Shown here one piece after another: positions 1-64,000 of a stretch of 64,000 bases of DNA (position 1 is its first letter; each line of letters opens with the position of its first letter). The position numbers were made by a program, and so were the translations under genes. The notes under the pieces were generated by a model. The model saw only the letters and a program-made list of their open reading frames with translations. It was not told the origin of the DNA and did no database searches. The stretch is from assembly GCA_021824175.1 (NCBI GenBank), contig JAKALP010000023.1, forward strand, positions 1 to 64,000. The letters are read 5' to 3'. The DNA is from Deltaproteobacteria bacterium (lineage in GTDB: Bacteria; Desulfobacterota; Desulfobacteria; Desulfobacterales; Desulfosarcinaceae).

Positions 1-480
1 GGCGTCGGCGTCGGCGTCGGTGTCGGCGTCGGTGTCGGAGTCGGGGTCGGCGTCGGCGTCGGCGTGGGCGTCGGAGTAGGCGTCGGAGTCGGTGTCGGTG
101 TCGGCGTTGGAGTAGGCGTCGGTGTCGGAGTCGGGGTCGGTGTCGGCGTAGGCGTGGGCGTCGGAGTAGGCGTCGGTGTCGGTGTCGGCGTAGGCGTTGG
201 AGTAGGCGTCGGCGTCGGAGTCGGCGTTGGCGTTGGAGTAGGCGTTGGCGTTGGCGTCGGAGTAGGCGTCGGAGTCGGAGTCGGTGTCGGTGTCGGCGTA
301 GGCGTTGGAGTAGGCGTCGGCGTCGGAGTAGGTGTCGGAGTAGGCGTCGGCGTCGGAGTAGGTGTTGGCATCGGAGTTGGCGTTGGTGTTGGCACAGGTG
401 TTGGTTTCGGCGTCGGCGTTGGTGAAGGAACCGGTGTCGGAGTAGGCAGAGGCGTTGGTGTAGGTTTAGGTGTGGGGGTT
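1..480. repeat. GTCGGC-type hexanucleotide tandem repeat (codes Thr-Pro)
   Basis: The stretch is made of degenerate 6-bp units (GGCGTC, GGAGTA, GGTGTC and similar on the plus strand). On the minus strand they read as Thr-Pro dipeptides. Units differ mostly at third codon positions, so the protein repeat is better conserved than the DNA repeat. It continues past the left edge, so its total length is unknown. Confidence 0.9.
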
Positions 481-827
481 GGTTTCGGGCCTTCACCCGG
501 GAATACCTTAATTACCCAGTGTCCGGCATGGCGTGCGGCCGACCGGTGGTATACGATAGCGCTGAGTTTATGGGATTCAGGCTTTGAAACGTCTGGGGCT
601 TTGTAGGTGTATTGAGTGACATTGGACGCCACCTGGTGGCCGTCTAAATACCATCCAATCTTGCCGTGCTTTCCGTTCTTTTTAATTGAAAAAGTGTGGG
701 TTTCACCGGCCTTAAGCTCGACCAAGCCATTGGTCGGCGACGGGCCGCGGTTACATAATGCGGCCCCTGGCAGCATCAGCATGAGAATAGCCAGAAACAT
801 GAATAGTTTTGGTGCTTGTTTAAGCAT
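1..827 (-). CDS. Secreted Thr-Pro-linker protein, 3' end outside window
   Basis: Reading the minus strand from an ATG at 827 (strong upstream GGGAGGGAG ribosome site) gives a signal peptide ([20 protein letters not shown], then GAALC) and an approximately 85-residue globular part containing [12 protein letters not shown]. From about residue 115 to the window edge follows an almost uninterrupted Thr-Pro repeat, so the C-terminus is missing. The N-terminal domain is clearly paralogous to that of the next gene upstream ([12 protein letters not shown] there), so the two are a tandem duplication. The Thr-Pro stretch is a flexible extracellular linker, so a further module such as a carbohydrate-binding domain is expected beyond the edge; that is inference. 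The function of the N-terminal domain is not recognised. The reading frame stays open through the repeat, which argues that it is translated. Confidence 0.8.
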
Positions 828-1194
828 TTCTCCCTCCCTTGTCTGTTTCGCCCATTAAAGCATTGAGCATTGAAGAATAAATTGATGCAGGAAAAGCGTG
901 CGCCGGACTGGCGCGGCCCAGGTCTACACTGCGATCTCGCAGTATTATGTTATTGGGGGGTAAGCTTTAAAATAGCGACAACATGGTGTTGCTATTTTGT
1001 TTTCAATGTCGTCTATCGCCTATCAAATTATTACCAGATTAGCGAGAGTATTTTTATGGGTTATAGCCTAATTTTAGACAGAGAAAACATATTCTGCGCG
1101 TTAGAGTATTTTCTTGCATTGATTTAAATACTGCCAAACCCCATCCCCTGTGCTTTAGAATTGGTGCTACCAAATTCATTGAGAGAAAATAGAA
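828..1194. other. Intergenic stretch between the two Thr-Pro protein genes
   Basis: I see no convincing gene here. It contains a strong hairpin at 969-998 and a small CTGCGA/TCGCAG palindrome near 930. It is the leader of the gene starting at 827. An 85-codon plus-strand open frame at 870-1127 has no recognisable content. Confidence 0.5.
969..998. terminator. Hairpin with AAAATAGC/GCTATTTT arms
   Basis: Arms AAAATAGC (969-976) and GCTATTTT (991-998) pair perfectly, and the inner bases extend the stem with one G-U pair. The plus-strand side is followed by GTTTT. It could act as an intrinsic terminator or as a leader hairpin for the gene starting at 827. Confidence 0.45.
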
Positions 1195-1230
1195 GAAGCC
1201 CCCTAAAACCATCAGGGGGCTTCTTGTTTT
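1195..1230. terminator. Rho-independent terminator, bidirectional
   Basis: A perfect 10-bp stem GAAGCCCCCT / AGGGGGCTTC (1195-1204 and 1214-1223) with a 9-base loop is followed by TTGTTTT on the plus strand and by TTCTATTTT on the minus strand. It lies about 60 bases past the stop of the minus-strand gene at 1285-3480 and should end its transcript. Confidence 0.9.
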
Positions 1231-1284
1231 AGTCCGAAGGTTGGTTTTACTTCAACTTTTTAGTCGAGGCAAAACCAAAGCCTG

Positions 1285-3480
1285 CTATTGAACGCGCGTA
1301 CAGGTCTTGATCACTGTGGTTTCGTTGCTCTTGCAACCGCTGGCCGGGGCCGTGACCGAGAACGGTGTCGGATAGGCAGTGGTACGGGTCGACACGGCCG
1401 AGTAAGAAGCCGAGGCGGCCGAAACCATTGCAGCAGCCACACCCGAGGTCTGTCCATTGGTCGGATTCACCGGCAGCGTGAACTTGTAGGCATTGCCGTT
1501 GTAGGTGACCGTGAAGTACCCGGTGTTGACTTTGGTACCGGCATCCACCTTGATCCATGCGAATATAGTACCGGTTAAGCCGCCGGGTAGCTCGAAGGTC
1601 ATATCGCCGGAAACCGTCAGGATGCCATTCAGGGCGTCAGTAGTGTTTTGCATGCCGCCCAAATAACCATCCAACAGCAGCGACGCATTGGCATTCGCGC
1701 TGGAGCCAACCTCATAGTTCTCATAGTAGGTATCGATCTGGGGCAATGTGCCGGACATGACGTTGGTGAAATCGGTCCGGCTCATGACCATGCCGCTGAC
1801 ATTGCCGCACAGATCCATGCCGCACCAGTTCAGCGCATCCGTTCCGCGTGGCGCCGCGGCCAATGCTCGTACCATTGGGTAGGCAACAATGGGCGCCAGC
1901 ACCTGGGCCACTTCGGACGAAGCCTGGGTATGGATGAATTGGGCGCGTCCGACATCGGAGACCGTGCTCATGGCGCTGCAGCCGGAGGTGTTACACGCCT
2001 TGACCTTGAAGTAACCCGGAGCTTTGAAATCCATGAGCGCGGGCAACGCATTGTTCATATAGGTGTCAGCTGTGCTGATGAATGCCGTGGTGGCAGCAGC
2101 GTCCGAGGTTAACAACATGGCCGGAACGGGACCGGTCTTGGCGTAGGTGTCAGCCCAGTTTTCGGTAAAGGTGAACGACGTGCCGGTCACGTTTCCCGAT
2201 ACCTGCGTATAGGTTCCGGTGGAGGACCAGGGTGCGCGGTAGACTTGATAATAGGTGGCATTGGTGCTGGCGCCCCAGGTGACGACGACCGAGGTTGACG
2301 TGGAATCGGTGGCGCCCACAGTGGACGGTGCCGCGGGAATAGGTGTAGGAGTCGGCGTCGGCGTCGGAGTAGGTGTCGGAGTCGGAGTCGGCTTCGGCGT
2401 TGGAGTTGGCGTCGGAGTAGGCGTCGGCGTCGGAGTAGGCGTCGGTGTTGGTTTTGGCGTCGGCGTCGGTGTGGGTGTTGGTTTTGGCGTCGGAGTCGGC
2501 GTCGGAGCAGGCGTCGGCGTCGGAGTAGGCGTCGGAGTAGGCGTGGGCTTTGGCGTCGGGGTCGGCGTCGGAGCAGGCGTCGGCGTCGGTGTGGGTTTTG
2601 GTGTCGGAGTCGGCGTCGGAGCAGGCGTCGGCGTCGGTGTGGGTTTTGGTGTCGGCGTCGGCGTCGGAGCAGGCGTCGGCGTCGGCGTCGGAGCAGGCGT
2701 CGGCTTGGGCGTCGGGGTCGGAGTAGGATCCGGAGTCGGCGTCGGTATCGATCCATCAATACTGCAGGACTCGCCGTTTAAGCTGAAGGCTGTCGGAGCG
2801 GGATTGCTGCCGCTGTAAGAGGCCTGGAAGCCGAATGCCACCTTGCCGCCATTAGGCGCGATGGTACCATTCCAGTTATTGGCAGAGTTGGACGCACTCA
2901 CGGTTGAGCCGCTTTGTGAGAAATTAGCGTTCCAACCGTGAGTTATGCGTTGATTGCCGGCAAAGTTCCAACGCAGCGTATAGCCCGCAATGGATTTGCT
3001 GGAGTTATTGGTAACCGTGACATCAGCGACAAACCCATTGCCCCACTGACTGCCGACTTTGTAGTTGACGGCGCAGCTGACGTTGGGGACTGGCGTTGGG
3101 ACTGGCGTCGGGGCGGGGGTCGGGACTGGTGTCGGAGTAGGCGTCACGCCCGGAAGTACCCGTATCGTCCATTGTTCGGAATCGATCGTCCAGAACCAGA
3201 AGGTTTCGCGAACCATAAGCGTATGAGTTGCAGCTGATGTGACGCTTGGTGCGGTGTAGGTGAATTTGGTGGTGTCAGCCGCTACTCTTTTACCGTCCAG
3301 ATACCATGCCAGCGAGGCACGAGAATTGCTTTTTGCCACTGAGAAGGTCTGGGTTTCACCGGATTGCAGCTCAACAACCGAGCTGGCCGGCGATGCATTG
3401 CTGATACAAAATGCGGCACCCGGCAGCATCACTATCAGCATAACCATCAGCATCAGTAGTTTAGATATTTGTCTCCCCAT
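1285..3480 (-). CDS. Secreted multidomain protein with CBM2-like and FN3-like modules
   Basis: A 731-residue exported protein; the ATG at 3480 follows GGGAGGAAAG. Visible parts: signal peptide (to about residue 26, ending MLPGAAFC); an N-terminal domain of about 80 residues shared with the neighbouring paralog; a short Thr-Pro linker; residues ~134-241 resembling carbohydrate-binding module family 2 ([20 protein letters not shown], conserved Trp and Asn, terminal Cys pair); a Thr-Pro(Lys) linker at ~242-380; then an FN3-like region ([20 protein letters not shown]) that seems interrupted by about 60 residues before its final strand; and an unrecognised 200-residue C-terminal part. It probably binds polysaccharide at or outside the cell surface. 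No catalytic domain is visible, so a scaffold or adhesin role is as likely as an enzyme. Confidence 0.85.
2336..2755. repeat. Second hexanucleotide Thr-Pro-coding repeat
   Basis: The same family of 6-bp units as at 1-480, here coding the linker (TPTPKP blocks) between the CBM2-like module and the FN3-like region of the gene at 1285-3480. Longer near-identical blocks (GGAGCAGGCGTCGGCGTCGG) recur several times, suggesting expansion by slippage or unequal exchange. Confidence 0.9.
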
Positions 3481-3926
3481 TCTTTCCTCCCTTTCGTGTT
3501 TAGGTCGGCGATGTGACCGGATAAAACTGACTTAGAGTTTGCCATCTGGCTGCTTCTGGCAGAATCGACCATTGGAAACCATCGGGCCGCGCTCTTTGAG
3601 CCTGGTTTTACTAGTCCATCTCCCGTGTCAATTTGGTGACCAGAACAAATACATCCCAACAAGAAACCTCTAAATTGCAGTGAAACCTGTTAGAAGATGA
3701 AGCCAAGCAGGGGGGAGGTTATTGGGGGGGCTGATTGCAAATCAACTCAAGTAACTACCTGAAGCAGCACCTTCATAGACCTCAGCCGTGGCTTTCATCA
3801 TGCTTTGACGGCACTCTACCAAAATAATAGGGCCAGTTGAATACCGGAAACCCTAATTCATCATGGGTAAAAGTATAATATTTTAAGGATGTTCTTTTCA
3901 TTATGATTTACTGTTACCAGGCTTAT
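3481..3926. other. Intergenic stretch, no gene recognised
   Basis: This is the leader of the CBM2-protein gene. It contains poly-G tracts near 3710-3730 and no open frame with recognisable content. I looked for a GEMM-type cyclic-di-GMP riboswitch on the minus strand and did not recognise one. Confidence 0.4.
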
Positions 3927-4703
3927 CTAATTGGATTTTATTACGTCTATGAGACACTTGTGGCCAATGGGTTGCAGAATCAGGGCCAAGCCGGCCAAGG
4001 ATGCTGAAACTTTGGGCAGCCCTCTCGAAATCAGACTCCAACCAATGGCTGAGCAGATGATGCCATAGGCGATGAGGAAGATAAGGCTTTCCAGATCCGG
4101 GATAGTAAAGTTTTCGCCGCTGGGTAAAATTTCCATCGCGCCGGCAATGGCGCCCACGGCACAAACCCAAGCCATGTTGGCGCCGGGCGACAATCTGGGG
4201 AAGATGAGTTGGGATTTTTGAAAAATCAACGTCAGGGCCGCATAACTGATGGCCGTGAGCAATCCATATATAATTCCCAACCGGTAGAGCGGGGGCATTG
4301 AAGCGAAATCAAAGCCCACCATCAGGAGAAAGCCAGCAAAAGCCGACAGGGTGGCGATGATAAATCGCAGGGTCAGTCGCTCTTTTTGGAAAATGACGCC
4401 CACAGCCGCCAGGAAGAAAACCTGGAAGTTGCCCAGCAAGGTGGCCAACCCAGGGCCGATGTAGTGAATGGAACGATGCCAGAAGAATAGATCCAGAGAG
4501 AAGACAACCCCGCCGGCCACGGCCAAAAACATGGGCCGTCTCCCTTGCCAAAGCGGTGCACCTTTCATCATCGTGACCATCAACAGGGCAAGGCCGCCGA
4601 ATAGAAAACGGTAAAAAAGTGCGGCGGTGGGACCAACATGAACCAATTTAACAAAGATCGATGAGAAGCTGATGAGAAATGCTCCGCAGAGAACTTGGAT
4701 CAT
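3927..4703 (-). CDS. EamA/DMT-family transporter, shortened C-terminus
   Basis: A 258-residue membrane protein made of hydrophobic segments in the two-repeat EamA (drug/metabolite transporter) pattern. The first repeat starts at GAFLISFSSIFVKL and the second around YGLLTAISYAALTLIF. Family members are usually near 290-300 residues with ten membrane spans. This frame ends in LILQPIGHKCLIDVIKSN exactly where the family continues into its last span, so the final helix appears replaced by an unrelated tail. It may be a decayed or frameshifted gene, and no continuation was found downstream. The substrate cannot be told. It stands alone. Confidence 0.7.
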   Translation of the reverse strand: MIQVLCGAFLISFSSIFVKLVHVGPTAALFYRFLFGGLALLMVTMMKGAPLWQGRRPMFLAVAGGVVFSLDLFFWHRSIHYIGPGLATLLGNFQVFFLAAVGVIFQKERLTLRFIIATLSAFAGFLLMVGFDFASMPPLYRLGIIYGLLTAISYAALTLIFQKSQLIFPRLSPGANMAWVCAVGAIAGAMEILPSGENFTIPDLESLIFLIAYGIICSAIGWSLISRGLPKVSASLAGLALILQPIGHKCLIDVIKSN

Positions 4704-4864
4704 AAAGGTGTTCCTCTTTTGGGAAAGGCAGAATTAGATTTTTGAGTAGAAAATCAACTTGCGTTGTTCATTATCTGACTGTTAATATTGCGGATAGTGC
4801 ACGAGCAGGGCGGGTAAGTCAAGCCTCATCGCCATTTCCCCGGGCTTCCTAAATTAAAAATACA

Positions 4865-4894
4865 TTCCTACCTTTTGCGTAGGAAAAGTTGACA
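4865..4894 (+). promoter_or_regulatory. Palindrome and possible -35 box before the cus-like operon
   Basis: TTCCTAC (4865-4871) and GTAGGAA (4879-4885) form an inverted repeat with a 7-base spacer. It is followed at once by TTGACA (4889-4894), a perfect sigma-70 -35 hexamer; the matching -10 is weak (CATTAG after 17 bases). The layout suggests a regulator operator next to the promoter of the efflux operon that starts at 4967. No regulator gene lies beside it. Confidence 0.4.
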
Positions 4895-4966
4895 GGTGCA
4901 AAGGCAATGACCATTAGTGAGACGTTTATCCTATTTCTTGATAGTTCAACCAATTAGGCGCTGGCT

Positions 4967-6274
4967 ATGGATGGTTTGAAACGCAGATTAAGCCTGTGTG
5001 GCATGGTGGCGGTTCTGATATGGGCCTCAAGCGCCATAGCCGCCGATACTCAAATATCGGTTGATGCCCTGGTCCAGGAGGGATTGGCCAACAACCCGGA
5101 ACTGCATGCGGCCCAAGCCCGCTGGGATATGCTGCGACAAAAAGCGGCCCAAGCCGGCACCTTCGAAGACCCTATGTTGATGCTCAAAATCCAGAATGGG
5201 TTGGTCAACGACCCCCTGGCGTTTGACAAGGATCCCATGACCGGCAAGGTGATCGGCATCAGTCAGCAGATTCCATTTGCCGGCAAACGGGCTTTGGCCA
5301 AGCAGGCCGCGGGCCAGGATGCCGAAGCCGGGCGGTGGCAATACGAAGAGCGCCGCCTGGAGCTGGCGCGCATGATCAAGGAGAATTACTACCGCCTTTA
5401 TTATGTAGACCAGAGCCTGCCTATCGTGGAGCGCAATATCCATGTATTGGAAAATCTGATCCGCTCCAGCGAGACCCTTTACAGCGTGGGCAAGGCCATG
5501 CAGCAGGATGTGTTGCGGGCCCAGGTGGAGCTTTCCAAAATGGAGGATATGCGCATCGGCTTGCGGCAGCAGCGCGCCAGCCTGACCGCCGTCATGAACA
5601 GCCTGCTCAACCGGCCCGTTGAAACCGCCATGCCCGAGGTGCGCGATGTGGTAATCGTCCCTTTGACCTTATCCGCTGAAAAGTTGGCGACCATGGCCGA
5701 GCAAGAGCGCCCCCAGCTCAAGAATCTAATGGCCCAGGTAGAAAAAGGCAAAGCCAATCAGGCTTTAGCCAGCAAAGAGTATTATCCGGATTTCAATGTG
5801 GCTTTTGAATACATGCAACGCGAGCCAGTCATGACTGAACCGGGTGACGATATGTACAGTTTGGGCGTCTCGTTCAATCTGCCATTGCAGCGCGCCCGGC
5901 GGCAAGCCATGACCGCCGAAGCCATAGCCGAAACCCGTATGGCCACCGAAGAACTCAACGCCCTGCGCAATTCCATCCGCCAGAATATCGCCGATGGCTT
6001 GGCGCGCCTGGAACGCAACCGGCGCATGGCCGAACTCTACCATAGCGCCATCATCCCCCAGGCCAACAGTGCGCTGGCGGCTGCTTTGGCCGCCTACCAG
6101 GTCGGTAAGGCTGAATTTATGGGGGTTCTCGATAGCCAGATGGCGCTTTTTAATTACGAGCGTCAGCATTTTGAAGCCGTAGCCGAGCATCAAATGCAAT
6201 TGGCCCAGTTGGAAGGAGTGGTAGGAGTGAGTCTGCCGCCGGTGGAAAAAGTGGAAGGTGCAGGTGGAAAGTAA
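4967..6274 (+). CDS. TolC/CusC-type outer-membrane efflux channel
   Basis: 435 residues with an N-terminal signal peptide (cleavage near SSAIAA) and the two alpha-helical repeats of the outer membrane efflux family (ALVQEGLANNPELHAAQARW early; YPDFNVAFEYMQRE and LPLQRARRQAM in the second half). It should form the outer-membrane duct of a tripartite RND pump. Its stop (6272-6274) sits one base before the ATG of the adaptor gene, and the pump follows, so the three form a channel-adaptor-pump operon. A cation (Cu/Ag) substrate is inferred from the neighbours, not from this protein. Confidence 0.9.
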   Translation: MDGLKRRLSLCGMVAVLIWASSAIAADTQISVDALVQEGLANNPELHAAQARWDMLRQKAAQAGTFEDPMLMLKIQNGLVNDPLAFDKDPMTGKVIGISQQIPFAGKRALAKQAAGQDAEAGRWQYEERRLELARMIKENYYRLYYVDQSLPIVERNIHVLENLIRSSETLYSVGKAMQQDVLRAQVELSKMEDMRIGLRQQRASLTAVMNSLLNRPVETAMPEVRDVVIVPLTLSAEKLATMAEQERPQLKNLMAQVEKGKANQALASKEYYPDFNVAFEYMQREPVMTEPGDDMYSLGVSFNLPLQRARRQAMTAEAIAETRMATEELNALRNSIRQNIADGLARLERNRRMAELYHSAIIPQANSALAAALAAYQVGKAEFMGVLDSQMALFNYERQHFEAVAEHQMQLAQLEGVVGVSLPPVEKVEGAGGK

Positions 6275-6275
6275 A

Positions 6276-7595
6276 ATGGAAACACATTCAAGCAAAAAGT
6301 TCTGGCTCGCGCTGATCTGCTTGGTTATTGCCGTGGGGCTTGGGTATTGGCTGGGCGCATTGAACAAAGGTAAGAGCGCCGCTACTTCTTCCGGTCAAAC
6401 ATCCGCGGCCTCCGGCGAGCGCAAAGTGAAGTACTGGAAATCGCCCATGGACGCCACTTACATGCGAGATGCGCCCGGTAAGGACTACATGGGCCATGAC
6501 ATGGTGCCGGTCTATGAGGGTGAGGCCGCCGACAGCACTGGAATTGCCATTGACCCGGTAACCATCCAAAACATGGGGGTACGCACCGCCACCGTGAGCC
6601 GCCGAGATTTAATGCGGACGATTCGGGCTGTCGGCTTGATTACCTATGATGAGCAGAACCGCTACTCCATCAATAGCAAGATCGAAGGCTGGATTGAACG
6701 TCTGTATGTCAATCAGACCGGACAATTGGTTAAAAAGGGACAACCGCTGATGGAGATCTACAGTCCTGAGCTGGTGGCGGCCCAGCAGGAGTATTTGCTG
6801 GCCCTGGAATCCAGCAAGCGGTTATCGAATAGCTCCCTGCCATCTGCGCTGGAAGGTTCGCGGCGGCTGCTGGAGGCCGCCCGCACCCGGCTGGCATACT
6901 GGGACATCAGCGATGCCCAGATCCATGAACTGGAGCAGACCGGTCAGGTGCGCAAACTCATGACCCTCTACAGCCCTTACAGCGGGGTAGTAACCTTGAA
7001 GCAAGCCAATGAGGGCATGCGGGTCATGGGCGGCGAGCAGCTGCTACAAATCTCCGACATCTCCAAGATATGGATCAATGCCGAGATCTACGAATATGAA
7101 CTGCCTTGGGTGCAGCCAGGGCAACCGGCTGAGGTGGAGATCCCCTTTGAACCGGGCAAACCCCTGGCCGGCAAGATTGCCTACATCTATCCTTACGTGC
7201 AAAATGAAACGCGCACGGTCAAGGCGCGCATCGAATTCTCCAATCCCGGTTTGACCCTCAAACCCGAAATGTACGTCAATGTGCTCATCCAAGGCCGGCC
7301 GGTGAAAGGCGCCCTGGCCATTCCGGGCGATGCCGTATTGAATTCGGGCAAGGGCCGCACCGTCTTCGTGGCTCTCGGCGAAGGCCGTTTTGATCCACGG
7401 TCCGTGCAGACCGGGATCAGCGATGAGCAGGGGTATGTGGAAGTAATTTCCGGCCTGCGGGAAGGAGAAAAGGTGGTCACCTCGGCACAGTTCATGCTCG
7501 ATTCGGAAAGCAATTTGCGAGAGGCCATGCAGAAGATGATGGAGGCTCAATCCGCCCCGGCCGCGCCTAAGGACAACGAGGATTTGTTTAAGTAG
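6276..7595 (+). CDS. cusB: CusB-type RND periplasmic adaptor with metal-binding domain
   Basis: 439 residues from the ATG at 6276; a GTG at 6258 inside the previous gene is an alternative. An N-terminal membrane anchor is followed by a heavy-metal-binding domain of the CusB variant (YWKSPMDATYMRDAPGKDYMGHDM), Met/Asp-rich instead of the Cys-rich form. Then come the adaptor lipoyl/hairpin and barrel segments (GWIERLYVNQTGQLVKKGQP, VQPGQPAEVEIPFEPGKPL). It links the inner-membrane pump to the outer-membrane channel and probably hands metal to the pump. The Met-rich binding site favours Cu(I)/Ag(I). Confidence 0.88.
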   Translation: METHSSKKFWLALICLVIAVGLGYWLGALNKGKSAATSSGQTSAASGERKVKYWKSPMDATYMRDAPGKDYMGHDMVPVYEGEAADSTGIAIDPVTIQNMGVRTATVSRRDLMRTIRAVGLITYDEQNRYSINSKIEGWIERLYVNQTGQLVKKGQPLMEIYSPELVAAQQEYLLALESSKRLSNSSLPSALEGSRRLLEAARTRLAYWDISDAQIHELEQTGQVRKLMTLYSPYSGVVTLKQANEGMRVMGGEQLLQISDISKIWINAEIYEYELPWVQPGQPAEVEIPFEPGKPLAGKIAYIYPYVQNETRTVKARIEFSNPGLTLKPEMYVNVLIQGRPVKGALAIPGDAVLNSGKGRTVFVALGEGRFDPRSVQTGISDEQGYVEVISGLREGEKVVTSAQFMLDSESNLREAMQKMMEAQSAPAAPKDNEDLFK

Positions 7596-7731
7596 AGTTT
7601 TAAGTTTAAAGTGTTAAGTTTTAAGTTAAGGAATTGGGTCCATTATAGAGAAGGGAGTCGCGAAGCGCATATATAAAAAGACAGAGCACCTTAACTTAAA
7701 ACTTAACACTTTGGACTTTAAACTTTAACTA
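7596..7731. repeat. AT-rich long-hairpin element, copy 1
   Basis: The element lies between cusB and the pump gene. The left arm (from 7596) and right arm (7689-7730) pair over 24 perfect bases (CCTTAACTTAAAACTTAACA then CTTT on the right) with an imperfect extension. The loop carries GACAGAGCA just before the right arm, a feature shared with copies at 39.7, 41.9 and 47.6 kb. It contains no open frame. Confidence 0.85.
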
Positions 7732-7743
7732 AAGGTCGTACTT

Positions 7744-10700
7744 ATGCTCGCCAAAATCATCACCGCCTCCATTAACAATAAATTTCTGGTGATGCTCGTT
7801 ACTGTCTTCATTGTGGCTGGAGGGCTTTATGCGCTGTCCAACACGCCGGTGGATGCTATCCCCGATCTCTCCGACGTACAGGTCATCATCTTCACCGAGT
7901 ATCCGGGACAGGCCCCCCAGGTGGTGGAAGATCAAGTGACCTATCCCTTGACGACCCAGATGCTGGCCGTGCCGGGCGCCAAGGTCGTGCGTGGCTACTC
8001 CTTCTTCGGTTATTCTTTTGTCTACCTGATCTTCGAAGATGGCACCGATATGTACTGGGCGCGCTCGCGCGTACTGGAGTATTTGAATTACGTCTCAGGC
8101 AAACTGCCCCAGGGGGTCACTCCGACCCTGGGACCGGACGCCACCGGCGTGGGTTGGATTTACGAGTACGCCCTGGTGAGCGACCATCACAACCTGCAAG
8201 AGCTGCGTGCCATCCAGGATTGGTTTTTGCGCTACGAATTGACGGCTCTGGAGGGTGTGTCCGAAGTGGCCAGCCTGGGCGGATTTGTCAAGCAGTACCA
8301 GGTGGCCGTAGACCCAAACAAACTCATTGCCTATAACATCCCCATCACCGAAGTGATCATGGCCATCAAGAACAGCAATCTGGATGTGGGCGGCGGCGCC
8401 ATAGAGATGGCTGAAACCGAATTCGTGGTGCGCAGTCACGGTTATATTCGATCGATAGAAGATCTGAAAAACGTGGTGATCATGACTACGCCCCAAGGCA
8501 CGCCCATTCTGGTCAAGGATCTGGCCGAAGTACGCCTGGGACCGGAAATGCGCCGGGGTGTCGCCGAACTGGACGGCCAGGGCGAAGTAGCCGGCGGCAT
8601 TGTGGTGATGCGGTTCGGCGAAAATGCGCTTAAAACCATTGAGCGAGTGAAAGCCAAGCTGGAAGAACTTAAATCCGGACTGCCCGACGGGGTGAAGATC
8701 GTTCCCGTGTACGATCGCTCCGCTCTGATCGAGCGCGCCGTGGCGACCCTTAAGGAGAAGTTGATCGAAGAGAGCATTGTGGTGGCCCTGGTGACGGTTT
8801 TTTTTCTCTTCCACCTGCCCAGCGCTTTTGTGGCCATAATTACCTTGCCCCTAGCCATTTTGATGGCTTTCATCGTGATGCACTATCAGGGCATCAACGC
8901 CAATATCATGAGCCTGGGCGGCATTGCCATTGCCATTGGCGCCATGATCGACGCGGCCATCATCATGATTGAAAATGCCCACAAACATCTGGAACGCGAC
9001 CGGGGAAGTAAATCCCACTGGCGGATCATCCAGGAGGCGGCCGTGGAAGTGGGGCCGACCCTTTTCTACTCTTTGCTGGTAATCACCGTCTCCTTTGTGC
9101 CGGTCTTTACGCTGCAGGAGCAGTCCGGCCGTCTCTTCAAGCCCCTGGCCTTTACCAAGACTTATGCCATGGCCGCGGCGGCCCTGCTTTCCATTACGCT
9201 GGTGCCGGTGCTCATGGGTTGGTTTATCCGGGGCAACATCAAGCCCGAACATGCCAATCCCATCAACCGGTTTTTGCTGCGCATCTACCATCCGGCCGTG
9301 GATTGGGTTCTCAAGTGGCGCGGGGTGGCCATAGTGTCGGCTCTCGCGGTGATGCTCTCAATGGTGTGGCCCATCCACAAAATGGGTTCGGAATTCATGC
9401 CGCCGCTCTATGAAGGCGATCTGCTTTATATGCCCACCACTTTGCCGGGGCTTTCAGTGACCAAAGCCAAGGAGATTTTGCAGCAGACCGATCGCATCAT
9501 CCGAAAATTTCCGGAAGTAGAACGTGTCTTCGGCAAGATCGGCCGGGCCGAAACCGCCACGGACCCGGCGCCCATGATGATGATCGAAACCACCATCATG
9601 CTCAAGCCCGAAGAACAGTGGCGCAAGGCGCCGATTCATCGGTTTTACTCCGCTTGGCCGGCGTGGAGTGAGTTTGCGCGCAAACCATTGCGGCGAATAC
9701 TGCCGGAAGAAAAACCGATTTCCGTATCGCAGCTCATCGACGAACTCAACCGCTCCATTCAGTTTCCGGGTCTGACCAACGCCTGGACCATGCCCATAAA
9801 GACGCGCATCGACATGCTTTCCACCGGCATCAAAACGCCCGTGGGCATCAAGGTGATGGGGCCGGACCTGGAAGTATTGGGGCGGTTGGGGGAACAAGTC
9901 GAAGCCATCGTGCGCACCGTGCCCGGCACACTTTCAGCCATTTCCGAGCGCACCGTGGGCGGATCGTATTTGGACATTCACATTGACCGCGCCGCGGCCG
10001 CGCGCTACGGCATCAATGTGGGTACGATCCAGGAGATCATCCAAACCGCCGTGGGCGGCATGAGCATCAGTGAAACCGTAGAGGGCCTGGAGCGTTACCC
10101 CATCAGCGTGCGCTACGACCGCGATTTCCGCAGCGACCCCGAGGCCCTCAAGGGGGTGCTGGTGCCAGCCTCCGGCGGCCGTCACATCCCCCTGGGCCAA
10201 CTGGCCTCCATCACGGTGCGCAACGATCCGGACAGCATTAAGAGTGAAAACGCCCGGCGCACGGCCTGGGTTTATGTGGATATCAAAGATGTGGATGTGG
10301 GCACCTATGTTCGGAATGCCCAGAAGGCCGTGGCCAGCCACATCAAGTTGCCGACCGGTTACAGCATGGTGTGGAGCGGCCAGTTCGAATACATGCAAAA
10401 GGCGCGGCAGCGCTTGATGGTGATCATCCCTTTGACCGTGCTGATCATCTTCGTCATCATTTTTCTGAATACCAAGAGCTTGATCAAAACCGGCATTGTT
10501 TTTCTGGCCGTGCCTTTCTCCCTGGTGGGCGCATTCTGGTATCTGTATCTACTCGGCTATAATACGTCCATTGCCGTGTGGGTCGGCGTCATCGCCTTGG
10601 CCGGCCTGGATGCCGAAACCGGCGTGGTGATGTTGCTTTACCTGGATCTGGCGCACGCCTTGTGGCGCAGCGCCGGGCGCATGCGCACCCGGGGCGACCT

Positions 10701-10971
10701 GGTGCAAGCCATCCACCACGGCGCGGTCAAGCGCATCCGGCCCAAGATTATGACCATTGCCGTGATCATCGCCGGTCTGCTGCCCATCATGTGGAGCCAC
10801 GGCGCCGGCGCCGATGTGATGAAACGCATCGCCGCGCCCATGGTGGGTGGCGTGATCACCTCAGGCCTGATGGAGCTGCTGGTCTATCCGGTGATTTACT
10901 TCATGTGGCGGGGAAGAATACTAGAGCAAAGCATGATACCTACCCAAACGGGAGATATTGAGGAGCATTGA
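7744..10971 (+). CDS. cusA: CusA-type heavy-metal efflux RND pump
   Basis: 1075 residues, the usual size of heavy-metal RND permeases. An N-terminal span is followed by the first periplasmic loop (NTPVDAIPDLSDVQVIIFTE, diagnostic of the HME class), a block of spans (LPLAILMAFIVMHYQGINAN, IGAMIDAAIIMIENAH with the charged residues of the proton path), a second large periplasmic loop and a second block of spans (IALAGLDAETGVVMLLYLDL). It exports metal ions from periplasm or cytoplasm through the adaptor and channel encoded upstream, using the proton gradient. Substrate Cu/Ag is by family and context; Zn/Co/Ni pumps (CzcA) are close relatives. Confidence 0.92.
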   Translation: MLAKIITASINNKFLVMLVTVFIVAGGLYALSNTPVDAIPDLSDVQVIIFTEYPGQAPQVVEDQVTYPLTTQMLAVPGAKVVRGYSFFGYSFVYLIFEDGTDMYWARSRVLEYLNYVSGKLPQGVTPTLGPDATGVGWIYEYALVSDHHNLQELRAIQDWFLRYELTALEGVSEVASLGGFVKQYQVAVDPNKLIAYNIPITEVIMAIKNSNLDVGGGAIEMAETEFVVRSHGYIRSIEDLKNVVIMTTPQGTPILVKDLAEVRLGPEMRRGVAELDGQGEVAGGIVVMRFGENALKTIERVKAKLEELKSGLPDGVKIVPVYDRSALIERAVATLKEKLIEESIVVALVTVFFLFHLPSAFVAIITLPLAILMAFIVMHYQGINANIMSLGGIAIAIGAMIDAAIIMIENAHKHLERDRGSKSHWRIIQEAAVEVGPTLFYSLLVITVSFVPVFTLQEQSGRLFKPLAFTKTYAMAAAALLSITLVPVLMGWFIRGNIKPEHANPINRFLLRIYHPAVDWVLKWRGVAIVSALAVMLSMVWPIHKMGSEFMPPLYEGDLLYMPTTLPGLSVTKAKEILQQTDRIIRKFPEVERVFGKIGRAETATDPAPMMMIETTIMLKPEEQWRKAPIHRFYSAWPAWSEFARKPLRRILPEEKPISVSQLIDELNRSIQFPGLTNAWTMPIKTRIDMLSTGIKTPVGIKVMGPDLEVLGRLGEQVEAIVRTVPGTLSAISERTVGGSYLDIHIDRAAAARYGINVGTIQEIIQTAVGGMSISETVEGLERYPISVRYDRDFRSDPEALKGVLVPASGGRHIPLGQLASITVRNDPDSIKSENARRTAWVYVDIKDVDVGTYVRNAQKAVASHIKLPTGYSMVWSGQFEYMQKARQRLMVIIPLTVLIIFVIIFLNTKSLIKTGIVFLAVPFSLVGAFWYLYLLGYNTSIAVWVGVIALAGLDAETGVVMLLYLDLAHALWRSAGRMRTRGDLVQAIHHGAVKRIRPKIMTIAVIIAGLLPIMWSHGAGADVMKRIAAPMVGGVITSGLMELLVYPVIYFMWRGRILEQSMIPTQTGDIEEH

Positions 10972-11297
10972 GGGACAAGGGACAAAGGCACAGAGGGACT
11001 GAGGGACAAAGGGACTGAGGGGTTGAGGGACGAAGAAGTATTTTTCGTGGCTTGGGGGTGCAATATTAAGCGGCTTAGTCTCGCTGGACGTTCGTAGAAG
11101 TACTCCCTCTCCTCGCGGAGAGAGGGTCCGGGTGAGGGGCCGAAAATGCGGAAAAAGATAAATACCAAGTGCATTGAACATCACTCATCACAACCAATAG
11201 AACTTAACGGCCGCTATGCAGCTTTTTATGGTACCCCTCAGCTCCTAAGTTCCTTTGTGCCTTTGTGCCTTTGTCCCTTAGTCCCTTTCCCAACAAC
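10972..11297. repeat. G-rich 8-bp-periodic element, inverted pair, with REP-like hairpin
   Basis: Right after the cusA stop, units such as GGGACAAA and GGGACTGA alternate (to about 11028) and end in GAAGAAGTATTTTT. An inverted counterpart (CCTTTGTGCCTTTGTCCC and more) lies at ~11235-11290. Between them is a REP-like hairpin CTCTCC-TCGC-GGAGAG (11107-11122) followed by AGGGTCCGGGTGAGGGGC, a motif type common between genes in many proteobacteria. No gene is seen. The element separates the pump gene from the Met/His-rich protein gene. Confidence 0.75.
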
Positions 11298-11357
11298 CAA
11301 ACTGGCGAATAACCAATCAACCAATCAACGATTCAACGAACCCGAAGGAGTACTACC

Positions 11358-11882
11358 ATGAAACGTATAATAATACTTTTTTCGATTTTACTTCTATCAT
11401 TGGGATATACTGGCGCGGCATTAGCCGCGGAGCACGATCACGGCGGCCACGGAGCCATGGCCGGCGAGACGTCTCCTGCCCAGGGCGACGGCCATGGCAG
11501 TATGCAGATGGGCAGCGGCCATGAAGGTATGCAGATGGGTGGCGGCATGATCATGCTGGAGAGCGTTACCGTCGATGGTATCCAGGCCATGGCCCATTTG
11601 ATGGGCTTACAGCAAGGCGGAGGCCAGGCCCCCACTGGCGCCACTCATAACTTCATGGTGGCCTTCGAAGCCCAGGGCAAGACCGTCACCCAGGGCCGGG
11701 TCGCGGTAAAGGTGACCGGACCGGATGGTCAGACTGGCAAGGCCGTTACCCTCACCCCGAAAGATGGCTTTTTCCGGGGAGACATCGAGCTGAAAACACC
11801 GGGCAAATATACCTTTGTGGTGGGCACCAAAATTGTCGACGACAAAGCGCGGCAGTTCAGCTTCAACTATGAGTTGAAATAG
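11358..11882 (+). CDS. Exported Met/His-rich protein, probably metal-binding
   Basis: 174 residues; the ATG follows GAAGGAG. A signal peptide (cleavage near AALAAE) is followed by a His/Met-rich stretch (HDHGGHGAMAGE, HGSMQMGSGHEGMQMGGGM) and then a beta-rich domain (THNFMVAFEAQGKTVTQGRV to FSFNYELK). Placed after the Cus-type pump, it may act like CusF, a periplasmic copper or silver carrier, but the fold is not recognisably CusF. That role is inferred from residue content and position. Its stop is only four bases from the stop of the converging glycosidase gene. Confidence 0.75.
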   Translation: MKRIIILFSILLLSLGYTGAALAAEHDHGGHGAMAGETSPAQGDGHGSMQMGSGHEGMQMGGGMIMLESVTVDGIQAMAHLMGLQQGGGQAPTGATHNFMVAFEAQGKTVTQGRVAVKVTGPDGQTGKAVTLTPKDGFFRGDIELKTPGKYTFVVGTKIVDDKARQFSFNYELK

Positions 11883-11886
11883 GCGG

Positions 11887-13746
11887 CTAAATCCGCCAGA
11901 TCCGTCCATAATTGCCCGGCACCTCAAACCAGTAGGGCACGCCGGCCTGGACCTGCTCCAGGTTGAGGGAGGGGTCCTCCTGGCCGTGCAGCATCTCCTG
12001 GTAGGTGCCGGCTTGCTGGAAGGTATAGGGCACCCACTGGGGCTGATCACCGAAATTCAAGGCCACCAGGCTGAAATGGACACCCTCTTTGCGGTGGAAG
12101 AGAAGTACTTGCTTGGATTGGTAGTTGTCATAATGGTTGTAGAAATAGTGTTCGCCCCGTCGCAATTCGGGCATGCTCTGGCGCAACGACAACAGCTTGC
12201 GGAAAAGGCTGATCATCTTTTTCCCGATGGGATCGTAGAAGTAATCCCAGCGTACCGGCCGCAGCAGCATGACCCGGCCCCAGCCATTGTAAGGAACGAA
12301 GTAATTTTCCCCCAACTCCTGGCCTTGCCAGATCATGGGGATTCCCTTGGCGGTCATCAGGCCGATCACATAGGGCTGCAACTTGTACCACTTGGAGCGG
12401 TCGCCCTCCTGCAGTAGAATATCATCTTTTTCCCAGAGCCCGAAATTGCAGATAAAACGCGGTTGGTCATGGTTTTCGATGTACTGCAGGGCGCTCTTGG
12501 CCAGGGTATCGGTGTTGTGGACGGCCTCGGCCGGATAGCCGTCCAGGCCCAGCCGCAATCCAAGTTCGCTGACCGCATCGGCGCTGCCGCCGGCGGTGCC
12601 CTGGGCCGCGCTCAGGGTTTCATTCTGCCAGGTGCAATTGCTGTAGGTTTTGGCCACGATCTCCACCGGCGCTTCAAGCTGCTCGGCGCATTGAACCAAC
12701 GTGATTTCATGGTCGCCCTGGAAGCGCAACCAGTGATCGCCTTGTAAGGTCTTGGCCTTGACGGTTTGATAGGTCTCATAAGTGAGGTTGGCGTAGCCGA
12801 CGCCCAGGGCGCCGTCCCAGTAGTTGGGCACGCAATCGTAACGGAAGCCGTCGCAGTGGTAGCAATCCAGCCAGTGAAAATTAACGGTATAAAAGAAATC
12901 CTGGGTAAAGGTGCGTTTGAAATCGGTGCTCTCGCCAAAATAGTCCTTGGCAAAGGGGCCCATAAAGGGATTTTCATTATAGCGCAGTTCCCGGTACACA
13001 TAACTATATGGGAACTGATTGCTGGTGTGGCCGTAAACCACATCGAGAATCACGGCCATGCCCCGGCGGTGGGCCTGATCGATAAAGCGTTGCAGATCGT
13101 TGCGTTTGCCGAAACGTTCATCCACCCCAAAGTAGCCGATGGGCAGATATCCCCAGTCGATGGTGTTGGCCACATTGGCCACGGGCATGATCTCCAGGCA
13201 GTTGACGCCCAGATCGTGGAGATAATCCAGCTTGGCCGTGGCCCCGGCGATATCGTTGCCAAACTCGGTCAGCATCAGTTCATAGATCACCAGGTCTTGC
13301 AGTTTGGGCGTTCTCCAGGCGCTTTCCTGGTAGCTCCAGGTGTGGGCGGTATAGCCCAGGGTGAAGGCGGAAAGCTTGCCGACCGCGTATTCCCGGGCAA
13401 AGGGGTCGATGATCCAATCGATCTCCTGGCCGGTGTATTGGTTGCGCAAAAGGAAGCGATAGACGTAGCGGCCCTTTTCGCCCCAGGCGGAAGCGGGGTG
13501 GGGCTTGTCGCCCGGATTGATCCAAAATTCCGCGGACCAGTAATCGCCGTACTCCGGATCGATGCTGTGCTGCAAGTCAAAGATCTTGGGTTGGATCGCC
13601 TGGAGGAACTGATCTTTTTCGTGGATGATTTTTACTTTGAGTTCATAGCCCTGCTCCTTGGAAACCCAGGGCAGAAAAAGGCCGAAGCTCACCACGTTTC
13701 CAGGTTTTTCTTTGGGACCGAGTTTATGCAAAGGCAGCAGTTTCAT
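11887..13746 (-). CDS. GH13 alpha-amylase-family glycosidase
   Basis: 619 residues; the ATG follows AGGAGG. An N-terminal CBM48/Ig-like part (residues ~1-135) precedes a (beta/alpha)8 barrel carrying the GH13 signatures: DVVYGHTS (region I), DGFRYDCVPNYWDG (region II, nucleophile Asp near 300), a Glu in VQCAEQLEAP (region III, near 350) and ENHDQPR (region IV, near 425). A beta C-terminal domain follows. There is no signal peptide, so the enzyme is cytoplasmic and likely acts on glycogen or maltodextrins as a branching, debranching or trehalohydrolase-like enzyme. The exact specificity cannot be told. No other glycogen genes are near. Confidence 0.85.
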   Translation of the reverse strand: MKLLPLHKLGPKEKPGNVVSFGLFLPWVSKEQGYELKVKIIHEKDQFLQAIQPKIFDLQHSIDPEYGDYWSAEFWINPGDKPHPASAWGEKGRYVYRFLLRNQYTGQEIDWIIDPFAREYAVGKLSAFTLGYTAHTWSYQESAWRTPKLQDLVIYELMLTEFGNDIAGATAKLDYLHDLGVNCLEIMPVANVANTIDWGYLPIGYFGVDERFGKRNDLQRFIDQAHRRGMAVILDVVYGHTSNQFPYSYVYRELRYNENPFMGPFAKDYFGESTDFKRTFTQDFFYTVNFHWLDCYHCDGFRYDCVPNYWDGALGVGYANLTYETYQTVKAKTLQGDHWLRFQGDHEITLVQCAEQLEAPVEIVAKTYSNCTWQNETLSAAQGTAGGSADAVSELGLRLGLDGYPAEAVHNTDTLAKSALQYIENHDQPRFICNFGLWEKDDILLQEGDRSKWYKLQPYVIGLMTAKGIPMIWQGQELGENYFVPYNGWGRVMLLRPVRWDYFYDPIGKKMISLFRKLLSLRQSMPELRRGEHYFYNHYDNYQSKQVLLFHRKEGVHFSLVALNFGDQPQWVPYTFQQAGTYQEMLHGQEDPSLNLEQVQAGVPYWFEVPGNYGRIWRI

Positions 13747-13941
13747 GATCGACCTCCTGAATTCCTCATGCGGGTTTGAAAGATGGAAGAAAAACCAAAT
13801 AGAAGAAACAGCAGGCAGCCAGCGTCGGGTGGACCTATTGGTAAGTGATGAAAAAGGAGAATGAAGTTTCAGCGAGAAGCGACCTACAGAAGATCTATAA
13901 TGCGGCTTTGGTTAACTTGCAAGCAGGCAATGCAGGTAATT

Positions 13942-16671
13942 TTAGCGATTATCCAACACCGAACGGATGATCTGGGCGATTTCGCTCTTGACCAATGGCT
14001 TGGTGGCCGCGGCCCTAATGCCAAGCCGTGCAAGCTCTGCTTCGTCGATCCGTTCGCTAAAACCCGAATAGAGGATGATGGGTATGTCCGGACGGATTTT
14101 GAGCAACTCCTGGGACAGCCGGTCGCCTTCCAAGTGGGGCATGGCCAGATCGGTGATTACCAGGTCAAATTGTAACGGATCGTTTTTGAACAACGCCAGG
14201 GCCTTCTGGCTTTCGGTTTCACCATGAACGCGGTACCCCATGCGCTCCAAGATCTGTTTGGACATTCTCACCAGACTGGCTTCGTCATCAATGAAGAGAA
14301 TTCTTTCGGAACCGGCCGGCACATCTGGCGACGTCTTGGCGCTGTTTTCGTCTGACATTTCAACGATGGGGAAAAGTACTTCCACGCTGGTGCCTTCGCC
14401 GGTCTGGCTTTCGACCTTGATGGCGCCACCGAAATGCTTGACGATTCCGTAGACCACGGCCAAACCCATGCCCAAACCTTCATCGACCGCCTTGGTAGTG
14501 AAGTAGGGTTCGAAAATGCGGTCGATGATTCTGGGATCGATGCCCATGCCTGTGTCTGTGATCACGATGCGGGCGTGCCGACCCGCGCTCAAGCCTTCAT
14601 ACTTGGTCGCGGCATTCTCTTCGAGGGCCATGGGAGCAACCTCTATGGTGAGTTGACCGCCACGCGCTCTCATGGCATGGACCGCATTGGCGCACAAGTT
14701 GAGAAGTATTTGGTGAATCTCCGTGACATTGCCAAGGATGATGTCCGAACCACAAGCGATTTTGGATTGCAGTGAAATCTTCTTGGGCAATGTGGCGCGA
14801 ATCAACGGCAGGGCGTCATTGACCACGGCGCCGATTGGGATGGGTTTTGTTTCAGAGGGCATTTTGCGCACGAATCGCAAGATTTGCTGTACCACCTCCT
14901 TGGCCCGCAATGAAGCCGCAAATATCTCCTTGAGATAATTTTGGCCTTGGGATTCGTGGCTGCGGCCGTCCAAGGCCAGTTCGGTATTGCCGATGATGAT
15001 GCCCAAAAGATTGTTGAATTCATGGGCTACGCCGCCGGCCAGGGTCCCGATGGACTCCATTTTCTGAGACATCTTAATCCTGGCTTCAATGGATTTCTTT
15101 TCGCTGATGTCGATGATGAACCCACGTATGCCAGTGAATTTTTCTTTTTGGCGAATAGGCGCAGAGTGATACAGGGATGGAAAGGTGGTTCCATCTTTGC
15201 GCAGCGATTCGTATTCGGATAAGCCAAGGTTCTCGCCGTTGAGTACCCGGTTGAAATTGGCCATGGCCCGCCGCCGGTCCGAAGGGTGAATTATATCGAT
15301 GCCGGTGACCTTAGAGAGAAATTCCTCCTGGGTATAGCCATATTGGATTGAGGCCTTGCGATTGACGAAGAGAAAGCGTCCTTCCGCATCCATTTCAAAA
15401 ATAGTCTCGGGAAGCAATTCCGCCAGTTCCCTGAACCGTCGCTCACTGTCGCGCAAGGCGATCTCCATGGCCTTGCGTTCGGTGATATCATGGGCCACCA
15501 CAAAGGCGCTGGCTAACTCTGCATGTTCATAGCGGTGGCGGGTTCTCAAGGCGACCCAGCGTTTATCACCGCTTTTGGTCAGGAATTGATACTCAACAGC
15601 TTCGGAAATTTTTTCTCCCGCCTGGCCGGACGCGATCCTGCTCAAATAGAGGTGCTGGCTCTCCTCGGTCAACAAATCCAGCGGGGCGATGGTCATAAAA
15701 TCTTCCCGCGAATAGCCGGTAAGTTCGCACATGGCATCGTTGACCGTGGTGATGTGACCTTTTTTGAAGTCAATCTCGTAAATACCGGCCGGCGCGTAGG
15801 TCATCAGATGGCGGTATTTCTCTTCGCTGTCGCGCAGTTTGGCCTGGGCCTGATGGCGCTCGGTGATATCCCGGGCGATCCCCATGAGGCCTATGATCCG
15901 GCCTTGGTCATCACGCACAAACCGGACGTTGTTTTCCAGCCAGCGTGTGCCGCCACTTTTAACATAGTTTTCGATCTCAATGGTCGCGCTGCGACCGGGA
16001 TCAACCCCCGGCTGGCCGTCGCGCTCCATCTCAAGGGCCAGCAGCTCAGAGGCCCTGGCCAGGGCCTCCGGGGTCATAATCACTTCGGCGGTTTGATGTT
16101 CGCGCTCTTCGGGCGTAAATCCGAGTATCTTTTCCAGGGAAGGGCTGCTGTATGTGGATTTGAAATTGAGGTCCGTGGTCCAGATGATGTCGGCCATGTT
16201 CTCGGTCAGAAATTTGAACAGGGCCGTCTTTTGCTTCAACTGGGCTTCGGCGAGCTTTTTGTCCGTGATGTCCGTGGCAATATGAATCACCCTAACCAGT
16301 TGGCCGTCTGGGTCGAAGACCGGCGTGCAAGTGACCAGAAATGTGCCTTGCAAGGATTCGACCACCATTTCAACCGTCTCGGCCTTGCCCGAAGCAATCA
16401 GCCGCGCCATGGGGCATTCCGCGGGCGGGTTTTTGAGAGCCTGGTCGTGCATGATCTGGTAACATTTCCGGCCGGCCAGCTCCTGTGCGGACATCCCCGT
16501 GGCCCGTTCGGCGGCTGGGTTGGCACTGATAATCTCCTGATTTTTATTCAGGATAAAGACCGGTTGGGATAGCGCGTAGAAGATATTCTCGATGTCGCGC
16601 TTTTTGACAAGCGCCGCCTCCAGGGTTTTAACCCTTTGTTGCAACTCTTCATAGGAGGGCTCGGGCTGCAT
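13942..16671 (-). CDS. Hybrid histidine kinase with four PAS domains and C-terminal receiver
   Basis: 909 residues, no membrane spans. Four PAS domains with PAC ends fill residues ~20-530; the first contains Cys residues (GRKCYQIM, PAECPMARL). The HisKA box is MESIGTLAGGVAHEFNNLLG, the HATPase has DTGMGIDPRIIDRIFEPYFT and GLGMGLAVVYGIVKHFGG, and a receiver follows (RILFIDDEAS, phosphoacceptor in LVITDLAMPHLEGDR). It should sense a soluble or redox signal in the cytoplasm and pass phosphate to its own receiver and then a partner not encoded beside it. AGAAGGA before the ATG supports the start. Confidence 0.93.
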   Translation of the reverse strand: MQPEPSYEELQQRVKTLEAALVKKRDIENIFYALSQPVFILNKNQEIISANPAAERATGMSAQELAGRKCYQIMHDQALKNPPAECPMARLIASGKAETVEMVVESLQGTFLVTCTPVFDPDGQLVRVIHIATDITDKKLAEAQLKQKTALFKFLTENMADIIWTTDLNFKSTYSSPSLEKILGFTPEEREHQTAEVIMTPEALARASELLALEMERDGQPGVDPGRSATIEIENYVKSGGTRWLENNVRFVRDDQGRIIGLMGIARDITERHQAQAKLRDSEEKYRHLMTYAPAGIYEIDFKKGHITTVNDAMCELTGYSREDFMTIAPLDLLTEESQHLYLSRIASGQAGEKISEAVEYQFLTKSGDKRWVALRTRHRYEHAELASAFVVAHDITERKAMEIALRDSERRFRELAELLPETIFEMDAEGRFLFVNRKASIQYGYTQEEFLSKVTGIDIIHPSDRRRAMANFNRVLNGENLGLSEYESLRKDGTTFPSLYHSAPIRQKEKFTGIRGFIIDISEKKSIEARIKMSQKMESIGTLAGGVAHEFNNLLGIIIGNTELALDGRSHESQGQNYLKEIFAASLRAKEVVQQILRFVRKMPSETKPIPIGAVVNDALPLIRATLPKKISLQSKIACGSDIILGNVTEIHQILLNLCANAVHAMRARGGQLTIEVAPMALEENAATKYEGLSAGRHARIVITDTGMGIDPRIIDRIFEPYFTTKAVDEGLGMGLAVVYGIVKHFGGAIKVESQTGEGTSVEVLFPIVEMSDENSAKTSPDVPAGSERILFIDDEASLVRMSKQILERMGYRVHGETESQKALALFKNDPLQFDLVITDLAMPHLEGDRLSQELLKIRPDIPIILYSGFSERIDEAELARLGIRAAATKPLVKSEIAQIIRSVLDNR

Positions 16672-16714
16672 TGAGAATCCTTCTGGTTGTGGTCTGCAAG
16701 CCGGCGCAGCAGAT

Positions 16715-17956
16715 CTAAGTATAGGCTTCCAGCGCTTCCTTCATCAACCGGGCAATGGGCATGCGCTGGGGGCAGCGCGCTTCGGCCGCTGTGTAGTCCA
16801 TGGCCGCCAGCTGCTCGCGGATGGTTGCGGGCAGCGCCGAAAATTGGGCCCTGGCCCAGTCTGGGCGACCGTAAGAACGGCAATACATGTGATAGCGCAT
16901 AATGCTGCTGACCGGGATTTGGGCGATCAGGGCCGACTCGCAGATCTGGCCGCAGCCGGTGCAGTAATGCCCTCCCGTGGCGCAGGCGTATTGCTGGAAG
17001 AGATGCATCTCTTGGGAGGTCAAGGGTGTGGGATCGACGGCCGCATCCACATTGGATTTAAGCAGTTGCATGCTGTCCATCTGGGAGCAGATGCTGGCAA
17101 TGCGTGGGTTTTGCCATACGGCTTTGAGTTTGGCCTGGGGTTCGCTCCAGCCTTTCTTTTTAAACTGCTCGGCCAGGGCTTTGCCCTCCTTGGTGGCCTG
17201 GCTAAAGTCGTACCAGGACTCTTTGGCCTGGCTCTTCATGGCGGTCAAGCCAATGCCGGCTTTGGCGCAAGCTTCCACGGCGGCTTGCATGGCGTCGGTG
17301 TACATGATGCGGAAGTTGTAGGTCAGCATGATGCCGTCGATCCAGCCCAGCTTGGCCGCGCCTTGGAGCAGTTCTTCCATATTGCGATGGGTGCTGAAGC
17401 CAAAGAGGCGGATTTTGCCTTCGGCTTTGGTTTTTTCAACCCACTTGCGGGTTTGATCGCTGAGCTCGTCTATGCTTTTCATGCCATGAATGAAGTAGAG
17501 ATCCAAGTATTTGGTGTTCAGGCGCTCCAGGGAACGGTCGAGTAGTTGAGCCATGCCGCCGGGATCGCGGTCATCGGATTTGGAGACCAGAAAGATCTTT
17601 TCCCGGTCCTGGGGATATTTGGCGAAATACTTCCCGTAACCGGTTTCACTGCCGCCGTTTTCATAGCAGTCGGCCGTGTCCCAGTAGGTGACGCCCCACT
17701 GCAACGCCTGGCGCAGCAACAGCAGGTTGGCGCCGATATCGAACATGCCGCCCAGCCCCAGGATGGAGACTTGGCGTCCGCTTTTGCCATAGGGGCGGGC
17801 CGGCACTCTGATATCCCCGCTTTGCTGGGCCAAGAGTGGAATATCTATCTTTTGCGCGCCGGCCGTGCCGGACAGCAGAGAGCCAACCCCGGCCGCGCCG
17901 GCCGCAATTAAGAATTGGCGCCTTGAGCAACCTTTGGTGTTATCTTCTTGCTTCAT
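16715..17956 (-). CDS. Tat-exported aldo/keto reductase with Fe-S-type C-terminus
   Basis: 413 residues from the ATG at 17956, preferred to one 15 bases upstream because GGAAGGGGG precedes it. The N-terminus is a twin-arginine signal (CSRRQFLIAAGAAGVGSLLS). The aldo/keto reductase barrel shows the catalytic set: Asp and Tyr in DTADCYENG, Lys in LVSKSDD and His in YFIHGMKS. The C-terminal part has Cys residues (HYCTGCGQICE, later MYCRSYG and EARCPQR) as in iron-sulfur aldo/keto reductases. It is the last gene of a minus-strand cluster with a membrane ferredoxin and a DUF362 protein, so it may receive electrons outside the cytoplasm. The substrate is unknown. Confidence 0.88.
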   Translation of the reverse strand: MKQEDNTKGCSRRQFLIAAGAAGVGSLLSGTAGAQKIDIPLLAQQSGDIRVPARPYGKSGRQVSILGLGGMFDIGANLLLLRQALQWGVTYWDTADCYENGGSETGYGKYFAKYPQDREKIFLVSKSDDRDPGGMAQLLDRSLERLNTKYLDLYFIHGMKSIDELSDQTRKWVEKTKAEGKIRLFGFSTHRNMEELLQGAAKLGWIDGIMLTYNFRIMYTDAMQAAVEACAKAGIGLTAMKSQAKESWYDFSQATKEGKALAEQFKKKGWSEPQAKLKAVWQNPRIASICSQMDSMQLLKSNVDAAVDPTPLTSQEMHLFQQYACATGGHYCTGCGQICESALIAQIPVSSIMRYHMYCRSYGRPDWARAQFSALPATIREQLAAMDYTAAEARCPQRMPIARLMKEALEAYT

Positions 17957-18051
17957 GCGTCCCCCTTCCATTTTTAAGTGATATGGCAGTGGATGGAAGT
18001 CTTTAAACGATATATCGGTCCAACTGCTTTGGTTATATCACACAATTTTTC

Positions 18052-19984
18052 TCATGAGAGAGTTAGTTTGTGCGCTTTGTTACGGGTTTCATTCTCCGCC
18101 GTTACCCGGATGGCGCGACGGCCCTGAACCGGGCATTCATGCTCGCATACCCCGCAACCAATGCATCGGCTTGGATCCACATAGGGTTGTTGGAGGCGGA
18201 TATAAATGGTGGCGGATTGGCCGGAATAATCGGAAGTCGATCGATCGCCCCCCGGAGCCAGGGTGATAGAGTCGTTGGTGTTGGCGAGGATTGGGATGGG
18301 GTCCGAACCTGGGATGCGGCAAAGATAGTCGCCGGTGTTGTATTTATTCGGCAGCATATCGGAGGCATCCAAAACAATGAGATTGCCCTCCATCTTTTTG
18401 ATGGTTTTGCGGCCGTCGCGAACCGGTTGCAGTACTTCGCGGGTGAAGATGGCCTTGGGGCTGACCGGGCAGTTCTCCTGGCACACAATGCAAGGGGTGT
18501 CCATGGCCCAGGGCAGGCAGCGGCCGCGGTCTAAAAAGGCCGTGCCAATACGGATCGGCCCTTGATCGGAAAATGGGCCTTGGCCCGTTCGTTCCGCCAC
18601 TGTCAACGGTCGGATGGCCGCCGTGGGACAGATCTGACTGCAGGCCACGCAGTTGTGCTGGCAACCGCTGGTGCCGGTACGAAAGTCAAGCACGGGCGTC
18701 CAAAGCCCCTCAATTCCGCTCTCAAAGCTTGCCGGATGGATGACGTTGGTGGGGCAGATGCGCATGCATTGGCCGCACTTGATGCAGCGGGAGAGAAAAT
18801 CGGTTTCGGCCAGGGCGCCGGGCGGGCGGACGACGGCCGGATTCCAGTTCGCTCCGGCCTTGCCGGTCAGGCGCAGCATGGGAACGGTAATAAATCCGGC
18901 AGTGATTGCGGTGACGACTTGGCGCCGGGTCAAATCGGGGGAGGCCACCTCACCGGCCGCGCAAGATTGCAACTGATAGCTCATGACGCCATGGCCGCAC
19001 TGGTTCAGGCAATTCAAGCAAAGAACACATTCGTTGGATTGGATGGTTTGGGTCGGCCGACAGGCGCCTTCACAATCTCTTTCGCATTGGAGACAATTCT
19101 TGCAGGGCACATCTTTCTTACCGATGCGCCATATGCTCCACCGGCTGAGAAGACCGAACAAGGCGCCCAAGGGGCAGATGAACCGGCAGTAAAAACGCGG
19201 GATGCGCAGACAGAGCAACGTAAACAGCACAAAAAGAGCGCCGATGAAAAATGCGCCCGGATAGACCCGGGGGGAGTCGGTCAGAATTTGCAGTGGTGCA
19301 TCCAGCAAAGGCAGCAACGCCATATTGATCGAGCGGTGCATCAGGGCAATGGGGTCCAAAAGACCAGATTGCAGCGAAGCGGCCAGCCATCGGCTGTGGG
19401 GAAAGAGAAGATCCAGGAGAGTGCCGACGAGGACGATGGACGCGCAAAAGAAGAAGAGATCCTTGCGCAGTTCCATCAATTTCCACCGGTAGAGCAGGCT
19501 TAACAAAACAGTGCCTGTTATCAACCAGAACCAGAAGATGACGGGTGTTTGATGGGCGGATCGGAACAACCACTGCAGCAAATCGGCCGATGCGGCCGCC
19601 AGCAGAAACAGCAATACTCCATATTTGATCTTCTGGCCGGGATGCGGCCGGTTGCGCGCGATTTTTTCGGCTGCTTTCAAGCCACGTTTGCCCAAATACC
19701 CCACAAACTGCTGCCAGGCGCCAAAGGGGCAGAGCCAGCCGCAGAAAAAGCGACCGAACAAAAGTCAGGACGATGGTGAGCACCCCCCACAGCAATCCCG
19801 CATAAAGGGTGTGGGTGGCCAGCAGTACTCCCAGACCGTTAAGTGGGTCCAGTTGCAGCAGCCAGTTGACGGGCCAGCCGCGCAGCTGCCACCACTTCTC
19901 TCCCAGGGTGGTGGCGATGCAGAACCACATGAATAGAGAGAAGAAGAAGATTTGGGTGAGGCGGCGAGTTGTTATTAAGCGCAT
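18052..19984 (-). pseudogene. NapH/NosR-type membrane polyferredoxin, frameshifted
   Basis: The minus strand encodes one protein in two frames. From the ATG at 19984 (MRLITTRRLTQIFFFSLFMW) the frame runs through the first membrane spans to GVLTIVLTFV. It then loses similarity, while another frame starts FGRFFCGWLCPFGAWQQFVG and continues about 560 residues to 18052. Removing one A from the AAAA run at 19760-19763 restores VLTLFGRFFCGWLCPFG, the family pattern. The downstream part has further spans, CXXCXXXC clusters (CKNCLQCERDCEGAC, CIKCGQCMRICPTN, CIGCGVCEHECPVQ) and a Tat-like internal stretch. It should carry electrons across the membrane to the aldo/keto reductase or DUF362 partner. This is either a real one-base mutation or a sequence error. 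Confidence 0.85.
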
Positions 19985-20044
19985 GGTCTGTTGGTTGATA
20001 GGTTAATTGGCTGATTAGTTAAATGGTTGTTGTGGCATGGATCG

Positions 20045-20322
20045 TTAAGGGACAAAGGGATTAAGGCACAAGGCACAAAGGGGCAAAGTTTGGTTTGCAT
20101 ACGCTCATCTTTATAATTCTTCTCTTGTTTTCTCGTTCCCACATTCTGTGGGAGAACGAGGAAGTATTATACTCGCTTCGAGAGTCCCGCGAATCCAAGA
20201 CATTTTATCTCCCGCTCCAAGTTTGCAAATATACTTCTTATTCCCTCAGTCCCTTCGTCCCTTTGTGCCTTTGTGCCTTAGTCCCTTTGTCCCTCAGCCC
20301 CTTCGTCCCTTATTTTTTACCC
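20045..20322. repeat. G-rich 8-bp-periodic element, inverted pair, around a CGTTCCCAC hairpin
   Basis: A short forward run (GGGACAAAGGGATTAAGGCA, ~20048-20085) faces a long inverted run (CCCTCAGTCCCTTCGTCCCT, ~20241-20320). Read from the other strand, the inverted run ends in AAGAAGTATATTT, like the copies at 11.0 and 63.1 kb. Between them CTCGTTCCCACA / TGTGGGAGAACGAG makes an imperfect hairpin of a type widely scattered in bacterial genomes. This is non-coding space between the membrane ferredoxin and DUF362 genes. Confidence 0.75.
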
Positions 20323-21306
20323 TTACTCCACCAAAATCGACCGATAATCAGTCCTTCCTGCCCCAGCTTTCTCCGCCATGGTCAGGTAAGGCAAATCCGT
20401 CACGCTTTTGCCCAGCAGTTCGGCGCCGGCCGCGTCCACGGCCACGGGGTCGGTGCCGGCGATCAGAGTGTGGGTCGGCTTGAGATCATCCACAGATCCG
20501 CCGGTGGGGCCATTGCGCATCATGCTCTGGGTGCCGTCCAGGATCACCAGGGTGGGCTTGATCAGTTGGGCCAGCTCCTCGATGATGGCGTGAATCTGCT
20601 GGTGGAAGATGTTGCGCCGCCCGCCCAGCAAACCGTACCAGTTCTTCAGGGTCAGGGAGGCCCCGCTGCGATGGTGATCCTTGACCGGCGCCAGACCGAT
20701 CACTTTATTGGCCCCTCGCAGGGGCGCGGCCAGCACGGGCCAGCGTTGGATCAGCTTGGCGCCGGGCAAAGTATAAGTTTCGAAGCGTTCGCGGGTGGGC
20801 AGCAGCACTTGGGCGCCAACCGCGCGGGCCGCGGCCTCGATGCCGCTAAGGGCAAAACAGGCCGCCGGATCATTGATGGGGTTGTCGGTGACCACTATGC
20901 CCGCGGCGCCGGCTTCAAAGCAAAGACGGGCCACCTGGGCCACCAGATCTGGATGGGTGGTGGCGCCCAGAGCCGGTGGCGAGGCAAAGGCAGCATTGAC
21001 TTTAAGCAGCACCCGGTCTCCAGGTCGCACGAATCGTCCCATCCCGCCCAGGGCGGCCAGGGCCGCGGTGACGGTAACGCCGCGCTCGGCACCGTGTGCG
21101 ATAGCTATTTTTCGAGGTTGGCCGGGGATGGAGAAATCGGGCAGCGGTTGGCTTTCCGCACCCAAGGGGCCGGGCAGCGGTCCTTTGCGATCCCAGAAGG
21201 CCAGGCCCAGGGCGCCGGCACCGGCAATGCCCAGGGCCGCGCCAACCAGGCGGCGCAACAGCTCCCGTCGGCTCGAATCTTTAAGGTTGGGGTCTTGCGT
21301 CTTCAT
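20323..21306 (-). CDS. DUF362 protein with Tat-like signal
   Basis: 327 residues with an N-terminal basic and hydrophobic signal (SSRRELLRRLVGAALGIAG) followed by the DUF362 core: VRPGDRVLLKVNAAF, THPDLVAQVARLCFEAGA, VIGLAPVKDHHRSGASLTLKNWYGLL and PTHTLIAGTDPVAVDAAGAE. DUF362 proteins often sit beside ferredoxin-type membrane proteins in anaerobes, as here; their reaction is not established. The start overlaps the end of the upstream DUF6599-like gene by 26 bases, indicating translational coupling. It is likely exported and part of the same redox cluster as the aldo/keto reductase. Confidence 0.85.
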   Translation of the reverse strand: MKTQDPNLKDSSRRELLRRLVGAALGIAGAGALGLAFWDRKGPLPGPLGAESQPLPDFSIPGQPRKIAIAHGAERGVTVTAALAALGGMGRFVRPGDRVLLKVNAAFASPPALGATTHPDLVAQVARLCFEAGAAGIVVTDNPINDPAACFALSGIEAAARAVGAQVLLPTRERFETYTLPGAKLIQRWPVLAAPLRGANKVIGLAPVKDHHRSGASLTLKNWYGLLGGRRNIFHQQIHAIIEELAQLIKPTLVILDGTQSMMRNGPTGGSVDDLKPTHTLIAGTDPVAVDAAGAELLGKSVTDLPYLTMAEKAGAGRTDYRSILVE

Positions 21307-22324
21307 GGTTGTTGCTCAAGCTGGTTTGGAGGCGCTGGGCCAGCTTCATGGCCAGGTCCACATTGGGGGCTTCATGGACACCCGCCAGATAGGGGCCCTG
21401 ATGAAAAATCACTTCAATCATATCCAATATCTGGATCACTTGCATGGAAGAGGTTTGGCCCTGTGCCTCAAGGCGTTTGCCGCCGTAGGTGATCAGATAA
21501 TCGGTATAGGCTTTGGCCAGTTCGGCCGCTTCGGCCTCTGAGGCGCGTCGGGAGAGAAAGGCCGTGGCGGTTTGACCCGCCATCTGATACTCCGCCGAAT
21601 AGATACGGTTCAGACGCTCAAAGCCGAAAGCATTGACGGGCGAGAGTTTGATGGAACCGGCTGAAAGATCCTGGGCCGGAAAGAGAGCTCGTTCATCTCT
21701 TTGGCTCGCGGCTGCGGGGTGTTGCCGGACAAACTCCCTGGCGAGGCTGATCATCTTCTCCATTAGCTCTGGAGCTTGGGAAGAACCCACGATCTCCAGG
21801 TAGTATTGCCCTTGGGCCAGGAAAAGTCCATTGGCCGCCTGATAGGCATCGGGAGTCAGATCCTGCGGCCGGGCATTTTCGCGTCGCTGCCGGCTGAAGA
21901 CCGCAAAGGCGTTGGAATAGGAGCCCATATCATAGATAAATCTTTCCATCCATTGGGTGCTGTCCTGGGCCAGGGCGAACCGCTGGGAGAGCATGCTCTT
22001 GAACCCGGCCGATAGATAGAGTTCGGCCTTGCCGTCGATTTTATCCGATAATGTGGCGGCATCATACTGCTCGGGCGAAGACATGGGCACCAATCCGTCC
22101 ACGGCGGCCGAGTCTGCCACATGGGGCGGAGTAGAGGACTTCTCTTCTAATGCCTGTGAGGATTGGGCGCGCCATTGGGTTGGATCATAATGAGCTTGCA
22201 GCCAGAGTATGGATAGGGCGACAATGGCCAGCGCCGCCAAAATGCCGGCACCGATCCGTTTTTCCATGAGCGACGGCCGATTTTTGGATGATGGTGCTTG
22301 GATGGTGGAGGATGCTTGAATCAT
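21281..22324 (-). CDS. DUF6599-like anchored protein
   Basis: 347 residues. One membrane segment near the N-terminus (IGAGILAALAIVALSILWLQ) is followed by a long extracytoplasmic domain (LSDKIDGKAELYLSAGFKSM, FIYDMGSYSNAFAVFSRQRR, LFLAQGQYYLEIVGSS). The motif set resembles the DUF6599 family, which commonly accompanies DUF362 genes; no activity is known. The start overlaps the stop of the preceding small membrane gene (ATGA). A Met at residue 20, just before the membrane segment, is an alternative start. It probably works with the DUF362 protein outside the cytoplasmic membrane. Confidence 0.7.
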   Translation of the reverse strand: MIQASSTIQAPSSKNRPSLMEKRIGAGILAALAIVALSILWLQAHYDPTQWRAQSSQALEEKSSTPPHVADSAAVDGLVPMSSPEQYDAATLSDKIDGKAELYLSAGFKSMLSQRFALAQDSTQWMERFIYDMGSYSNAFAVFSRQRRENARPQDLTPDAYQAANGLFLAQGQYYLEIVGSSQAPELMEKMISLAREFVRQHPAAASQRDERALFPAQDLSAGSIKLSPVNAFGFERLNRIYSAEYQMAGQTATAFLSRRASEAEAAELAKAYTDYLITYGGKRLEAQGQTSSMQVIQILDMIEVIFHQGPYLAGVHEAPNVDLAMKLAQRLQTSLSNNHEDARPQP

Positions 22325-22662
22325 CTTAAAACCATCATCAGAAAGTCAAGCGCTCCAAAAATCATCAATAGGTAGCCGCAGAGGTAGAATATTTTTCCGA
22401 TCAGCGGCATATTGCGCCAGCCCCATGAAATCCATATCCCTGTCTTGAATTGATAAAGCTTTGAAGAGAAGAAAAGAATAAATCCGGAACCCAGCAGGAG
22501 GATATCACCCAGATATCGGGGAGGGTACTTACCGTTCCTCAGAGGTGGAATCACTATAGCCATAATGAGGCATAGAAAAAAAGGAAAGAGTTCATACGGA
22601 ATCGATATGCTTGTTACCCATCTCTTCCCTTCTTTGTCTTTGCTATACCACCAGTACGACAT
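22321..22662 (-). CDS. Small membrane protein of unknown function
   Basis: 113 residues from the ATG at 22662, chosen because AAAGGAG lies seven bases before it; a longer frame from 22767 has no such site. The sequence starts MSYWWYSKDKEGKRWVTSIS and has about four hydrophobic segments (LFPFFLCLIMAIVIP, ILLLGSGFILFF, GKIFYLCGYLLMIFGAL). I do not recognise a family. Its stop overlaps the start of the DUF6599-like gene, so it appears to be the first gene of that cluster. Confidence 0.65.
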   Translation of the reverse strand: MSYWWYSKDKEGKRWVTSISIPYELFPFFLCLIMAIVIPPLRNGKYPPRYLGDILLLGSGFILFFSSKLYQFKTGIWISWGWRNMPLIGKIFYLCGYLLMIFGALDFLMMVLR

Positions 22663-22734
22663 AGATTCTCCTTTGGAGGCGCTTAGTCCTTTTCTGGTTC
22701 TCGCGCGGAGCATGGGGGCCGGAAAAATAAATAT

Positions 22735-22847
22735 ATGATTTTGTAAAAAGCCGAAATACTCAACCAAGCTCTAAACGGCCACTCAACTTCGGGAGTTATA
22801 GATATTCTTGAGAAGCAGAAGCCTTCACCGGCTTTTTACAAAATCAT
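22735..22847. repeat. Inverted repeat with 19-bp perfect arms
   Basis: ATGATTTTGTAAAAAGCCG at 22735-22753 is matched by its exact reverse complement at 22829-22847, with 75 bases between. It fills the gap between the diguanylate cyclase stop (22850) and the small membrane protein gene. It could fold as a long hairpin in the transcript or be the ends of a small mobile element; the middle has no open frame. Confidence 0.8.
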
Positions 22848-22849
22848 CA

Positions 22850-23821
22850 TCAGTCTTTGCTAGTAAACAAGCAGGAAACCCGATTGCGGCCGGATTGTTT
22901 GGATTGGTACATGGCTTTGTCGGCCCTTTGAACAAAGAGCGCGATCTCTTCGTGCCAATTGAACTCAGTAACTCCCACGCTGACGGTGATGGCGAGCGGC
23001 GGGCTGTCTTTGAGAGGATAAAAGCGTTCGGCTTCCACCGCCGAGCGGATACGTTCGGCCACGGTGGCGGCTTCGCCGCCTTCGGTCTCAGGCAAGATGA
23101 TGGTGAACTCCTCGCCGCCGTAGCGATAGGCCGAGTCCATTTTGCGCAGGCACGACTTGATCACCTGTCCCAGCCGGATGAGGACCTTGTCCCCTTCCAG
23201 GTGGCCGTAATGGTCGTTGTACTCTTTGAACTTATCGATATCCAGCAGCAACAGGCTCAAAGGGCGCTGGTAGCGGGTGGTGCGGTCGATTTCAATCTTG
23301 AGCTGGTTGTAAAAATAGCGGGAGTTGTATAGCTTGGTAAGGCCGTCGGTGATGGAAAGCCGTTTGAGCTTTTCCAGCATGTGAATGCGCTCTTGGGTCA
23401 GGCGCCGCTCCTTGAGCACGCGCCGCAACCGCAGCAACAGCTCCTCAAAACGCACCGGCTTGAAGACGAAATCGCTGGCGCCCTTGCTGATGGCTTCTTC
23501 GTAGGAGTAATCGCCGCTGTAGCCGGTCATGACGATCACATCGATTTCATGGTTCTTTTTGATGCGGTCGGTCAGCTCCAGGCCGTCCATGCCCGGCAGC
23601 ATGATGTCGGTGATCACCACATCCACGCTGTTGGTCTCCAGAAGTTGAAGAGCCTCTTCAGCGGTGCCGGCGGTAATGGAGGCAAAACCAGCCATCTGTA
23701 CGAATTCGTTCATCGAATCCCGGATGGCGGCATCATCATCCACGATCAGGATGTGGGCATCCATCGGGCTTTGAGATTCTTCGCCCATAGCTGCGTCGGT
23801 GGTGGCTTTATCGGTTGACAC
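22850..23821 (-). CDS. Receiver-GGDEF diguanylate cyclase
   Basis: 323 residues. An N-terminal receiver (HILIVDDDAAIRDSM, phosphoacceptor Asp in VVITDIMLPGMDG, Lys in FVFKPVRFEE) is joined by a short coiled linker to a GGDEF domain with the active signature GGEEF near residue 234 (YRYGGEEFTIILPE). It should make cyclic di-GMP when phosphorylated. No RXXD inhibitory site is visible just before the signature. The start is uncertain: GTG at 23821 gives the full frame, and an internal ATG 19 codons later also keeps the receiver. It is divergent from lepA, and no kinase is adjacent. Confidence 0.92.
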   Translation of the reverse strand: MSTDKATTDAAMGEESQSPMDAHILIVDDDAAIRDSMNEFVQMAGFASITAGTAEEALQLLETNSVDVVITDIMLPGMDGLELTDRIKKNHEIDVIVMTGYSGDYSYEEAISKGASDFVFKPVRFEELLLRLRRVLKERRLTQERIHMLEKLKRLSITDGLTKLYNSRYFYNQLKIEIDRTTRYQRPLSLLLLDIDKFKEYNDHYGHLEGDKVLIRLGQVIKSCLRKMDSAYRYGGEEFTIILPETEGGEAATVAERIRSAVEAERFYPLKDSPPLAITVSVGVTEFNWHEEIALFVQRADKAMYQSKQSGRNRVSCLFTSKD

Positions 23822-23908
23822 TATTCAAAACAATCTGATACTAAAACAAATTTTACTAGTTAATGAAATATACCGGCTCATTTCGGGGAAGTCAACCGGG
23901 TTTTGAAT

Positions 23909-25705
23909 ATGAAAGACATTCGTAATTTCAGCATCATCGCCCACATCGATCACGGCAAATCCACCTTATCGGATCGGCTGATCCAGGCTGGCCATATCAT
24001 CGCGGATCGCGATTTCAAGGATCAGATCCTGGATAGCATGGACATCGAACGGGAGCGGGGCATCACCATCAAAAGCAATACTGTCTGCCTGCCCTACCAG
24101 GCCGCCGATGGCCGGACTTATACTCTGAATCTTATCGATACGCCAGGGCATGTAGACTTTTGCTATGAAGTATCCCGCGCTCTGGCCTCCTGTGAAGGGG
24201 CGTTGCTGCTCATCGACGCCAGCCAGGGAGTCGAGGCCCAGACCCTGGCCAATCTGATGCTGGCCATGGAGCATGACCTGGAGATCATCCCGGTGATCAA
24301 TAAAATTGATCTGCCTTCGGCCGATATTGAACGCGTCAAGAATCAAATCAAGGACGACCTGGGGCTGGATGCCAGCACCGCCATGCTGGTCTCTGCCAAA
24401 GAGGGAATTGGGATCAGTGAATTGATGGAAGCCATCGTGGCCAAATTGCCGCCGCCCAAGGGCGATCCCGAGGCGCCGCTGCAAGCCCTGATTTTCGACT
24501 CCCATTACGACCCTTATCGGGGCACCATCGTGCATTTCCGGATCTTCCAGGGCCGCATCAAAGCCGGTGACCGCATCCGTTTCATGTCCAATAATCAAAC
24601 CTACAAAGTGGAAGAGGTCGGGTACTTCCAGATCGTGCGCAAGCCTCAGAAGGAGCTTGCCGCCGGCGAAGTGGGTTACATGATCGCCGGCATCAAGACC
24701 ATCAGTGACACCCGCTGTGGCGACACGGTCACCCTGGCCGACCAGCCTTGCGAGGCGCCCCTGCCCGGATTCCGGGATGCCAAGCCCGTGGTCTTTGCTT
24801 CCATTTACCCGGTCAGCGCCGATGAATACGAGGATCTGGCCGAAGCCCTTGAAAAATATAAGCTCAACGACGCTTCGCTGATCTATGAGAAGGATAGCTC
24901 GGCGGCCCTGGGATTCGGCTTCCGCTGCGGCTTTTTGGGGCTGCTGCACCTGGAAGTGGTTCAGGAGCGGCTGGAGCGTGAGTATGATCAATCCATCATC
25001 CTGACCGTGCCATCGGTGCAATATAAGATCATCCTCAATGACGGCACCGAAATGATCATCGACAACCCGGCCCATTACCCTGACCCCACCACCATCGATC
25101 ACACCCTGGAACCCTATATCCGGGCCAGTATCATCGTGCCGGACCGCTACATGGGCGCGGTCATGAAATTGTGCATGGATCGTCGGGGAGTGAACAAGAA
25201 CTATCAATACCTCACCAGCAGCCGCCTGGAGATGATCTTCGAGCTGCCTTTGTCCGAAGTCATCTACGATTTTTACGACAAACTCAAATCGGTCACCCAG
25301 GGGTACGGCTCCTTTGACTACGAGATTACCGAGTACCGTTCCAGCAAGCTGGTCAAGCTGGATATCCTGATCAATGGCGAACGGGTGGATGCCTTGTCGC
25401 AGTTGGTGCATGAGGAGCGGGCCTACACCCGTGCCCGCGTGGCCTGCGACAAGTTGCAGGAGGAGATCCCGCGCCAGCAGTTCAAAATCGCCATCCAGGG
25501 CGCCATCGGTGGCAAGATCATCTCGCGCTCCACGGTCAACGCCTTCCGCAAGGATGTGACCGCCAAATGCTACGGCGGCGACATCACCCGCAAGCGCAAA
25601 CTGCTGGAAAAGCAGAAGAAGGGTAAGAAGCGCATGAAGATGGTGGGCCAGGTGGAGCTGCCCCAGAGCGCGTTTTTGGCGGTGTTGAAGACGGACAGCG
25701 ACTAA
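23909..25705 (+). CDS. lepA: Elongation factor 4 (LepA), ribosome back-translocase GTPase
   Basis: 598 residues, full length for the family, from the ATG at 23909 (a TTG two codons upstream is less likely). The GTPase signatures are AHIDHGKST (G1, near residue 11), [15 protein letters not shown] and NKIDLPSA. Translation-factor domains follow ([20 protein letters not shown]), with the LepA-specific C-terminal part ([40 protein letters not shown]). It acts on stalled or mistranslocated ribosomes at the membrane or in the cytoplasm. It stands alone here, divergent from the diguanylate cyclase. Confidence 0.97.
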
Positions 25706-25712
25706 AGAATGT

Positions 25713-25842
25713 CTTCAACGCGGAGATGCAGAGGGCGCTGAGGTTCGCGGATATGTTTTTTTGATTTATAATCTGAATTTCAGCTTGCCATTGTAATTAC
25801 CTCTGCGATCCTCCGCGCACTTTGCGTCTGCGTTGAAAGGTT
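25713..25842. repeat. Inverted CGCGGAG/CTCCGCG-type intergenic repeat after lepA
   Basis: CAACGCGGAGATGCAGAGGG (from ~25718) and an imperfect inverse ending TTTGCGTCTGCGTTGAAAGG (to ~25842) flank an AT-rich centre. This belongs to the widespread class of intergenic repeats built on GCAGAG/GCGGAG words and may serve as a transcription end for lepA. It is followed by AAAGCCGC / GCGGCTTT arms before leuC (about 25855-25900). Confidence 0.55.
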
Positions 25843-25927
25843 ATTGATTCGCCCAAAGCCGCGAAGCCACAAAAAGAAGAAATGGATGTGCGGCTTTGTG
25901 CGAGAAGAAAAGAAAGAGCATGTGATT

Positions 25928-27214
25928 ATGGGAAAAACCATTGCCCAGAAGATATTCGACATCCATCTGGTGGATCGCCCCACGCCCGACACCTATGTGC
26001 TGCGGCTGGATGCCGTGTTCTGCCATGAAATAACAACCCCTATCGCTATCAACGATCTTATTGCCCGGGGCAAGGATCGGGTATTTGATCCCAAGAAGAT
26101 CAAGGCGGTCATCGATCATGTGACGCCGGCCAAGGACGGCAATACCGCGGCCCAGGGCAAGATCCTGCGTGATTGGGCCCGGCGCCACGGCATTGACGAT
26201 TTCTTCGACATCGGCCGCAACGGCGTGTGCCACGCTCTTTTCCCGGAAAAGGGTTTTGTGCGGCCCGGCTTCACAATCATCATGGGCGACTCCCATACTT
26301 GCACCCATGGTGCTTTCGGCGCCTTTGCCGCCGGCGTAGGCACCACGGATCTGGAGGTGGGTATCCTCAAAGGCGTTTGCGCCTTCCGTTCGCCCACCAC
26401 CATGAAGGTGACCATCAACGGCGCCCTGCCCGCGGGCGTTTTTGCCAAGGATGTGATTCTCTCCATCATCGGACGCATCGGCGTCAATGGCGCCACGGAC
26501 AAGGTGATCGAATTCGGCGGGCCGGCGGTCAGCCTCATGTCCATGGAAGAACGCATGACCCTGTGCAATATGGCCGTGGAAGCGGGGGCCACGTGCGGCA
26601 TCTGCGCGCCGGACAAGACCACGGTGGAGTATTTGTGGCCGTTTATCCAGGAAGAATTTACTACGCCCCAGGAAGCTCTGGAAGCGTATGCGCGCTTCGA
26701 GCCCGACGCCGACGCGGTCTATGATCAGATTCTGACCCATGATGTCTCCAACCTGACACCCCAGGCGACTTTTGGCTTCAAACCCGATAACATCAAACCC
26801 GTGGCGGACATGGCCGGCACACTGGTGGATCAAGTCTATATTGGTTCCTGCACCAACGGCCGTATCGAAGATTTGAGAATCGCGGCCCAGGTGCTCAAAG
26901 GTCAAACCGTCCACCCCAGGGTGCGGGGCATTGTTTCGCCCGCCACCCCCAAAGTATATGCCCAGGCCCTGGAAGAAGGAATCCTCCAGATTTTCATGCA
27001 GGCCGGCTTTTGTGTGACCAACCCCACCTGCGGAGCTTGTTTAGGCATGAGCAACGGCGTTCTGGCCGAAGGTGAAGTATGTGCCGCCACCACCAACCGC
27101 AACTTCAACGGCCGCATGGGCAAGGGGGGCATGGTGCATTTGATGAGCCCGGCCACGGCGGCGGCTACGGCCGTAGCGGGCAGCATTGTGAATTCAGGGC
27201 TGTTTAAGGGATAG
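25928..27214 (+). CDS. leuC: 3-isopropylmalate dehydratase large subunit (aconitase family)
   Basis: 428 residues from the ATG at 25928; the open frame extends upstream, but homology begins at MGKTIAQKIFDIH. Fe-S ligands are recognisable in MGDSHTCTHGAFGAFAAGVG, YIGSCTNGRIEDL and NPTCGACLGMSNG. This is the short bacterial/archaeal type that pairs with a separate small subunit, which follows at 27327. The pair converts 2-isopropylmalate to 3-isopropylmalate in leucine synthesis; homologous pairs act on homoaconitate, citraconate or dimethylmalate, so the substrate is assigned by family only. No leuA or leuB is near. Confidence 0.9.
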   Translation: MGKTIAQKIFDIHLVDRPTPDTYVLRLDAVFCHEITTPIAINDLIARGKDRVFDPKKIKAVIDHVTPAKDGNTAAQGKILRDWARRHGIDDFFDIGRNGVCHALFPEKGFVRPGFTIIMGDSHTCTHGAFGAFAAGVGTTDLEVGILKGVCAFRSPTTMKVTINGALPAGVFAKDVILSIIGRIGVNGATDKVIEFGGPAVSLMSMEERMTLCNMAVEAGATCGICAPDKTTVEYLWPFIQEEFTTPQEALEAYARFEPDADAVYDQILTHDVSNLTPQATFGFKPDNIKPVADMAGTLVDQVYIGSCTNGRIEDLRIAAQVLKGQTVHPRVRGIVSPATPKVYAQALEEGILQIFMQAGFCVTNPTCGACLGMSNGVLAEGEVCAATTNRNFNGRMGKGGMVHLMSPATAAATAVAGSIVNSGLFKG

Positions 27215-27326
27215 GATCGAAGGTGGTAGGTTAAAAAGAAGAATTTTGAATCCTGCCAGAGCAAAGAATCACCAGCAGTGAAGGAATCAAGAGCAAGTAA
27301 CAAAATTTTAATACGAAAGAAATGTT

Positions 27327-27851
27327 ATGAAACCTTTCAATGGCCAAGTGCTTTTTTTGGACCGTTCCGATATCAATACCGACGAAATCATCCCGGCGCG
27401 TTATCTGACCGAAATTTCCAAGGAGGCCCTTAAACCGCATCTTCTGGAAGATCTCAGCCTGGAAGAGTTTGACCCCCGGGCAGATATTTCCGACAAGCGC
27501 GCGGTCATCACCCGCAGCAATTTCGGCTGCGGCTCTTCCCGTGAACATGCGCCCTGGGCCTTGGAGGTCAATGGCATCCATGTGGTCATCGCCCAGAGTT
27601 TCGCGCGCATCTTCCGCCAGAACATGTTCAACTGCGGCATGCTGGCCATCGAGTTGCCTGGGACCATCATCGATCAGCTTTTTAACCGCTTTGCCGGACG
27701 GACGGCCGAAATCGAATTGGATTTCAATAATGGCCGATTAAAAGTAAAAAACCAGGAACAAGAAGAGATCGTGCCTTTCGTGATCTCCGATTTTGATCGT
27801 TCATTGGTTGAAGCCGGCGGGTGGGTGGATTTCGCGGATAAGCATTACTAA
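27327..27851 (+). CDS. leuD: 3-isopropylmalate dehydratase small subunit
   Basis: 174 residues. It begins MKPFNGQVLFLDRSDINTDE (the substrate-loop region IPARYLTE follows) and carries the swivelling-domain signature FGCGSSREHAPWAL and later FARIFRQNMFNCGMLAIELP. It forms the isomerase with the large subunit encoded 112 bases upstream. It converges with the outer-membrane barrel gene, leaving only nine bases between the stops. Confidence 0.93.
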   Translation: MKPFNGQVLFLDRSDINTDEIIPARYLTEISKEALKPHLLEDLSLEEFDPRADISDKRAVITRSNFGCGSSREHAPWALEVNGIHVVIAQSFARIFRQNMFNCGMLAIELPGTIIDQLFNRFAGRTAEIELDFNNGRLKVKNQEQEEIVPFVISDFDRSLVEAGGWVDFADKHY

Positions 27852-27860
27852 CTAAGTTTT

Positions 27861-28535
27861 TCAGAAGTAAAACGTCGCACCGCAGTAGTATTGCCAGCCC
27901 TCAACATCGACATCGCCATCCATGTTTTTAAAGCTCAATGTGGTTTGGTTGACTCGTGCACCCGCGTTGATTCCGAAGGATTTTGAGAAGAAAATATCGA
28001 CGCCCGCTCGGGCATACGCTCCAACACCCAATCCGGAATCCGATTGCTTTTCGCTTTCTTCGAGAGGCGTCGCTACCGGTTTGGTATCCCGCATCCCCCA
28101 GATGATCAGCGGGCCGGCACCCGCATATACCCGCAGCCATTTGGCGGGGGCCAAACCGACAAATCCGCCCATGAAGTAGTCGATCAAAAAGGAATTGACA
28201 TCCACCGAAACAGCGGCCTTACCGCCGCCTTGACCGGAAGAGGCGTAAAAGCTTCGCACCTCGCTATCGATGCTAAAAAAAATGCCGACTTCGTATCCAT
28301 ACAGAAGTGACCCGCTATGAAACGTTTTCTGCACGTCAGCGCCGAAAAGATTAAGCGTGTAATCACCCCCTCCAACCGCCGGATCGTCATTGGGAACAGT
28401 TAATTGACCATAAGTGATATGGACCACCAGTGGATCCGAAGGCTCCTCGCAAAAAGCATTACCTGGGTCTAACCATCCAATGGCGAGGCAAATGATCCAC
28501 ACCATCCATCGAGCAGGATCTGTATTCTTTTTCAT
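27861..28535 (-). CDS. Putative outer-membrane beta-barrel protein
   Basis: 224 residues from an ATG at 28535 (one ten codons upstream at 28565 is an alternative; neither has a clear ribosome site). A signal peptide (WMVWIICLAIGWLDPGNAFC) is followed by alternating amphipathic strands with aromatic ends, finishing in WQYYCGATFYF with a terminal Phe, the usual signature of outer-membrane barrels. No specific family is recognised. It is the last gene of the sigma-factor operon, so its production may follow envelope stress. Confidence 0.65.
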   Translation of the reverse strand: MKKNTDPARWMVWIICLAIGWLDPGNAFCEEPSDPLVVHITYGQLTVPNDDPAVGGGDYTLNLFGADVQKTFHSGSLLYGYEVGIFFSIDSEVRSFYASSGQGGGKAAVSVDVNSFLIDYFMGGFVGLAPAKWLRVYAGAGPLIIWGMRDTKPVATPLEESEKQSDSGLGVGAYARAGVDIFFSKSFGINAGARVNQTTLSFKNMDGDVDVEGWQYYCGATFYF

Positions 28536-28568
28536 TTGGGGGGATTTTGATTTCCTAACCAACATAAA

Positions 28569-28988
28569 CTATCGGTTGCCTTTGCGGCCCGTGGGCGCCA
28601 TATTCACTAATTGCTGGAATCGCGCGTTACCGATGATGTCCCTGGTTTTGATCATGAAAGCAAAACGTTCGTCGGCCAGGGCCGAGCGGGCTGCTTCGAG
28701 GGAGTTGTGCTGGGCCTTGATGGCCGCATCATCGGCATTGTGCTTTTCAATCATGGTTTGCAATTTGAATCGTTCGGCTTCGACCTGGGTTTTGAGCTGG
28801 ATCATCTTGATGCGCGAGGACTCGAAAGCCTGCTCCAGTTGACTGACTTCGCCATCGGTGAGTTGCAGCTGCTGCACCACTTGGGGCGAGTGCCACCACC
28901 GGCCCGCCGGCACATCCTGGGCTTGGGCGGCCGTGGCCAGCGCCATCAGGCCTATTATTAAAATCCATCCGCACATCGATCGAAACAT
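28569..28988 (-). CDS. Spy/CpxP-like periplasmic protein (first)
   Basis: 139 residues from the ATG at 28988, which follows AAGGGG. A signal peptide (MFRSMCGWILIIGLMALATA, cut near AQAQD) precedes an all-helical region with the motif LQLTDGEVSQLEQAFESSRI, similar to the LTxxQ helices of Spy/CpxP/ZraP proteins, then a long coiled-coil-like charged helix. Such proteins act as periplasmic chaperones or metal-stress sensors. It is paralogous to the next gene upstream and probably works with it as targets or inhibitors in the adjacent sigma/anti-sigma system. Confidence 0.7.
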   Translation of the reverse strand: MFRSMCGWILIIGLMALATAAQAQDVPAGRWWHSPQVVQQLQLTDGEVSQLEQAFESSRIKMIQLKTQVEAERFKLQTMIEKHNADDAAIKAQHNSLEAARSALADERFAFMIKTRDIIGNARFQQLVNMAPTGRKGNR

Positions 28989-29054
28989 GGTCAGCCCCTT
29001 GTTCTTATCCATCAGATGGTGAATTGCACTTGAAAAGACTTCGCCTGATACCAA

Positions 29055-29507
29055 TTATTGCGGTTGTTTGGCCGGCTCGATTTTGTCCTGGTGACGATTG
29101 CGCCGCAACAAGTCGCGGATATCCAATAATTTGAGGAATCGATCGCGCCCGATGAGCTTGCGAGCTGTAATTAAAAACGAGAGCCGTTCTTCGGCCACCA
29201 AGTTGCGGGCCTCGCGGACTTTATGATGCTGGGCATAAACCCCGTTTTCATCCAATTCCGGCCGCTCCAGCAGAGCCCTGAGTTTTGCTTCTTCGATATC
29301 CCGATTGCCCTGCAATTCTATCATCCGCAGTTGGGTGGCGTCAAAAGCATTATTCAATTGAGCGATCTCTTCCGGGGTAAGTTGTAACGCCGCCCCAATA
29401 TCGATGGACTGCCACCATCGGCTTTGCTCCAGGCTTTGGGCCGCGCCGTCCGTAACGCCTAAGATAAGCAAAAGGGGCAGGACCATCAGCAATCTCTGCA
29501 ATTTCAC
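29055..29507 (-). CDS. Spy/CpxP-like periplasmic protein (second)
   Basis: 150 residues starting with a GTG at 29507 just after AAAAGGAGG. A signal peptide (LLMVLPLLLILGVTDGAAQ) precedes helices with ALQLTPEEIAQLNNAFDATQ, matching the LTxxQ-type motif, and a charged helix ending near FLKLLDIRDLLRRN. Its alignment with the gene downstream (both have RWWxS, a LQLT helix, a QLRMIEL / RIKMIQL helix and an AEERLSFLIT / ADERFAFMIK helix) shows a tandem duplication. It lies directly after the anti-sigma gene. Confidence 0.72.
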   Translation of the reverse strand: MKLQRLLMVLPLLLILGVTDGAAQSLEQSRWWQSIDIGAALQLTPEEIAQLNNAFDATQLRMIELQGNRDIEEAKLRALLERPELDENGVYAQHHKVREARNLVAEERLSFLITARKLIGRDRFLKLLDIRDLLRRNRHQDKIEPAKQPQ

Positions 29508-29524
29508 CGCGCGCCCTCCTTTTT

Positions 29525-30061
29525 TCAGGATAAGGATTTATTGTTCGAGCCGTCTTCGACCGATGGGACCAACCAATCCATCAGATCATTGTCGGAACTA
29601 TTGCCATCGTCCGGCTGCGGGTCGATCAGTCCGGCGATTTGCTGGTAATCGGTGGGCAGGGCATTCTTGACCATGGCATCCACTGCCTGCATGAGTTGCC
29701 GATCCGCGGCGAGATCCGCGGCGGTCAGATCCTTTTTCAGCAGGCCTTGCAACCATTGGGGGTGCCACAAGGCAACGATCAGAAGTATGGCGCAAGTCAC
29801 CGCCAGAGCCCATGCCGGTTTGTGGCCCCAATGGAGCGATTGCGCTTTTGGCGCGGGCAGCCGAAATGGGCGCGAGGGCTTGGGAGCCAAGTTCGCCGCC
29901 CTTCGGCCGAGACGGGACAAGCGGCCCGCGATTCGCTTCAGTTCCTGCTGGCAATCCGGGCATGCAAGCAGATGGGACTGACGCTCGGCGTCCAGGTCGG
30001 CGCGGTCCAACACGGCGATAAGCCATTGCTCATGAGTGAGGTGTGAGTTTTGTGAATTCAT
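29525..30061 (-). CDS. Anti-sigma factor with zinc-finger and one membrane span
   Basis: 178 residues. The N-terminus holds a zf-HC2-like motif (HLTHEQWLIAV and then SHLLACPDCQQEL, giving His and Cys-x2-Cys). A single membrane segment near the middle (PAWALAVTCAILLIVALWHP) is followed by a short periplasmic tail. The start codon overlaps the stop of the sigma gene (ATGA), a classic arrangement. It should hold the ECF sigma factor at the membrane until a periplasmic or redox signal releases it. Confidence 0.85.
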   Translation of the reverse strand: MNSQNSHLTHEQWLIAVLDRADLDAERQSHLLACPDCQQELKRIAGRLSRLGRRAANLAPKPSRPFRLPAPKAQSLHWGHKPAWALAVTCAILLIVALWHPQWLQGLLKKDLTAADLAADRQLMQAVDAMVKNALPTDYQQIAGLIDPQPDDGNSSDNDLMDWLVPSVEDGSNNKSLS

Positions 30062-30675
30062 ATTCCCTCCCAGAGTCGATCCGCCTGGGCAGCGGTTTTC
30101 ATCTTTGCCAGGGCGCGGTACAAATGGGTTTTAACTGTGCTTTCGTCTCTCTTCATGGTCTCTGAGATCTCTTTAAGGCTCAACTGGTCCAGGAAGCGCA
30201 ACGTAAAGACTTCCCGTTCCATGCGGGACAACCGATCTAACATGACGTGCACTCGTCGCCAAAAATCCTTACGCGCCAGCTGATCCGCGGCTTCGGGCGC
30301 CACGGCCATCTCTTCGGTTTCTTGAAACTCCTCTTCGTCCATGGAGACCATGCCGAGAAGGGCTTTGACCCGCTGGCGGCGATGGTGGTCACGCACCCGA
30401 TTGATGGCGATCTGATAGAGCCAGCTGCGGAACTGCTGGGGCGATTCCAGTTGGTTGAGGTTCTTAAAGGCCTTGAGAAAGACATCCTGGGTCAGATCTT
30501 CGGCATCCATCTTGGATCGTGTGCGGTAATAGATCATGCGAAAAATCTCCGGCTGAAAATGGTCCGCTAACCGATGAAACGACTGTCGGTCACCGGATCG
30601 CGCCTGTTCGACCCATGGGACGAACGGTGCGGATGAGCTTGGCGCCGGTGTGTTTTCCGTTGCGGTTGCTTTCAT
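30058..30675 (-). CDS. ECF-type RNA polymerase sigma factor
   Basis: 205 residues. Region 2 is seen in FHRLADHFQPEIFRMIYYRT and DAEDLTQDVFLKAFKNLNQL through SWLYQIAINRVRDHHRR. Region 4 is RMEREVFTLRFLDQLSLKEI followed by STVKTHLYRALAKMK, a helix-turn-helix. It directs polymerase to an ECF regulon, most likely including its own operon with the anti-sigma factor, two Spy-like proteins and the barrel protein. The N-terminal 35 residues are low-complexity and the start is less certain. Confidence 0.92.
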   Translation of the reverse strand: MKATATENTPAPSSSAPFVPWVEQARSGDRQSFHRLADHFQPEIFRMIYYRTRSKMDAEDLTQDVFLKAFKNLNQLESPQQFRSWLYQIAINRVRDHHRRQRVKALLGMVSMDEEEFQETEEMAVAPEAADQLARKDFWRRVHVMLDRLSRMEREVFTLRFLDQLSLKEISETMKRDESTVKTHLYRALAKMKTAAQADRLWEGI

Positions 30676-30831
30676 AAGGTCGATTTATCACCTTTTCCGG
30701 CGCCGGGGCGGTCATCCACGTGCGATTTAATTCCAAAGACGCCCAAAGTCATGATTTGGTTTACATATTTTTGGAGGGATACCACACAAACTGAATAACT
30801 TCAGCTCCACCTTTAGGTGGTCCAAGTAGCA

Positions 30832-32250
30832 TTAGAGCTGGATCGCCTTGATTTCCAGAAATTCTTCCAGCCCCTCCTTGCCCAATTCGCGGCCGTGGCC
30901 CGATTGCTTGTATCCGCCAAAGGGCGCCAGCAGATTGTATTTGCCGCCATTGACCGCCACCTGGCCTGTGCGCAGCCGCCGCGCCACGCGCAGGGCCCGT
31001 TGTTCACTGGCCGACCATACGGCTCCGGAAAGGCCATAGATACTGTCATTGGCGATGCGGATAGCATCCGCTTCATCTTCGTAAGGGATGATGCACAGCA
31101 CGGGCCCGAAAATCTCTTCCCTGGCGATGGTCATTTCATTAGTAACATCCGCGAAAATGGTGGGCGCTACAAAATAGCCTTGTTTGGGTTGGGCTGGAGT
31201 TTCGGCCCCGCCGCACATCAGGGTGGCCCCTTCGGCTATGCCTTTGCGGATGTAGTCGCGCACGATGTCGCGCTGGCGCGCGCTGACCAGGGGGCCCATG
31301 TAAGTAGCCGGATCACTGGGATCGCCCACCGCAATTTCAGCCGCCGCTTTGCGGGCGATGGCCACCGCTTCGTCCTGGCGCGCTCGGGGAACAAGCAGGC
31401 GTGTCAGGGCTGAACAGGTTTGGCCGGAATTCAAGCAGATTTGTTTGACAGCGTTGCTGACTGCTTTTTTGAAATCGGCATCATCCAAGAGAATGCTGGC
31501 CGACTTGCCCCCCAACTCCAAAGTGACCCGTTTGACGGTTTGAGCGGCCAGCTCGCCGATGCGGCGGCCGGCGCGGGTGGAACCGGTAAATGAGATCAGA
31601 TCCACCTGGGGATGGCGGCACAATGCTTCGCCCACCAATCCTCCGGCTCCGGTCACCAGGTTGAAGACCCCCGGCGGCAGTCCAATCTCGGCAATGATCT
31701 CGGCCAATGCAAAAGCATTCAAGGGCGCTTCGCTGCTCGGTTTGAGCACCATGGTGCACCCCGCTGCCAGGGCTGGCGCCACTTTGCCGATGATCTGATG
31801 CAAGGGGTAGTTCCAGGGGGTAATAAAAGCGCACACTCCGGCGGGTTCCTTGACGATCAGGGAGTTGCCGACTTTTTCTTCCCATTGAAAATCACGCGCC
31901 AGTTGGGCGTAAGAATCCATGACATTGGCCGGTAAACTGCTTTGAATGGCCACGGCCCAGGAAATGGGCATGCCCAGCTCACTGGAGATGGTTTGGCCGA
32001 TCTGCGCCTTGCGTTCCTGCAACTTGGCGGCAATCATGGCCACCGCCGCCACCCGTTCAGCCGGCGCTTTGGCTGACCAGCCGTCAAAGGCATTCCGCGC
32101 GGCCTGGACTGCTTTTTCAACATCATCGATGGTGCCGGACGGCACGCGGCCGCACGGTGTTTCGGTGAAGGGGTTGATCACTTCGATCATTTTCGGGCTG
32201 GATGCTGAGGTCCAGCGGCCGTTAATAAACAATTGATTATATACTTTCAT
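30832..32250 (-). CDS. NAD(P)-dependent aldehyde dehydrogenase
   Basis: 472 residues, full length. The key parts are the cofactor stretch [20 protein letters not shown], the [16 protein letters not shown] loop, catalytic Glu in [16 protein letters not shown] and catalytic Cys in [15 protein letters not shown]. Near the C-terminus [16 protein letters not shown] and [15 protein letters not shown] are family hallmarks. It oxidises an aldehyde to the acid in the cytoplasm; the substrate cannot be read from the sequence. It stands alone, with a small CCACCT/AGGTGG palindrome just beyond its stop (about 30809-30822). Confidence 0.92.
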
Positions 32251-32409
32251 GGCACACCGCCTTCATATTATTCGTTTACATTTTTTAAAAGTGAAACAAA
32301 TCTTTTTACGCGCTGAGCATTATTTGATATGGCCAAAGATGTGGGCGGCCCTTTTTTTGTCAAGACAATGCCTATGATCTGATAATTATCACTGTCACGG
32401 AGGAGGCTT

Positions 32410-33474
32410 ATGGTGAAAAAGCTGGTGATCGGTTTGTTGGCCGTTGGAGTGCTTTTTGGCGTGATAGTGGCTTTGCTGCCGTCGCCGGTACATCCGCTGG
32501 CCTATCATCCGCCCCGCAAGCCGGAGCTCAAGGGCGTCTTGACCCCCAATACCCTGCTGACCAAGGCTGAACTGCTCGGTAAGGGCAAGATTAATGGCCC
32601 GGAGGATGTCGCCGTGGATTCCCAAGGCCGGGTTTACGGGGGCACGCGGGACGGTAAGATCGTGCGTGTTCTTCCCAACGGCGCCATAGAGACCTTTGCC
32701 GATACCCAAGGCCGCCCCTTGGGAATGCAGTTTGACGCCGCCGGCCGTTTGATCGTCTGTGATAGTTACAAAGGACTGTTGGCCATCGACCCGTCCGGAC
32801 AAATTTCGGTCCTGGCCACCGAGGCCGGCGGCGTACCCTTTCGGTTCACCGATGACCTGGACATCGCCAGCGACGGCACCATTTATTTTTCCGATGCCAG
32901 TGATACCTATACCCAGCCGGACTATCTCTTTGATTTGCTGGAGGCCAGGCCCCATGGTCGGTTGTTGAGCTATAATCCGGCCACGGGAAAAGTGACGATC
33001 CTTTTGAAGGATCTCTATTTCGCCAATGGCGTCGCCCTTTCACAGAATGAAGATTTCGTGCTGGTCAACGAAACCTACCGGTACCGCATCCAGCGCTACT
33101 GGCTAAAAGGCCCCAAGGTGGGCACCAGCGACATCTTTATCGATAATTTGCCCGGATTTCCCGATAACATCTCGGCCAACCGTCGGGGTACTTTCTGGCT
33201 GGCCCTGTTCACGGTCCGCAATGATATGATGGATGCCATCCATCCCTTTCCTTTTGTCAAGCGCCTTCTGGCGAAAATGCCCAGGTCACTCTGGCCAAAG
33301 CCCGAGCCTTACGGTTTTGTGCTGGCATTGGATGAGCAGGGGCGAATTACTCGAAGCTTGCAAGAGCCCAGCGGTAAACATCTCAAGGAGATCACTTCCG
33401 CCAAGGAATATGATGGCTTTCTCTACCTGGGAAGCCTGCATAACGACCGCATTGGCAAATATCCATTGCCATGA
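32410..33474 (+). CDS. Anchored SMP-30/strictosidine-synthase-like beta-propeller protein
   Basis: 354 residues with an N-terminal membrane anchor or signal (KLVIGLLAVGVLFGVIVALL), so the domain lies outside the cytoplasm. The rest is a six-bladed propeller pattern with repeated D-x-x-G-x-x-Y motifs (PEDVAVDSQGRVYGGTRDG, DDLDIASDGTIYFSDASD) and the strictosidine-synthase-like GLPGFPDNIS equivalent NLPGFPDNISANRRGTFWLA. Relatives are calcium-dependent lactonases or hydrolases; the substrate is unknown. GGAGGAGG before the ATG supports the start. It is divergent from the aldehyde dehydrogenase. Confidence 0.82.
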   Translation: MVKKLVIGLLAVGVLFGVIVALLPSPVHPLAYHPPRKPELKGVLTPNTLLTKAELLGKGKINGPEDVAVDSQGRVYGGTRDGKIVRVLPNGAIETFADTQGRPLGMQFDAAGRLIVCDSYKGLLAIDPSGQISVLATEAGGVPFRFTDDLDIASDGTIYFSDASDTYTQPDYLFDLLEARPHGRLLSYNPATGKVTILLKDLYFANGVALSQNEDFVLVNETYRYRIQRYWLKGPKVGTSDIFIDNLPGFPDNISANRRGTFWLALFTVRNDMMDAIHPFPFVKRLLAKMPRSLWPKPEPYGFVLALDEQGRITRSLQEPSGKHLKEITSAKEYDGFLYLGSLHNDRIGKYPLP

Positions 33475-33867
33475 CCAAATTTAAGATACGTCCCGACACC
33501 AAAGGCCCCTGAACAGCCTTCATCCTCTGGTTTGCCCTTTTTGGGCGATGGCCATTTGTAATTTGTCAGCGGCGATAGCGGTCCGGTTACCTGTCTAATA
33601 ATTCATACCTATTGTTTTTATTTTGAATTCAGCTTGTTGCTCCGTGTCAGGGCCGCGACGCAAGATAATGTGCCGGGCATGGATATTGCTACATTCCTTA
33701 GTGGTAACAAAAATTGGCAGTAAAGATCCAAGGTCCAGCTCCATGGATGGACCGAGGAAGTGGCAAGTATCCAATGAAGTGCAGATGCTCATCGGTTAGG
33801 CTGAAGATGATCTCGACATGGTTTTAGTGGTTCCAACGATCGTTCTCTTTAACCCGGAGCATGGGAA
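33475..33867. other. Intergenic stretch, no gene recognised
   Basis: Short open frames exist on both strands (for example 33595-33792 minus), but none has recognisable content or a good ribosome site. One short frame ending at about 33799 (MDGPRKWQVSNEVQM) may be a gene remnant, but I could not place it. This is the leader of the hybrid kinase gene. Confidence 0.4.
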
Positions 33868-33891
33868 TTGAGCAGTAATTTACGGTGGATA

Positions 33892-35871
33892 ATGGCTATG
33901 GAACTGATCTTGAATGGTGTGCAGAACTCCCAAGCGGAGACGAATCGGGATTCCATCATGCCAGCCGCTTCCCAGGGGCTGAATGAGATCGAGCTGCATC
34001 CGATCTCTCTGGCATTCCAAGATGGTCTCGAAAATACGTTTCATCAGGGCTATCTGCTAAACTCGTTGCGAACCGTACGTTTTTCGCTGGTGGCCGGGAT
34101 CATCCTCTACGGTTTGTTCGGCATTTTGGATGCCCTGCTGGTTCCCGACATGAAAACCACGCTGTGGATCATCCGCTTTGCCATTGTCTGTCCATTCTTG
34201 CTCAGCGTGATCGCATTTTCCTATTTCCCAGTTTTTAAGAGATATTTTCAGTTTTCCATGGCCGCTGCCATGATGGTGTCGGGTTCGGGCATTTTGGTCA
34301 TGATCGCCATTTTACCGCCGCCCGTGAATCAAACCTATTATGCTGGACTCATTCTGGTCCTGATTTGGGGCTATACCTTTACTAGAGTGCGATTTGTGTG
34401 GGCTGCTTCGGCCGGCTGGATTCTGGTGGCGTTCTACGAAGTGGTGGCGATTCGGGTGGCGGAAAGCCCTTTGCCGGTCTTATTGAACAATAGCTTTTTC
34501 TTCATCAGCTCTAATTTGGTGGGCATGTTCGCCTGCTATTTCATTGAACGCTATACACGCCGCGATTTTTTCCTGGCCTTTAAACTCGAGCATGAACAGG
34601 AAAAGGTCAAGCTGGTCAACCGCCGCCTGGAAAAGGTCGTGGCCAAGCGCACCGCCCAGTTATTGGAGAAGAACAAGGAGCTGAGCGAAGAGATCGAAGA
34701 ACGCAAGCGGGCCGAGAAAGGGCGCGCCGAGCTGGAGTCCAAATTCCAGGAAGCCCAGAAGATGGAAGCCATTGGCCGGCTGGCCGGCGGTATCGCCCAT
34801 GATTTCAACAATCTGCTCATGGGTATTCAAGGCAACATCTCTTTGATGCTGCTCAAAACCAAAGCGGAGCACCCTTTCTTTGAAAAGCTCAAGAATACCG
34901 AGCAGTACGTGATTCGCGGCTCGGAGCTGACCAAGCAGCTGCTGGGTTTTGCCCGCCGCGGCAAATATCAGGTGCATGCCACCAACTTGAATTCCTTGAT
35001 CACCGAAAGCGCCCGGCTCTTCGGCCGTACCAATAAAGAAGTAGAAATCCATCTCCAGATGGACAGCAATGTGTGGGTGGTCAACATTGATCGCGGTCAG
35101 ATCGAACAAGTGCTGCTCAATCTCTTCATGAATGCCTGGCAAGCCATGCCCGGCGGGGGAGATCTCATCATCCGGACCGAAAACATCGTGGTGGATGAGA
35201 GCCGCGTAAAGGGCCGCGATGCCAAACCCGGCAATTATGTTCGCGCCAGCGTTGTCGACAACGGCATCGGCATGGATCAAAAGACTATGAAAAAGATCTT
35301 TGATCCCTTCTTTACTACCAAGGAGATGGGCCGCGGAACCGGCATGGGACTGGCCTCCGCCTATGGCATCATTCAAAACCATGGCGGTTTCTTTGAGGTC
35401 GAAAGCACCGTGGGTAAAGGCAGCACCCTCTATTTCTACCTGCCGGCCTCCAACGATGTAGTGGCTCCGGAAGAAGAGACCAAGCCGGAAAAATTGCTGA
35501 AAGGCAATGAGACTATCCTGCTGGTGGACGATGAGGTCATGATCGCCGATGTGGCCTCCGAAATGCTCGAAAGCTTGGGCTACTCCGTGAAATTGGCGTC
35601 CAATGGCCAGGAGGCGGTCGAGGTGTACGCCATGGAGGGTGAAAAGGTCGATCTGGTCATCCTGGATTTGATCATGCCCGGCATGAGCGGCAACAAGACC
35701 TTTGATATGCTCAAGCAAATGAATCCGGAAGTCAAAGTGCTCTTGTCCAGCGGCTACAGTCTGTCAGAGGAAGCCAACGGACTTATCAAGCGCGGCAGCC
35801 GCGGGTTTATTCAGAAGCCGTATAACATTAATGATTTGTCTATGAAGGTCAGAGAGGTTTTGCAAGCTTAA
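33892..35871 (+). CDS. Six-TM hybrid histidine kinase with receiver
   Basis: About 659 residues; the ATG at 33892 is chosen over a TTG eight codons upstream, and both are uncertain. Around residues 65-225 there are six hydrophobic segments ([20 protein letters not shown] through [16 protein letters not shown]). A coiled coil and the HisKA box [19 protein letters not shown] follow (His near 302), then the HATPase ([38 protein letters not shown]) and a receiver ([14 protein letters not shown], phosphoacceptor in [14 protein letters not shown]). The six-span sensor resembles in layout the sensors of CqsS/LqsS/PhcS, which detect lipid-like autoinducers. It is followed 81 bases later by a PhcB-like methyltransferase gene, so the pair may be functionally linked. 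Confidence 0.88.
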
Positions 35872-35952
35872 TCGCAGATTCTGGGGTTATCCAGACCCCT
35901 CGGAGTTTAGGAAAGGGCGCAAAGAGCCGATAGTTATAAAACGGGAGCAAAT

Positions 35953-37065
35953 ATGGCAACACTGGACAAGGATTTTGTGGAAATCTTCGGAGAACTGGAA
36001 AATGGGCATCTGGAACTCCGCAAGAAATTGAACAGCTTGACCTCCAAAGGCAGCGAACTGGAAGAGCGCCTGGACCAGGAGCTGGAGCTCTTCGAAGCGT
36101 GGCGTGTTGAGCTCATGGACAAGCTGGGCAATATTACCGAAACCTTTCAAAACGGCCAGGCCGAAACCCATCGCCAGTTCATCCGTGAATCCAAATACTT
36201 CGAAGCCGTGCAAGAAGCTCCATTCTATTGGCGCATCATCAATAAGCCCAATGGTTATGCCGGCGACGCCCAGATGATGACCTTTATTTATCGCAACCAG
36301 TTTGAGGGCAAATCTCCCTTCGGAATGCTGCTGCATAAACACGCGGTTTCCACCAAGGCGTGTCAGGCCGTGCGCAACCGCAAACTATTTCTCACCCAGG
36401 AGATCGTCAAGGTCAGTGGCGGCAAGATCCTCAGCCTGGCCGCCGGACCGGCCCAGGAGATCCGCGAGCTGCTCGATGTCTACAAGGATGACAACTATCG
36501 CTTCCTGGCCCTGGATCACGACATGGATACCCTGAAAACCTATGACATCTCCGACCGCGACCCGCGCTTTAAATACGCCCTGGCCAACGCCTTCCAGATC
36601 ATTTCGGGCAACTACCTCACGGCCCGGCCGCGGCGCATGATGGAGCAGTTCTGCTCTCCACGTAAGGATTTCCGAGGCCTGCGCTTTGCCTTCAGTCCTT
36701 TGAAGTATGAAATGAATTATTTGCAGAAGGATAGTTTTGATCTAATTTACAGCTCGGGGCTCTACGACTATATTCGGACCTTCCCCTTGGATGACAGCAA
36801 AGGCACCGTGGCCTTGACTAAAAATCTCTTTGATCTGCTCAAGCCGGGCGGCACCCTGGTGGTAGGCAACTTCACCTATGGCAATCCAGTGGACCTCAAA
36901 TTTGTCATGGAGTATGTCTACCACTGGTTTTTATTCTACCGCGACGAGCAGGACATGCTGGAATTTGCCCGGGCCATCCCCGAAGCCGCCATCGAAGAGA
37001 TTCAGGTGGTCAAGGAATCGCTTGGCATCAACTATTTTCTGAGAATCACGAAGAAAGCGGCCTGA
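35953..37065 (+). CDS. SAM-dependent methyltransferase, PhcB-like
   Basis: 370 residues. An N-terminal helical region (LDKDFVEIFGELENGHLELR) leads to NKPNGYAGDAQMMTFIYRNQ, a signature I associate with methyltransferases related to PhcB (maker of 3-hydroxypalmitate methyl ester in Ralstonia). The class I fold follows: GGKILSLAAGPAQEIRELL (motif I), FLALDHDMDTL (acidic motif II), DLIYSSGLYDYI and LLKPGGTLVVGNF (late motifs). The gene follows a six-TM hybrid kinase on the same strand and is closed by a terminator at 37085. Methylation of a fatty-acid-like signal is a hypothesis from motif and neighbour; the methyltransferase fold itself is secure. Confidence 0.8.
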   Translation: MATLDKDFVEIFGELENGHLELRKKLNSLTSKGSELEERLDQELELFEAWRVELMDKLGNITETFQNGQAETHRQFIRESKYFEAVQEAPFYWRIINKPNGYAGDAQMMTFIYRNQFEGKSPFGMLLHKHAVSTKACQAVRNRKLFLTQEIVKVSGGKILSLAAGPAQEIRELLDVYKDDNYRFLALDHDMDTLKTYDISDRDPRFKYALANAFQIISGNYLTARPRRMMEQFCSPRKDFRGLRFAFSPLKYEMNYLQKDSFDLIYSSGLYDYIRTFPLDDSKGTVALTKNLFDLLKPGGTLVVGNFTYGNPVDLKFVMEYVYHWFLFYRDEQDMLEFARAIPEAAIEEIQVVKESLGINYFLRITKKAA

Positions 37066-37084
37066 TCCGCCCCCCAATTATCAC

Positions 37085-37126
37085 AAAGCCGCGGCCTGCC
37101 CAGGAGCAGGTCGCGGCTTTTACTTT
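37085..37126 (+). terminator. Rho-independent terminator after the methyltransferase gene
   Basis: AAAGCCGCGGCCTGC (37085-37099) pairs with GCAGGTCGCGGCTTT (37106-37120) through 15 positions with a single G-U pair and a 6-base loop. TACTTT follows. It is placed 20 bases after the stop. Confidence 0.9.
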
Positions 37127-37190
37127 AAGAAAAGGATGAGTTGTTGCCGAAAGCGTGTGGGCTCAATTACCGCCTCCGCGCGCAGGAATA

Positions 37191-38849
37191 CTATTTAGAC
37201 GGAGTATTGGTATTGCCCCCTTGAGTCGGCCCCTGTTTCTTCAACGTTTCAGATGCTTCTCTTTTGGCCGTTTGAGCTTCCATAATCAAACGGTAGGCGA
37301 TGTAATATTTGTAGATATTGCCCACATAGGTGACTGTCTCCGGACCGATCTTTTCGGCGGCCACATATTCTACATTGTGGAACCAGACATTGGGATCCAG
37401 CCCCCGCTTGGCCGAGATTTTGCGCAGCTTTGAAATCCGTCCGGCGCCGGCATTATAGGAAGCAAAGGAGAACAGCACCTTGTCCTGCGGAGTCATGGGT
37501 TCGTCAGCGTAATAGGTGTCGATCATCCACCGCATATATTTCACGCCTGCGTGGATGTTGGGATCGAGCTTGGTGATGTCACCCACGCCAAGATCCTTGC
37601 CCGTGCTGGGCATTACCTGCATCACGCCGATGGCGCCCACCGCGCTGCGCGCCTCCTGGTTGAGCTGGGACTCCTGATACCCCTGGGCCGCCATCATGAG
37701 CCAATCCACATCGTATTCTTGGCCGTACTTCTGAAAAATATGAATCAAGTTCAGAAATTTCTTCCGTTCTGCCTCGGAGGCGGCGTTTTTGACATACTTC
37801 GCGCTTTTGAAATAGCGCGCCAGGATATCTGATCGCATCCTGGATTTATCCCCGTAGCGCGCCACGAAGTTGTCCAATGCTGCCTTGAGCTGCGGGCTTT
37901 GCTTGCGGATGGCCCAGGCGATGTCGCCGCCGGCGCGCACCGCCACGTCAGCATGCACGGTGATTTTGGGAAAGACTTGCTTCCAGAAATCGGCTTTGTG
38001 TTTGTCTACTATGATCAACGGAGTCAAGCCAGCGTTTGTCATCTCGATCAGATCTTCGTCTTCCAGAGGTTCGGGTGCTTCCTTGATGACCACTGGTGGC
38101 TGTTTTTGCTGGGCCAGGCGCTGGTTGAGCGCCAGCAGGCTATCGTAATAGCTCGAGGATTTGCGCACGAATACTTCCTTGCCCGACAAATCGTCCACAC
38201 TGTTTATTGCCGGTGATGCCGGTCCGGACACAACGACTTCGCTGACATCGGAGTATACCGGCGCGGAGAAGTCCACCTGCTTTTGACGCTCAGGGGTGAT
38301 CGTCAGATTGGCGGCTGCGATATCGCCCTTGCCGGCCACAAGAGCGCTCAGGAGCTCATCCCGGCGCACAGGGATAAAAATGACATGCACTTTTAAATGT
38401 TTTTTCTTGAGTTTTTTCTCCTTGGCCAGCTTTTTATTGAGATCATCCTCGAACAGGCGAAAGGCGTCGTAGGTCGCGCCCCGCTGGGTCCCCTTGGTCT
38501 GGAAATAGAAGGTTTTGCTGTAGGCGGTCAACACCCGGATGTTTCGTCGTTCAACCATCCCGTCAAAGTCGCCTGTCCATGGCTGAAGCATCTCTTCGGT
38601 TTCCAGGGAGAGCGCTTCGCGCTCCTGCTCAGCATTGGTTTCATTTTTTATTTGAGCTTGCGCCATACCGGGCAACAGGGGCAACGCCAATGCCAAAGCA
38701 GCGCTGAGCAATAGGGCATATAAGCGCGCGAAGGGTGGTCGACTGTTTAGAGGGCGGCTACTATCGGCCGCCACGGTGAAAACATTTCGAACGCCCGTTC
38801 GCTCCTTAGTGCTGTAATTGCCGATGTTCGAGTTTAACTTGTTTGTCAT
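37191..38849 (-). CDS. mltF: MltF-type lytic transglycosylase with solute-binding domain
   Basis: About 552 residues from the ATG at 38849. The N-terminal signal (LYALLLSAALALALPLLPGM, AQAQ) shows export. Residues ~85-330 are a family-3 solute-binding domain (VLTAYSKTFYFQTKGTQRGA, KGDIAAANLTITPERQKQVD). The C-terminal part is a goose-lysozyme-like transglycosylase domain with the catalytic Glu in MMAAQGYQESQLNQEARSAV and then GAIGVMQVMPSTGKDLGVGD and SFASYNAGAGRISKLRK. It cleaves peptidoglycan in the periplasm, controlled by ligand binding to its first domain. Length and domain order match MltF. A Ser/Thr/Pro-rich tail ends the protein. Confidence 0.9.
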   Translation of the reverse strand: MTNKLNSNIGNYSTKERTGVRNVFTVAADSSRPLNSRPPFARLYALLLSAALALALPLLPGMAQAQIKNETNAEQEREALSLETEEMLQPWTGDFDGMVERRNIRVLTAYSKTFYFQTKGTQRGATYDAFRLFEDDLNKKLAKEKKLKKKHLKVHVIFIPVRRDELLSALVAGKGDIAAANLTITPERQKQVDFSAPVYSDVSEVVVSGPASPAINSVDDLSGKEVFVRKSSSYYDSLLALNQRLAQQKQPPVVIKEAPEPLEDEDLIEMTNAGLTPLIIVDKHKADFWKQVFPKITVHADVAVRAGGDIAWAIRKQSPQLKAALDNFVARYGDKSRMRSDILARYFKSAKYVKNAASEAERKKFLNLIHIFQKYGQEYDVDWLMMAAQGYQESQLNQEARSAVGAIGVMQVMPSTGKDLGVGDITKLDPNIHAGVKYMRWMIDTYYADEPMTPQDKVLFSFASYNAGAGRISKLRKISAKRGLDPNVWFHNVEYVAAEKIGPETVTYVGNIYKYYIAYRLIMEAQTAKREASETLKKQGPTQGGNTNTPSK

Positions 38850-39349
38850 TGGGTCGCGCAAAAGGTTGAGGGTTAAAATTTCAACTCCTTTGGGGCAAAA
38901 TAGGGCCTGATTTAGTCTTTAAAAAAACGCAAGGCAGCCCAAAAGTTTCACAGCACCGCTTGTATGTCGAAATCAACAACAAATGCAAGCGGCCTTCCCG
39001 GCAAGTGGCGCCTGAAATGAACCAACAGATTCGAACACTTATTTGCTTGCCACCCTTCGCAACCTTTCGGCGACCGTTGCCGGGATCATATACACCAGTG
39101 ACCTCTGTTGTTTTACCTCTGAGTCCAATATGAAATGCGACCTTTTTGGATTGCCCCCTAAAAAAGTGCAGGGGTATCTCAAATTTTGAAATCGGCGGTC
39201 ACATTACGGCTTGAAGTCTGCTCCATCTTCGGGTAAGAGTGCAGCGAAATCTCATAAATGAGATAGCCTTCATTTTTGTTTCATTTGATGGCTCCATGGA
39301 TAGGTCAATTGCCTTGGAACCACAACGATCCTCTTTCAGGAGGTGACGA
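38850..39349. other. Divergent intergenic region with a perfect palindrome at 39249-39264
   Basis: There is no gene between mltF (minus) and the ferredoxin gene (plus). ATCTCAT-AA-ATGAGAT at 39249-39264 is a perfect 7-bp-arm palindrome about 85 bases before the ferredoxin start and could be an operator for the KOR cluster. The rest looks unstructured; a run CCCCCTAAAAAAGTGCAGGG lies near 39155. Confidence 0.45.
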
Positions 39350-39622
39350 ATGGATTATTGGCGCAAACCGCTGGATGCTGAAGAAATCAATGTGTCCCAG
39401 GGCGAGGTTCACATCATCGAAGACCGTTGTAAGGGGTGCGGTTACTGTATCGAATTTTGTCCCAAGGACATTTTGGCATTTTCCATCCGCTTCAATAAAA
39501 AAGGATATCACCCCCCCGAAGTAGTGGGGACGGAAAAGTGCGTGAATTGCCACTATTGCGAGATCATCTGCCCGGAGTTTGCGATTTATTCGGTGGAAAT
39601 TTCCACTGCAAAAGAAGGATAG
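39350..39622 (+). CDS. korD: 2-oxoacid:ferredoxin oxidoreductase delta (ferredoxin) subunit
   Basis: 90 residues preceded by CAGGAGGTGA. Two 4Fe-4S motifs are seen: DRCKGCGYCIEFCPKDIL and EKCVNCHYCEIICPEFA. The sequence between them (FNKKGYHPPEVVG) is characteristic of the delta subunit of 2-oxoglutarate-type oxidoreductases. It passes electrons from the alpha-beta catalytic core to free ferredoxin. An AT-rich hairpin element separates it from the alpha gene. Whether the enzyme uses 2-oxoglutarate or a branched 2-oxoacid cannot be settled by eye. Confidence 0.9.
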   Translation: MDYWRKPLDAEEINVSQGEVHIIEDRCKGCGYCIEFCPKDILAFSIRFNKKGYHPPEVVGTEKCVNCHYCEIICPEFAIYSVEISTAKEG

Positions 39623-39660
39623 GTTCTCGGCGGTTTGGGAGTAAAAGCGAAAGGGTACGT

Positions 39661-39800
39661 ATTAAGTTTTAAGTGTAAAGTATGAAAGTTTAAAGTTGAG
39701 GAATTCTGGCGATTTTAATTAAGCTGTCTTTGTACCAAACAATCCATCAAATGACAGAATACCTTAACTTAAAACTTAGAACTCTAAACTTAAAACTAAG
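39661..39800. repeat. AT-rich long-hairpin element, copy 2 (degenerate)
   Basis: Arms built of TTAAGTTTTAAGT-type words start at 39662 and return at ~39762-39800 (CTTAACTTAAAACTTA). Pairing is weaker than in the other copies. The core retains GAGGAATTC after the left arm and GACAGAATACC before the right arm, like its relatives. It lies between korD and korA with no open frame. Confidence 0.8.
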
Positions 39801-39842
39801 AACCACTCATATGGCGCCACATAAAAAATCGAACGGAGCAAC

Positions 39843-40997
39843 ATGAAACCAGCAGTACTTACCGGCGAACACTACATGACTGGCGACGAAGCCTGTGCCG
39901 AAGGCGCCCTGGCAGCCGGCTGCCTCTTTTTCGGGGGCTATCCTATTACCCCGGCCACCGAAATCGCCGAGCATATGTCGGAACGCTTGCCCGGCGTGGG
40001 AGGCACCTTCATCCAGATGGAGGATGAAATTGCGGCTATCGCCTCGGTGCTGGGCGCAGCATGGGCCGGTCAAAAAAGCATGACTGCCACTTCCGGTCCG
40101 GGCTTCAGCCTGATGATGGAAAATATCGGTCTGGCCGCCTGTACCGAGACTCCCTGCGTGGTAGTCAATGTGCAGCGCGCCGGTCCCTCCACGGGTCTGC
40201 CCACCATGGGCGCCCAGGGCGATATGATGCAGGTGCGCTGGGGCTCCCACGGCGATTATGAGATTATCGCCCTGGCGCCTTGTTCGGCCCAGGAGATCTT
40301 TTATCAGACCATCACGGCCTTTAACCTGAGCGAGCGCTACCGAACGCCGGTCTTTGTCATGACCGACGAAATCATCGGCCACATGAGCGAGAAAGTCATC
40401 ATTCCGCCGGCCGATCAGATCAAGACCGAGTGGCGGCCCAAGCCCCAGGGCCGCAAGGATCGTTTCCTTTTATATAAGCCCGGGCCCAATGGCGTGGCCC
40501 CCATGCCCGCGGCCGGCGAGGGGTATAATGTGCACGTGACCGGCCTGACCCATGATGAAAAAGGCTATCCGGTGATGTCGGTGGAGGCCCAGCACCAGAT
40601 GATGACGCGCATTAAGCGCAAAATCCTGGGCAACCTGGATGATATCATCATGACCGAAAGCCACCAGCTCGAGGATGCCGAAATCGTGCTGGTCTCCTAT
40701 GGTATTTCGGCGCGTACCTGCCTGGCGGCCACGCAGCAGGCGCGCGGCATGGGATTGAAGGTGGGATTTCTGCGGCTTATCACCATCTGGCCCTTTGCCG
40801 AAGCCCAGATTCAGGCTTTGGCCCAACGGGTCAAGGGCTTTGTGACGGTTGAGATCAATCTGGGGCAGATCCACCTGGAGGTGATGCGTTCGGCTATGGG
40901 CAAAGTCCCGTGCCATCTGGTGGGCCACCATGGCGGCACCATTATCTCCCCTGACCAGGTATTGGCCAAAATCAAGGAGGCATTTCCATGTCCCTAA
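39843..40997 (+). CDS. korA: 2-oxoacid:ferredoxin oxidoreductase alpha subunit
   Basis: 384 residues. The N-terminal domain has MTGDEACAEGALAAGCLFFG, GYPITPATEIAEHM and TATSGPGFSLMMENIGLAA. The C-terminal part includes VGFLRLITIWPFAEAQIQAL and VTVEINLGQIHLEVMRSAMG. There is no fused gamma domain. With the beta subunit it forms the TPP enzyme that decarboxylates a 2-oxoacid with CoA, yielding acyl-CoA, CO2 and reduced ferredoxin. Its end overlaps the beta gene by ten bases. KOR (2-oxoglutarate) is favoured over VOR because a KorD-type ferredoxin is present, but this is a family-level call. Confidence 0.92.
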   Translation: MKPAVLTGEHYMTGDEACAEGALAAGCLFFGGYPITPATEIAEHMSERLPGVGGTFIQMEDEIAAIASVLGAAWAGQKSMTATSGPGFSLMMENIGLAACTETPCVVVNVQRAGPSTGLPTMGAQGDMMQVRWGSHGDYEIIALAPCSAQEIFYQTITAFNLSERYRTPVFVMTDEIIGHMSEKVIIPPADQIKTEWRPKPQGRKDRFLLYKPGPNGVAPMPAAGEGYNVHVTGLTHDEKGYPVMSVEAQHQMMTRIKRKILGNLDDIIMTESHQLEDAEIVLVSYGISARTCLAATQQARGMGLKVGFLRLITIWPFAEAQIQALAQRVKGFVTVEINLGQIHLEVMRSAMGKVPCHLVGHHGGTIISPDQVLAKIKEAFPCP

Positions 40998-41830
40998 CTG
41001 CCCTCGCAAAAAATGGGGCTGTGCCCGATCATCCCTTGGAGGATCTGATCCGCTCCGACCGCATCCCTCACATCTGGTGCCCTGGCTGCGGCATCGGAAC
41101 AGCCTTTGCTGCCTGCCTGTCGGCCATGAAGGCCAGCGGCATCGATTTGCAGACCATCTGCATGGTGTCGGGCATCGGCTGTTCGGGCCGGGCCGCCGGT
41201 TATGTGAAACTCGATTCGTTTCACACCACCCACGGCCGGGCCATTCCCTTTGCCACCGGACTGAAGCTGGGCAACCCCAAGCTCAACGTGGTGGTCTTCA
41301 GCGGCGATGGCGATCTGTTTGCCATCGGCGGCAACCATTTTATACATGCGGCCCGGCGCAATATCGATTTGACCGTGATCTGCCTCAACAACCTCAACTA
41401 CGGCATGACCGGCGGCCAGGTGGCGGCCACCACGCCCTTCCTGGCGCGCACCACGACCACGCCGGCCGGCAATCCCGAGGCGCCGTTCAATCTGCCGCTG
41501 TTGGCCTGGGCCGCGGGCGCCACCTACGTGGCGCGCTGGACCATCCTGCACACCCGCGAGCTGACCGAGTGCATCCAGAAAGCCATGAAGAAAAGCGGTT
41601 TCTCCTTTGTGGAAGTATTGGGCCCCTGCCCGGTCAACTATGGTCGGCGCAACAAGGAGAAATCGTTGCAGACCCTCAAGCTCTACCAGGAGCAGACCAT
41701 CATCCGCAACAACGCCGACCCCACGGACCTGGAAGTAGATTTCAGCAAGAAAGTAGTATTGGGTGAGTTTGTGGACAAGGAGCGTTCGACGTGTATTGAG
41801 AATTACGATAAGACATGCAGGTTGATGTGA
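40988..41830 (+). CDS. korB: 2-oxoacid:ferredoxin oxidoreductase beta subunit
   Basis: 280 residues. Fe-S/TPP features: HIWCPGCGIGTAF, MVSGIGCSGRAAGYV, the TPP-Mg motif VFSGDGDLFAIGGNHFIHAA ending with NNLNYGMTGGQVA, and GPCPVNYGRRN. It binds thiamine diphosphate and the cluster next to it. The ten-base overlap with korA points to coupled translation. A second AT-rich hairpin element separates it from the gamma gene. Confidence 0.94.
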   Translation: MSLTALAKNGAVPDHPLEDLIRSDRIPHIWCPGCGIGTAFAACLSAMKASGIDLQTICMVSGIGCSGRAAGYVKLDSFHTTHGRAIPFATGLKLGNPKLNVVVFSGDGDLFAIGGNHFIHAARRNIDLTVICLNNLNYGMTGGQVAATTPFLARTTTTPAGNPEAPFNLPLLAWAAGATYVARWTILHTRELTECIQKAMKKSGFSFVEVLGPCPVNYGRRNKEKSLQTLKLYQEQTIIRNNADPTDLEVDFSKKVVLGEFVDKERSTCIENYDKTCRLM

Positions 41831-41844
41831 GGAGAGTTTTACGG

Positions 41845-41963
41845 ATTAAGTTTAAAGTTTAAAGTGTTAAGTTTTAAGTTAAGGAATTCAACCATTAAAT
41901 TGGCAGTATAAAATCGACAGCATACCTCAAATTTAAACTTTAATACTTTAAACTTAAAACTTC
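41845..41963. repeat. AT-rich long-hairpin element, copy 3
   Basis: The left arm (41845-41887, TTTAAAGTGTTAAGTTTTAA then GTTAAGG) and right arm (~41924-41963, CCTCAAATTTAAACTTTAAT then ACTTTAAACTTAAAACTT) pair imperfectly. The core has GGAATTC after the left arm and GACAGCATACC before the right arm. It sits between korB and korC, with no open frame. Confidence 0.85.
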
Positions 41964-42004
41964 GGTGCACATGGATTCGTCTCAGAACGAGGAAGTAAAA
42001 CAAT

Positions 42005-42580
42005 ATGTATAAACAAATAACCATCACCGGTTTCGGCGGTCAGGGCGTGGTGCTGGCCGGCAAGATCCTGGGCCAGGCCGCGGCCATTGAAGACAAGCTG
42101 GAGAGCACGCTGGTGCAGTCTTATGGTCCTGAGTCACGCGGCGGCGCCTGCAGCGCCCAGGTGACCATCGCCGACGGGCCCATTTACTTCCCCTACATTC
42201 AGAACCCCGACATCCTGGTGTGCATGTCCCAATCAGGCTATGACAAACAGTATCCCACCATAAAAAAAGAGGGCGTGCTGGTCATCGACCAGGACTTGGT
42301 CAAGCCGGTGGATGAACGCGAGCATTTCGCCATTCCCTGCACCCGATTTGCCGAGGAGCTGGGCAACAAGATGATGGCCAATATCATCATGATCGGATTC
42401 TTTACGGCCATCACCGGCGTGGTGACCCAGGAGGCGGCCCGCAACACGGTGCAGGGGTCGGTGCCCAAGGGCACGGAGCAGAAGAATCTCAAGGCCTTTG
42501 ACCGGGGGTGGGAGTTCGCCCAGGCCACCCTTAAAGGGCGCAGGCACAAGGCGGCCGGCCAGGTAGGAGTGGTGGCATGA
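42005..42580 (+). CDS. korC: 2-oxoacid:ferredoxin oxidoreductase gamma subunit
   Basis: 191 residues. The family pattern is ITGFGGQGVVLAGKILGQAA near the N-terminus, then SYGPESRGGACSAQVTIAD, ILVCMSQSGYDKQY and a region ending MIGFFTAITGVVTQEAARNT. It completes the KOR enzyme. It overlaps the next gene by four bases (ATGA), tying the oxidoreductase to the large GltD/HdrA-like protein in one transcript and supporting a shared electron-transfer role. Confidence 0.93.
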   Translation: MYKQITITGFGGQGVVLAGKILGQAAAIEDKLESTLVQSYGPESRGGACSAQVTIADGPIYFPYIQNPDILVCMSQSGYDKQYPTIKKEGVLVIDQDLVKPVDEREHFAIPCTRFAEELGNKMMANIIMIGFFTAITGVVTQEAARNTVQGSVPKGTEQKNLKAFDRGWEFAQATLKGRRHKAAGQVGVVA

Positions 42581-45500
42581 AAACAACGAAGAACCGGTTG
42601 CACAGCGTGCTGATTCTGGGCGCCACGCCCGAAGGGGTGGCAGCGGCCAATAAACTGGGAGAGTTGGGCGTGCCCATCACTCTGGTGGATCGGGCCGCCA
42701 ACCTGGATCAAAAGCTCAATGAGGATATCTATCGCCTGGAATCGGGCGTGCCCTTTAACTATGCCCACCGGCCGGGTCTGATCCGGATCATGCGCAACAG
42801 CAACATCCGCTGTCTGCTGCCGGCCGAAATCCGTTCGATCAAACACAGCCAGCAAGGGTTCCGGGTTCAGATCGATAAGACCGCCACCTATGTGGATGCG
42901 GGCCGCTGCACGTTGTGCGGCCGTTGCGCCGAAGCCTGCCCGGTGTGCGGCGGTCACGACCATCGTCCCATTCAGATCAACGATCGCATGGCGTTGCCGG
43001 GGCGGGCCGTAATCGACAAACGGCAACAGCCGTTGTGCCAGGTCAACTGCCCCTTGGGCGTCAATGTGCAGGGCTACATGGCGTTGACTGCCGTCGGCCG
43101 TTATGAAGAGGCCCTGGCGCTGATCCGGCAAAACAACGTGCTGCCCGCGGTGTGTGGCCGCATCTGCACCCATCCGTGCGAAGCCGCCTGCCGCCGGGGT
43201 GAAAGAGACGGTGCGCTGGCCATTCGCGATATCAAGCGATTCGTGGCCGATCACAACCGCGCGGCCGGCCAATCTTCTGCCAAAGTGGAAAAACCGTCCA
43301 AGTCCGAATCCATCGCCATCGTGGGCTCGGGTCCGGCCGGCCTGGCCGCGGCCACTGATCTGGCCCGGCAAGGCTATGCGGTCACCATCTATGAAAAAGA
43401 ATTACTGCCCGGCGGCCTGCTGCGTTATGGGGTCGGCCCCCATCGCCTGCCCCGGCAGGTGCTGGAGGCGGAAATCGCCGCCATCCAGGCCGAAGGGGTT
43501 CAGATCGTCACCAACCATCCCGTGAGTTTGCCCCAGGGCCTGATAGAACTGCGCCGGCAGCATCGGGCCGTGATCGTCGCCGCTGGCTCCTGGGCCGACC
43601 GGCGCCTGGGGATTGAAGGTGAAAATTTTAAGGGTGTGGAGGGGTGCCTCTCCTTTTTGAATCGTTTCTATCGCGGTGAAGTCAAATCCCTCTCCGGTCC
43701 GGTGGCCGTGATCGGCGACGGCAACGCGGCCTTTGATCTGGCCCGGGTGCTGCACCGGCTGGGGGCGGCGGTGACCATCGTCTCCTGGTTTGCCCAGGAC
43801 GAAATTCCAGCGGATGCCGATGAAGTGGAGGCGGCCCTGGCCGAAGGCATTACCATTGTGGACCGCCGTCAGGTGGTGGCCTTTCTGGGCAACGATGGTC
43901 AATTGCAAGCCTTGCGCTTGCAAGCCACCCAGCCCGGCCCCCCCGATGCCAAAGGGATTTGCTGGCCCGTGGTCGTGCCGGGTGCTGCGGCGACCGACCT
44001 GCGGTTTGAACACGCCTTTGTCGCCATCGGCCAGGCCGGAGCTTACGGCACCTTGCGCGAAACCGGCGGCCTGAACGTGGATGCCAGAGGGCTGTTGGGC
44101 GTGGACGACCAGGGGCGCACAGCCATGGATGGAATTTTTGCGGCCGGCGATGCAGCCACCGGTGCCTCCTCGGTGGTGCAGGCCATGGCCGATGGCCGCC
44201 GGGTGGCCTTTGCCGTGATGCGGGAAATCAATGGCGCCATGGCGGTTCAGCAGATTCATCCGGTGGCTGTGCGGCCGGAAGCACGGGACTTTGATCCGGT
44301 GGCGGCTGATCTGCCAGTGCGGCCCAGGGCCATCATGCCCGAAATGCCGGCGGCCCAGCGCCACGGCGGGTTTGCCGAAGTAGCTCTGGGATTGGAAGAA
44401 TCCCAGGCCCAAACCGAAGCCGGCCGCTGCCTGCAATGCGGCAGTTGCGCCCAGTGCCTGGCCTGTTTGCCGGCCTGTGCGGCCAACCAAGCCATTCGCC
44501 ACGATGATGCGGCCCAGACCATTTTTGAAAACGCCGGCGTGGTGATCGTGGCTGATCCGGAGATGGCGCCAAGTCTCAAAGGCGATGACGTGATCCGGGC
44601 CTATGGACCGGCCAGCGCCAAAACCGATGTACACGCCATGATGGTGCGTGGCTTTGCCGCCGCGGCCAGGGCCATGGTGCTGCTGCGGGCCAACGGCATG
44701 CCGGTAAAAGGCCGGGGCGTGGCCTTTGTGCCGCCGGATGCCGGTCTGGACCCCCAGATCCGCATCGGCGTGTTTGCCTGCCGCTGCAACGACTCCTTTG
44801 GTTGGTCACCGGCCATGAGTGCATTTTTGGACGAGCTGAAGCAGCTGCCCGATATCATCCACACCGAAGTATTGACCTCGGCTTGCATTCCCGAGGGCAT
44901 CCAGCGCATCGTGGACAGCGTGCGGGACAAAGGCCTCACCCGCCTGGTGCTGGCCTCGTGCGTCTGCTGCCCGTTGAACTTTGTGTGCAGCGCCTGCACC
45001 GATCAGCGCAGCCGTCTGAAGCGCGGGCTCTTCGAAGGCACCGGCATCAGCCGTTCCATGGTGCAGACTTGCAATCTGCGCGGAGAAGTACTGCGCCACC
45101 TGATCCGCGATGAAGCATTGGCCGTAGGCTATTTTAAAGGCATCGTGACCCGCAGCATCGGCCGGGCCCGCAAGCTGATGCCTTTCCCGGCGCCAGTGCG
45201 CCGCTATAATTTTACCACGGCGGTGATTGGCCAGACCGAAGCCGCCAGCAGCGCCGCCCTCACCCTGGCCCAGGCCGGCTATGAAGTATTGATGTTCGGC
45301 TCAGCCAAGAATTCTCTGGCCGCGGCGCCGCTCCATCCATCGATTTTTGCCTTCGAAGGATCGGCCGTGGATACCGTGAGTGGCACCCTTGGCAATTTTC
45401 AGATACACGCGAATCTACCGGACGGCGAGCGCACTTTCACGGTGGGCGGCGTCATCCTGGGCGAAAAGTCGCGCAACATCGCCATTTACAGGCCCCACGA

Positions 45501-45957
45501 CGATTTGCCCAGCATGAAGGTTCAGGCTCGCGCCCAGAAAGAGGGCGTGTCGGACGTGCCGTTCATCTATCCCGGCGGCACTTCCATTTCCGGATTATTC
45601 CTGGCGGACCCGCCCGGCCTGCAGATCTCCAAGCGCACCAAGGGCGAAGCCGCGGCCATCCTGGCGGCGGCGGCCATGCCCAGGGGACCGCGCCAGAGCC
45701 GGGGCTTTTCCGTGGTGATCAAGGAGGCGTTGTGCCGGGGCTGCGGGCGCTGCCTGAAAAGCTGCCCTTACCAGGCGGTCAATCTCAAAGCCAATGCCGC
45801 CGGCGGTTTCAGCGCCGAGGTGGACGATGCCCTGTGCAAAGGGTGCGGCAATTGTATTTCGGTCTGCCCGTCCAATGCCGCGGACAGTCCCTTCCGCGAT
45901 CAGGCCTATCTGGAGCAGACCCTGGAAGAGTTGCTCACTACTTCCAGCAGGAGTTAA
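42577..45957 (+). CDS. NAD(P)-binding GltD-like / HdrA-like multidomain Fe-S flavoprotein
   Basis: 1126 residues. Visible in order: a dinucleotide-fold start (VLILGATPEGVAAANKLG); 4Fe-4S motif CTLCGRCAEACPVC near 110; a GltD-like Cys region (CQVNCPLGVNVQGYM, CGRICTHPCEAACRRGE, ~155-210); FAD motif VGSGPAGLAAATDLA near 248; a second nucleotide motif VIGDGNAAFDLARVL near 377 (NAD(P)H site); GIFAAGDAATGASSVV; a Cys cluster CLQCGSCAQCLACLPAC near 620; from ~728 a segment like the HdrA N-terminus (IGVFACRCNDSF, ASCVCC); and two ferredoxin motifs near 1052 and 1087 (CRGCGRCLKSCPYQA, CKGCGNCISVCPSNA). It resembles HdrL/NfnB-type fusions, plausibly linking NAD(P)H to ferredoxin and the Hdr proteins. 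The precise partner set is inferred. Confidence 0.85.
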   Translation: MKTTKNRLHSVLILGATPEGVAAANKLGELGVPITLVDRAANLDQKLNEDIYRLESGVPFNYAHRPGLIRIMRNSNIRCLLPAEIRSIKHSQQGFRVQIDKTATYVDAGRCTLCGRCAEACPVCGGHDHRPIQINDRMALPGRAVIDKRQQPLCQVNCPLGVNVQGYMALTAVGRYEEALALIRQNNVLPAVCGRICTHPCEAACRRGERDGALAIRDIKRFVADHNRAAGQSSAKVEKPSKSESIAIVGSGPAGLAAATDLARQGYAVTIYEKELLPGGLLRYGVGPHRLPRQVLEAEIAAIQAEGVQIVTNHPVSLPQGLIELRRQHRAVIVAAGSWADRRLGIEGENFKGVEGCLSFLNRFYRGEVKSLSGPVAVIGDGNAAFDLARVLHRLGAAVTIVSWFAQDEIPADADEVEAALAEGITIVDRRQVVAFLGNDGQLQALRLQATQPGPPDAKGICWPVVVPGAAATDLRFEHAFVAIGQAGAYGTLRETGGLNVDARGLLGVDDQGRTAMDGIFAAGDAATGASSVVQAMADGRRVAFAVMREINGAMAVQQIHPVAVRPEARDFDPVAADLPVRPRAIMPEMPAAQRHGGFAEVALGLEESQAQTEAGRCLQCGSCAQCLACLPACAANQAIRHDDAAQTIFENAGVVIVADPEMAPSLKGDDVIRAYGPASAKTDVHAMMVRGFAAAARAMVLLRANGMPVKGRGVAFVPPDAGLDPQIRIGVFACRCNDSFGWSPAMSAFLDELKQLPDIIHTEVLTSACIPEGIQRIVDSVRDKGLTRLVLASCVCCPLNFVCSACTDQRSRLKRGLFEGTGISRSMVQTCNLRGEVLRHLIRDEALAVGYFKGIVTRSIGRARKLMPFPAPVRRYNFTTAVIGQTEAASSAALTLAQAGYEVLMFGSAKNSLAAAPLHPSIFAFEGSAVDTVSGTLGNFQIHANLPDGERTFTVGGVILGEKSRNIAIYRPHDDLPSMKVQARAQKEGVSDVPFIYPGGTSISGLFLADPPGLQISKRTKGEAAAILAAAAMPRGPRQSRGFSVVIKEALCRGCGRCLKSCPYQAVNLKANAAGGFSAEVDDALCKGCGNCISVCPSNAADSPFRDQAYLEQTLEELLTTSSRS

Positions 45958-45960
45958 ACC

Positions 45961-47538
45961 ATGCAAGATTTCAAGATCATCCTTTTTCTGTGCAACTGGG
46001 GTCCCCATGTGGCCTTTCAGACCTTGCAGGAGCAACGCGCCGATATCCCGCCGGAGATCAAGATGGTGCGCATTCCGTGCAGCGGACGCATCACCAAGGC
46101 GTTGCTCTTCAAACCCTTTGAGATGGGCGCCGACGGCGTTTTACTGCTGGGTTGCCACCCCGGCGCCTGCCGTTATGGCACCGGCACCGATGCAGCCTCT
46201 GAAAACACGGCGGAGACGCGCCAAATTCTGGATCTGATGGGCCTGGACGCACGACGGCTGCAATTGGGCACTTTTCTTCCGGACCAACCCCAGGCCCTGC
46301 TGGCGTTTCTCAAGGAGTTCACCGGCCGGATCCGGCAGTTGGGCAAAAGTCCCATCAGTGCTCCAGCGGCGGCGCAACCCCAGGAAAGCGAACAAAGTCT
46401 CGAAGCCATCATGAGCGCCCACGATGTCTTTGCCTGCCAGGATTGCGGCAAATGCACTTCAGCCTGTTCGCTGGCCCTGGCCGGCAAATCCTTCTCGCCG
46501 CGCTTCGTGGCTTCGGAGATCATCGCCGGCCGCGCTGACCGTCCTGAAGTGCGCGCCGCCGTGCACGCGTGTCTGACTTGCGGTACATGTTACGAGCGTT
46601 GCCCGTCGGCCGTCAATTTTCCGGAGTTCATCAAGGCCATGCGCATTTACTACCATGGTCGCACCTTGTCCAGCGCGCCGGCCCACGGCGGCTTCTTCCA
46701 GAGCATGATGCGCGCCATGACCGCCGAAGAGTTAGTGCCCCGGCGCTGGGAAGATCTTCCCGAAAACATCCGGGTCCGCAAGGAGAGTCCGATTCTCTTC
46801 TTTGGTGGTTGCGCGGCCTACTTCGATATCTTCTTCCACAAATATCTGGGGGCGCAAACCCGCCAGATTCTGGAAGACAGTTTACGACTACTCAACTTCT
46901 TCGATGTGGAGCCGATGGTTCTGCCCAACGAACGCTGCTGTGGCCACGATTTGCTGTGGTCCGGCGACCGCGCTAATTTCTTGCGTCTGGCCCGGCTCAA
47001 CGCCCAGGCCATTGCCGCCAGTGGAGCGCAAGAGGTGATCACGGCGTGCCCCGAATGCTTTCATACCCTGGGCCAGGAGTATGTCCGCCATGGCGTGACC
47101 CTGCCGGTGAAAGTCACCCACATCCATGAGTATCTGGAGCGCGAAATCGGCAAAGGAGCCGTGGCCTTCAAACCCCTGGAAGCCAAAGTCACTTTCCAGG
47201 ACGCCTGCCGCCAGAGCCGCTTCAACGGCCAGTCCCAGCTGCCGCGCAAACTGCTCAAACAGATGCTCGGCAATGGCGGCCAGGCCGCGGCCGAGGAGGC
47301 TGTCACGGTATGCTGCGGCAACAGCGCCTGGACCGGCTGTGATGCCTACAGCAAACGCATGCAGGTGCTGCGCCTGGAGCGGGCCAAACAAGCGGGCAGC
47401 GAGCTGATGATCACGGCCTGCCCCAAGTGCCAGATCCACCTGCGTTGCGCCATGGACGATGTGCTGCGGGGTGAAGAATTGCAGCTGGAGATGATGGATC
47501 TGACCAGCGTTATCGCGAGAAGTATTTATTGGGCGTAG
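45961..47538 (+). CDS. MvhD-HdrC-HdrB fusion protein
   Basis: 525 residues. Residues 1-125 are MvhD-like (LFLCNWGPHVAFQT, RIPCSGRITKALLF, LLGCHPGACRYGTG). HdrC-type 4Fe-4S motifs lie near 159 and 203 (CQDCGKCTSACSLA, CLTCGTCYERCPSA). Two CCG domains of HdrB follow: CCGHDLLW near 325 with CPECFH near 362, and CCGNSAWTG near 450 with CPKCQ near 487. HdrB subunits hold the non-cubane clusters that reduce disulfides or similar. In MvhD the usual first CxxC is CNWC; here it is CNWG, so the 2Fe-2S site may be altered. It starts three bases after the previous stop, in the same operon, and the physical fusion of three subunits is notable. Confidence 0.88.
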   Translation: MQDFKIILFLCNWGPHVAFQTLQEQRADIPPEIKMVRIPCSGRITKALLFKPFEMGADGVLLLGCHPGACRYGTGTDAASENTAETRQILDLMGLDARRLQLGTFLPDQPQALLAFLKEFTGRIRQLGKSPISAPAAAQPQESEQSLEAIMSAHDVFACQDCGKCTSACSLALAGKSFSPRFVASEIIAGRADRPEVRAAVHACLTCGTCYERCPSAVNFPEFIKAMRIYYHGRTLSSAPAHGGFFQSMMRAMTAEELVPRRWEDLPENIRVRKESPILFFGGCAAYFDIFFHKYLGAQTRQILEDSLRLLNFFDVEPMVLPNERCCGHDLLWSGDRANFLRLARLNAQAIAASGAQEVITACPECFHTLGQEYVRHGVTLPVKVTHIHEYLEREIGKGAVAFKPLEAKVTFQDACRQSRFNGQSQLPRKLLKQMLGNGGQAAAEEAVTVCCGNSAWTGCDAYSKRMQVLRLERAKQAGSELMITACPKCQIHLRCAMDDVLRGEELQLEMMDLTSVIARSIYWA

Positions 47539-47550
47539 GAGATAAGAAAT

Positions 47551-47702
47551 AGTTTTAAGTTTAAAGGGGAAAGTTTTAAGTTAAGGAGTTCCGGCGATTG
47601 AATTAAAAGAGCACGAGCACTAGCGTGAAGACAGCAGAGATCGGCGAAAAAATCAATGACAGCATTCCTTAACTTAAAACTTTCCCCTTTAAACTTAAAA
47701 CT
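47551..47702. repeat. AT-rich long-hairpin element, copy 4 (perfect 36-bp arms)
   Basis: The left arm 47551-47586 is the exact reverse complement of 47667-47702 over all 36 bases, with an 80-base loop. The arm has GGGG/CCCC where copy 1 has GTGT/ACAC, so both arms changed together. The core again shows GACAGCATT before the right arm. It lies between the HdrB and HdrA fusion genes. Confidence 0.9.
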
Positions 47703-47731
47703 CGTTTAATCATATAAAACAGGAAAGACCC

Positions 47732-50158
47732 ATGAAACCATCAACCACTTCTATCACCCCCGGCACGGCCGCCGACGAACCCCGCATCGGCGTCTATGTC
47801 TGCCACTGCGGCAAGAATATCGCCCAGACCGTGGATTGCGACGGCATCGCGGCCCAATTGGCCAGTCTGCCTGACGTGGCCGTGGCCAAGGGCATCGGCT
47901 ATGCCTGCAGCGAGCCTGGCCAGCGCGAGATCCGCGAAGACATCGAAACCCTGGGCCTTAACCGGGTCGTTATCGGCTCCTGTTCGCCGCGCTTGCATGA
48001 ACCGACCTTCCGCCAGATGCTGATCGCGGCGGGTCTTAATCCCTATCTGCTGGAGATGGCCAACCTGCGCGAGCAGTGCAGTTGGGTGCACATGAAAGAG
48101 CCCCAGGCGGCCACGGCCAAAGCCCTGGACCTGATGAAGATGGGCGTGGCCAGGGTACGGCGACTGCAAGCCCTGAGCGAGCCCAAGCTGCCCATGACCC
48201 AGCGCGCCCTGGTGATCGGCGGCGGCGTGGCTGGTATCCAGGCGGCCCTGGATATGGCCGACAACGGCTACGAAGTGGTCATGGTGGAGCAGCAGCCCTC
48301 CATCGGCGGCGTCATGGCCCAGCTGGACAAGACCTTTCCCACCATGGATTGCTCCATCTGAATTTTGGGTCCGAAGATGACGGATGCCGGTCGGCATCCC
48401 CGGATCAAGATTCATACCCTGAGCCAGGTGGTGGATATCAAAGGCAACGTGGGCAATTTCGACGTCAAGATCGTCAAGAAGGCCCGCTATGTGGATGAAA
48501 AAGAGTGTACCGCCTGCGGCGATTGCGCCAAGGTGTGCCCTGTGGTGCGGCCCGACGAGTTCAACCTGGGACTCTCTTCACGGCGCGCCATTTACTCTCC
48601 GTTTCCCCAGGCCGTGCCGTCGGCTTATGTGATCAACTCCCACGAGTGTTTGGGCCACAATCCCGTAGTATGTAGTAAATGTCTGGATGCCTGTGAGAAG
48701 AAATGCATTGATTTTCACATGTCCGATGAGACCTTCACCGAACGGGTCGGCACCATCGTGGTGGCCACGGGGCTTAAGCCCCACGATCCGCGCGCCTTGG
48801 ATGAATACGGCTTTACGCGCTTTGAAAATGTGCTCACCAGCCTGGAGTTCGAGCGCCTGGTCAATGCCGGCGGTCCCACCCAGGGCCATTTGATCCGCCC
48901 CACGGACCGCAAGCCGCCCAAATCGGTGGGCTTTATCCAATGCGTGGGGTCGCGCTCGGCCCGGCGCGGCAAATCCTACTGCTCCAACATCTGCTGCATG
49001 AACACCATCAAAAGCACCTTGGTGCTCAAGGAGCACCATCCGGACATGGCGGTGAAAGTCTTCTACATCGACATCCGGGCCTTCGGTAAAGGGTTCGAAG
49101 ATCTCTACACCCGCTCCCGGCGCCAGGGCGTGCATTACGTACGCGGCTTACCCGGTCATGTGGAAGAACTTCCCAACGGCGGTCTGCGGGTGGCGGTGGA
49201 GAATATCGCCAGTGGCGCTTTGGAGTTCTTCGAGCTGGACATGCTCGTATTGGCCATCGGCATCGAGCCGGCGTCCGGCACCCAGCGCTTGCAGGAGATG
49301 CTGGGCTTGCAATTGACCCCCGACGGTTTTTTCCTGGAGGCCCATCCCAAGCTGCAGCCCGTGGATGCCGCCACCCGGGGCATCTTCTACGCCGGTTGCG
49401 CCGAGGGCCCCAAGGATATTAAGGAGAGCGTCACCCAGGCCTCGGCCGCGGCCGTGCGCGCCATCCGCCTGATGCAGGCCGATCAGATCACGGCCGAAGC
49501 CATTACTTCCGAAGTCATCACCGAGCAGTGCAAAGCCTGCGGCAAGTGCGCCGAAGTGTGCCCGTACAATGCCATCACGGTCGATCCCAAGAAGAAGATT
49601 CCAGCCCAGATCGCCACCGCCGCGTGTACCGGCTGCGGCACCTGCGCGGCTGAATGCCCGTTCGGCGCTATCACCATGAATCACTTCACTGACCAGCAGA
49701 TCTATGAGCAGATTGATACCCTGCTGGCGGAACGGCCCGAAGAGAAGATCCTCACCTTTGCCTGCAACTGGTGCTCCTATGCCGGCGCCGACTATGCCGG
49801 GGTGTCACGGCTGCAGTATCCGCCCAATGCCCGCCTGATCCGCACCATGTGCTCGGGCCGGGTGGACGAAGCCTTTATCTGGCACGGCTTCAAGAAGGGC
49901 GCGCCCGTGATTCTGGTCAGCGGCTGCCACATCGGCGACTGCCACTACATCAACGCCAATCACTGGACCGTCAAGCGCGTGGAAAACGTGCGCAAGAAGA
50001 TGGAAAAACGCGGCCTGCGTCCTGAACGCCTGCAACTGGAGTGGGTCAGCGCGGCCGAGGGCGTGCGTTTCGCCCAGGTGATGACCCGCATGGAGCAGTT
50101 GCGCCAAGGCGTTTCGTCCCAGGAGATTGCCGAAACGGTGACATTATTAGAGAAGTAG
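47732..50158 (+). CDS. hdrA: Selenocysteine HdrA fused to MvhD domain
   Basis: Read as one 808-residue protein with UGA (48359-48361, codon 210) decoded as selenocysteine. The two halves are in the same frame, and the UGA falls inside FPTMDCSI-U-ILGPKMTDAG, where HdrA proteins have a conserved Cys (DCxxCILxPKM). The N-terminus has GVYVCHCGKNIAQTV and SCSPRLHEPTFRQML; the FAD site is VIGGGVAGIQAALDMA; an internal 4Fe-4S motif is CTACGDCAKVCPVV; HdrA Cys motifs are CVGSRSARRGKSYCSNICC; two ferredoxin motifs are CKACGKCAEVCPYNA and CTGCGTCAAECPFGA. The C-terminus is MvhD (FACNWCSYAGADYAGVSR, MCSGRVDEAF, SGCHIGDCHYINAN). HdrA carries the bifurcating FAD; MvhD and HdrB/C are its electron partners. 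It is the last gene of the KOR-Hdr cluster. Confidence 0.93.
48359..48399 (+). promoter_or_regulatory. In-frame UGA and bacterial SECIS hairpin
   Basis: Twenty bases after the UGA, GGATGCC (48382-48388) and GGCATCC (48393-48399) form a perfect 7-bp stem closed by the four-base loop GGTC. GGUC in the apical loop at this distance matches the SelB-binding hairpin of bacterial selenoprotein genes such as fdhF. The hairpin lies within the coding sequence, as bacterial SECIS elements do. Confidence 0.85.
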
Positions 50159-50308
50159 TAAAACTGTTGCGGCCTTATCAGCGAACGTGGATATTCGCAT
50201 GATCCAGCGATGCCACGTGTCCGAGTAGTGCACTTTTATTTTGACTTTTGGACCCCCAAGGTCTATCTATGCGAGTGATTTTACGACATTTTGATCAGGA
50301 GTGGGGCC

Positions 50309-51355
50309 ATGAATAAGCCTTTGACATATGTGGATGCCGGTGTCGATATCGACAAGGCCGATAAGTTGGTGCATACGATCAAGGCCATTGCCCAGAAGAC
50401 TCGGGTATCGGGCGTCATGGGCGAAATCGGAGGTTTCGGCGGCCTGTTTTCGTTGAGCACGGCCAATATGGAGAATCCGGTGCTGGTAAGCTCCACGGAT
50501 GGCGTGGGCACCAAACTCAAAATCGCCTTCATGATGGACAAGCACGACACGGTGGGCATCGATCTGGTGGCCATGAGCGTAAACGATGTGGCCGTGCAGG
50601 GCGCCAAGCCGCTCTTCTTTTTGGACTATCTGGCGACCGGCCGCATTGATGGCGAGCGGATCACCCAGATCATCCAGGGCATCGGTAAGGGCTGCCAGGA
50701 GGCGCGCTGCGCTCTGATCGGCGGTGAAACCGCGGAGATGCCGGGCTTTTATCAGGACGGTGAATATGATCTGGCCGGATTTGCCGTGGGCATCGTGGAC
50801 AACAGCAAGATCGTGGACGGCTCGGAAATCCAGGTGGGGCACCAGATCATCGGCATCGCCTCCAACGGCGTGCACAGCAACGGCTTTTCCATGGTGCGCA
50901 AGATCTGCTTTGATCTGCTTAAGCTCACCGTGAACTCCCACGTGCCCGAGCTAGGCAAAACCCTGGGCGAAGAGTTGCTGTCCCCCACGCGCATCTACTC
51001 CGAGACCATCCAGAACCTGGTGCGCGGCCTGCCCATCAAGGGCTTGGCCCACATCACCGGCGGCGGCATCGTGCTCAATACCCTGCGCATTATTCCCCAG
51101 GCCTGCGGTATCGCGCTCAAGCGCGACAGCTGGGAAGTGCCGCCCATTTTCACTTTCCTCAAAGAGGCCGGCAAGGTGGAAGAACATGAGATGCTGCGCA
51201 TTTTCAACAATGGCATCGGTCTGGTGGCCGTGGTGCCGGAAAACGCGGTGCAGGATGTGCTGGCGCGGTTGTCGGCCATGAAGGAAAAGGCCTTTGTCAT
51301 CGGTTCGATCGTCGAACGGCCCGCTTCGGACGAGGAACGTTTCCATTGGGTCTGA
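50309..51355 (+). CDS. purM: Phosphoribosylformylglycinamidine cyclo-ligase
   Basis: 348 residues from the ATG at 50309, preceded by AGGAGTGGGG. The AIR synthase pattern is clear: LTYVDAGVDIDKADKLV, TRVSGVMGEIGGFGGLF, LVSSTDGVGTKLKIAF, IGGETAEMPGFYQDGEYDLA, HSNGFSMVRKI and HITGGGIVLNTLRI. It converts FGAM to aminoimidazole ribotide with ATP in purine synthesis. No other purine gene is near. A short open frame and a strong hairpin separate it from tsaD. Confidence 0.96.
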   Translation: MNKPLTYVDAGVDIDKADKLVHTIKAIAQKTRVSGVMGEIGGFGGLFSLSTANMENPVLVSSTDGVGTKLKIAFMMDKHDTVGIDLVAMSVNDVAVQGAKPLFFLDYLATGRIDGERITQIIQGIGKGCQEARCALIGGETAEMPGFYQDGEYDLAGFAVGIVDNSKIVDGSEIQVGHQIIGIASNGVHSNGFSMVRKICFDLLKLTVNSHVPELGKTLGEELLSPTRIYSETIQNLVRGLPIKGLAHITGGGIVLNTLRIIPQACGIALKRDSWEVPPIFTFLKEAGKVEEHEMLRIFNNGIGLVAVVPENAVQDVLARLSAMKEKAFVIGSIVERPASDEERFHWV

Positions 51356-51375
51356 CCGGCCGGGCAGGAAGTGAT

Positions 51376-51459
51376 ATGCAGCCATTGATCCGATTATTTC
51401 AGAAATTCTTCGCCTGGCTCGCCAAGGGTGCTCAAAGCCAACCCCCTTGCGGTGGGTGA
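51376..51459 (+). CDS. Possible 27-residue amphipathic small protein
   Basis: A short frame 20 bases after purM: MQPLIRLFQKFFAWLAKGAQ plus a seven-residue tail rich in Pro, Gly and with a Cys. AGGAAGTGAT precedes the ATG with normal spacing. The first 18 residues form an amphipathic helix with Phe/Trp/Leu on one face and Arg/Lys on the other, which would suit membrane association. I cannot assign a family, and chance is possible for so short a frame. Confidence 0.4.
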   Translation: MQPLIRLFQKFFAWLAKGAQSQPPCGG

Positions 51460-51531
51460 GTCCCTCGCGGGCAGGCCGCCGGGAGAGCGGGAAGCCAAAC
51501 GGACCGATGATGGTCCATGCAGTAGAGAAGT

Positions 51532-51568
51532 AAAGGCCGGAAAGGGGATTTGCCCTTTGCCGGCCTTT
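51532..51568 (+). terminator. Long GC-rich hairpin between purM and tsaD
   Basis: AAAGGCCGGAAAGGG (51532-51546) pairs with CCCTTTGCCGGCCTTT (51553-51568) with one bulged G and a 6-base loop. GTGGTTTTG follows, a weak U-tract. It most likely ends the purM transcript; readthrough into tsaD is possible. Confidence 0.75.
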
Positions 51569-51602
51569 GTGGTTTTGTGGAAACCGATGAGGAAAGTGGA
51601 GC

Positions 51603-52622
51603 ATGCGGGTACTAGGCATAGAGTCTTCCTGTGATGAAACAGCCGCGGCCGTGGTCGAGGATGGGCGTCGAATACTTTCTTCGGTAGTGGCATCCCAAAT
51701 TGAAGTGCACCGGCCATATGGCGGCGTGGTGCCGGAGCTGGCCTCGCGCATGCATGTGGAAGCCATCGGGCCGGTGGTGACCCAGGCCCTGTCCGAAGCC
51801 GGTTTATCCAAGGAAGGAATCGATGCCGTGGCCGTAACCCAGGGACCTGGGCTGGTGGGATGTCTGCTGGTGGGATTTTGCTTTGCCAAGGCCTTTGCCT
51901 TTGCCCGGGTTCTGCCCTGGGTGGGGGTGGATCACCTGGCCGGACATCTGCATTCGGTTTTGCTCACCGATGCCCGGCCCCCCTTTCCCCTGGTGGCGCT
52001 GCTGGCCTCGGGCGGGCACACCGGGCTGTACTATCTGCCGGAGGTGGGCAGCCATGAATTGATGGGCCAGACTCGTGATGATGCCGCCGGCGAGGCCTAC
52101 GATAAAGTGGCCAAGATGCTCGGCCTGGGCTATCCGGGTGGTGCCGTCATCGACCGGTTGGCGGCCCAGGGTGATCCGGCAAGTATCTTCTTTACCCGTC
52201 CGTATTTGGACAAAGAAGGGTTTGAATTTAGTTTTAGCGGATTGAAGACTGCGGTACAACGCCATCTCCAGAAATATCCGCAGGATGCCCACACTCGGAC
52301 CGCAGATCTTGCCGCTGGTTTCCAGGCTGCGGTGGTGGAGGTCTTGACTCATAAATTGATCGCCGCTGCCCAGTTTAAACAGGTCCGCCAAGTAGTCCTG
52401 GTGGGGGGGGTAGCCGCTAACGCAGGCCTGCGAACCTTCCTGACGGTTGCGGCCGCAGCCAAAGGGATCAATGTATGGGCCCCTCCTCTGAGTCTTTGTG
52501 GCGACAATGCCGCCATGATCGCCGCAGCTGGCTTTCATCTCATCCAGGCCGGCCATACCACCCCTTTAGATGCTGATGTTTACTCGCGCAATCCCCGGTC
52601 AGGTTCCATACCGACTCTCTGA
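51603..52622 (+). CDS. tsaD: tRNA N6-adenosine threonylcarbamoyltransferase
   Basis: 339 residues, beginning MRVLGIESSCDETAAAVVED. The metal-binding HxxxH is in GVDHLAGHLHSVL. Further family marks are RPPFPLVALLASGGHTGLYY, GRTRDDAAGEAYDKVAK-like QTRDDAAGEAYDKVAKML, FSFSGLKTAVQRHL and VLVGGVAANAGLRTFL. It makes t6A37 in tRNAs reading ANN codons, together with TsaB/C/E encoded elsewhere. The usual length supports the ATG at 51603. Confidence 0.97.
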   Translation: MRVLGIESSCDETAAAVVEDGRRILSSVVASQIEVHRPYGGVVPELASRMHVEAIGPVVTQALSEAGLSKEGIDAVAVTQGPGLVGCLLVGFCFAKAFAFARVLPWVGVDHLAGHLHSVLLTDARPPFPLVALLASGGHTGLYYLPEVGSHELMGQTRDDAAGEAYDKVAKMLGLGYPGGAVIDRLAAQGDPASIFFTRPYLDKEGFEFSFSGLKTAVQRHLQKYPQDAHTRTADLAAGFQAAVVEVLTHKLIAAAQFKQVRQVVLVGGVAANAGLRTFLTVAAAAKGINVWAPPLSLCGDNAAMIAAAGFHLIQAGHTTPLDADVYSRNPRSGSIPTL

Positions 52623-53143
52623 TTTCCGGCCGAACTCAATACTGATAAAAATTCGGACATCTTGACAAAAAGTCAAACACAACCAGCCTGTCTGCGCCGG
52701 AAAACCAATGTTTGTTGCTGCTACCAAGTGGGAGTAGGGAAAAGGTTGAAATTCTATAGGTGCCATGCTCTTATCTCTGGGCGGCCCAAGTCCGGCGCGG
52801 GTTCCTCAACGAGCTGGCTTGAGCCGTAAGGAGGAATTAGCCCAATCGGAACGTTTGTAGTAATTTAATTTTACACAGTCAAAAATGAACTCGATTCCGC
52901 CCAAATTCTGTTTAAATATTAAATATTAAAAATAATATATAATAATTAAGGCCCCATGGCGATCCCTTTGACAAAAGATTGGCATACAAGCTGCTATCCT
53001 AATGCGCGACGCGACCTGGGGCGGGAAGCATTTTCACTGACAATGGAGTTTAATCCTGAATCAATACTTCGCGCGCTGACAATGGCAGGGCATCCGCCCG
53101 GTGTAACGGGAGTGCTGCCAACGCCCAGTACAGGAGGCCTAAG
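52623..53143. other. Long intergenic region upstream of the receiver-TauE cluster
   Basis: Over 500 bases without a convincing gene. There is a very AT-rich patch at ~52905-52950 (TTAAATATTAAATATT). A possible sigma-54 promoter lies at 52979. A 66-codon open frame at 52956-53156 overlaps the receiver start and looks fortuitous. This region probably holds the control sites of the cluster at 53.1-55.6 kb. Confidence 0.5.
52979..52996 (+). promoter_or_regulatory. Candidate sigma-54 (-24/-12) promoter
   Basis: TTGGCATACAAGCTGCTA has GG (52981-52982) and GC (52993-52994) separated by exactly ten bases and differs from the consensus TGGCAC-N5-TTGC at two positions. It lies about 150 bases upstream of the receiver gene and just after the AT-rich patch where an activator could bind. 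The match is by eye only. Confidence 0.4.
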
Positions 53144-53572
53144 ATGGAATCTTTAAAAGCTTTGTTTGTGGATGATGAAACCGGCTACCTGGAAACAGCG
53201 GTCAAGCGCATGAAAAAACGCGGCATTGATGTGATCGGTGCCTCCAGCGGCACGGAAGCCCTGGAAACCCTGGCCGCCCAGGCCATCCACGTGGTGGTGA
53301 TGGATGTGCGCATGCCGGGCATGGACGGTATCCAAGCCCTCAGAGAGATCCGGCAGCGCTATCCGCTGGTGGAAGTGATCCTGCTCACGGGGCATGCCAG
53401 CATGGAGGTGGCTATCCAAGGCATGGAATCGGGGGCTTTTGATTATCTGCTCAAACCCATCGACATCGATGAGCTGATTTACAAAATTCAAGACGCCTAC
53501 AAACGGCGTCAAATCCAAACTAAGAAAATAGAGACCATTGAAAAACTAAGGGGAGGTGAAAGGGAAAAATAG
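53144..53572 (+). CDS. Single-domain response regulator (CheY-like)
   Basis: 142 residues, almost entirely a receiver. Acidic pair in ALFVDDETGYLE, phosphoacceptor Asp near 55 in HVVVMDVRMPGMDGIQAL, Thr in VILLTGHASMEVA and Lys near 104 in DYLLKPIDIDELIYKI. A short charged helix follows. No output domain exists, so it acts by protein contact or phosphorelay. GGAGGCCTAAG precedes the ATG. It starts a same-strand cluster with the TauE/SafE exporter. Confidence 0.92.
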   Translation: MESLKALFVDDETGYLETAVKRMKKRGIDVIGASSGTEALETLAAQAIHVVVMDVRMPGMDGIQALREIRQRYPLVEVILLTGHASMEVAIQGMESGAFDYLLKPIDIDELIYKIQDAYKRRQIQTKKIETIEKLRGGEREK

Positions 53573-53651
53573 CGAAAAATTGAAAGAATTGTCTGCTGCG
53601 GTTTTTATGTCAAGGACGCGTAACCTCAATTTCCTAAGGAGCACGAACGCA

Positions 53652-54959
53652 ATGAATTTTTTCAAGCTGTGGGGAGAGTTCATGATGCAAGGTGCCCGGC
53701 GCTATGCCCAATGGGAGGTCGATAATGCCAAGACCATCCTGGGTTCTCGCAAGCGCCTCTTCATTTTGGGCCTCTTGATATTACCGATTATTCTGGGCGG
53801 ATTTGTCTTCGCCGATCAGGTGGGCGACAAGCTGCCCAGTTTTCTGGGATCAAAAAGCGCGTACAGCCCAGCTTTTTACTCCAATTTCATTTTCATCGCC
53901 TCCATTCTGATCGGCATCTGCGCTGGTCTGATCACCGGGGCCATCGGCGCGGGCGGCGGTTTTATCATCGCCCCGGCCCTGATGAGCGCCGGCATCAAAG
54001 GTATTCTGGCGGTGGGCACCGATCTCTTCCATATCTTCGCCAAGGCCATCATGGGCAGCGTGATTCATCGCAAGCTAGGCAATGTGTCGGTGCCGCTGGC
54101 AGTGGTTTTTCTGATCGGATCGATCGGCGGTTCCACCCTCGGCGGTTATGTCAATCGCCTATTGTATGACAAGAATCCAGTGCTCAGCGATGCCTTCATC
54201 ACCACGATATATGTGTTGATGCTGGGATTCCTGGGCGCCTACTCCCTGATTGACTATGTCCGCTCCCGCAAAGCCATGGCCGGCGGCGCGGATATGGGCG
54301 ATGCCCATGGCGGCGGCAAAGGCAAAAAAGAGGGTGCCGATATCGGCGGCCTGCCCCGCAAACTGCAATCCATCAATATTCCGCCCATGGTGAAGTTCGA
54401 CCATGACTTCACTCCTGGCGGCCGCGGCATTTCATGGATCTTTCTGGTGCTTTCCGGCGCTCTGGTCGGCCTGGCGGCCGGTATCATGGGCGTGGGCGGC
54501 GGATTCTTGACCTTCCCCATATTTGTTTACATGCTGGGGGTCTCCTCCATGACCACGGTGGGCACCGATATTCTGCAGATCGTTTTCACGGCCGGCTATT
54601 CCGCCATCACCCAGTATGCCATCTACGGTTTTATCTTCTACACCCTGGCCATGGGCATGCTGCTGGGCAGCCTGATTGGCATTCAAGTGGGCGCCATGGC
54701 CACCAAGGTGGTGCCGGGCATCACCATCCGCGGCTTTTATGCCATGGCGGTGCTGGCGGGTTTCGTGAATCGTTTCTTTGCTCTGCCTTCCAAGCTGGCG
54801 GCCATGAACTATATCCCGCTGTCTGCCGGTATGGGTAAAATTCTCAATCAAATTGGTAACTGGGCTTTCTTTTTCGTTATCGGCACGTTCGCGGTGTGGG
54901 TCATCGGCACTTTCTTGAAGAACATCAGCGTGCTCAAAGGAGAGGAGGGCCATTCATGA
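53652..54959 (+). CDS. TauE/SafE (TSUP) family sulfite/organosulfur exporter-like permease
   Basis: 435 residues from the ATG at 53652 (AAGGAGC upstream); an earlier GTG at 53556 would overlap the receiver gene. After a cytoplasmic N-terminus and one span (LFILGLLILPIILGGFVFAD), two related halves of the TSUP fold appear: ILIGICAGLITGAIGAGGGF near the first and GALVGLAAGIMGVGGGFLTF in the second, separated by a charged Gly-rich cytoplasmic loop. TSUP proteins move sulfite, sulfoacetate or similar anions. In a sulfur-metabolising anaerobe, sulfite or organosulfonate export is plausible but inferred. The stop overlaps the next start (ATGA). Confidence 0.9.
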   Translation: MNFFKLWGEFMMQGARRYAQWEVDNAKTILGSRKRLFILGLLILPIILGGFVFADQVGDKLPSFLGSKSAYSPAFYSNFIFIASILIGICAGLITGAIGAGGGFIIAPALMSAGIKGILAVGTDLFHIFAKAIMGSVIHRKLGNVSVPLAVVFLIGSIGGSTLGGYVNRLLYDKNPVLSDAFITTIYVLMLGFLGAYSLIDYVRSRKAMAGGADMGDAHGGGKGKKEGADIGGLPRKLQSINIPPMVKFDHDFTPGGRGISWIFLVLSGALVGLAAGIMGVGGGFLTFPIFVYMLGVSSMTTVGTDILQIVFTAGYSAITQYAIYGFIFYTLAMGMLLGSLIGIQVGAMATKVVPGITIRGFYAMAVLAGFVNRFFALPSKLAAMNYIPLSAGMGKILNQIGNWAFFFVIGTFAVWVIGTFLKNISVLKGEEGHS

Positions 54960-55642
54960 TTGCGAACAAGAAGACTTTCAGCAAGGGTGTCATTTTGATG
55001 ATCCTCTTCAGCATCGTGTTGGTGGCCATGTTCATGCCATTGTTCAACGGCCAGAACGGGCTGCAAACCATGGATAACCTCTACAACTCCATCTCCAAGG
55101 GCTCGGCCTACTATATCCCAAAAGCGGACAAGACCATCAGCAAACTATCCGGCCAGCCGGTGGAGGTGACCATTAAGCTGAAATCGGCCGAACAGGCCGA
55201 GCAGACCGCCAGGTTGTTCAACGCCGGCGGCGCCATGGTCAATGTCAACGCCGAAACCCTCAAGGTGGCCGGTGATTTTACTACCTTGTTCAAAAACTGC
55301 CTGGCCGATGCCAAATTGATGTATGACAACAATGGCGATGCGGTCCAATCCAAATATGGTTACGACCCGCGCCGGGTCATGTTCAACTGGTGGCAGGCCA
55401 GCAGTAAGATGGAAGAGGAGCTCAACAAACAGTCACAGTTTAATAAAGCCGCGGCCGTCCACTCGGTGATGACCAAGGCCATTGAACCGGCCTATAACTA
55501 CTTCGGTATCCAGGGGCAGAAAATCAAAGACCGCCTGGGCGTGGTGATCTTCTCCTTGGTGTTCTACGTGATCTACACCATGTGGTACGGCTTCGCCATC
55601 CTGTATATGTTTGAAGGCTGGGGGCTGCAGTTGGAGCATTGA
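54956..55642 (+). CDS. Two-span membrane protein paired with the TSUP permease
   Basis: 228 residues from the ATG at 54956, after AAAGGAGAGGAGGG and overlapping the permease stop. An N-terminal span (GVILMILFSIVLVAMFMPLF) and a C-terminal span (VVIFSLVFYVIYTMWYGFAI) bracket an extracytoplasmic domain of about 150 residues (SGQPVEVTIKLKSAEQAEQT, DPRRVMFNWWQASSKMEEEL). I do not recognise a family. Translational coupling suggests it is a partner or accessory subunit of the exporter. Confidence 0.75.
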   Translation: MIANKKTFSKGVILMILFSIVLVAMFMPLFNGQNGLQTMDNLYNSISKGSAYYIPKADKTISKLSGQPVEVTIKLKSAEQAEQTARLFNAGGAMVNVNAETLKVAGDFTTLFKNCLADAKLMYDNNGDAVQSKYGYDPRRVMFNWWQASSKMEEELNKQSQFNKAAAVHSVMTKAIEPAYNYFGIQGQKIKDRLGVVIFSLVFYVIYTMWYGFAILYMFEGWGLQLEH

Positions 55643-55762
55643 TGGTAGTAAATGGTTGCAAAGGCTCTTTTTCCGCTCCGTCAAACTGGTCGTGGAGAAG
55701 AGCTGCCGGCTATAGCGGCGGCATGCATTCTTCCACCGTGCGCTATGGATATGAAGTATTAG

Positions 55763-55806
55763 GGGCTAGAGGCAAAAAGGTTTCACCTTGCCTTTAGCCC
55801 TTCTTC
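55763..55806 (+). terminator. Hairpin terminator after the TSUP cluster
   Basis: GGGCTAGAGGCAA (from 55763) pairs with TTGCCTTTAGCCC (to 55800) through an imperfect stem with a loop around AAAGGTTTCACC; TTCTTCCTTAT follows. It separates the exporter genes from the PEP-synthase-like gene. Confidence 0.75.
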
Positions 55807-55879
55807 CTTATAGCGTTGGCACAGGATTGGTTCGCTTTAGGCCGGAAACATCCATGATGCGAGGTTGGCGATATCCACC

Positions 55880-58516
55880 ATGATCCAACGGTTGCGCACC
55901 TTTTTAAGCAAGTTCCGCAAAAGCATTCAGGCGCACAGCGACGAAGAGGTCGAAGCGCTGCGCGTTGGATTCAAGGAGCGCTACCATCAGTTCAAATTGT
56001 TGCTCAACGCCAACAACCGCGCTCTGGAGTTGATGTCCGAGATTGAACGGGCCCTGCAAGGCAGCACTCCCTTCGGCATGCATTTTGTGCGCTCCCAGTG
56101 CACGCGCATCTCCACGGATGTATTTCAGATCATCAAACACATCAACGCCCTGGCTCCCAATAAGTACAGCGTCCTTTTCGAACGTTTCAAAGAGATTCAA
56201 CACCAGCTCAATCCGTTTGTTCATCCATCGACTTGCGAAATTAAAGGACCCTTGGTGATGCCCATGGCCACGGTCGATCGCGGCAGCGCGGATCAAACCG
56301 GGCCTAAAATGGCCAACCTGGCCGAAGTAGCCAAACAACTGCAATTAAAAATCCCCGATGGATTTGCCATTACGGCCGCCGCTTTCGAGTGCTTCATGGC
56401 TTCGGGTGACCTGCAGGCCGAAATCGACCGGCGCATCCAAGCCGCCGAGATCGAACGGCCCGATCATCTGTATGCCTTGAGCATCTCCATCCAGCAATTG
56501 ATTATCGAGGCGCCCGTACCTTCCCATTTGTCCCAGGCTATTGCCAAAGCCATGGAGCAATTGGAAGCCGCCAGCGGCCGGAGCGTGTTCCTGGCGGTGC
56601 GCAGCAGTGCTTTGGGCGAGGATTTGGCCGAAACGTCCTTTGCCGGCCAGTATCGCTCGGTCCTCAATGTGGGCAAAGAGACGCTCTTTACCGCCTATAA
56701 AGAAGTACTGGCCAGCAAATACAGTCTGCCGGCCATGACCTACCGGTTGCAACGGGGTATCCGCGACGAAGATGTGCCCATGTGCGTCGGTTGCCTGCGG
56801 ATGATCGATGCCAAGGCCGGCGGTGTCCTGTACACCCGCAACCCGGTAGATATCCGCGACGATACCATGATTATTCATGGCGCCTGGGGCTTGCCCAAGT
56901 CGGTGGTGGACGGCACCACGGTACCCGACCAATTCGTGATCCGCCGGGGCGACACCCTGGCCGTGGAGGCGAGCCAGATCCAGCACAAAGCCCAGCGCTA
57001 CGTCTGTTTTCCCGAAGAGGGGGTTTGTCGCATGGCGCTGACCGGACCTGAGGCGGATCAGCCGTGCCTGAGCGATGCCCAGGCCTTGGCCCTGGCTGAA
57101 ATGGGCCTGCGCATCGAAACGTATTATGGAACTGCCCAGGATATCGAGTGGGCGTTGGATGACGACGACCAGATCGTTCTGCTGCAATGCCGGCCTTTGA
57201 AGCAGATCAGCCCTGGCGCCAAGAACTTGCCGGCCGCGGACAGCCGCTGGTCCATCCGCGCCCAAGGCGGCCAAACCGCAAGCACCGGCGTGGCCGCGGG
57301 CAAAGTATTCATTGTTAACAAGGAGGCTGATGCCCTCCAATTCCCCAAAGGGGCCATCCTCGTGACCGCCCAAGCGCTACCGCGCTGGGCTATGCTGCTG
57401 AATCGGGCCGCGGCCGTAATCACCGAACAGGGCAGTCTGGCCGGTCATTTGGCCAATGTGGCCAGGGAGTTCCAAGTGCCGGCCATTTTTGGTTTGGAAG
57501 ATGCCACCCAGCACCTGAAGTCCAGCGAGTCAGTCACGGTGGATGCCAGCACCTGCAGGATTTATCATGGTCGCATCGAGGAATTGCTGGCGCTTCGCGA
57601 AGCACCGCGCAACCTCATGGCGGGCAGCCGGGTGTGGCAGATGCTCGACAACGCGGCGCGTCTGATCATTCCGCTGCATCTGCTCAATCCCGACAGTCCC
57701 GAATTTAAGGCCGACAAGTGTCGTACATTGCATGATATCACCCGTTTTTGTCATGAAAAAGCGGTACAGGAGATGTTTCGCTTCGGCAAAGAGCACCACT
57801 TCCCTGAACGTTCCAGCAAGCAACTGCATGCCCAGGTCCCCATGCAGTGGTGGGTGCTCAACCTGGACGACGGCTTTACCACTGAGGTGGACGGCCGCTT
57901 CGTGGAGTTGACCAATATCTGCTCCATCCCCATGCTGGCCTTGTGGGAAGGAATTGCCGCGCATCCCTGGGAGGGGCCGCCGCCGCTGGATGGCAAAGGC
58001 TTTGCTTCGGTGATGTTCCAGGCCACCACCAACAAGGCCTTGTTGCCCACGGTGCGCTCCACAATGACCAATCGCAATTACTTCATGATCGCCAAAAACT
58101 ACTGCAGCTTGCAATCGCGTCTGGGATTTCACTTCTCCATCATCGAATCTTTGGTCAGCGAGCGCACCAGCGAGAATTACATCAATTTCCATTTCAAAGG
58201 CGGCGGCGCCGATACCTCACGCAGGATCAAGCGGGTTCAGTTCATCAAGGAGATTTTGGAGCCTTACGGCTTCCGCATGACCATCAAGGAAGATCACCTC
58301 AACGCGCGCATCGAGCAGTACATCATGAGCACCATTGTCCAGTACTTGAAGATTTTGGGCTACTTGACTATCCATACGCGTCAACTGGATATGATCATGT
58401 CCAACCCCACCATGTTGAATCACTACCGCCAGAAGATCCTGGCCGGCATCGACGATATGCTGGCGGCCAAGGCCGTTGCCAGCGCCAAGCCGGAAATGCA
58501 ATCGGCGGGGTTGTAG
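55880..58516 (+). CDS. PEP-synthase-like phosphotransferase with novel C-terminal domain
   Basis: 878 residues from the ATG at 55880 (a TTG at 55865 is an alternative). Residues 1-130 are helical. A PEP-synthase ATP-grasp domain follows (KMANLAEVAKQLQLKIPDGF, AVRSSALGEDLAETSFAGQY, GVLYTRNPVDIRDDTMIIHG, AQDIEWALDDDDQIVLLQCR). Near 500-570 is the mobile phosphohistidine domain with GSLAGHLANVAREFQVPAIF, where PEP synthase has a GGxTSHAA-type motif. In place of the PEP-binding barrel, residues ~590-878 hold an unrecognised domain (WWVLNLDDGFTTEVDGRFVE, YCSLQSRLGFHFSIIESLVS). ATP-driven His phosphorylation is likely, but the acceptor is unknown. It follows the receiver-exporter cluster on the same strand, after a terminator. 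Confidence 0.82.
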   Translation: MIQRLRTFLSKFRKSIQAHSDEEVEALRVGFKERYHQFKLLLNANNRALELMSEIERALQGSTPFGMHFVRSQCTRISTDVFQIIKHINALAPNKYSVLFERFKEIQHQLNPFVHPSTCEIKGPLVMPMATVDRGSADQTGPKMANLAEVAKQLQLKIPDGFAITAAAFECFMASGDLQAEIDRRIQAAEIERPDHLYALSISIQQLIIEAPVPSHLSQAIAKAMEQLEAASGRSVFLAVRSSALGEDLAETSFAGQYRSVLNVGKETLFTAYKEVLASKYSLPAMTYRLQRGIRDEDVPMCVGCLRMIDAKAGGVLYTRNPVDIRDDTMIIHGAWGLPKSVVDGTTVPDQFVIRRGDTLAVEASQIQHKAQRYVCFPEEGVCRMALTGPEADQPCLSDAQALALAEMGLRIETYYGTAQDIEWALDDDDQIVLLQCRPLKQISPGAKNLPAADSRWSIRAQGGQTASTGVAAGKVFIVNKEADALQFPKGAILVTAQALPRWAMLLNRAAAVITEQGSLAGHLANVAREFQVPAIFGLEDATQHLKSSESVTVDASTCRIYHGRIEELLALREAPRNLMAGSRVWQMLDNAARLIIPLHLLNPDSPEFKADKCRTLHDITRFCHEKAVQEMFRFGKEHHFPERSSKQLHAQVPMQWWVLNLDDGFTTEVDGRFVELTNICSIPMLALWEGIAAHPWEGPPPLDGKGFASVMFQATTNKALLPTVRSTMTNRNYFMIAKNYCSLQSRLGFHFSIIESLVSERTSENYINFHFKGGGADTSRRIKRVQFIKEILEPYGFRMTIKEDHLNARIEQYIMSTIVQYLKILGYLTIHTRQLDMIMSNPTMLNHYRQKILAGIDDMLAAKAVASAKPEMQSAGL

Positions 58517-58517
58517 G

Positions 58518-58612
58518 GTAAAGGGACTTCGGGGCTGGGAGGGAGGTAGGGCAAAGGGACTAAGGGACAAAGGGATAGAGGGACGAAGGGACTGAGGGAC
58601 AAAGTAATTTTT
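58518..58612. repeat. G-rich 8-bp-periodic element (single orientation)
   Basis: Units GGGACTAA, GGGACAAA, GGGATAGA and GGGACGAA follow directly after the PEP-synthase-like stop, ending with GGGACAAAGTAATTTTTTGC. The 3' end resembles the ends at 11.03, 20.23 and 63.12 kb. It is non-coding. Confidence 0.75.
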
Positions 58613-58632
58613 TGCTCGGGTGCGGTGCGCGG

Positions 58633-58683
58633 GAACGAAGAAGGGAAATGCCGTCGGCTGGGAACAAATCGGGCGGGCTTTAG
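58633..58683 (+). repeat. 51-bp direct repeat, left copy, before the toxin gene
   Basis: Begins GAACGAAGAAGGGAAATGCC and ends GGGCGGGCTTTAG. The right copy is at 59555-59605, with 47 of 51 positions identical. The pair brackets the toxin-antitoxin genes. Confidence 0.85.
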
Positions 58684-58818
58684 ATCCGTTTGTTTTTTTA
58701 AACCTCGAATCACACGGATGACTCGAATGGGCAGGCGATAGGACGCCGCAAGAAGAGGGGGATGTATTGCAATATAGCACTAAGTGTTATAATATGAGCT
58801 CAAGATCGGGGAGGAACG

Positions 58819-59202
58819 GTGCGGGTATTTAAGACCAAATGGTTTACGCGTTTTGCGCGGAAAGAGGATATCTCTGACAGCAGGCTTGTTGAGGCCGTAC
58901 GGGAAATAGAAACAGGACTGAATGACGGCGAATTGGGAAGGGGCATTATCAAAAAACGCGTGGCCCGCAAAGGCGAGGGAAAAAGAGGCGGATATCGAAC
59001 GATTATTGTTTATCGTACAAGAACGATAGCTGTATTTGTATATGGTTTTCCTAAAAGCACAAAAGCCAACTTAACTGCCCAGGAATTGGAAGCTTATCAA
59101 AGATTAGCGAAAATCTACTTGGCGCTGGATCAAAACGATATAGCCAATGCAATGAACGCCGGCGAGTTGATGGAGGTGCAATACCATGGCCAAGAAATAT
59201 AA
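58819..59202 (+). CDS. RelE/HigB-type toxin of a type II system
   Basis: 127 residues starting with a GTG after GGGGAGG. The pattern MRVFKTKWFTRFARKEDISD, GIIKKRVARKGEGKRGGYRT and TIAVFVYGFPKSTKANLTAQ matches HigB-like toxins, which cleave mRNA on or off the ribosome. Basic residues (RGGYRT, KR) are those expected for RNA contact. It overlaps the start of the antitoxin gene by 17 bases. Toxin-first order is typical of higBA-type modules. Confidence 0.85.
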   Translation: MRVFKTKWFTRFARKEDISDSRLVEAVREIETGLNDGELGRGIIKKRVARKGEGKRGGYRTIIVYRTRTIAVFVYGFPKSTKANLTAQELEAYQRLAKIYLALDQNDIANAMNAGELMEVQYHGQEI

Positions 59203-59503
59203 AAGCGACCCATTAGAGGCGTTGCACAAGACAGCAGAAGGACTGCACCGAATCGGGCTGGTCAACCGAAAAACGATGAGGGATTTTGATGCATCCTGTC
59301 TGACTACGGTTGAAAAACTTACGCCCAAGGAAATTACCGAATTGAGAAAAAAGGAGGGGGTCAGCCAGGCTATATTTGCGCACTATCTAAATGTGACGAC
59401 CGGGCTTGTGAGCCAATGGGAGCGGGGCGAAAAACAGCCGCGGGGCCCATCTTTGAAACTTCTGGCCCTTGTTCGTAAAAAGGGTTTGGACGCCATAGCC
59501 TGA
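59186..59503 (+). CDS. XRE-family antitoxin
   Basis: 105 residues with a helix-turn-helix: LTPKEITELRKKEGVSQAIF, AHYLNVTTGLVSQWERGEKQ, PRGPSLKLLALV. The N-terminal ~40 residues would neutralise the toxin. It probably represses the operon by binding near the toxin start. Low-GC third positions compared with the neighbouring genes fit a horizontally acquired module, though I have not counted codons. Confidence 0.88.
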   Translation: MAKKYKSDPLEALHKTAEGLHRIGLVNRKTMRDFDASCLTTVEKLTPKEITELRKKEGVSQAIFAHYLNVTTGLVSQWERGEKQPRGPSLKLLALVRKKGLDAIA

Positions 59504-59554
59504 ATTCTCTTTCCGATGCTTGGCGTGGGAACGAGGAAGTATTAATGGGGTTAT

Positions 59555-59613
59555 GAACGAAGAAGAGAAATGCCGTCGATTGGGAAGAAATCGGGCGGGC
59601 TTTAGGCCCGCCC
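59555..59613 (+). repeat. 51-bp direct repeat, right copy, with GC hairpin
   Basis: The repeat occupies 59555-59605. Its end merges into a hairpin GGGCGGGC (59593-59600), loop TTTAG, GCCCGCCC (59606-59613), which may end the antitoxin transcript. The left copy lacks the second arm. Just upstream, GCGTGGGAACGAGGAAGTAT (59523-59542) resembles one arm of the hairpin at 20.13 kb. Confidence 0.85.
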
Positions 59614-59655
59614 CTTGTAGCTGATCTACACGGATTTTTTTTTATTAGGTGTGGA

Positions 59656-60690
59656 TTAGAAGGTCATGGCGGCCGAAATATAGACCGCTCCGCCCTTGAA
59701 GCGATTGGTGCCCTCATATTCCCAGAGCCACTTGGCGATCAGGTTCAAAGGCCGTCCTCCCACCTTGGGGGCCCACAGAAATGCCGGTCCAACGGCGCCG
59801 CCAGTGCTTTTGTAGCCTCCCAGGCGATTATCGAAGTTGGCATTAAAAGTATCATAGCCCGTGCCGCTGTCGGCGGTCGTCTGTTTATAGTAGTAGCCCA
59901 CCAGCCCCAGGCCGACCTCTTCGGAGAGATACTGGGCCAGGGTGTAATCGAGGTGGAACTCATCGCCGGTTTTGTAATGGGTTTTGTCGTTTTCCTGATT
60001 GAAAATATAGCCCGCCGTGAAGGAGACTTCGTGTCCGCGCTTGGGGTCGAGCCAGGTGAAGCCGAACAGGGTGTCGTAACCCCAGTAATTACGGCCCATG
60101 TTGGCGGCATCGTTGACATCATACACGCCGGTAGGGATGATGATATTTTCGGCGGCCATGAAGTGAAAATCACCCATGTCCCAGGCCAAGCCAAAGGGTA
60201 CAGCCTGGATATCTCCCAAGCCGCTGGTGGTATCCTTTAAGGAATAGGCATCCAGTGGTGGCGCAACGGTCTGTTTCAGTTCGCCGCTGAAGCCAACGGG
60301 AATGTTGATGTTGGCGAAGTATCGCCCACCCAGCAATTTGAAATCCTTGGTGGCCCAGACGGCCTGGACCAGATCCACCCAAGCCGTCATCTCCAGCTTG
60401 ACGCTGGAAATGCCATAGGCTGGCGGCAGATCATCCACCGTACCATACAAGTACATCACATTCTCCCGGACGGAGAGCCCCGGTTGAATGATATTCATGG
60501 TAAAATCGCCGAAGGAGCCAGGAGTGTAATCACTGGTGGCGCCCTCGCTGGCCAGGGCGGTGGAGGCCGCTGTCAGCCCAACCAAAAGTATTAAGCAGAG
60601 GAAAACCAATCGTGCCGGGCGCAAGGGCTGGAAGCAATTGGCGTTCACTGGGTACCGATCCATTTTCAATGCATGGCGTTGATGCTTCAT
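59656..60690 (-). CDS. Outer-membrane SphA/phenol-MetA-pathway-type protein
   Basis: 344 residues from the ATG at 60690, which follows GAAGGAGGAG. A signal peptide (LVFLCLILLVGLTAASTALA) is followed by strands typical of the Phenol_MetA_deg/SphA barrel family: PGSFGDFTMNIIQPGLSVRE, GLGDIQAVPFGLAWDMGDFH, NYWGYDTLFGFTWLDPKRGH and a C-terminal Phe (YISAAMTF). Such proteins are thought to admit hydrophobic compounds through the outer membrane; the ligand here is not known. It stands alone. Confidence 0.82.
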   Translation of the reverse strand: MKHQRHALKMDRYPVNANCFQPLRPARLVFLCLILLVGLTAASTALASEGATSDYTPGSFGDFTMNIIQPGLSVRENVMYLYGTVDDLPPAYGISSVKLEMTAWVDLVQAVWATKDFKLLGGRYFANINIPVGFSGELKQTVAPPLDAYSLKDTTSGLGDIQAVPFGLAWDMGDFHFMAAENIIIPTGVYDVNDAANMGRNYWGYDTLFGFTWLDPKRGHEVSFTAGYIFNQENDKTHYKTGDEFHLDYTLAQYLSEEVGLGLVGYYYKQTTADSGTGYDTFNANFDNRLGGYKSTGGAVGPAFLWAPKVGGRPLNLIAKWLWEYEGTNRFKGGAVYISAAMTF

Positions 60691-60877
60691 GGTTTCTCCT
60701 CCTTCGTGGGTTGGGTCCATGTCACCTTATGGGTTGATTGGGGGCTGGGGATACACTACTGCCATCTTCCGGTGATGGAAGAATTTTGCCGAGAGTGAAG
60801 AAGAAGCGTGCTCGTTCCGCGGAGAAGTACTTCCTAGTCGATAGAAGATCGCTTCGGTCATTTGCCCTGCTTGACGG

Positions 60878-61153
60878 CTACAGATCCACCCGGTCCTTGA
60901 GATCGGTGCCGGGCTTGAAAAAAGGCAAGCGTTTGGGTTTGACGATGACGGTTTCACCGCTCTTGGGATTACGTCCGGTATAGCTTTTGTATTCTTTGAT
61001 CTTCAGGGCGCACAGGCCGCGGATCTCTACCCGGTCACCGCGGGTCAGCGCATCGGTCATGGAGTCAAACATCAGATCCACCACGCGTCTAGACTCTTGC
61101 TTGGAGATCCCTTCTTGTTCCGCCAGTTTTGATATTAATTCCAGTTTGTTCAT
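60878..61153 (-). CDS. HU/IHF-family DNA-binding protein
   Basis: 91 residues from MNKLELISKLAEQEGISKQE; an ATG two codons upstream is possible. The DNA-binding arm EYKSYTGRNPKSGETVIVKP and the tail RLPFFKPGTDLKDRVDL are typical, and the region GDRVEIRGLCALKIKEY leans toward IHF. It bends DNA and could assist sigma-54 promoters. It is divergent from lemA across a 330-base gap. Confidence 0.92.
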   Translation of the reverse strand: MNKLELISKLAEQEGISKQESRRVVDLMFDSMTDALTRGDRVEIRGLCALKIKEYKSYTGRNPKSGETVIVKPKRLPFFKPGTDLKDRVDL

Positions 61154-61483
61154 AGACATCCAACGTTTGGCGATCACTGGCCGTGATCTTTGATTGTTAA
61201 CCTATTAAAACATTGTAATTAACATGTAACCGTCGGTTAGAGTGATCCATTCGGGCAGGCCGTCGGTCGGGGAAAGTTACGAACATCCTTTGCGTCATAT
61301 GGTGCTTTCTTGTGCGTAATGACTTATTTGATGACCCGGAATTATTACAGCATCTTACTAGGCCCGTGGAATTGGGTCAATCGGGTTTTTAGAATTTTTT
61401 ATTGCCGTAGCCATCCAAAAACGCAGTGGTTCATGGTAAGGGTAAAAAGAAAATAAATTTATCAAAATGATTGGAGGAAGACG
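61154..61483. other. Divergent intergenic region between the HU/IHF gene and lemA
   Basis: 330 bases with no open frame of note. AT-rich sequence at 61195-61225 and 61380-61470 probably holds the two divergent promoters. TTGGAGGAAGACG before 61484 is the lemA ribosome site. Confidence 0.4.
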
Positions 61484-62071
61484 ATGCGCCACCATTTAGC
61501 ACGAGTTACATTGCTCCTGGCCGTATGCATGGTATTGGCCGGCTGTGGTTACAACACCCTGATCGAAAAGGAAGAGACGGTCAAGAAAGCCTGGAGCGAT
61601 ATTGATACGACCCTGCAGCGCCGGGCTGACCTGATTCCCAACCTGGTGGAAACCGTCAAGGGCTACGCTGGTCATGAAAAGGAGACCTTACAGGCGGTTA
61701 TAGAGGCCCGGGCCAAGGCCACCAGCGTGCAGCTTAAGGCCGATGATCTGGGCGACGCCCAGGCCATGGGGCAATTCATGCAAGCCCAAGGCGGACTGAC
61801 GTCAGCTTTGGCGCGCTTGATGGTGGTGGTGGAACAATACCCTGACCTTAAGGCCAATCAAAACTTCATGGATCTGCAAAACCAATTGGAGGGCACCGAA
61901 AATCGCATCAACGTGGCCCGCCAGCGGTACAACGCGGCCGTGGCCGATTTCAATGCCATGGTGCGTAAGCTGCCATATAGTATTACCAACAGCTTGTTGC
62001 TGCATTTGAAACCCAAGGAGTATTTCAAAGCCCAGAGCGAGGCCGAAAATGCGCCCAAGGTGAAGTTCTAA
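61484..62071 (+). CDS. lemA: LemA-family lipoprotein
   Basis: 195 residues with a lipobox ([16 protein letters not shown]). The LemA signature is [20 protein letters not shown] followed by [19 protein letters not shown], then helices ending [17 protein letters not shown]. It is anchored to a membrane with its helical bundle on the outer side. The role is not defined; LemA genes very often precede TPM-domain genes, as here with a one-base gap. Confidence 0.93.
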
Positions 62072-62072
62072 G

Positions 62073-63002
62073 ATGGAACTCAAGAGGATGAAATTCGGTG
62101 AACGCCGGCGCGCCTGGTTCAGCCTGACTGTTTTGCTTCTTTTAGTTTCCTGGATGCTCCCCCAGGCCCTCAGGGCGCTGGCGGTGCCTCAGCTCCAGGG
62201 ACGGGTCAACGACTATGCCCACCTGTTGAGCGCGCCCACGGCGCGTCAACTGGAAGCGATATTGGCTGATCTGGAGCGCACCGACAGCACCCAGATCGTG
62301 GTGCTGACCATTGATTCCCTGGAAGGCGACTCCCTGGAGGATTTTTCCATCCGGGTGGCCGAAGGTTGGGGCATCGGCCAGAAGGGCAAGGACAATGGCG
62401 CCATCCTGCTGATCGCTAAGTCGGAGCGCAAGATTCGCATTGAGGTCGGCTATGGCCTGGAAGGCAAACTGACCGATCTGGTCAGCGGCCGCATTATCCG
62501 TAATGTGATCGGGCCCCAATTCAAAATGGGACGTTTTGATCAAGGCGTTAGTGACGGCGTGGCCGCCATGATCGCCGCGGTCCGGGGCGAGTATGTGGCC
62601 ACGACCCCGGCGCGCAGGACTGGATACAACAACCACAACAATGGCTCGGGCGGCATTTTCGCCCTGATCGTACTGTTCTTTTTGTTTCGCGTCGTGGGGC
62701 GCATCCACCGAGGTCTGGGTGTCGTAGCCGGTGGCGTATTTGCGCCCATTGCCGGTCTGCTTTTCCTGGGGGTTGGTTTTTTAGGCGCGCTGCTGCTCAT
62801 CCCCATCGGTATGTTGGCTGGATTCCTTCTGGGGCTTTTCGGCTCGCCTCTCTCTCACAGCCACCTGCGCACGCGGTCACGCGACACTACCTTCTGGACC
62901 GGCGGCTTTGGCGGTGGTGGAGGATTCTCTTCGGGCGGCTTCGGCGGGTTTTCAGGCGGTGGTGGCGGGTTCGGCGGTGGCGGATCGTCGGGCGGGTGGT
63001 GA
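62073..63002 (+). CDS. TPM-domain membrane protein (YgcG type) with Gly-rich tail
   Basis: 309 residues. A signal sequence (TVLLLLVSWMLPQALRALA) precedes the TPM domain (LQGRVNDYAHLLSAPTARQL, DSTQIVVLTIDSLEGDSLED, KDNGAILLIAKSERKIRIEV, GYGLEGKLTDLVSGRII). Two hydrophobic segments follow (GIFALIVLFFLFRVV and ALLLIPIGMLAGFLLGLFG), then a Gly/Phe/Ser-rich tail. It likely acts on the outer face of the inner membrane with LemA. Related domains have been linked to photosystem repair or phosphatase activity, but no activity is assigned here. Confidence 0.92.
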   Translation: MELKRMKFGERRRAWFSLTVLLLLVSWMLPQALRALAVPQLQGRVNDYAHLLSAPTARQLEAILADLERTDSTQIVVLTIDSLEGDSLEDFSIRVAEGWGIGQKGKDNGAILLIAKSERKIRIEVGYGLEGKLTDLVSGRIIRNVIGPQFKMGRFDQGVSDGVAAMIAAVRGEYVATTPARRTGYNNHNNGSGGIFALIVLFFLFRVVGRIHRGLGVVAGGVFAPIAGLLFLGVGFLGALLLIPIGMLAGFLLGLFGSPLSHSHLRTRSRDTTFWTGGFGGGGGFSSGGFGGFSGGGGGFGGGGSSGGW

Positions 63003-63125
63003 GGTGAAAAGAGGGAATGAGGGGCAAAGGCGCAAAGGGACTGAGGGACTAAGGGACTGAGGGACTAAGGGACGCAGGGACAAAGGCACATAGGCACAAA
63101 GGCACTGAGGGGCAAAGAAGTACTT
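63003..63125. repeat. G-rich 8-bp-periodic element (longest single run)
   Basis: Starts right after the YgcG-type stop. GGGACTGA and GGGACTAA alternate regularly (63038-63072), followed by GGCACAAA variants and an end GGGGCAAAGAAGTACTTTTC. It separates two TPM-domain genes and contains no open frame. Confidence 0.8.
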
Positions 63126-63180
63126 TTCATGAGTTGCCTAGTGTGTTGGGGTTTAGTGCGAAAACATGGAAGAAGTGAAT

Positions 63181-63834
63181 ATGAAAAAGCTTGCGCAACG
63201 ATTTTTATCCCCGGAAGAAAAGGCCCAGGTTGAAGCCGCCGTTGGGGCAGCCGAAAAAGAGACCTCGGGCGAGATCGTCTGCCTGATCCAATCGGCCAGC
63301 TACCACTACCCCATGGCCAATGTGATCGGCGCCACCCTTTTATCTCTGCCTCTATCCCTGGTGCTCACACCCGCAATCGGCGGTTTCTTCTGGATCGGCA
63401 CCCAAAACATGTGGCTGTTCATCGGCATTTTTGGTCTTTTGTTCGCAGCCTTCTATTTGCTCATAGATCGCATTCCCGCGCTCAAACGCCGCTTCATCGC
63501 CCGCACCGAACTGGAAGAGGAGGTTCAGGAAGCGGCCATGACCAGCTTTATTCATCATGGCCTTTACCGCACCAGGGACGCCAATGGCATTTTGATCTAC
63601 ATTTCGGTGTTCGAGCGTAAGGTGTGGGTCCTGGCGGACCGTGGCATTCATGCCAAGGTGGCCAACGGCCAATGGGATGGGGTCGTGGCCCGCATCACCG
63701 AAGGCATCCGCCAAAAGAAAGCCGCCACTGCCATCTGCGAAGCCGTGGCCGAGATTGGCGCGGTTTTGAAAACCCATTTCCCCATTAAGGCGGATGATAC
63801 CAACGAGCTGCGTAATGTGATCGTGGCGGGGTAG
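63181..63834 (+). CDS. Second TPM-domain protein
   Basis: 217 residues from the ATG at 63181, since GGAAG lies at the right distance; an ATG at 63166 is possible. The TPM region starts FLSPEEKAQVEAAVGAAEKE and includes SGEIVCLIQSASYHY. It is interrupted by two spans (VIGATLLSLPLSLVLTPAIG, LFIGIFGLLFAAFYLLID) and resumes with NGILIYISVFERKVWVLADR and GIHAKVANGQWDGVVARI. It belongs with the LemA and YgcG-type genes as one functional group. Confidence 0.9.
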   Translation: MKKLAQRFLSPEEKAQVEAAVGAAEKETSGEIVCLIQSASYHYPMANVIGATLLSLPLSLVLTPAIGGFFWIGTQNMWLFIGIFGLLFAAFYLLIDRIPALKRRFIARTELEEEVQEAAMTSFIHHGLYRTRDANGILIYISVFERKVWVLADRGIHAKVANGQWDGVVARITEGIRQKKAATAICEAVAEIGAVLKTHFPIKADDTNELRNVIVAG

Positions 63835-63972
63835 GGCAGCCACTGGCTGGGTAGAAGCCTCCCCAGCTTCAAACCTCCTTGTAAACTTAGCACCGCTCTG
63901 TTAAACTTTTCCTAAATCTTCGCTCAGTTCTCGTCTTCCGGCCCCAACAAATTTTTCTGTATGGAGGCAGGG

Positions 63973-64000
63973 ATGATCAAGTCCAAGGCATTGGAAATCA
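63973..64000 (+). CDS. Possible start of a gene running off the right edge
   Basis: ATGATCAAGTCCAAGGCATT opens a frame just after a GGAGGCAGGG ribosome-site-like stretch, reading MIKSKALEI to the edge. Nothing further can be said. The preceding 63835-63960 shows only a small GCAGCCACTGGCTG palindrome. Confidence 0.35.

Follow-up and report, generated by a model that had tools for sequence, protein, structure and literature searches.

A predicted selenocysteine codon in an hdrA2 gene of the Desulfosarcinaceae and a second UGA-reading tRNA set in the same genome

The hdrA2 gene (47732-50158, forward strand) of a deltaproteobacterium of the Desulfosarcinaceae is very probably a genuine selenoprotein gene. 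It is located in a 64,000-nucleotide stretch of DNA, here called the window, which comprises positions 1 to 64,000 of contig JAKALP010000023.1 (assembly GCA_021824175.1). The gene is predicted with high confidence to encode an HdrA2-type flavin subunit in which UGA codon 210 (48359-48361) is read as selenocysteine (Sec), and on the evidence of sequence comparison this is by far the likeliest reading of the codon. Two apparently broken genes thereby become one conserved redox enzyme. The genome also encodes a second tRNA set of a type that is described to insert cysteine at UGA, which raises the possibility that Sec is not the only residue placed at this position.

The hdrA2 reading frame and its UGA codon

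The gene appears as two open reading frames that share one frame, the first at 47732-48361 (209 aa, with TGA as its stop) and the second at 48365-50158 (597 aa, starting at TTG); solely the TGA at 48359-48361 separates them. This is the single TGA in a frame that is otherwise intact, and the coordinates and counts given in a preliminary description, which had read the two apparent genes as one frame split by UGA at codon 210, are correct. The read-through product consists of 808 residues and matches the NCBIfam HdrA2 model NF040770 over 18-798 with 1178.7 bits (cut-off 1100). It contains a full HdrA followed by a C-terminal MvhD domain, which is the arrangement that defines HdrA2 or type Ia HdrA; the fused MvhD domain of the preliminary description is recovered as a FlpD domain match at residues 673-789 (49748-50098), and its own motif, GCHIGDCH, carries Cys rather than Sec. 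The motif at codon 210 reads DCSI-U-ILGPKM and corresponds to the HdrA motif DCxxCILxPKM at whose Cys the UGA had been placed. In homologues this is a Cys position, being Cys in PDB 5odc and 8rvu and encoded by TGT in two related loci (L071 and L080). TGA serves as the stop of four out of ten window genes with a listed stop, so that UGA has not undergone a general reassignment.

The UGA is highly conserved among relatives. In a first set of 33 related loci, 29 have TGA at the site and two have TGT, while one (L081) is too distant to align and one (L079) does not cover it. A second set, made up of 60 loci (31 of the 33 and 29 others, the distant L080 and L081 being left out) plus the window, has TGA at codon 210 in 59 of its 61 sequences, TGT in L071 and no coverage in L079. 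A sequencing error or a pseudogene would be another explanation of the codon, and most of the relatives compared are metagenome assemblies; however, the carriers of TGA at this same codon include isolates such as Desulfatitalea alkaliphila (L077) and Desulfogranum mediterraneum (L067), and such an origin is extremely improbable. The recurrence of TGA in dozens of independent assemblies in practice excludes a misread TGC or TGT at 48359-48361. At the level of the order, 39 of 118 genomes contain an HdrA2 match at E = 0 with one TGA, which was placed at codon 210 in 30 of them and is known in the other nine by the count of one TGA. Two of the 39 (G043 and G089) have an additional HdrA2 copy at E = 0 without TGA, and a third (G054) has a more distant TGA-free copy. 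At E 1e-150 the window genome (6.07 Mb in 61 contigs, 99.5% complete with 3.4% contamination) yields a single HdrA2 match, and it thus has no close Cys spare.

The same genome encodes all components of the canonical Sec pathway; a lack of selB or selC would have spoken against Sec. The selA gene is located on contig C61 (620 bits), canonical selB on C31 (379 bits) and canonical selC, with a UCA anticodon, on C32 (73 bits); two selD genes, both interrupted by one TGA, score above the cut-off. ARAGORN finds no tRNA in the window itself. Decoding of UGA210 would accordingly be expected to involve canonical SelA, SelB, SelC and SelD, directed by a hairpin immediately downstream of the codon. Among relatives selA was found in 45 of 45 genomes checked, namely all 39 with the one-TGA HdrA2 match and six others, and a search for UGA-hdrA2 genomes that lack a Sec pathway, as a sign of a Cys reading, found none. 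Of the 39, 36 have a canonical selC above 70 bits; the tRNA-Sec search gave no canonical selC for G074 and G041, and among the matches in G014 and G103 are canonical selC genes truncated by the end of a contig. A search with SelB* (see below) as the query at E 1e-50 left SelB unmatched in three of the 39 (G113, G028 and G078). Since some tRNA-Sec match is present in 111 of the 118 genomes of the order, the Sec machinery is common throughout, and its co-occurrence with UGA-hdrA2 is consistent with a Sec reading without discriminating in its favour.

The hairpin downstream of the UGA

A hairpin (48382-48399) begins 20 nucleotides past the UGA and consists of a perfect 7-bp stem (48382-48388 paired with 48393-48399) closed by a GGUC loop (48389-48392), exactly as the preliminary description had it. 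The constraints on bacterial SECIS elements set out in the relevant part of PMC13188914 are a loop of 3-9 nucleotides with a G among the first two, a stem of 4-16 bp, a distance of 16-37 nucleotides from the UGA and a minimum free energy of -7.5 kcal/mol or below. The hairpin in the window agrees with all of them, with a loop of 4 nucleotides, a stem of 7 bp, a UGA-to-loop spacing of 27 nucleotides and -11.5 kcal/mol. Chance alone produces SECIS-like hairpins fairly often: the same constraints are satisfied at 250 of 6556 control codon positions, 43 of which are equally stable, and in 1564 of 20000 synonymous shuffles, 328 of which are equally stable. The local 59-nucleotide fold of this single sequence is no more stable than its shuffles (z = -0.37), and Rfam at the gathering threshold gives no match in the whole window. 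Judged from this one sequence, the hairpin is no more than modestly unusual.

The comparison of relatives is decisive in this respect, and the pattern of conservation indicates that the hairpin is more than a product of chance. After removal of near-duplicates (97% or more), 51 of 55 TGA genes keep seven of the seven pairs and the remaining four keep six, the outermost pair being absent. The inner pair at codons 219/221 varies and is C-G in 35 genes, U-A in 13 and U.G in seven, never C.A (Fisher p 5e-8, uncorrected for relatedness). Only three of 364 testable columns are without synonymous change, codons 218, 220 and 222, and all three lie inside the hairpin. Covariation measured on 25 sequences is weak, its score being reached by 19 of 500 shuffles, and five of the seven pairs are invariant. 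A qualifying hairpin is present in four of four UGA-HdrA copies of the window genome to which the constraints were applied (that of the window and three others) and in none of five Cys sites in homologues. The same strict test is passed by three UGA-FdhA sites of the window genome and by neither its stand-alone MvhD UGA sites (0 of 3) nor its SelD UGA sites (0 of 2), which suggests that the test misses some likely selenoproteins.

The constraint on the hairpin also bears on the possibility that the UGA is a true stop and that two separate proteins are made, the second from the TTG at 48365. This start codon lies one codon past the UGA, and some termination is expected at Sec codons. However, the cut would fall inside a thioredoxin-reductase-like domain and would remove the site equivalent to Cys197 of HdrA; in addition, conservation extends over both halves in a single frame, and the hairpin shows synonymous constraint. 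Two separate products are therefore very unlikely.

Position of residue 210 and the KOR operon

Residue 210 aligns with Cys197 of methanogen HdrA (PDB 5odc, chain A). According to the relevant passages of PMC9012536, Cys197 of one HdrA ligates the N-terminal FeS cluster of its HdrA partner, in the branch that leads to ferredoxin, and in fused HdrA pairs the loss of Cys197 and that of the N-terminal domain complement each other. Sec210 is thus predicted to replace the Cys197-type ligand that is given in trans to the N-terminal cluster of the partner, so that selenium would be located at a putative cluster ligand shared by two subunits of a flavin-bifurcating enzyme and not at a substrate site. 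In window HdrA2 the N-terminal domain and U210 occur together, and the protein would form a pair with a second copy of itself. Three further HdrA genes of the window genome, on C10, C28 and C58 (L039, L040 and L041), have UGA at the same motif and encode long forms in which the U-bearing first half is without the N-terminal domain and the second half carries the N-terminal cluster domain; the order of the halves is reversed with respect to the ANME fusions described in that part of PMC9012536. A Cys-coded counterpart of these long forms is present on C22. All five UGA-HdrA sites examined appear from the alignment to put U at the trans-ligand position. Contig C28 also carries a cut-short HdrA fragment (L046, around 1875, minus strand) with DCAMU at the same site, the frame of which ends soon after the UGA.

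The preliminary description had pointed to an adjacent KOR operon, and KOR-type genes are present upstream of hdrA2, all on the forward strand. The first feature is a ferredoxin-like subunit of the OorD/KorD type (39374-39592), which scores below the family cut-offs and whose boundaries are those of the match rather than of a called gene. It is followed by korA, the alpha subunit of a 2-oxoacid:acceptor oxidoreductase (39843-40997; NF006412, 564.6 bits, over the cut-off), and by korB, the beta (TPP) subunit (40988-41830), and korC, the gamma subunit (42005-42580), both of which score over the Pfam cut-offs and below those of the NCBIfam models. The next two genes encode a GltD-like pyridine-nucleotide flavoprotein of 1126 aa (42577-45957), which also contains HdrA-like and ferredoxin parts and which we label HdrL-like, and a 525-aa protein composed of MvhD/FlpD, 4Fe-4S and two CCG domains of the HdrD/HdrB-like kind (45961-47538). 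In 18 of 33 related loci all six genes are found upstream of hdrA2 in the same order, and nine further loci have those upstream genes that fit before the contig end; L074 and L079 begin at hdrA2. The operon was not seen in four of the 33 (L069, L071, L080 and L081), of which L081 has almost no upstream sequence.

The operon is proposed to carry out flavin-based electron bifurcation or confurcation. KOR would exchange electrons between a 2-oxoacid and ferredoxin, HdrA2 would split or merge electron pairs at its FAD, the GltD-like protein would exchange electrons with NAD(P)H, and the CCG protein would hand electrons to a disulfide-type acceptor.

Related bacteria are already known to have UGA-containing hdrA genes of this type. 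Among published cases found, the nearest is Desulfococcus multivorans DSM 2059, in which hdrA (dmul_C02770/80) is split by UGA and has a SECIS (PMC5109826); as described there, it has in common with the window the UGA, the SECIS and two like-named neighbours. The identification of dmul_C02770/80 as hdrA1 is inferred from neighbouring locus tags; a word search of PMC5109826 finds neither 'Kor' nor 'oxoglutarate'. Relevant passages of PMC1794560 and PMC2702500 report Sec-containing HdrA, often in several copies, in Deltaproteobacteria and methanogens, within operons that contain frhD-frhG-frhA or a separate mvhD, and these passages do not include a fused MvhD with KOR. HdrA2 of the Methanosarcina acetivorans HdrA2B2C2 complex (HdrA2 or type Ia HdrA), as described in parts of PMC6019823 and PMC12054007, has the same domain order as window HdrA2. 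Window HdrA2 differs from it in being bacterial, in having Sec at the Cys197 position and in that no separate hdrBC was recognised among the operon genes scanned. The combination of a fused MvhD domain with a KOR operon, which the preliminary description had singled out, is thus present but not unique, since it recurs in relatives and a UGA-hdrA with two such neighbours has been published. What is added here, some of which may exist elsewhere in the literature, is the trans-ligand position of Sec, the synonymous constraint on the SECIS, the conservation of the KOR operon and a possible Cys reading.

Several other genes of the window were inspected. The gene downstream of hdrA2 (50291-51355) was first taken for selD and is purM (TIGR00878, 436.8 bits). 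An in-frame UGA at 19767 on the minus strand is probably not a selenoprotein site, as the frame upstream of it looks non-coding and a frameshift at a T run is likelier. It falls within 18052-19984 (minus strand), which encodes a 4Fe-4S membrane-type protein, presumably NosR/NapH-like, whose N-terminus seems to lie in another frame; the likely frameshift is at about 19750 near the T run and may be a sequencing error or a real mutation. In the 883-aa protein encoded by 55865-58516 (forward strand) two domains of PEP synthase are recognised, the nucleotide-binding and the mobile one, and no PEP-binding domain, about 140 N-terminal and 320 C-terminal residues being without a domain match.

A second UGA-reading tRNA and the genes around it

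The Sec reading of codon 210 proposed in the preliminary description is supported by the above, but the window genome contains a second set of UGA-reading components and Sec may not be the sole residue inserted. With the Rfam model RF01852 two tRNAs with UCA anticodons score over the cut-off in this genome. The second is located on contig C22 (173696-173781, 86 nucleotides), has U73-CCA and an A bulge in the T-stem, and is followed within 173696-176984 by selB* (640 aa) and then by cysS*, which matches only positions 2-414 of the 466 of its model. A U73, a UCA anticodon, an A bulge in the T-stem, a neighbouring selB* and a truncated cysS* are features of selC* tRNA-Cys in the relevant section of PMC7609411, and the C22 set shows these features of the selC*, SelB* and CysRS* of Mukai 2017 as presented in passages of PMC7609411 and PMC11415595. 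The known type combines an A1:U72 pair with a cysS* that lacks the anticodon-binding domain; the C22 cysS* match is cut short as stated, but the first pair of the tRNA reads A1-C72 where A1:U72 is given for Desulfobacterales (PMC7609411, same section). The tetranucleotide composition of C22 correlates with that of the window and of other contigs at 0.95 and 0.97, values for other stretches being 0.93-0.97, and hence gives no sign of a contaminant.

The product of selC* is described in passages of PMC11415595, and likewise of PMC7609411, as translating Sec UGA codons with Cys. It is therefore possible, albeit rather unlikely, that UGA210 has a dual reading, in which Sec is inserted when selenium is available and Cys when it is scarce, by means of the tRNA-Cys(UCA), SelB* and CysRS* encoded on C22. 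Such an arrangement would suit a genome that lacks a close Cys spare of HdrA2, and the selC* locus lies among Cys isoforms of other proteins (see below). On the other hand, it presupposes that SelB* recognises the hdrA2 hairpin, the first pair of the tRNA is A-C and not A-U, and selB* was detected in only nine of the 39 UGA-hdrA2 genomes, counting G012, where a divergent copy adjoins selC*. The congeners G099 and G116 are without selB* and have kept the same UGA-hdrA2, which indicates that the UGA site is independent of selB* and that Sec is the base reading. Among 20 stretches around weak tRNA-Sec matches, nine are selC*-like, the others being tRNAs for Leu (two), Ser (four) and Trp (two) and truncated canonical selC (three); selB* is found beside eight of the nine (the exception is L167), and cysS* lies beside selB* only in the window genome and G092.

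The surroundings of selC* were surveyed in 11 genomes with selC* or selB*, including G092, which has selB* and cysS* and no selC* call. Ten of these (all except G020) contain 22 FdhA genes over the family cut-off, 19 with one TGA and three without, the state of the site in L189 and L203 being taken from the TGA flag alone. The three TGA-free genes have Cys at the site and are located 125 bp, 2.7 kb and 12.5 kb from selC* (window genome, G016 and G074), whereas none of the 19 UGA-FdhA genes shares a contig with it at a distance of 20 kb or less, although breaks between draft contigs could hide neighbours. Three TGA-free FdhA relatives below the cut-off (G074 C102 and, in the window genome, C48 and C49) were excluded from the 22; they lie away from the island, and in the alignment their site shows no Cys and no Sec. 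Near selC* in G012, G015 and G020 there are also remote molybdopterin proteins (24-27% identity), which were not counted as FdhA. For stand-alone mvhD (open frame below 300 aa, at least 110 bits; n = 46), six of six genes within 20 kb of selC* are without TGA, while elsewhere nine of 40 are without and 31 of 40 have it. The association has a Fisher p of 6.5e-4 for FdhA and 5.3e-4 for mvhD, uncorrected for shared ancestry and linkage. HdrA sites of the Cys197 type that were found near selC* by motif search (window genome, G012, G043 and G074) have Cys in six of six cases, including the Cys HdrA2 of G043. Altogether Cys isoforms lie near selC* in five of the 11 genomes (window genome, G012, G016, G043 and G074). 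None was seen in the stretch examined in the other six, two of which (G018 and G020) offer little sequence to one side of the locus; this, and the fact that genes of one island are non-independent observations, tells against the dual reading.

It is tentatively proposed, and at present doubtful, that the C22 locus is a selenium-starvation island, which would combine ready-made Cys isoforms (FdhA, two MvhD and HdrA) with the means to convert the products of the remaining UGA genes to Cys proteins, so that UGA would have a conditional meaning in hdrA2 and other selenoprotein genes. The clustering of the selC* set with Cys isoforms suggests what selC* tRNAs may do physiologically in Desulfobacterota, in a concrete form that can be tested. 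The reviews PMC7609411 and PMC11415595 deal with selC* charging and UGA-to-Cys translation and state no such role in their relevant passages. No description of such an island was found in the literature search; Mukai 2017 and Vargas-Rodriguez 2018 lie outside that search and may contain one.

On C22 of the window genome (158000-182000; L037 and L038), selC*-selB*-cysS* stands among Cys isoforms of FdhA, of HdrA and, in two copies, of MvhD. Next come two reductases of the double-cubane-cluster type with their activase, and then a selD that contains UGA, and yedF. One or more of the double-cubane, activase and yedF genes are also near selC* in G010, G012, G015, G018, G020 and G074. In G043 a second, Cys-coded HdrA2 (L177; C1:1763971-1766340) is located 13.8 kb from selC*, and the UGA copy lies elsewhere in that genome.
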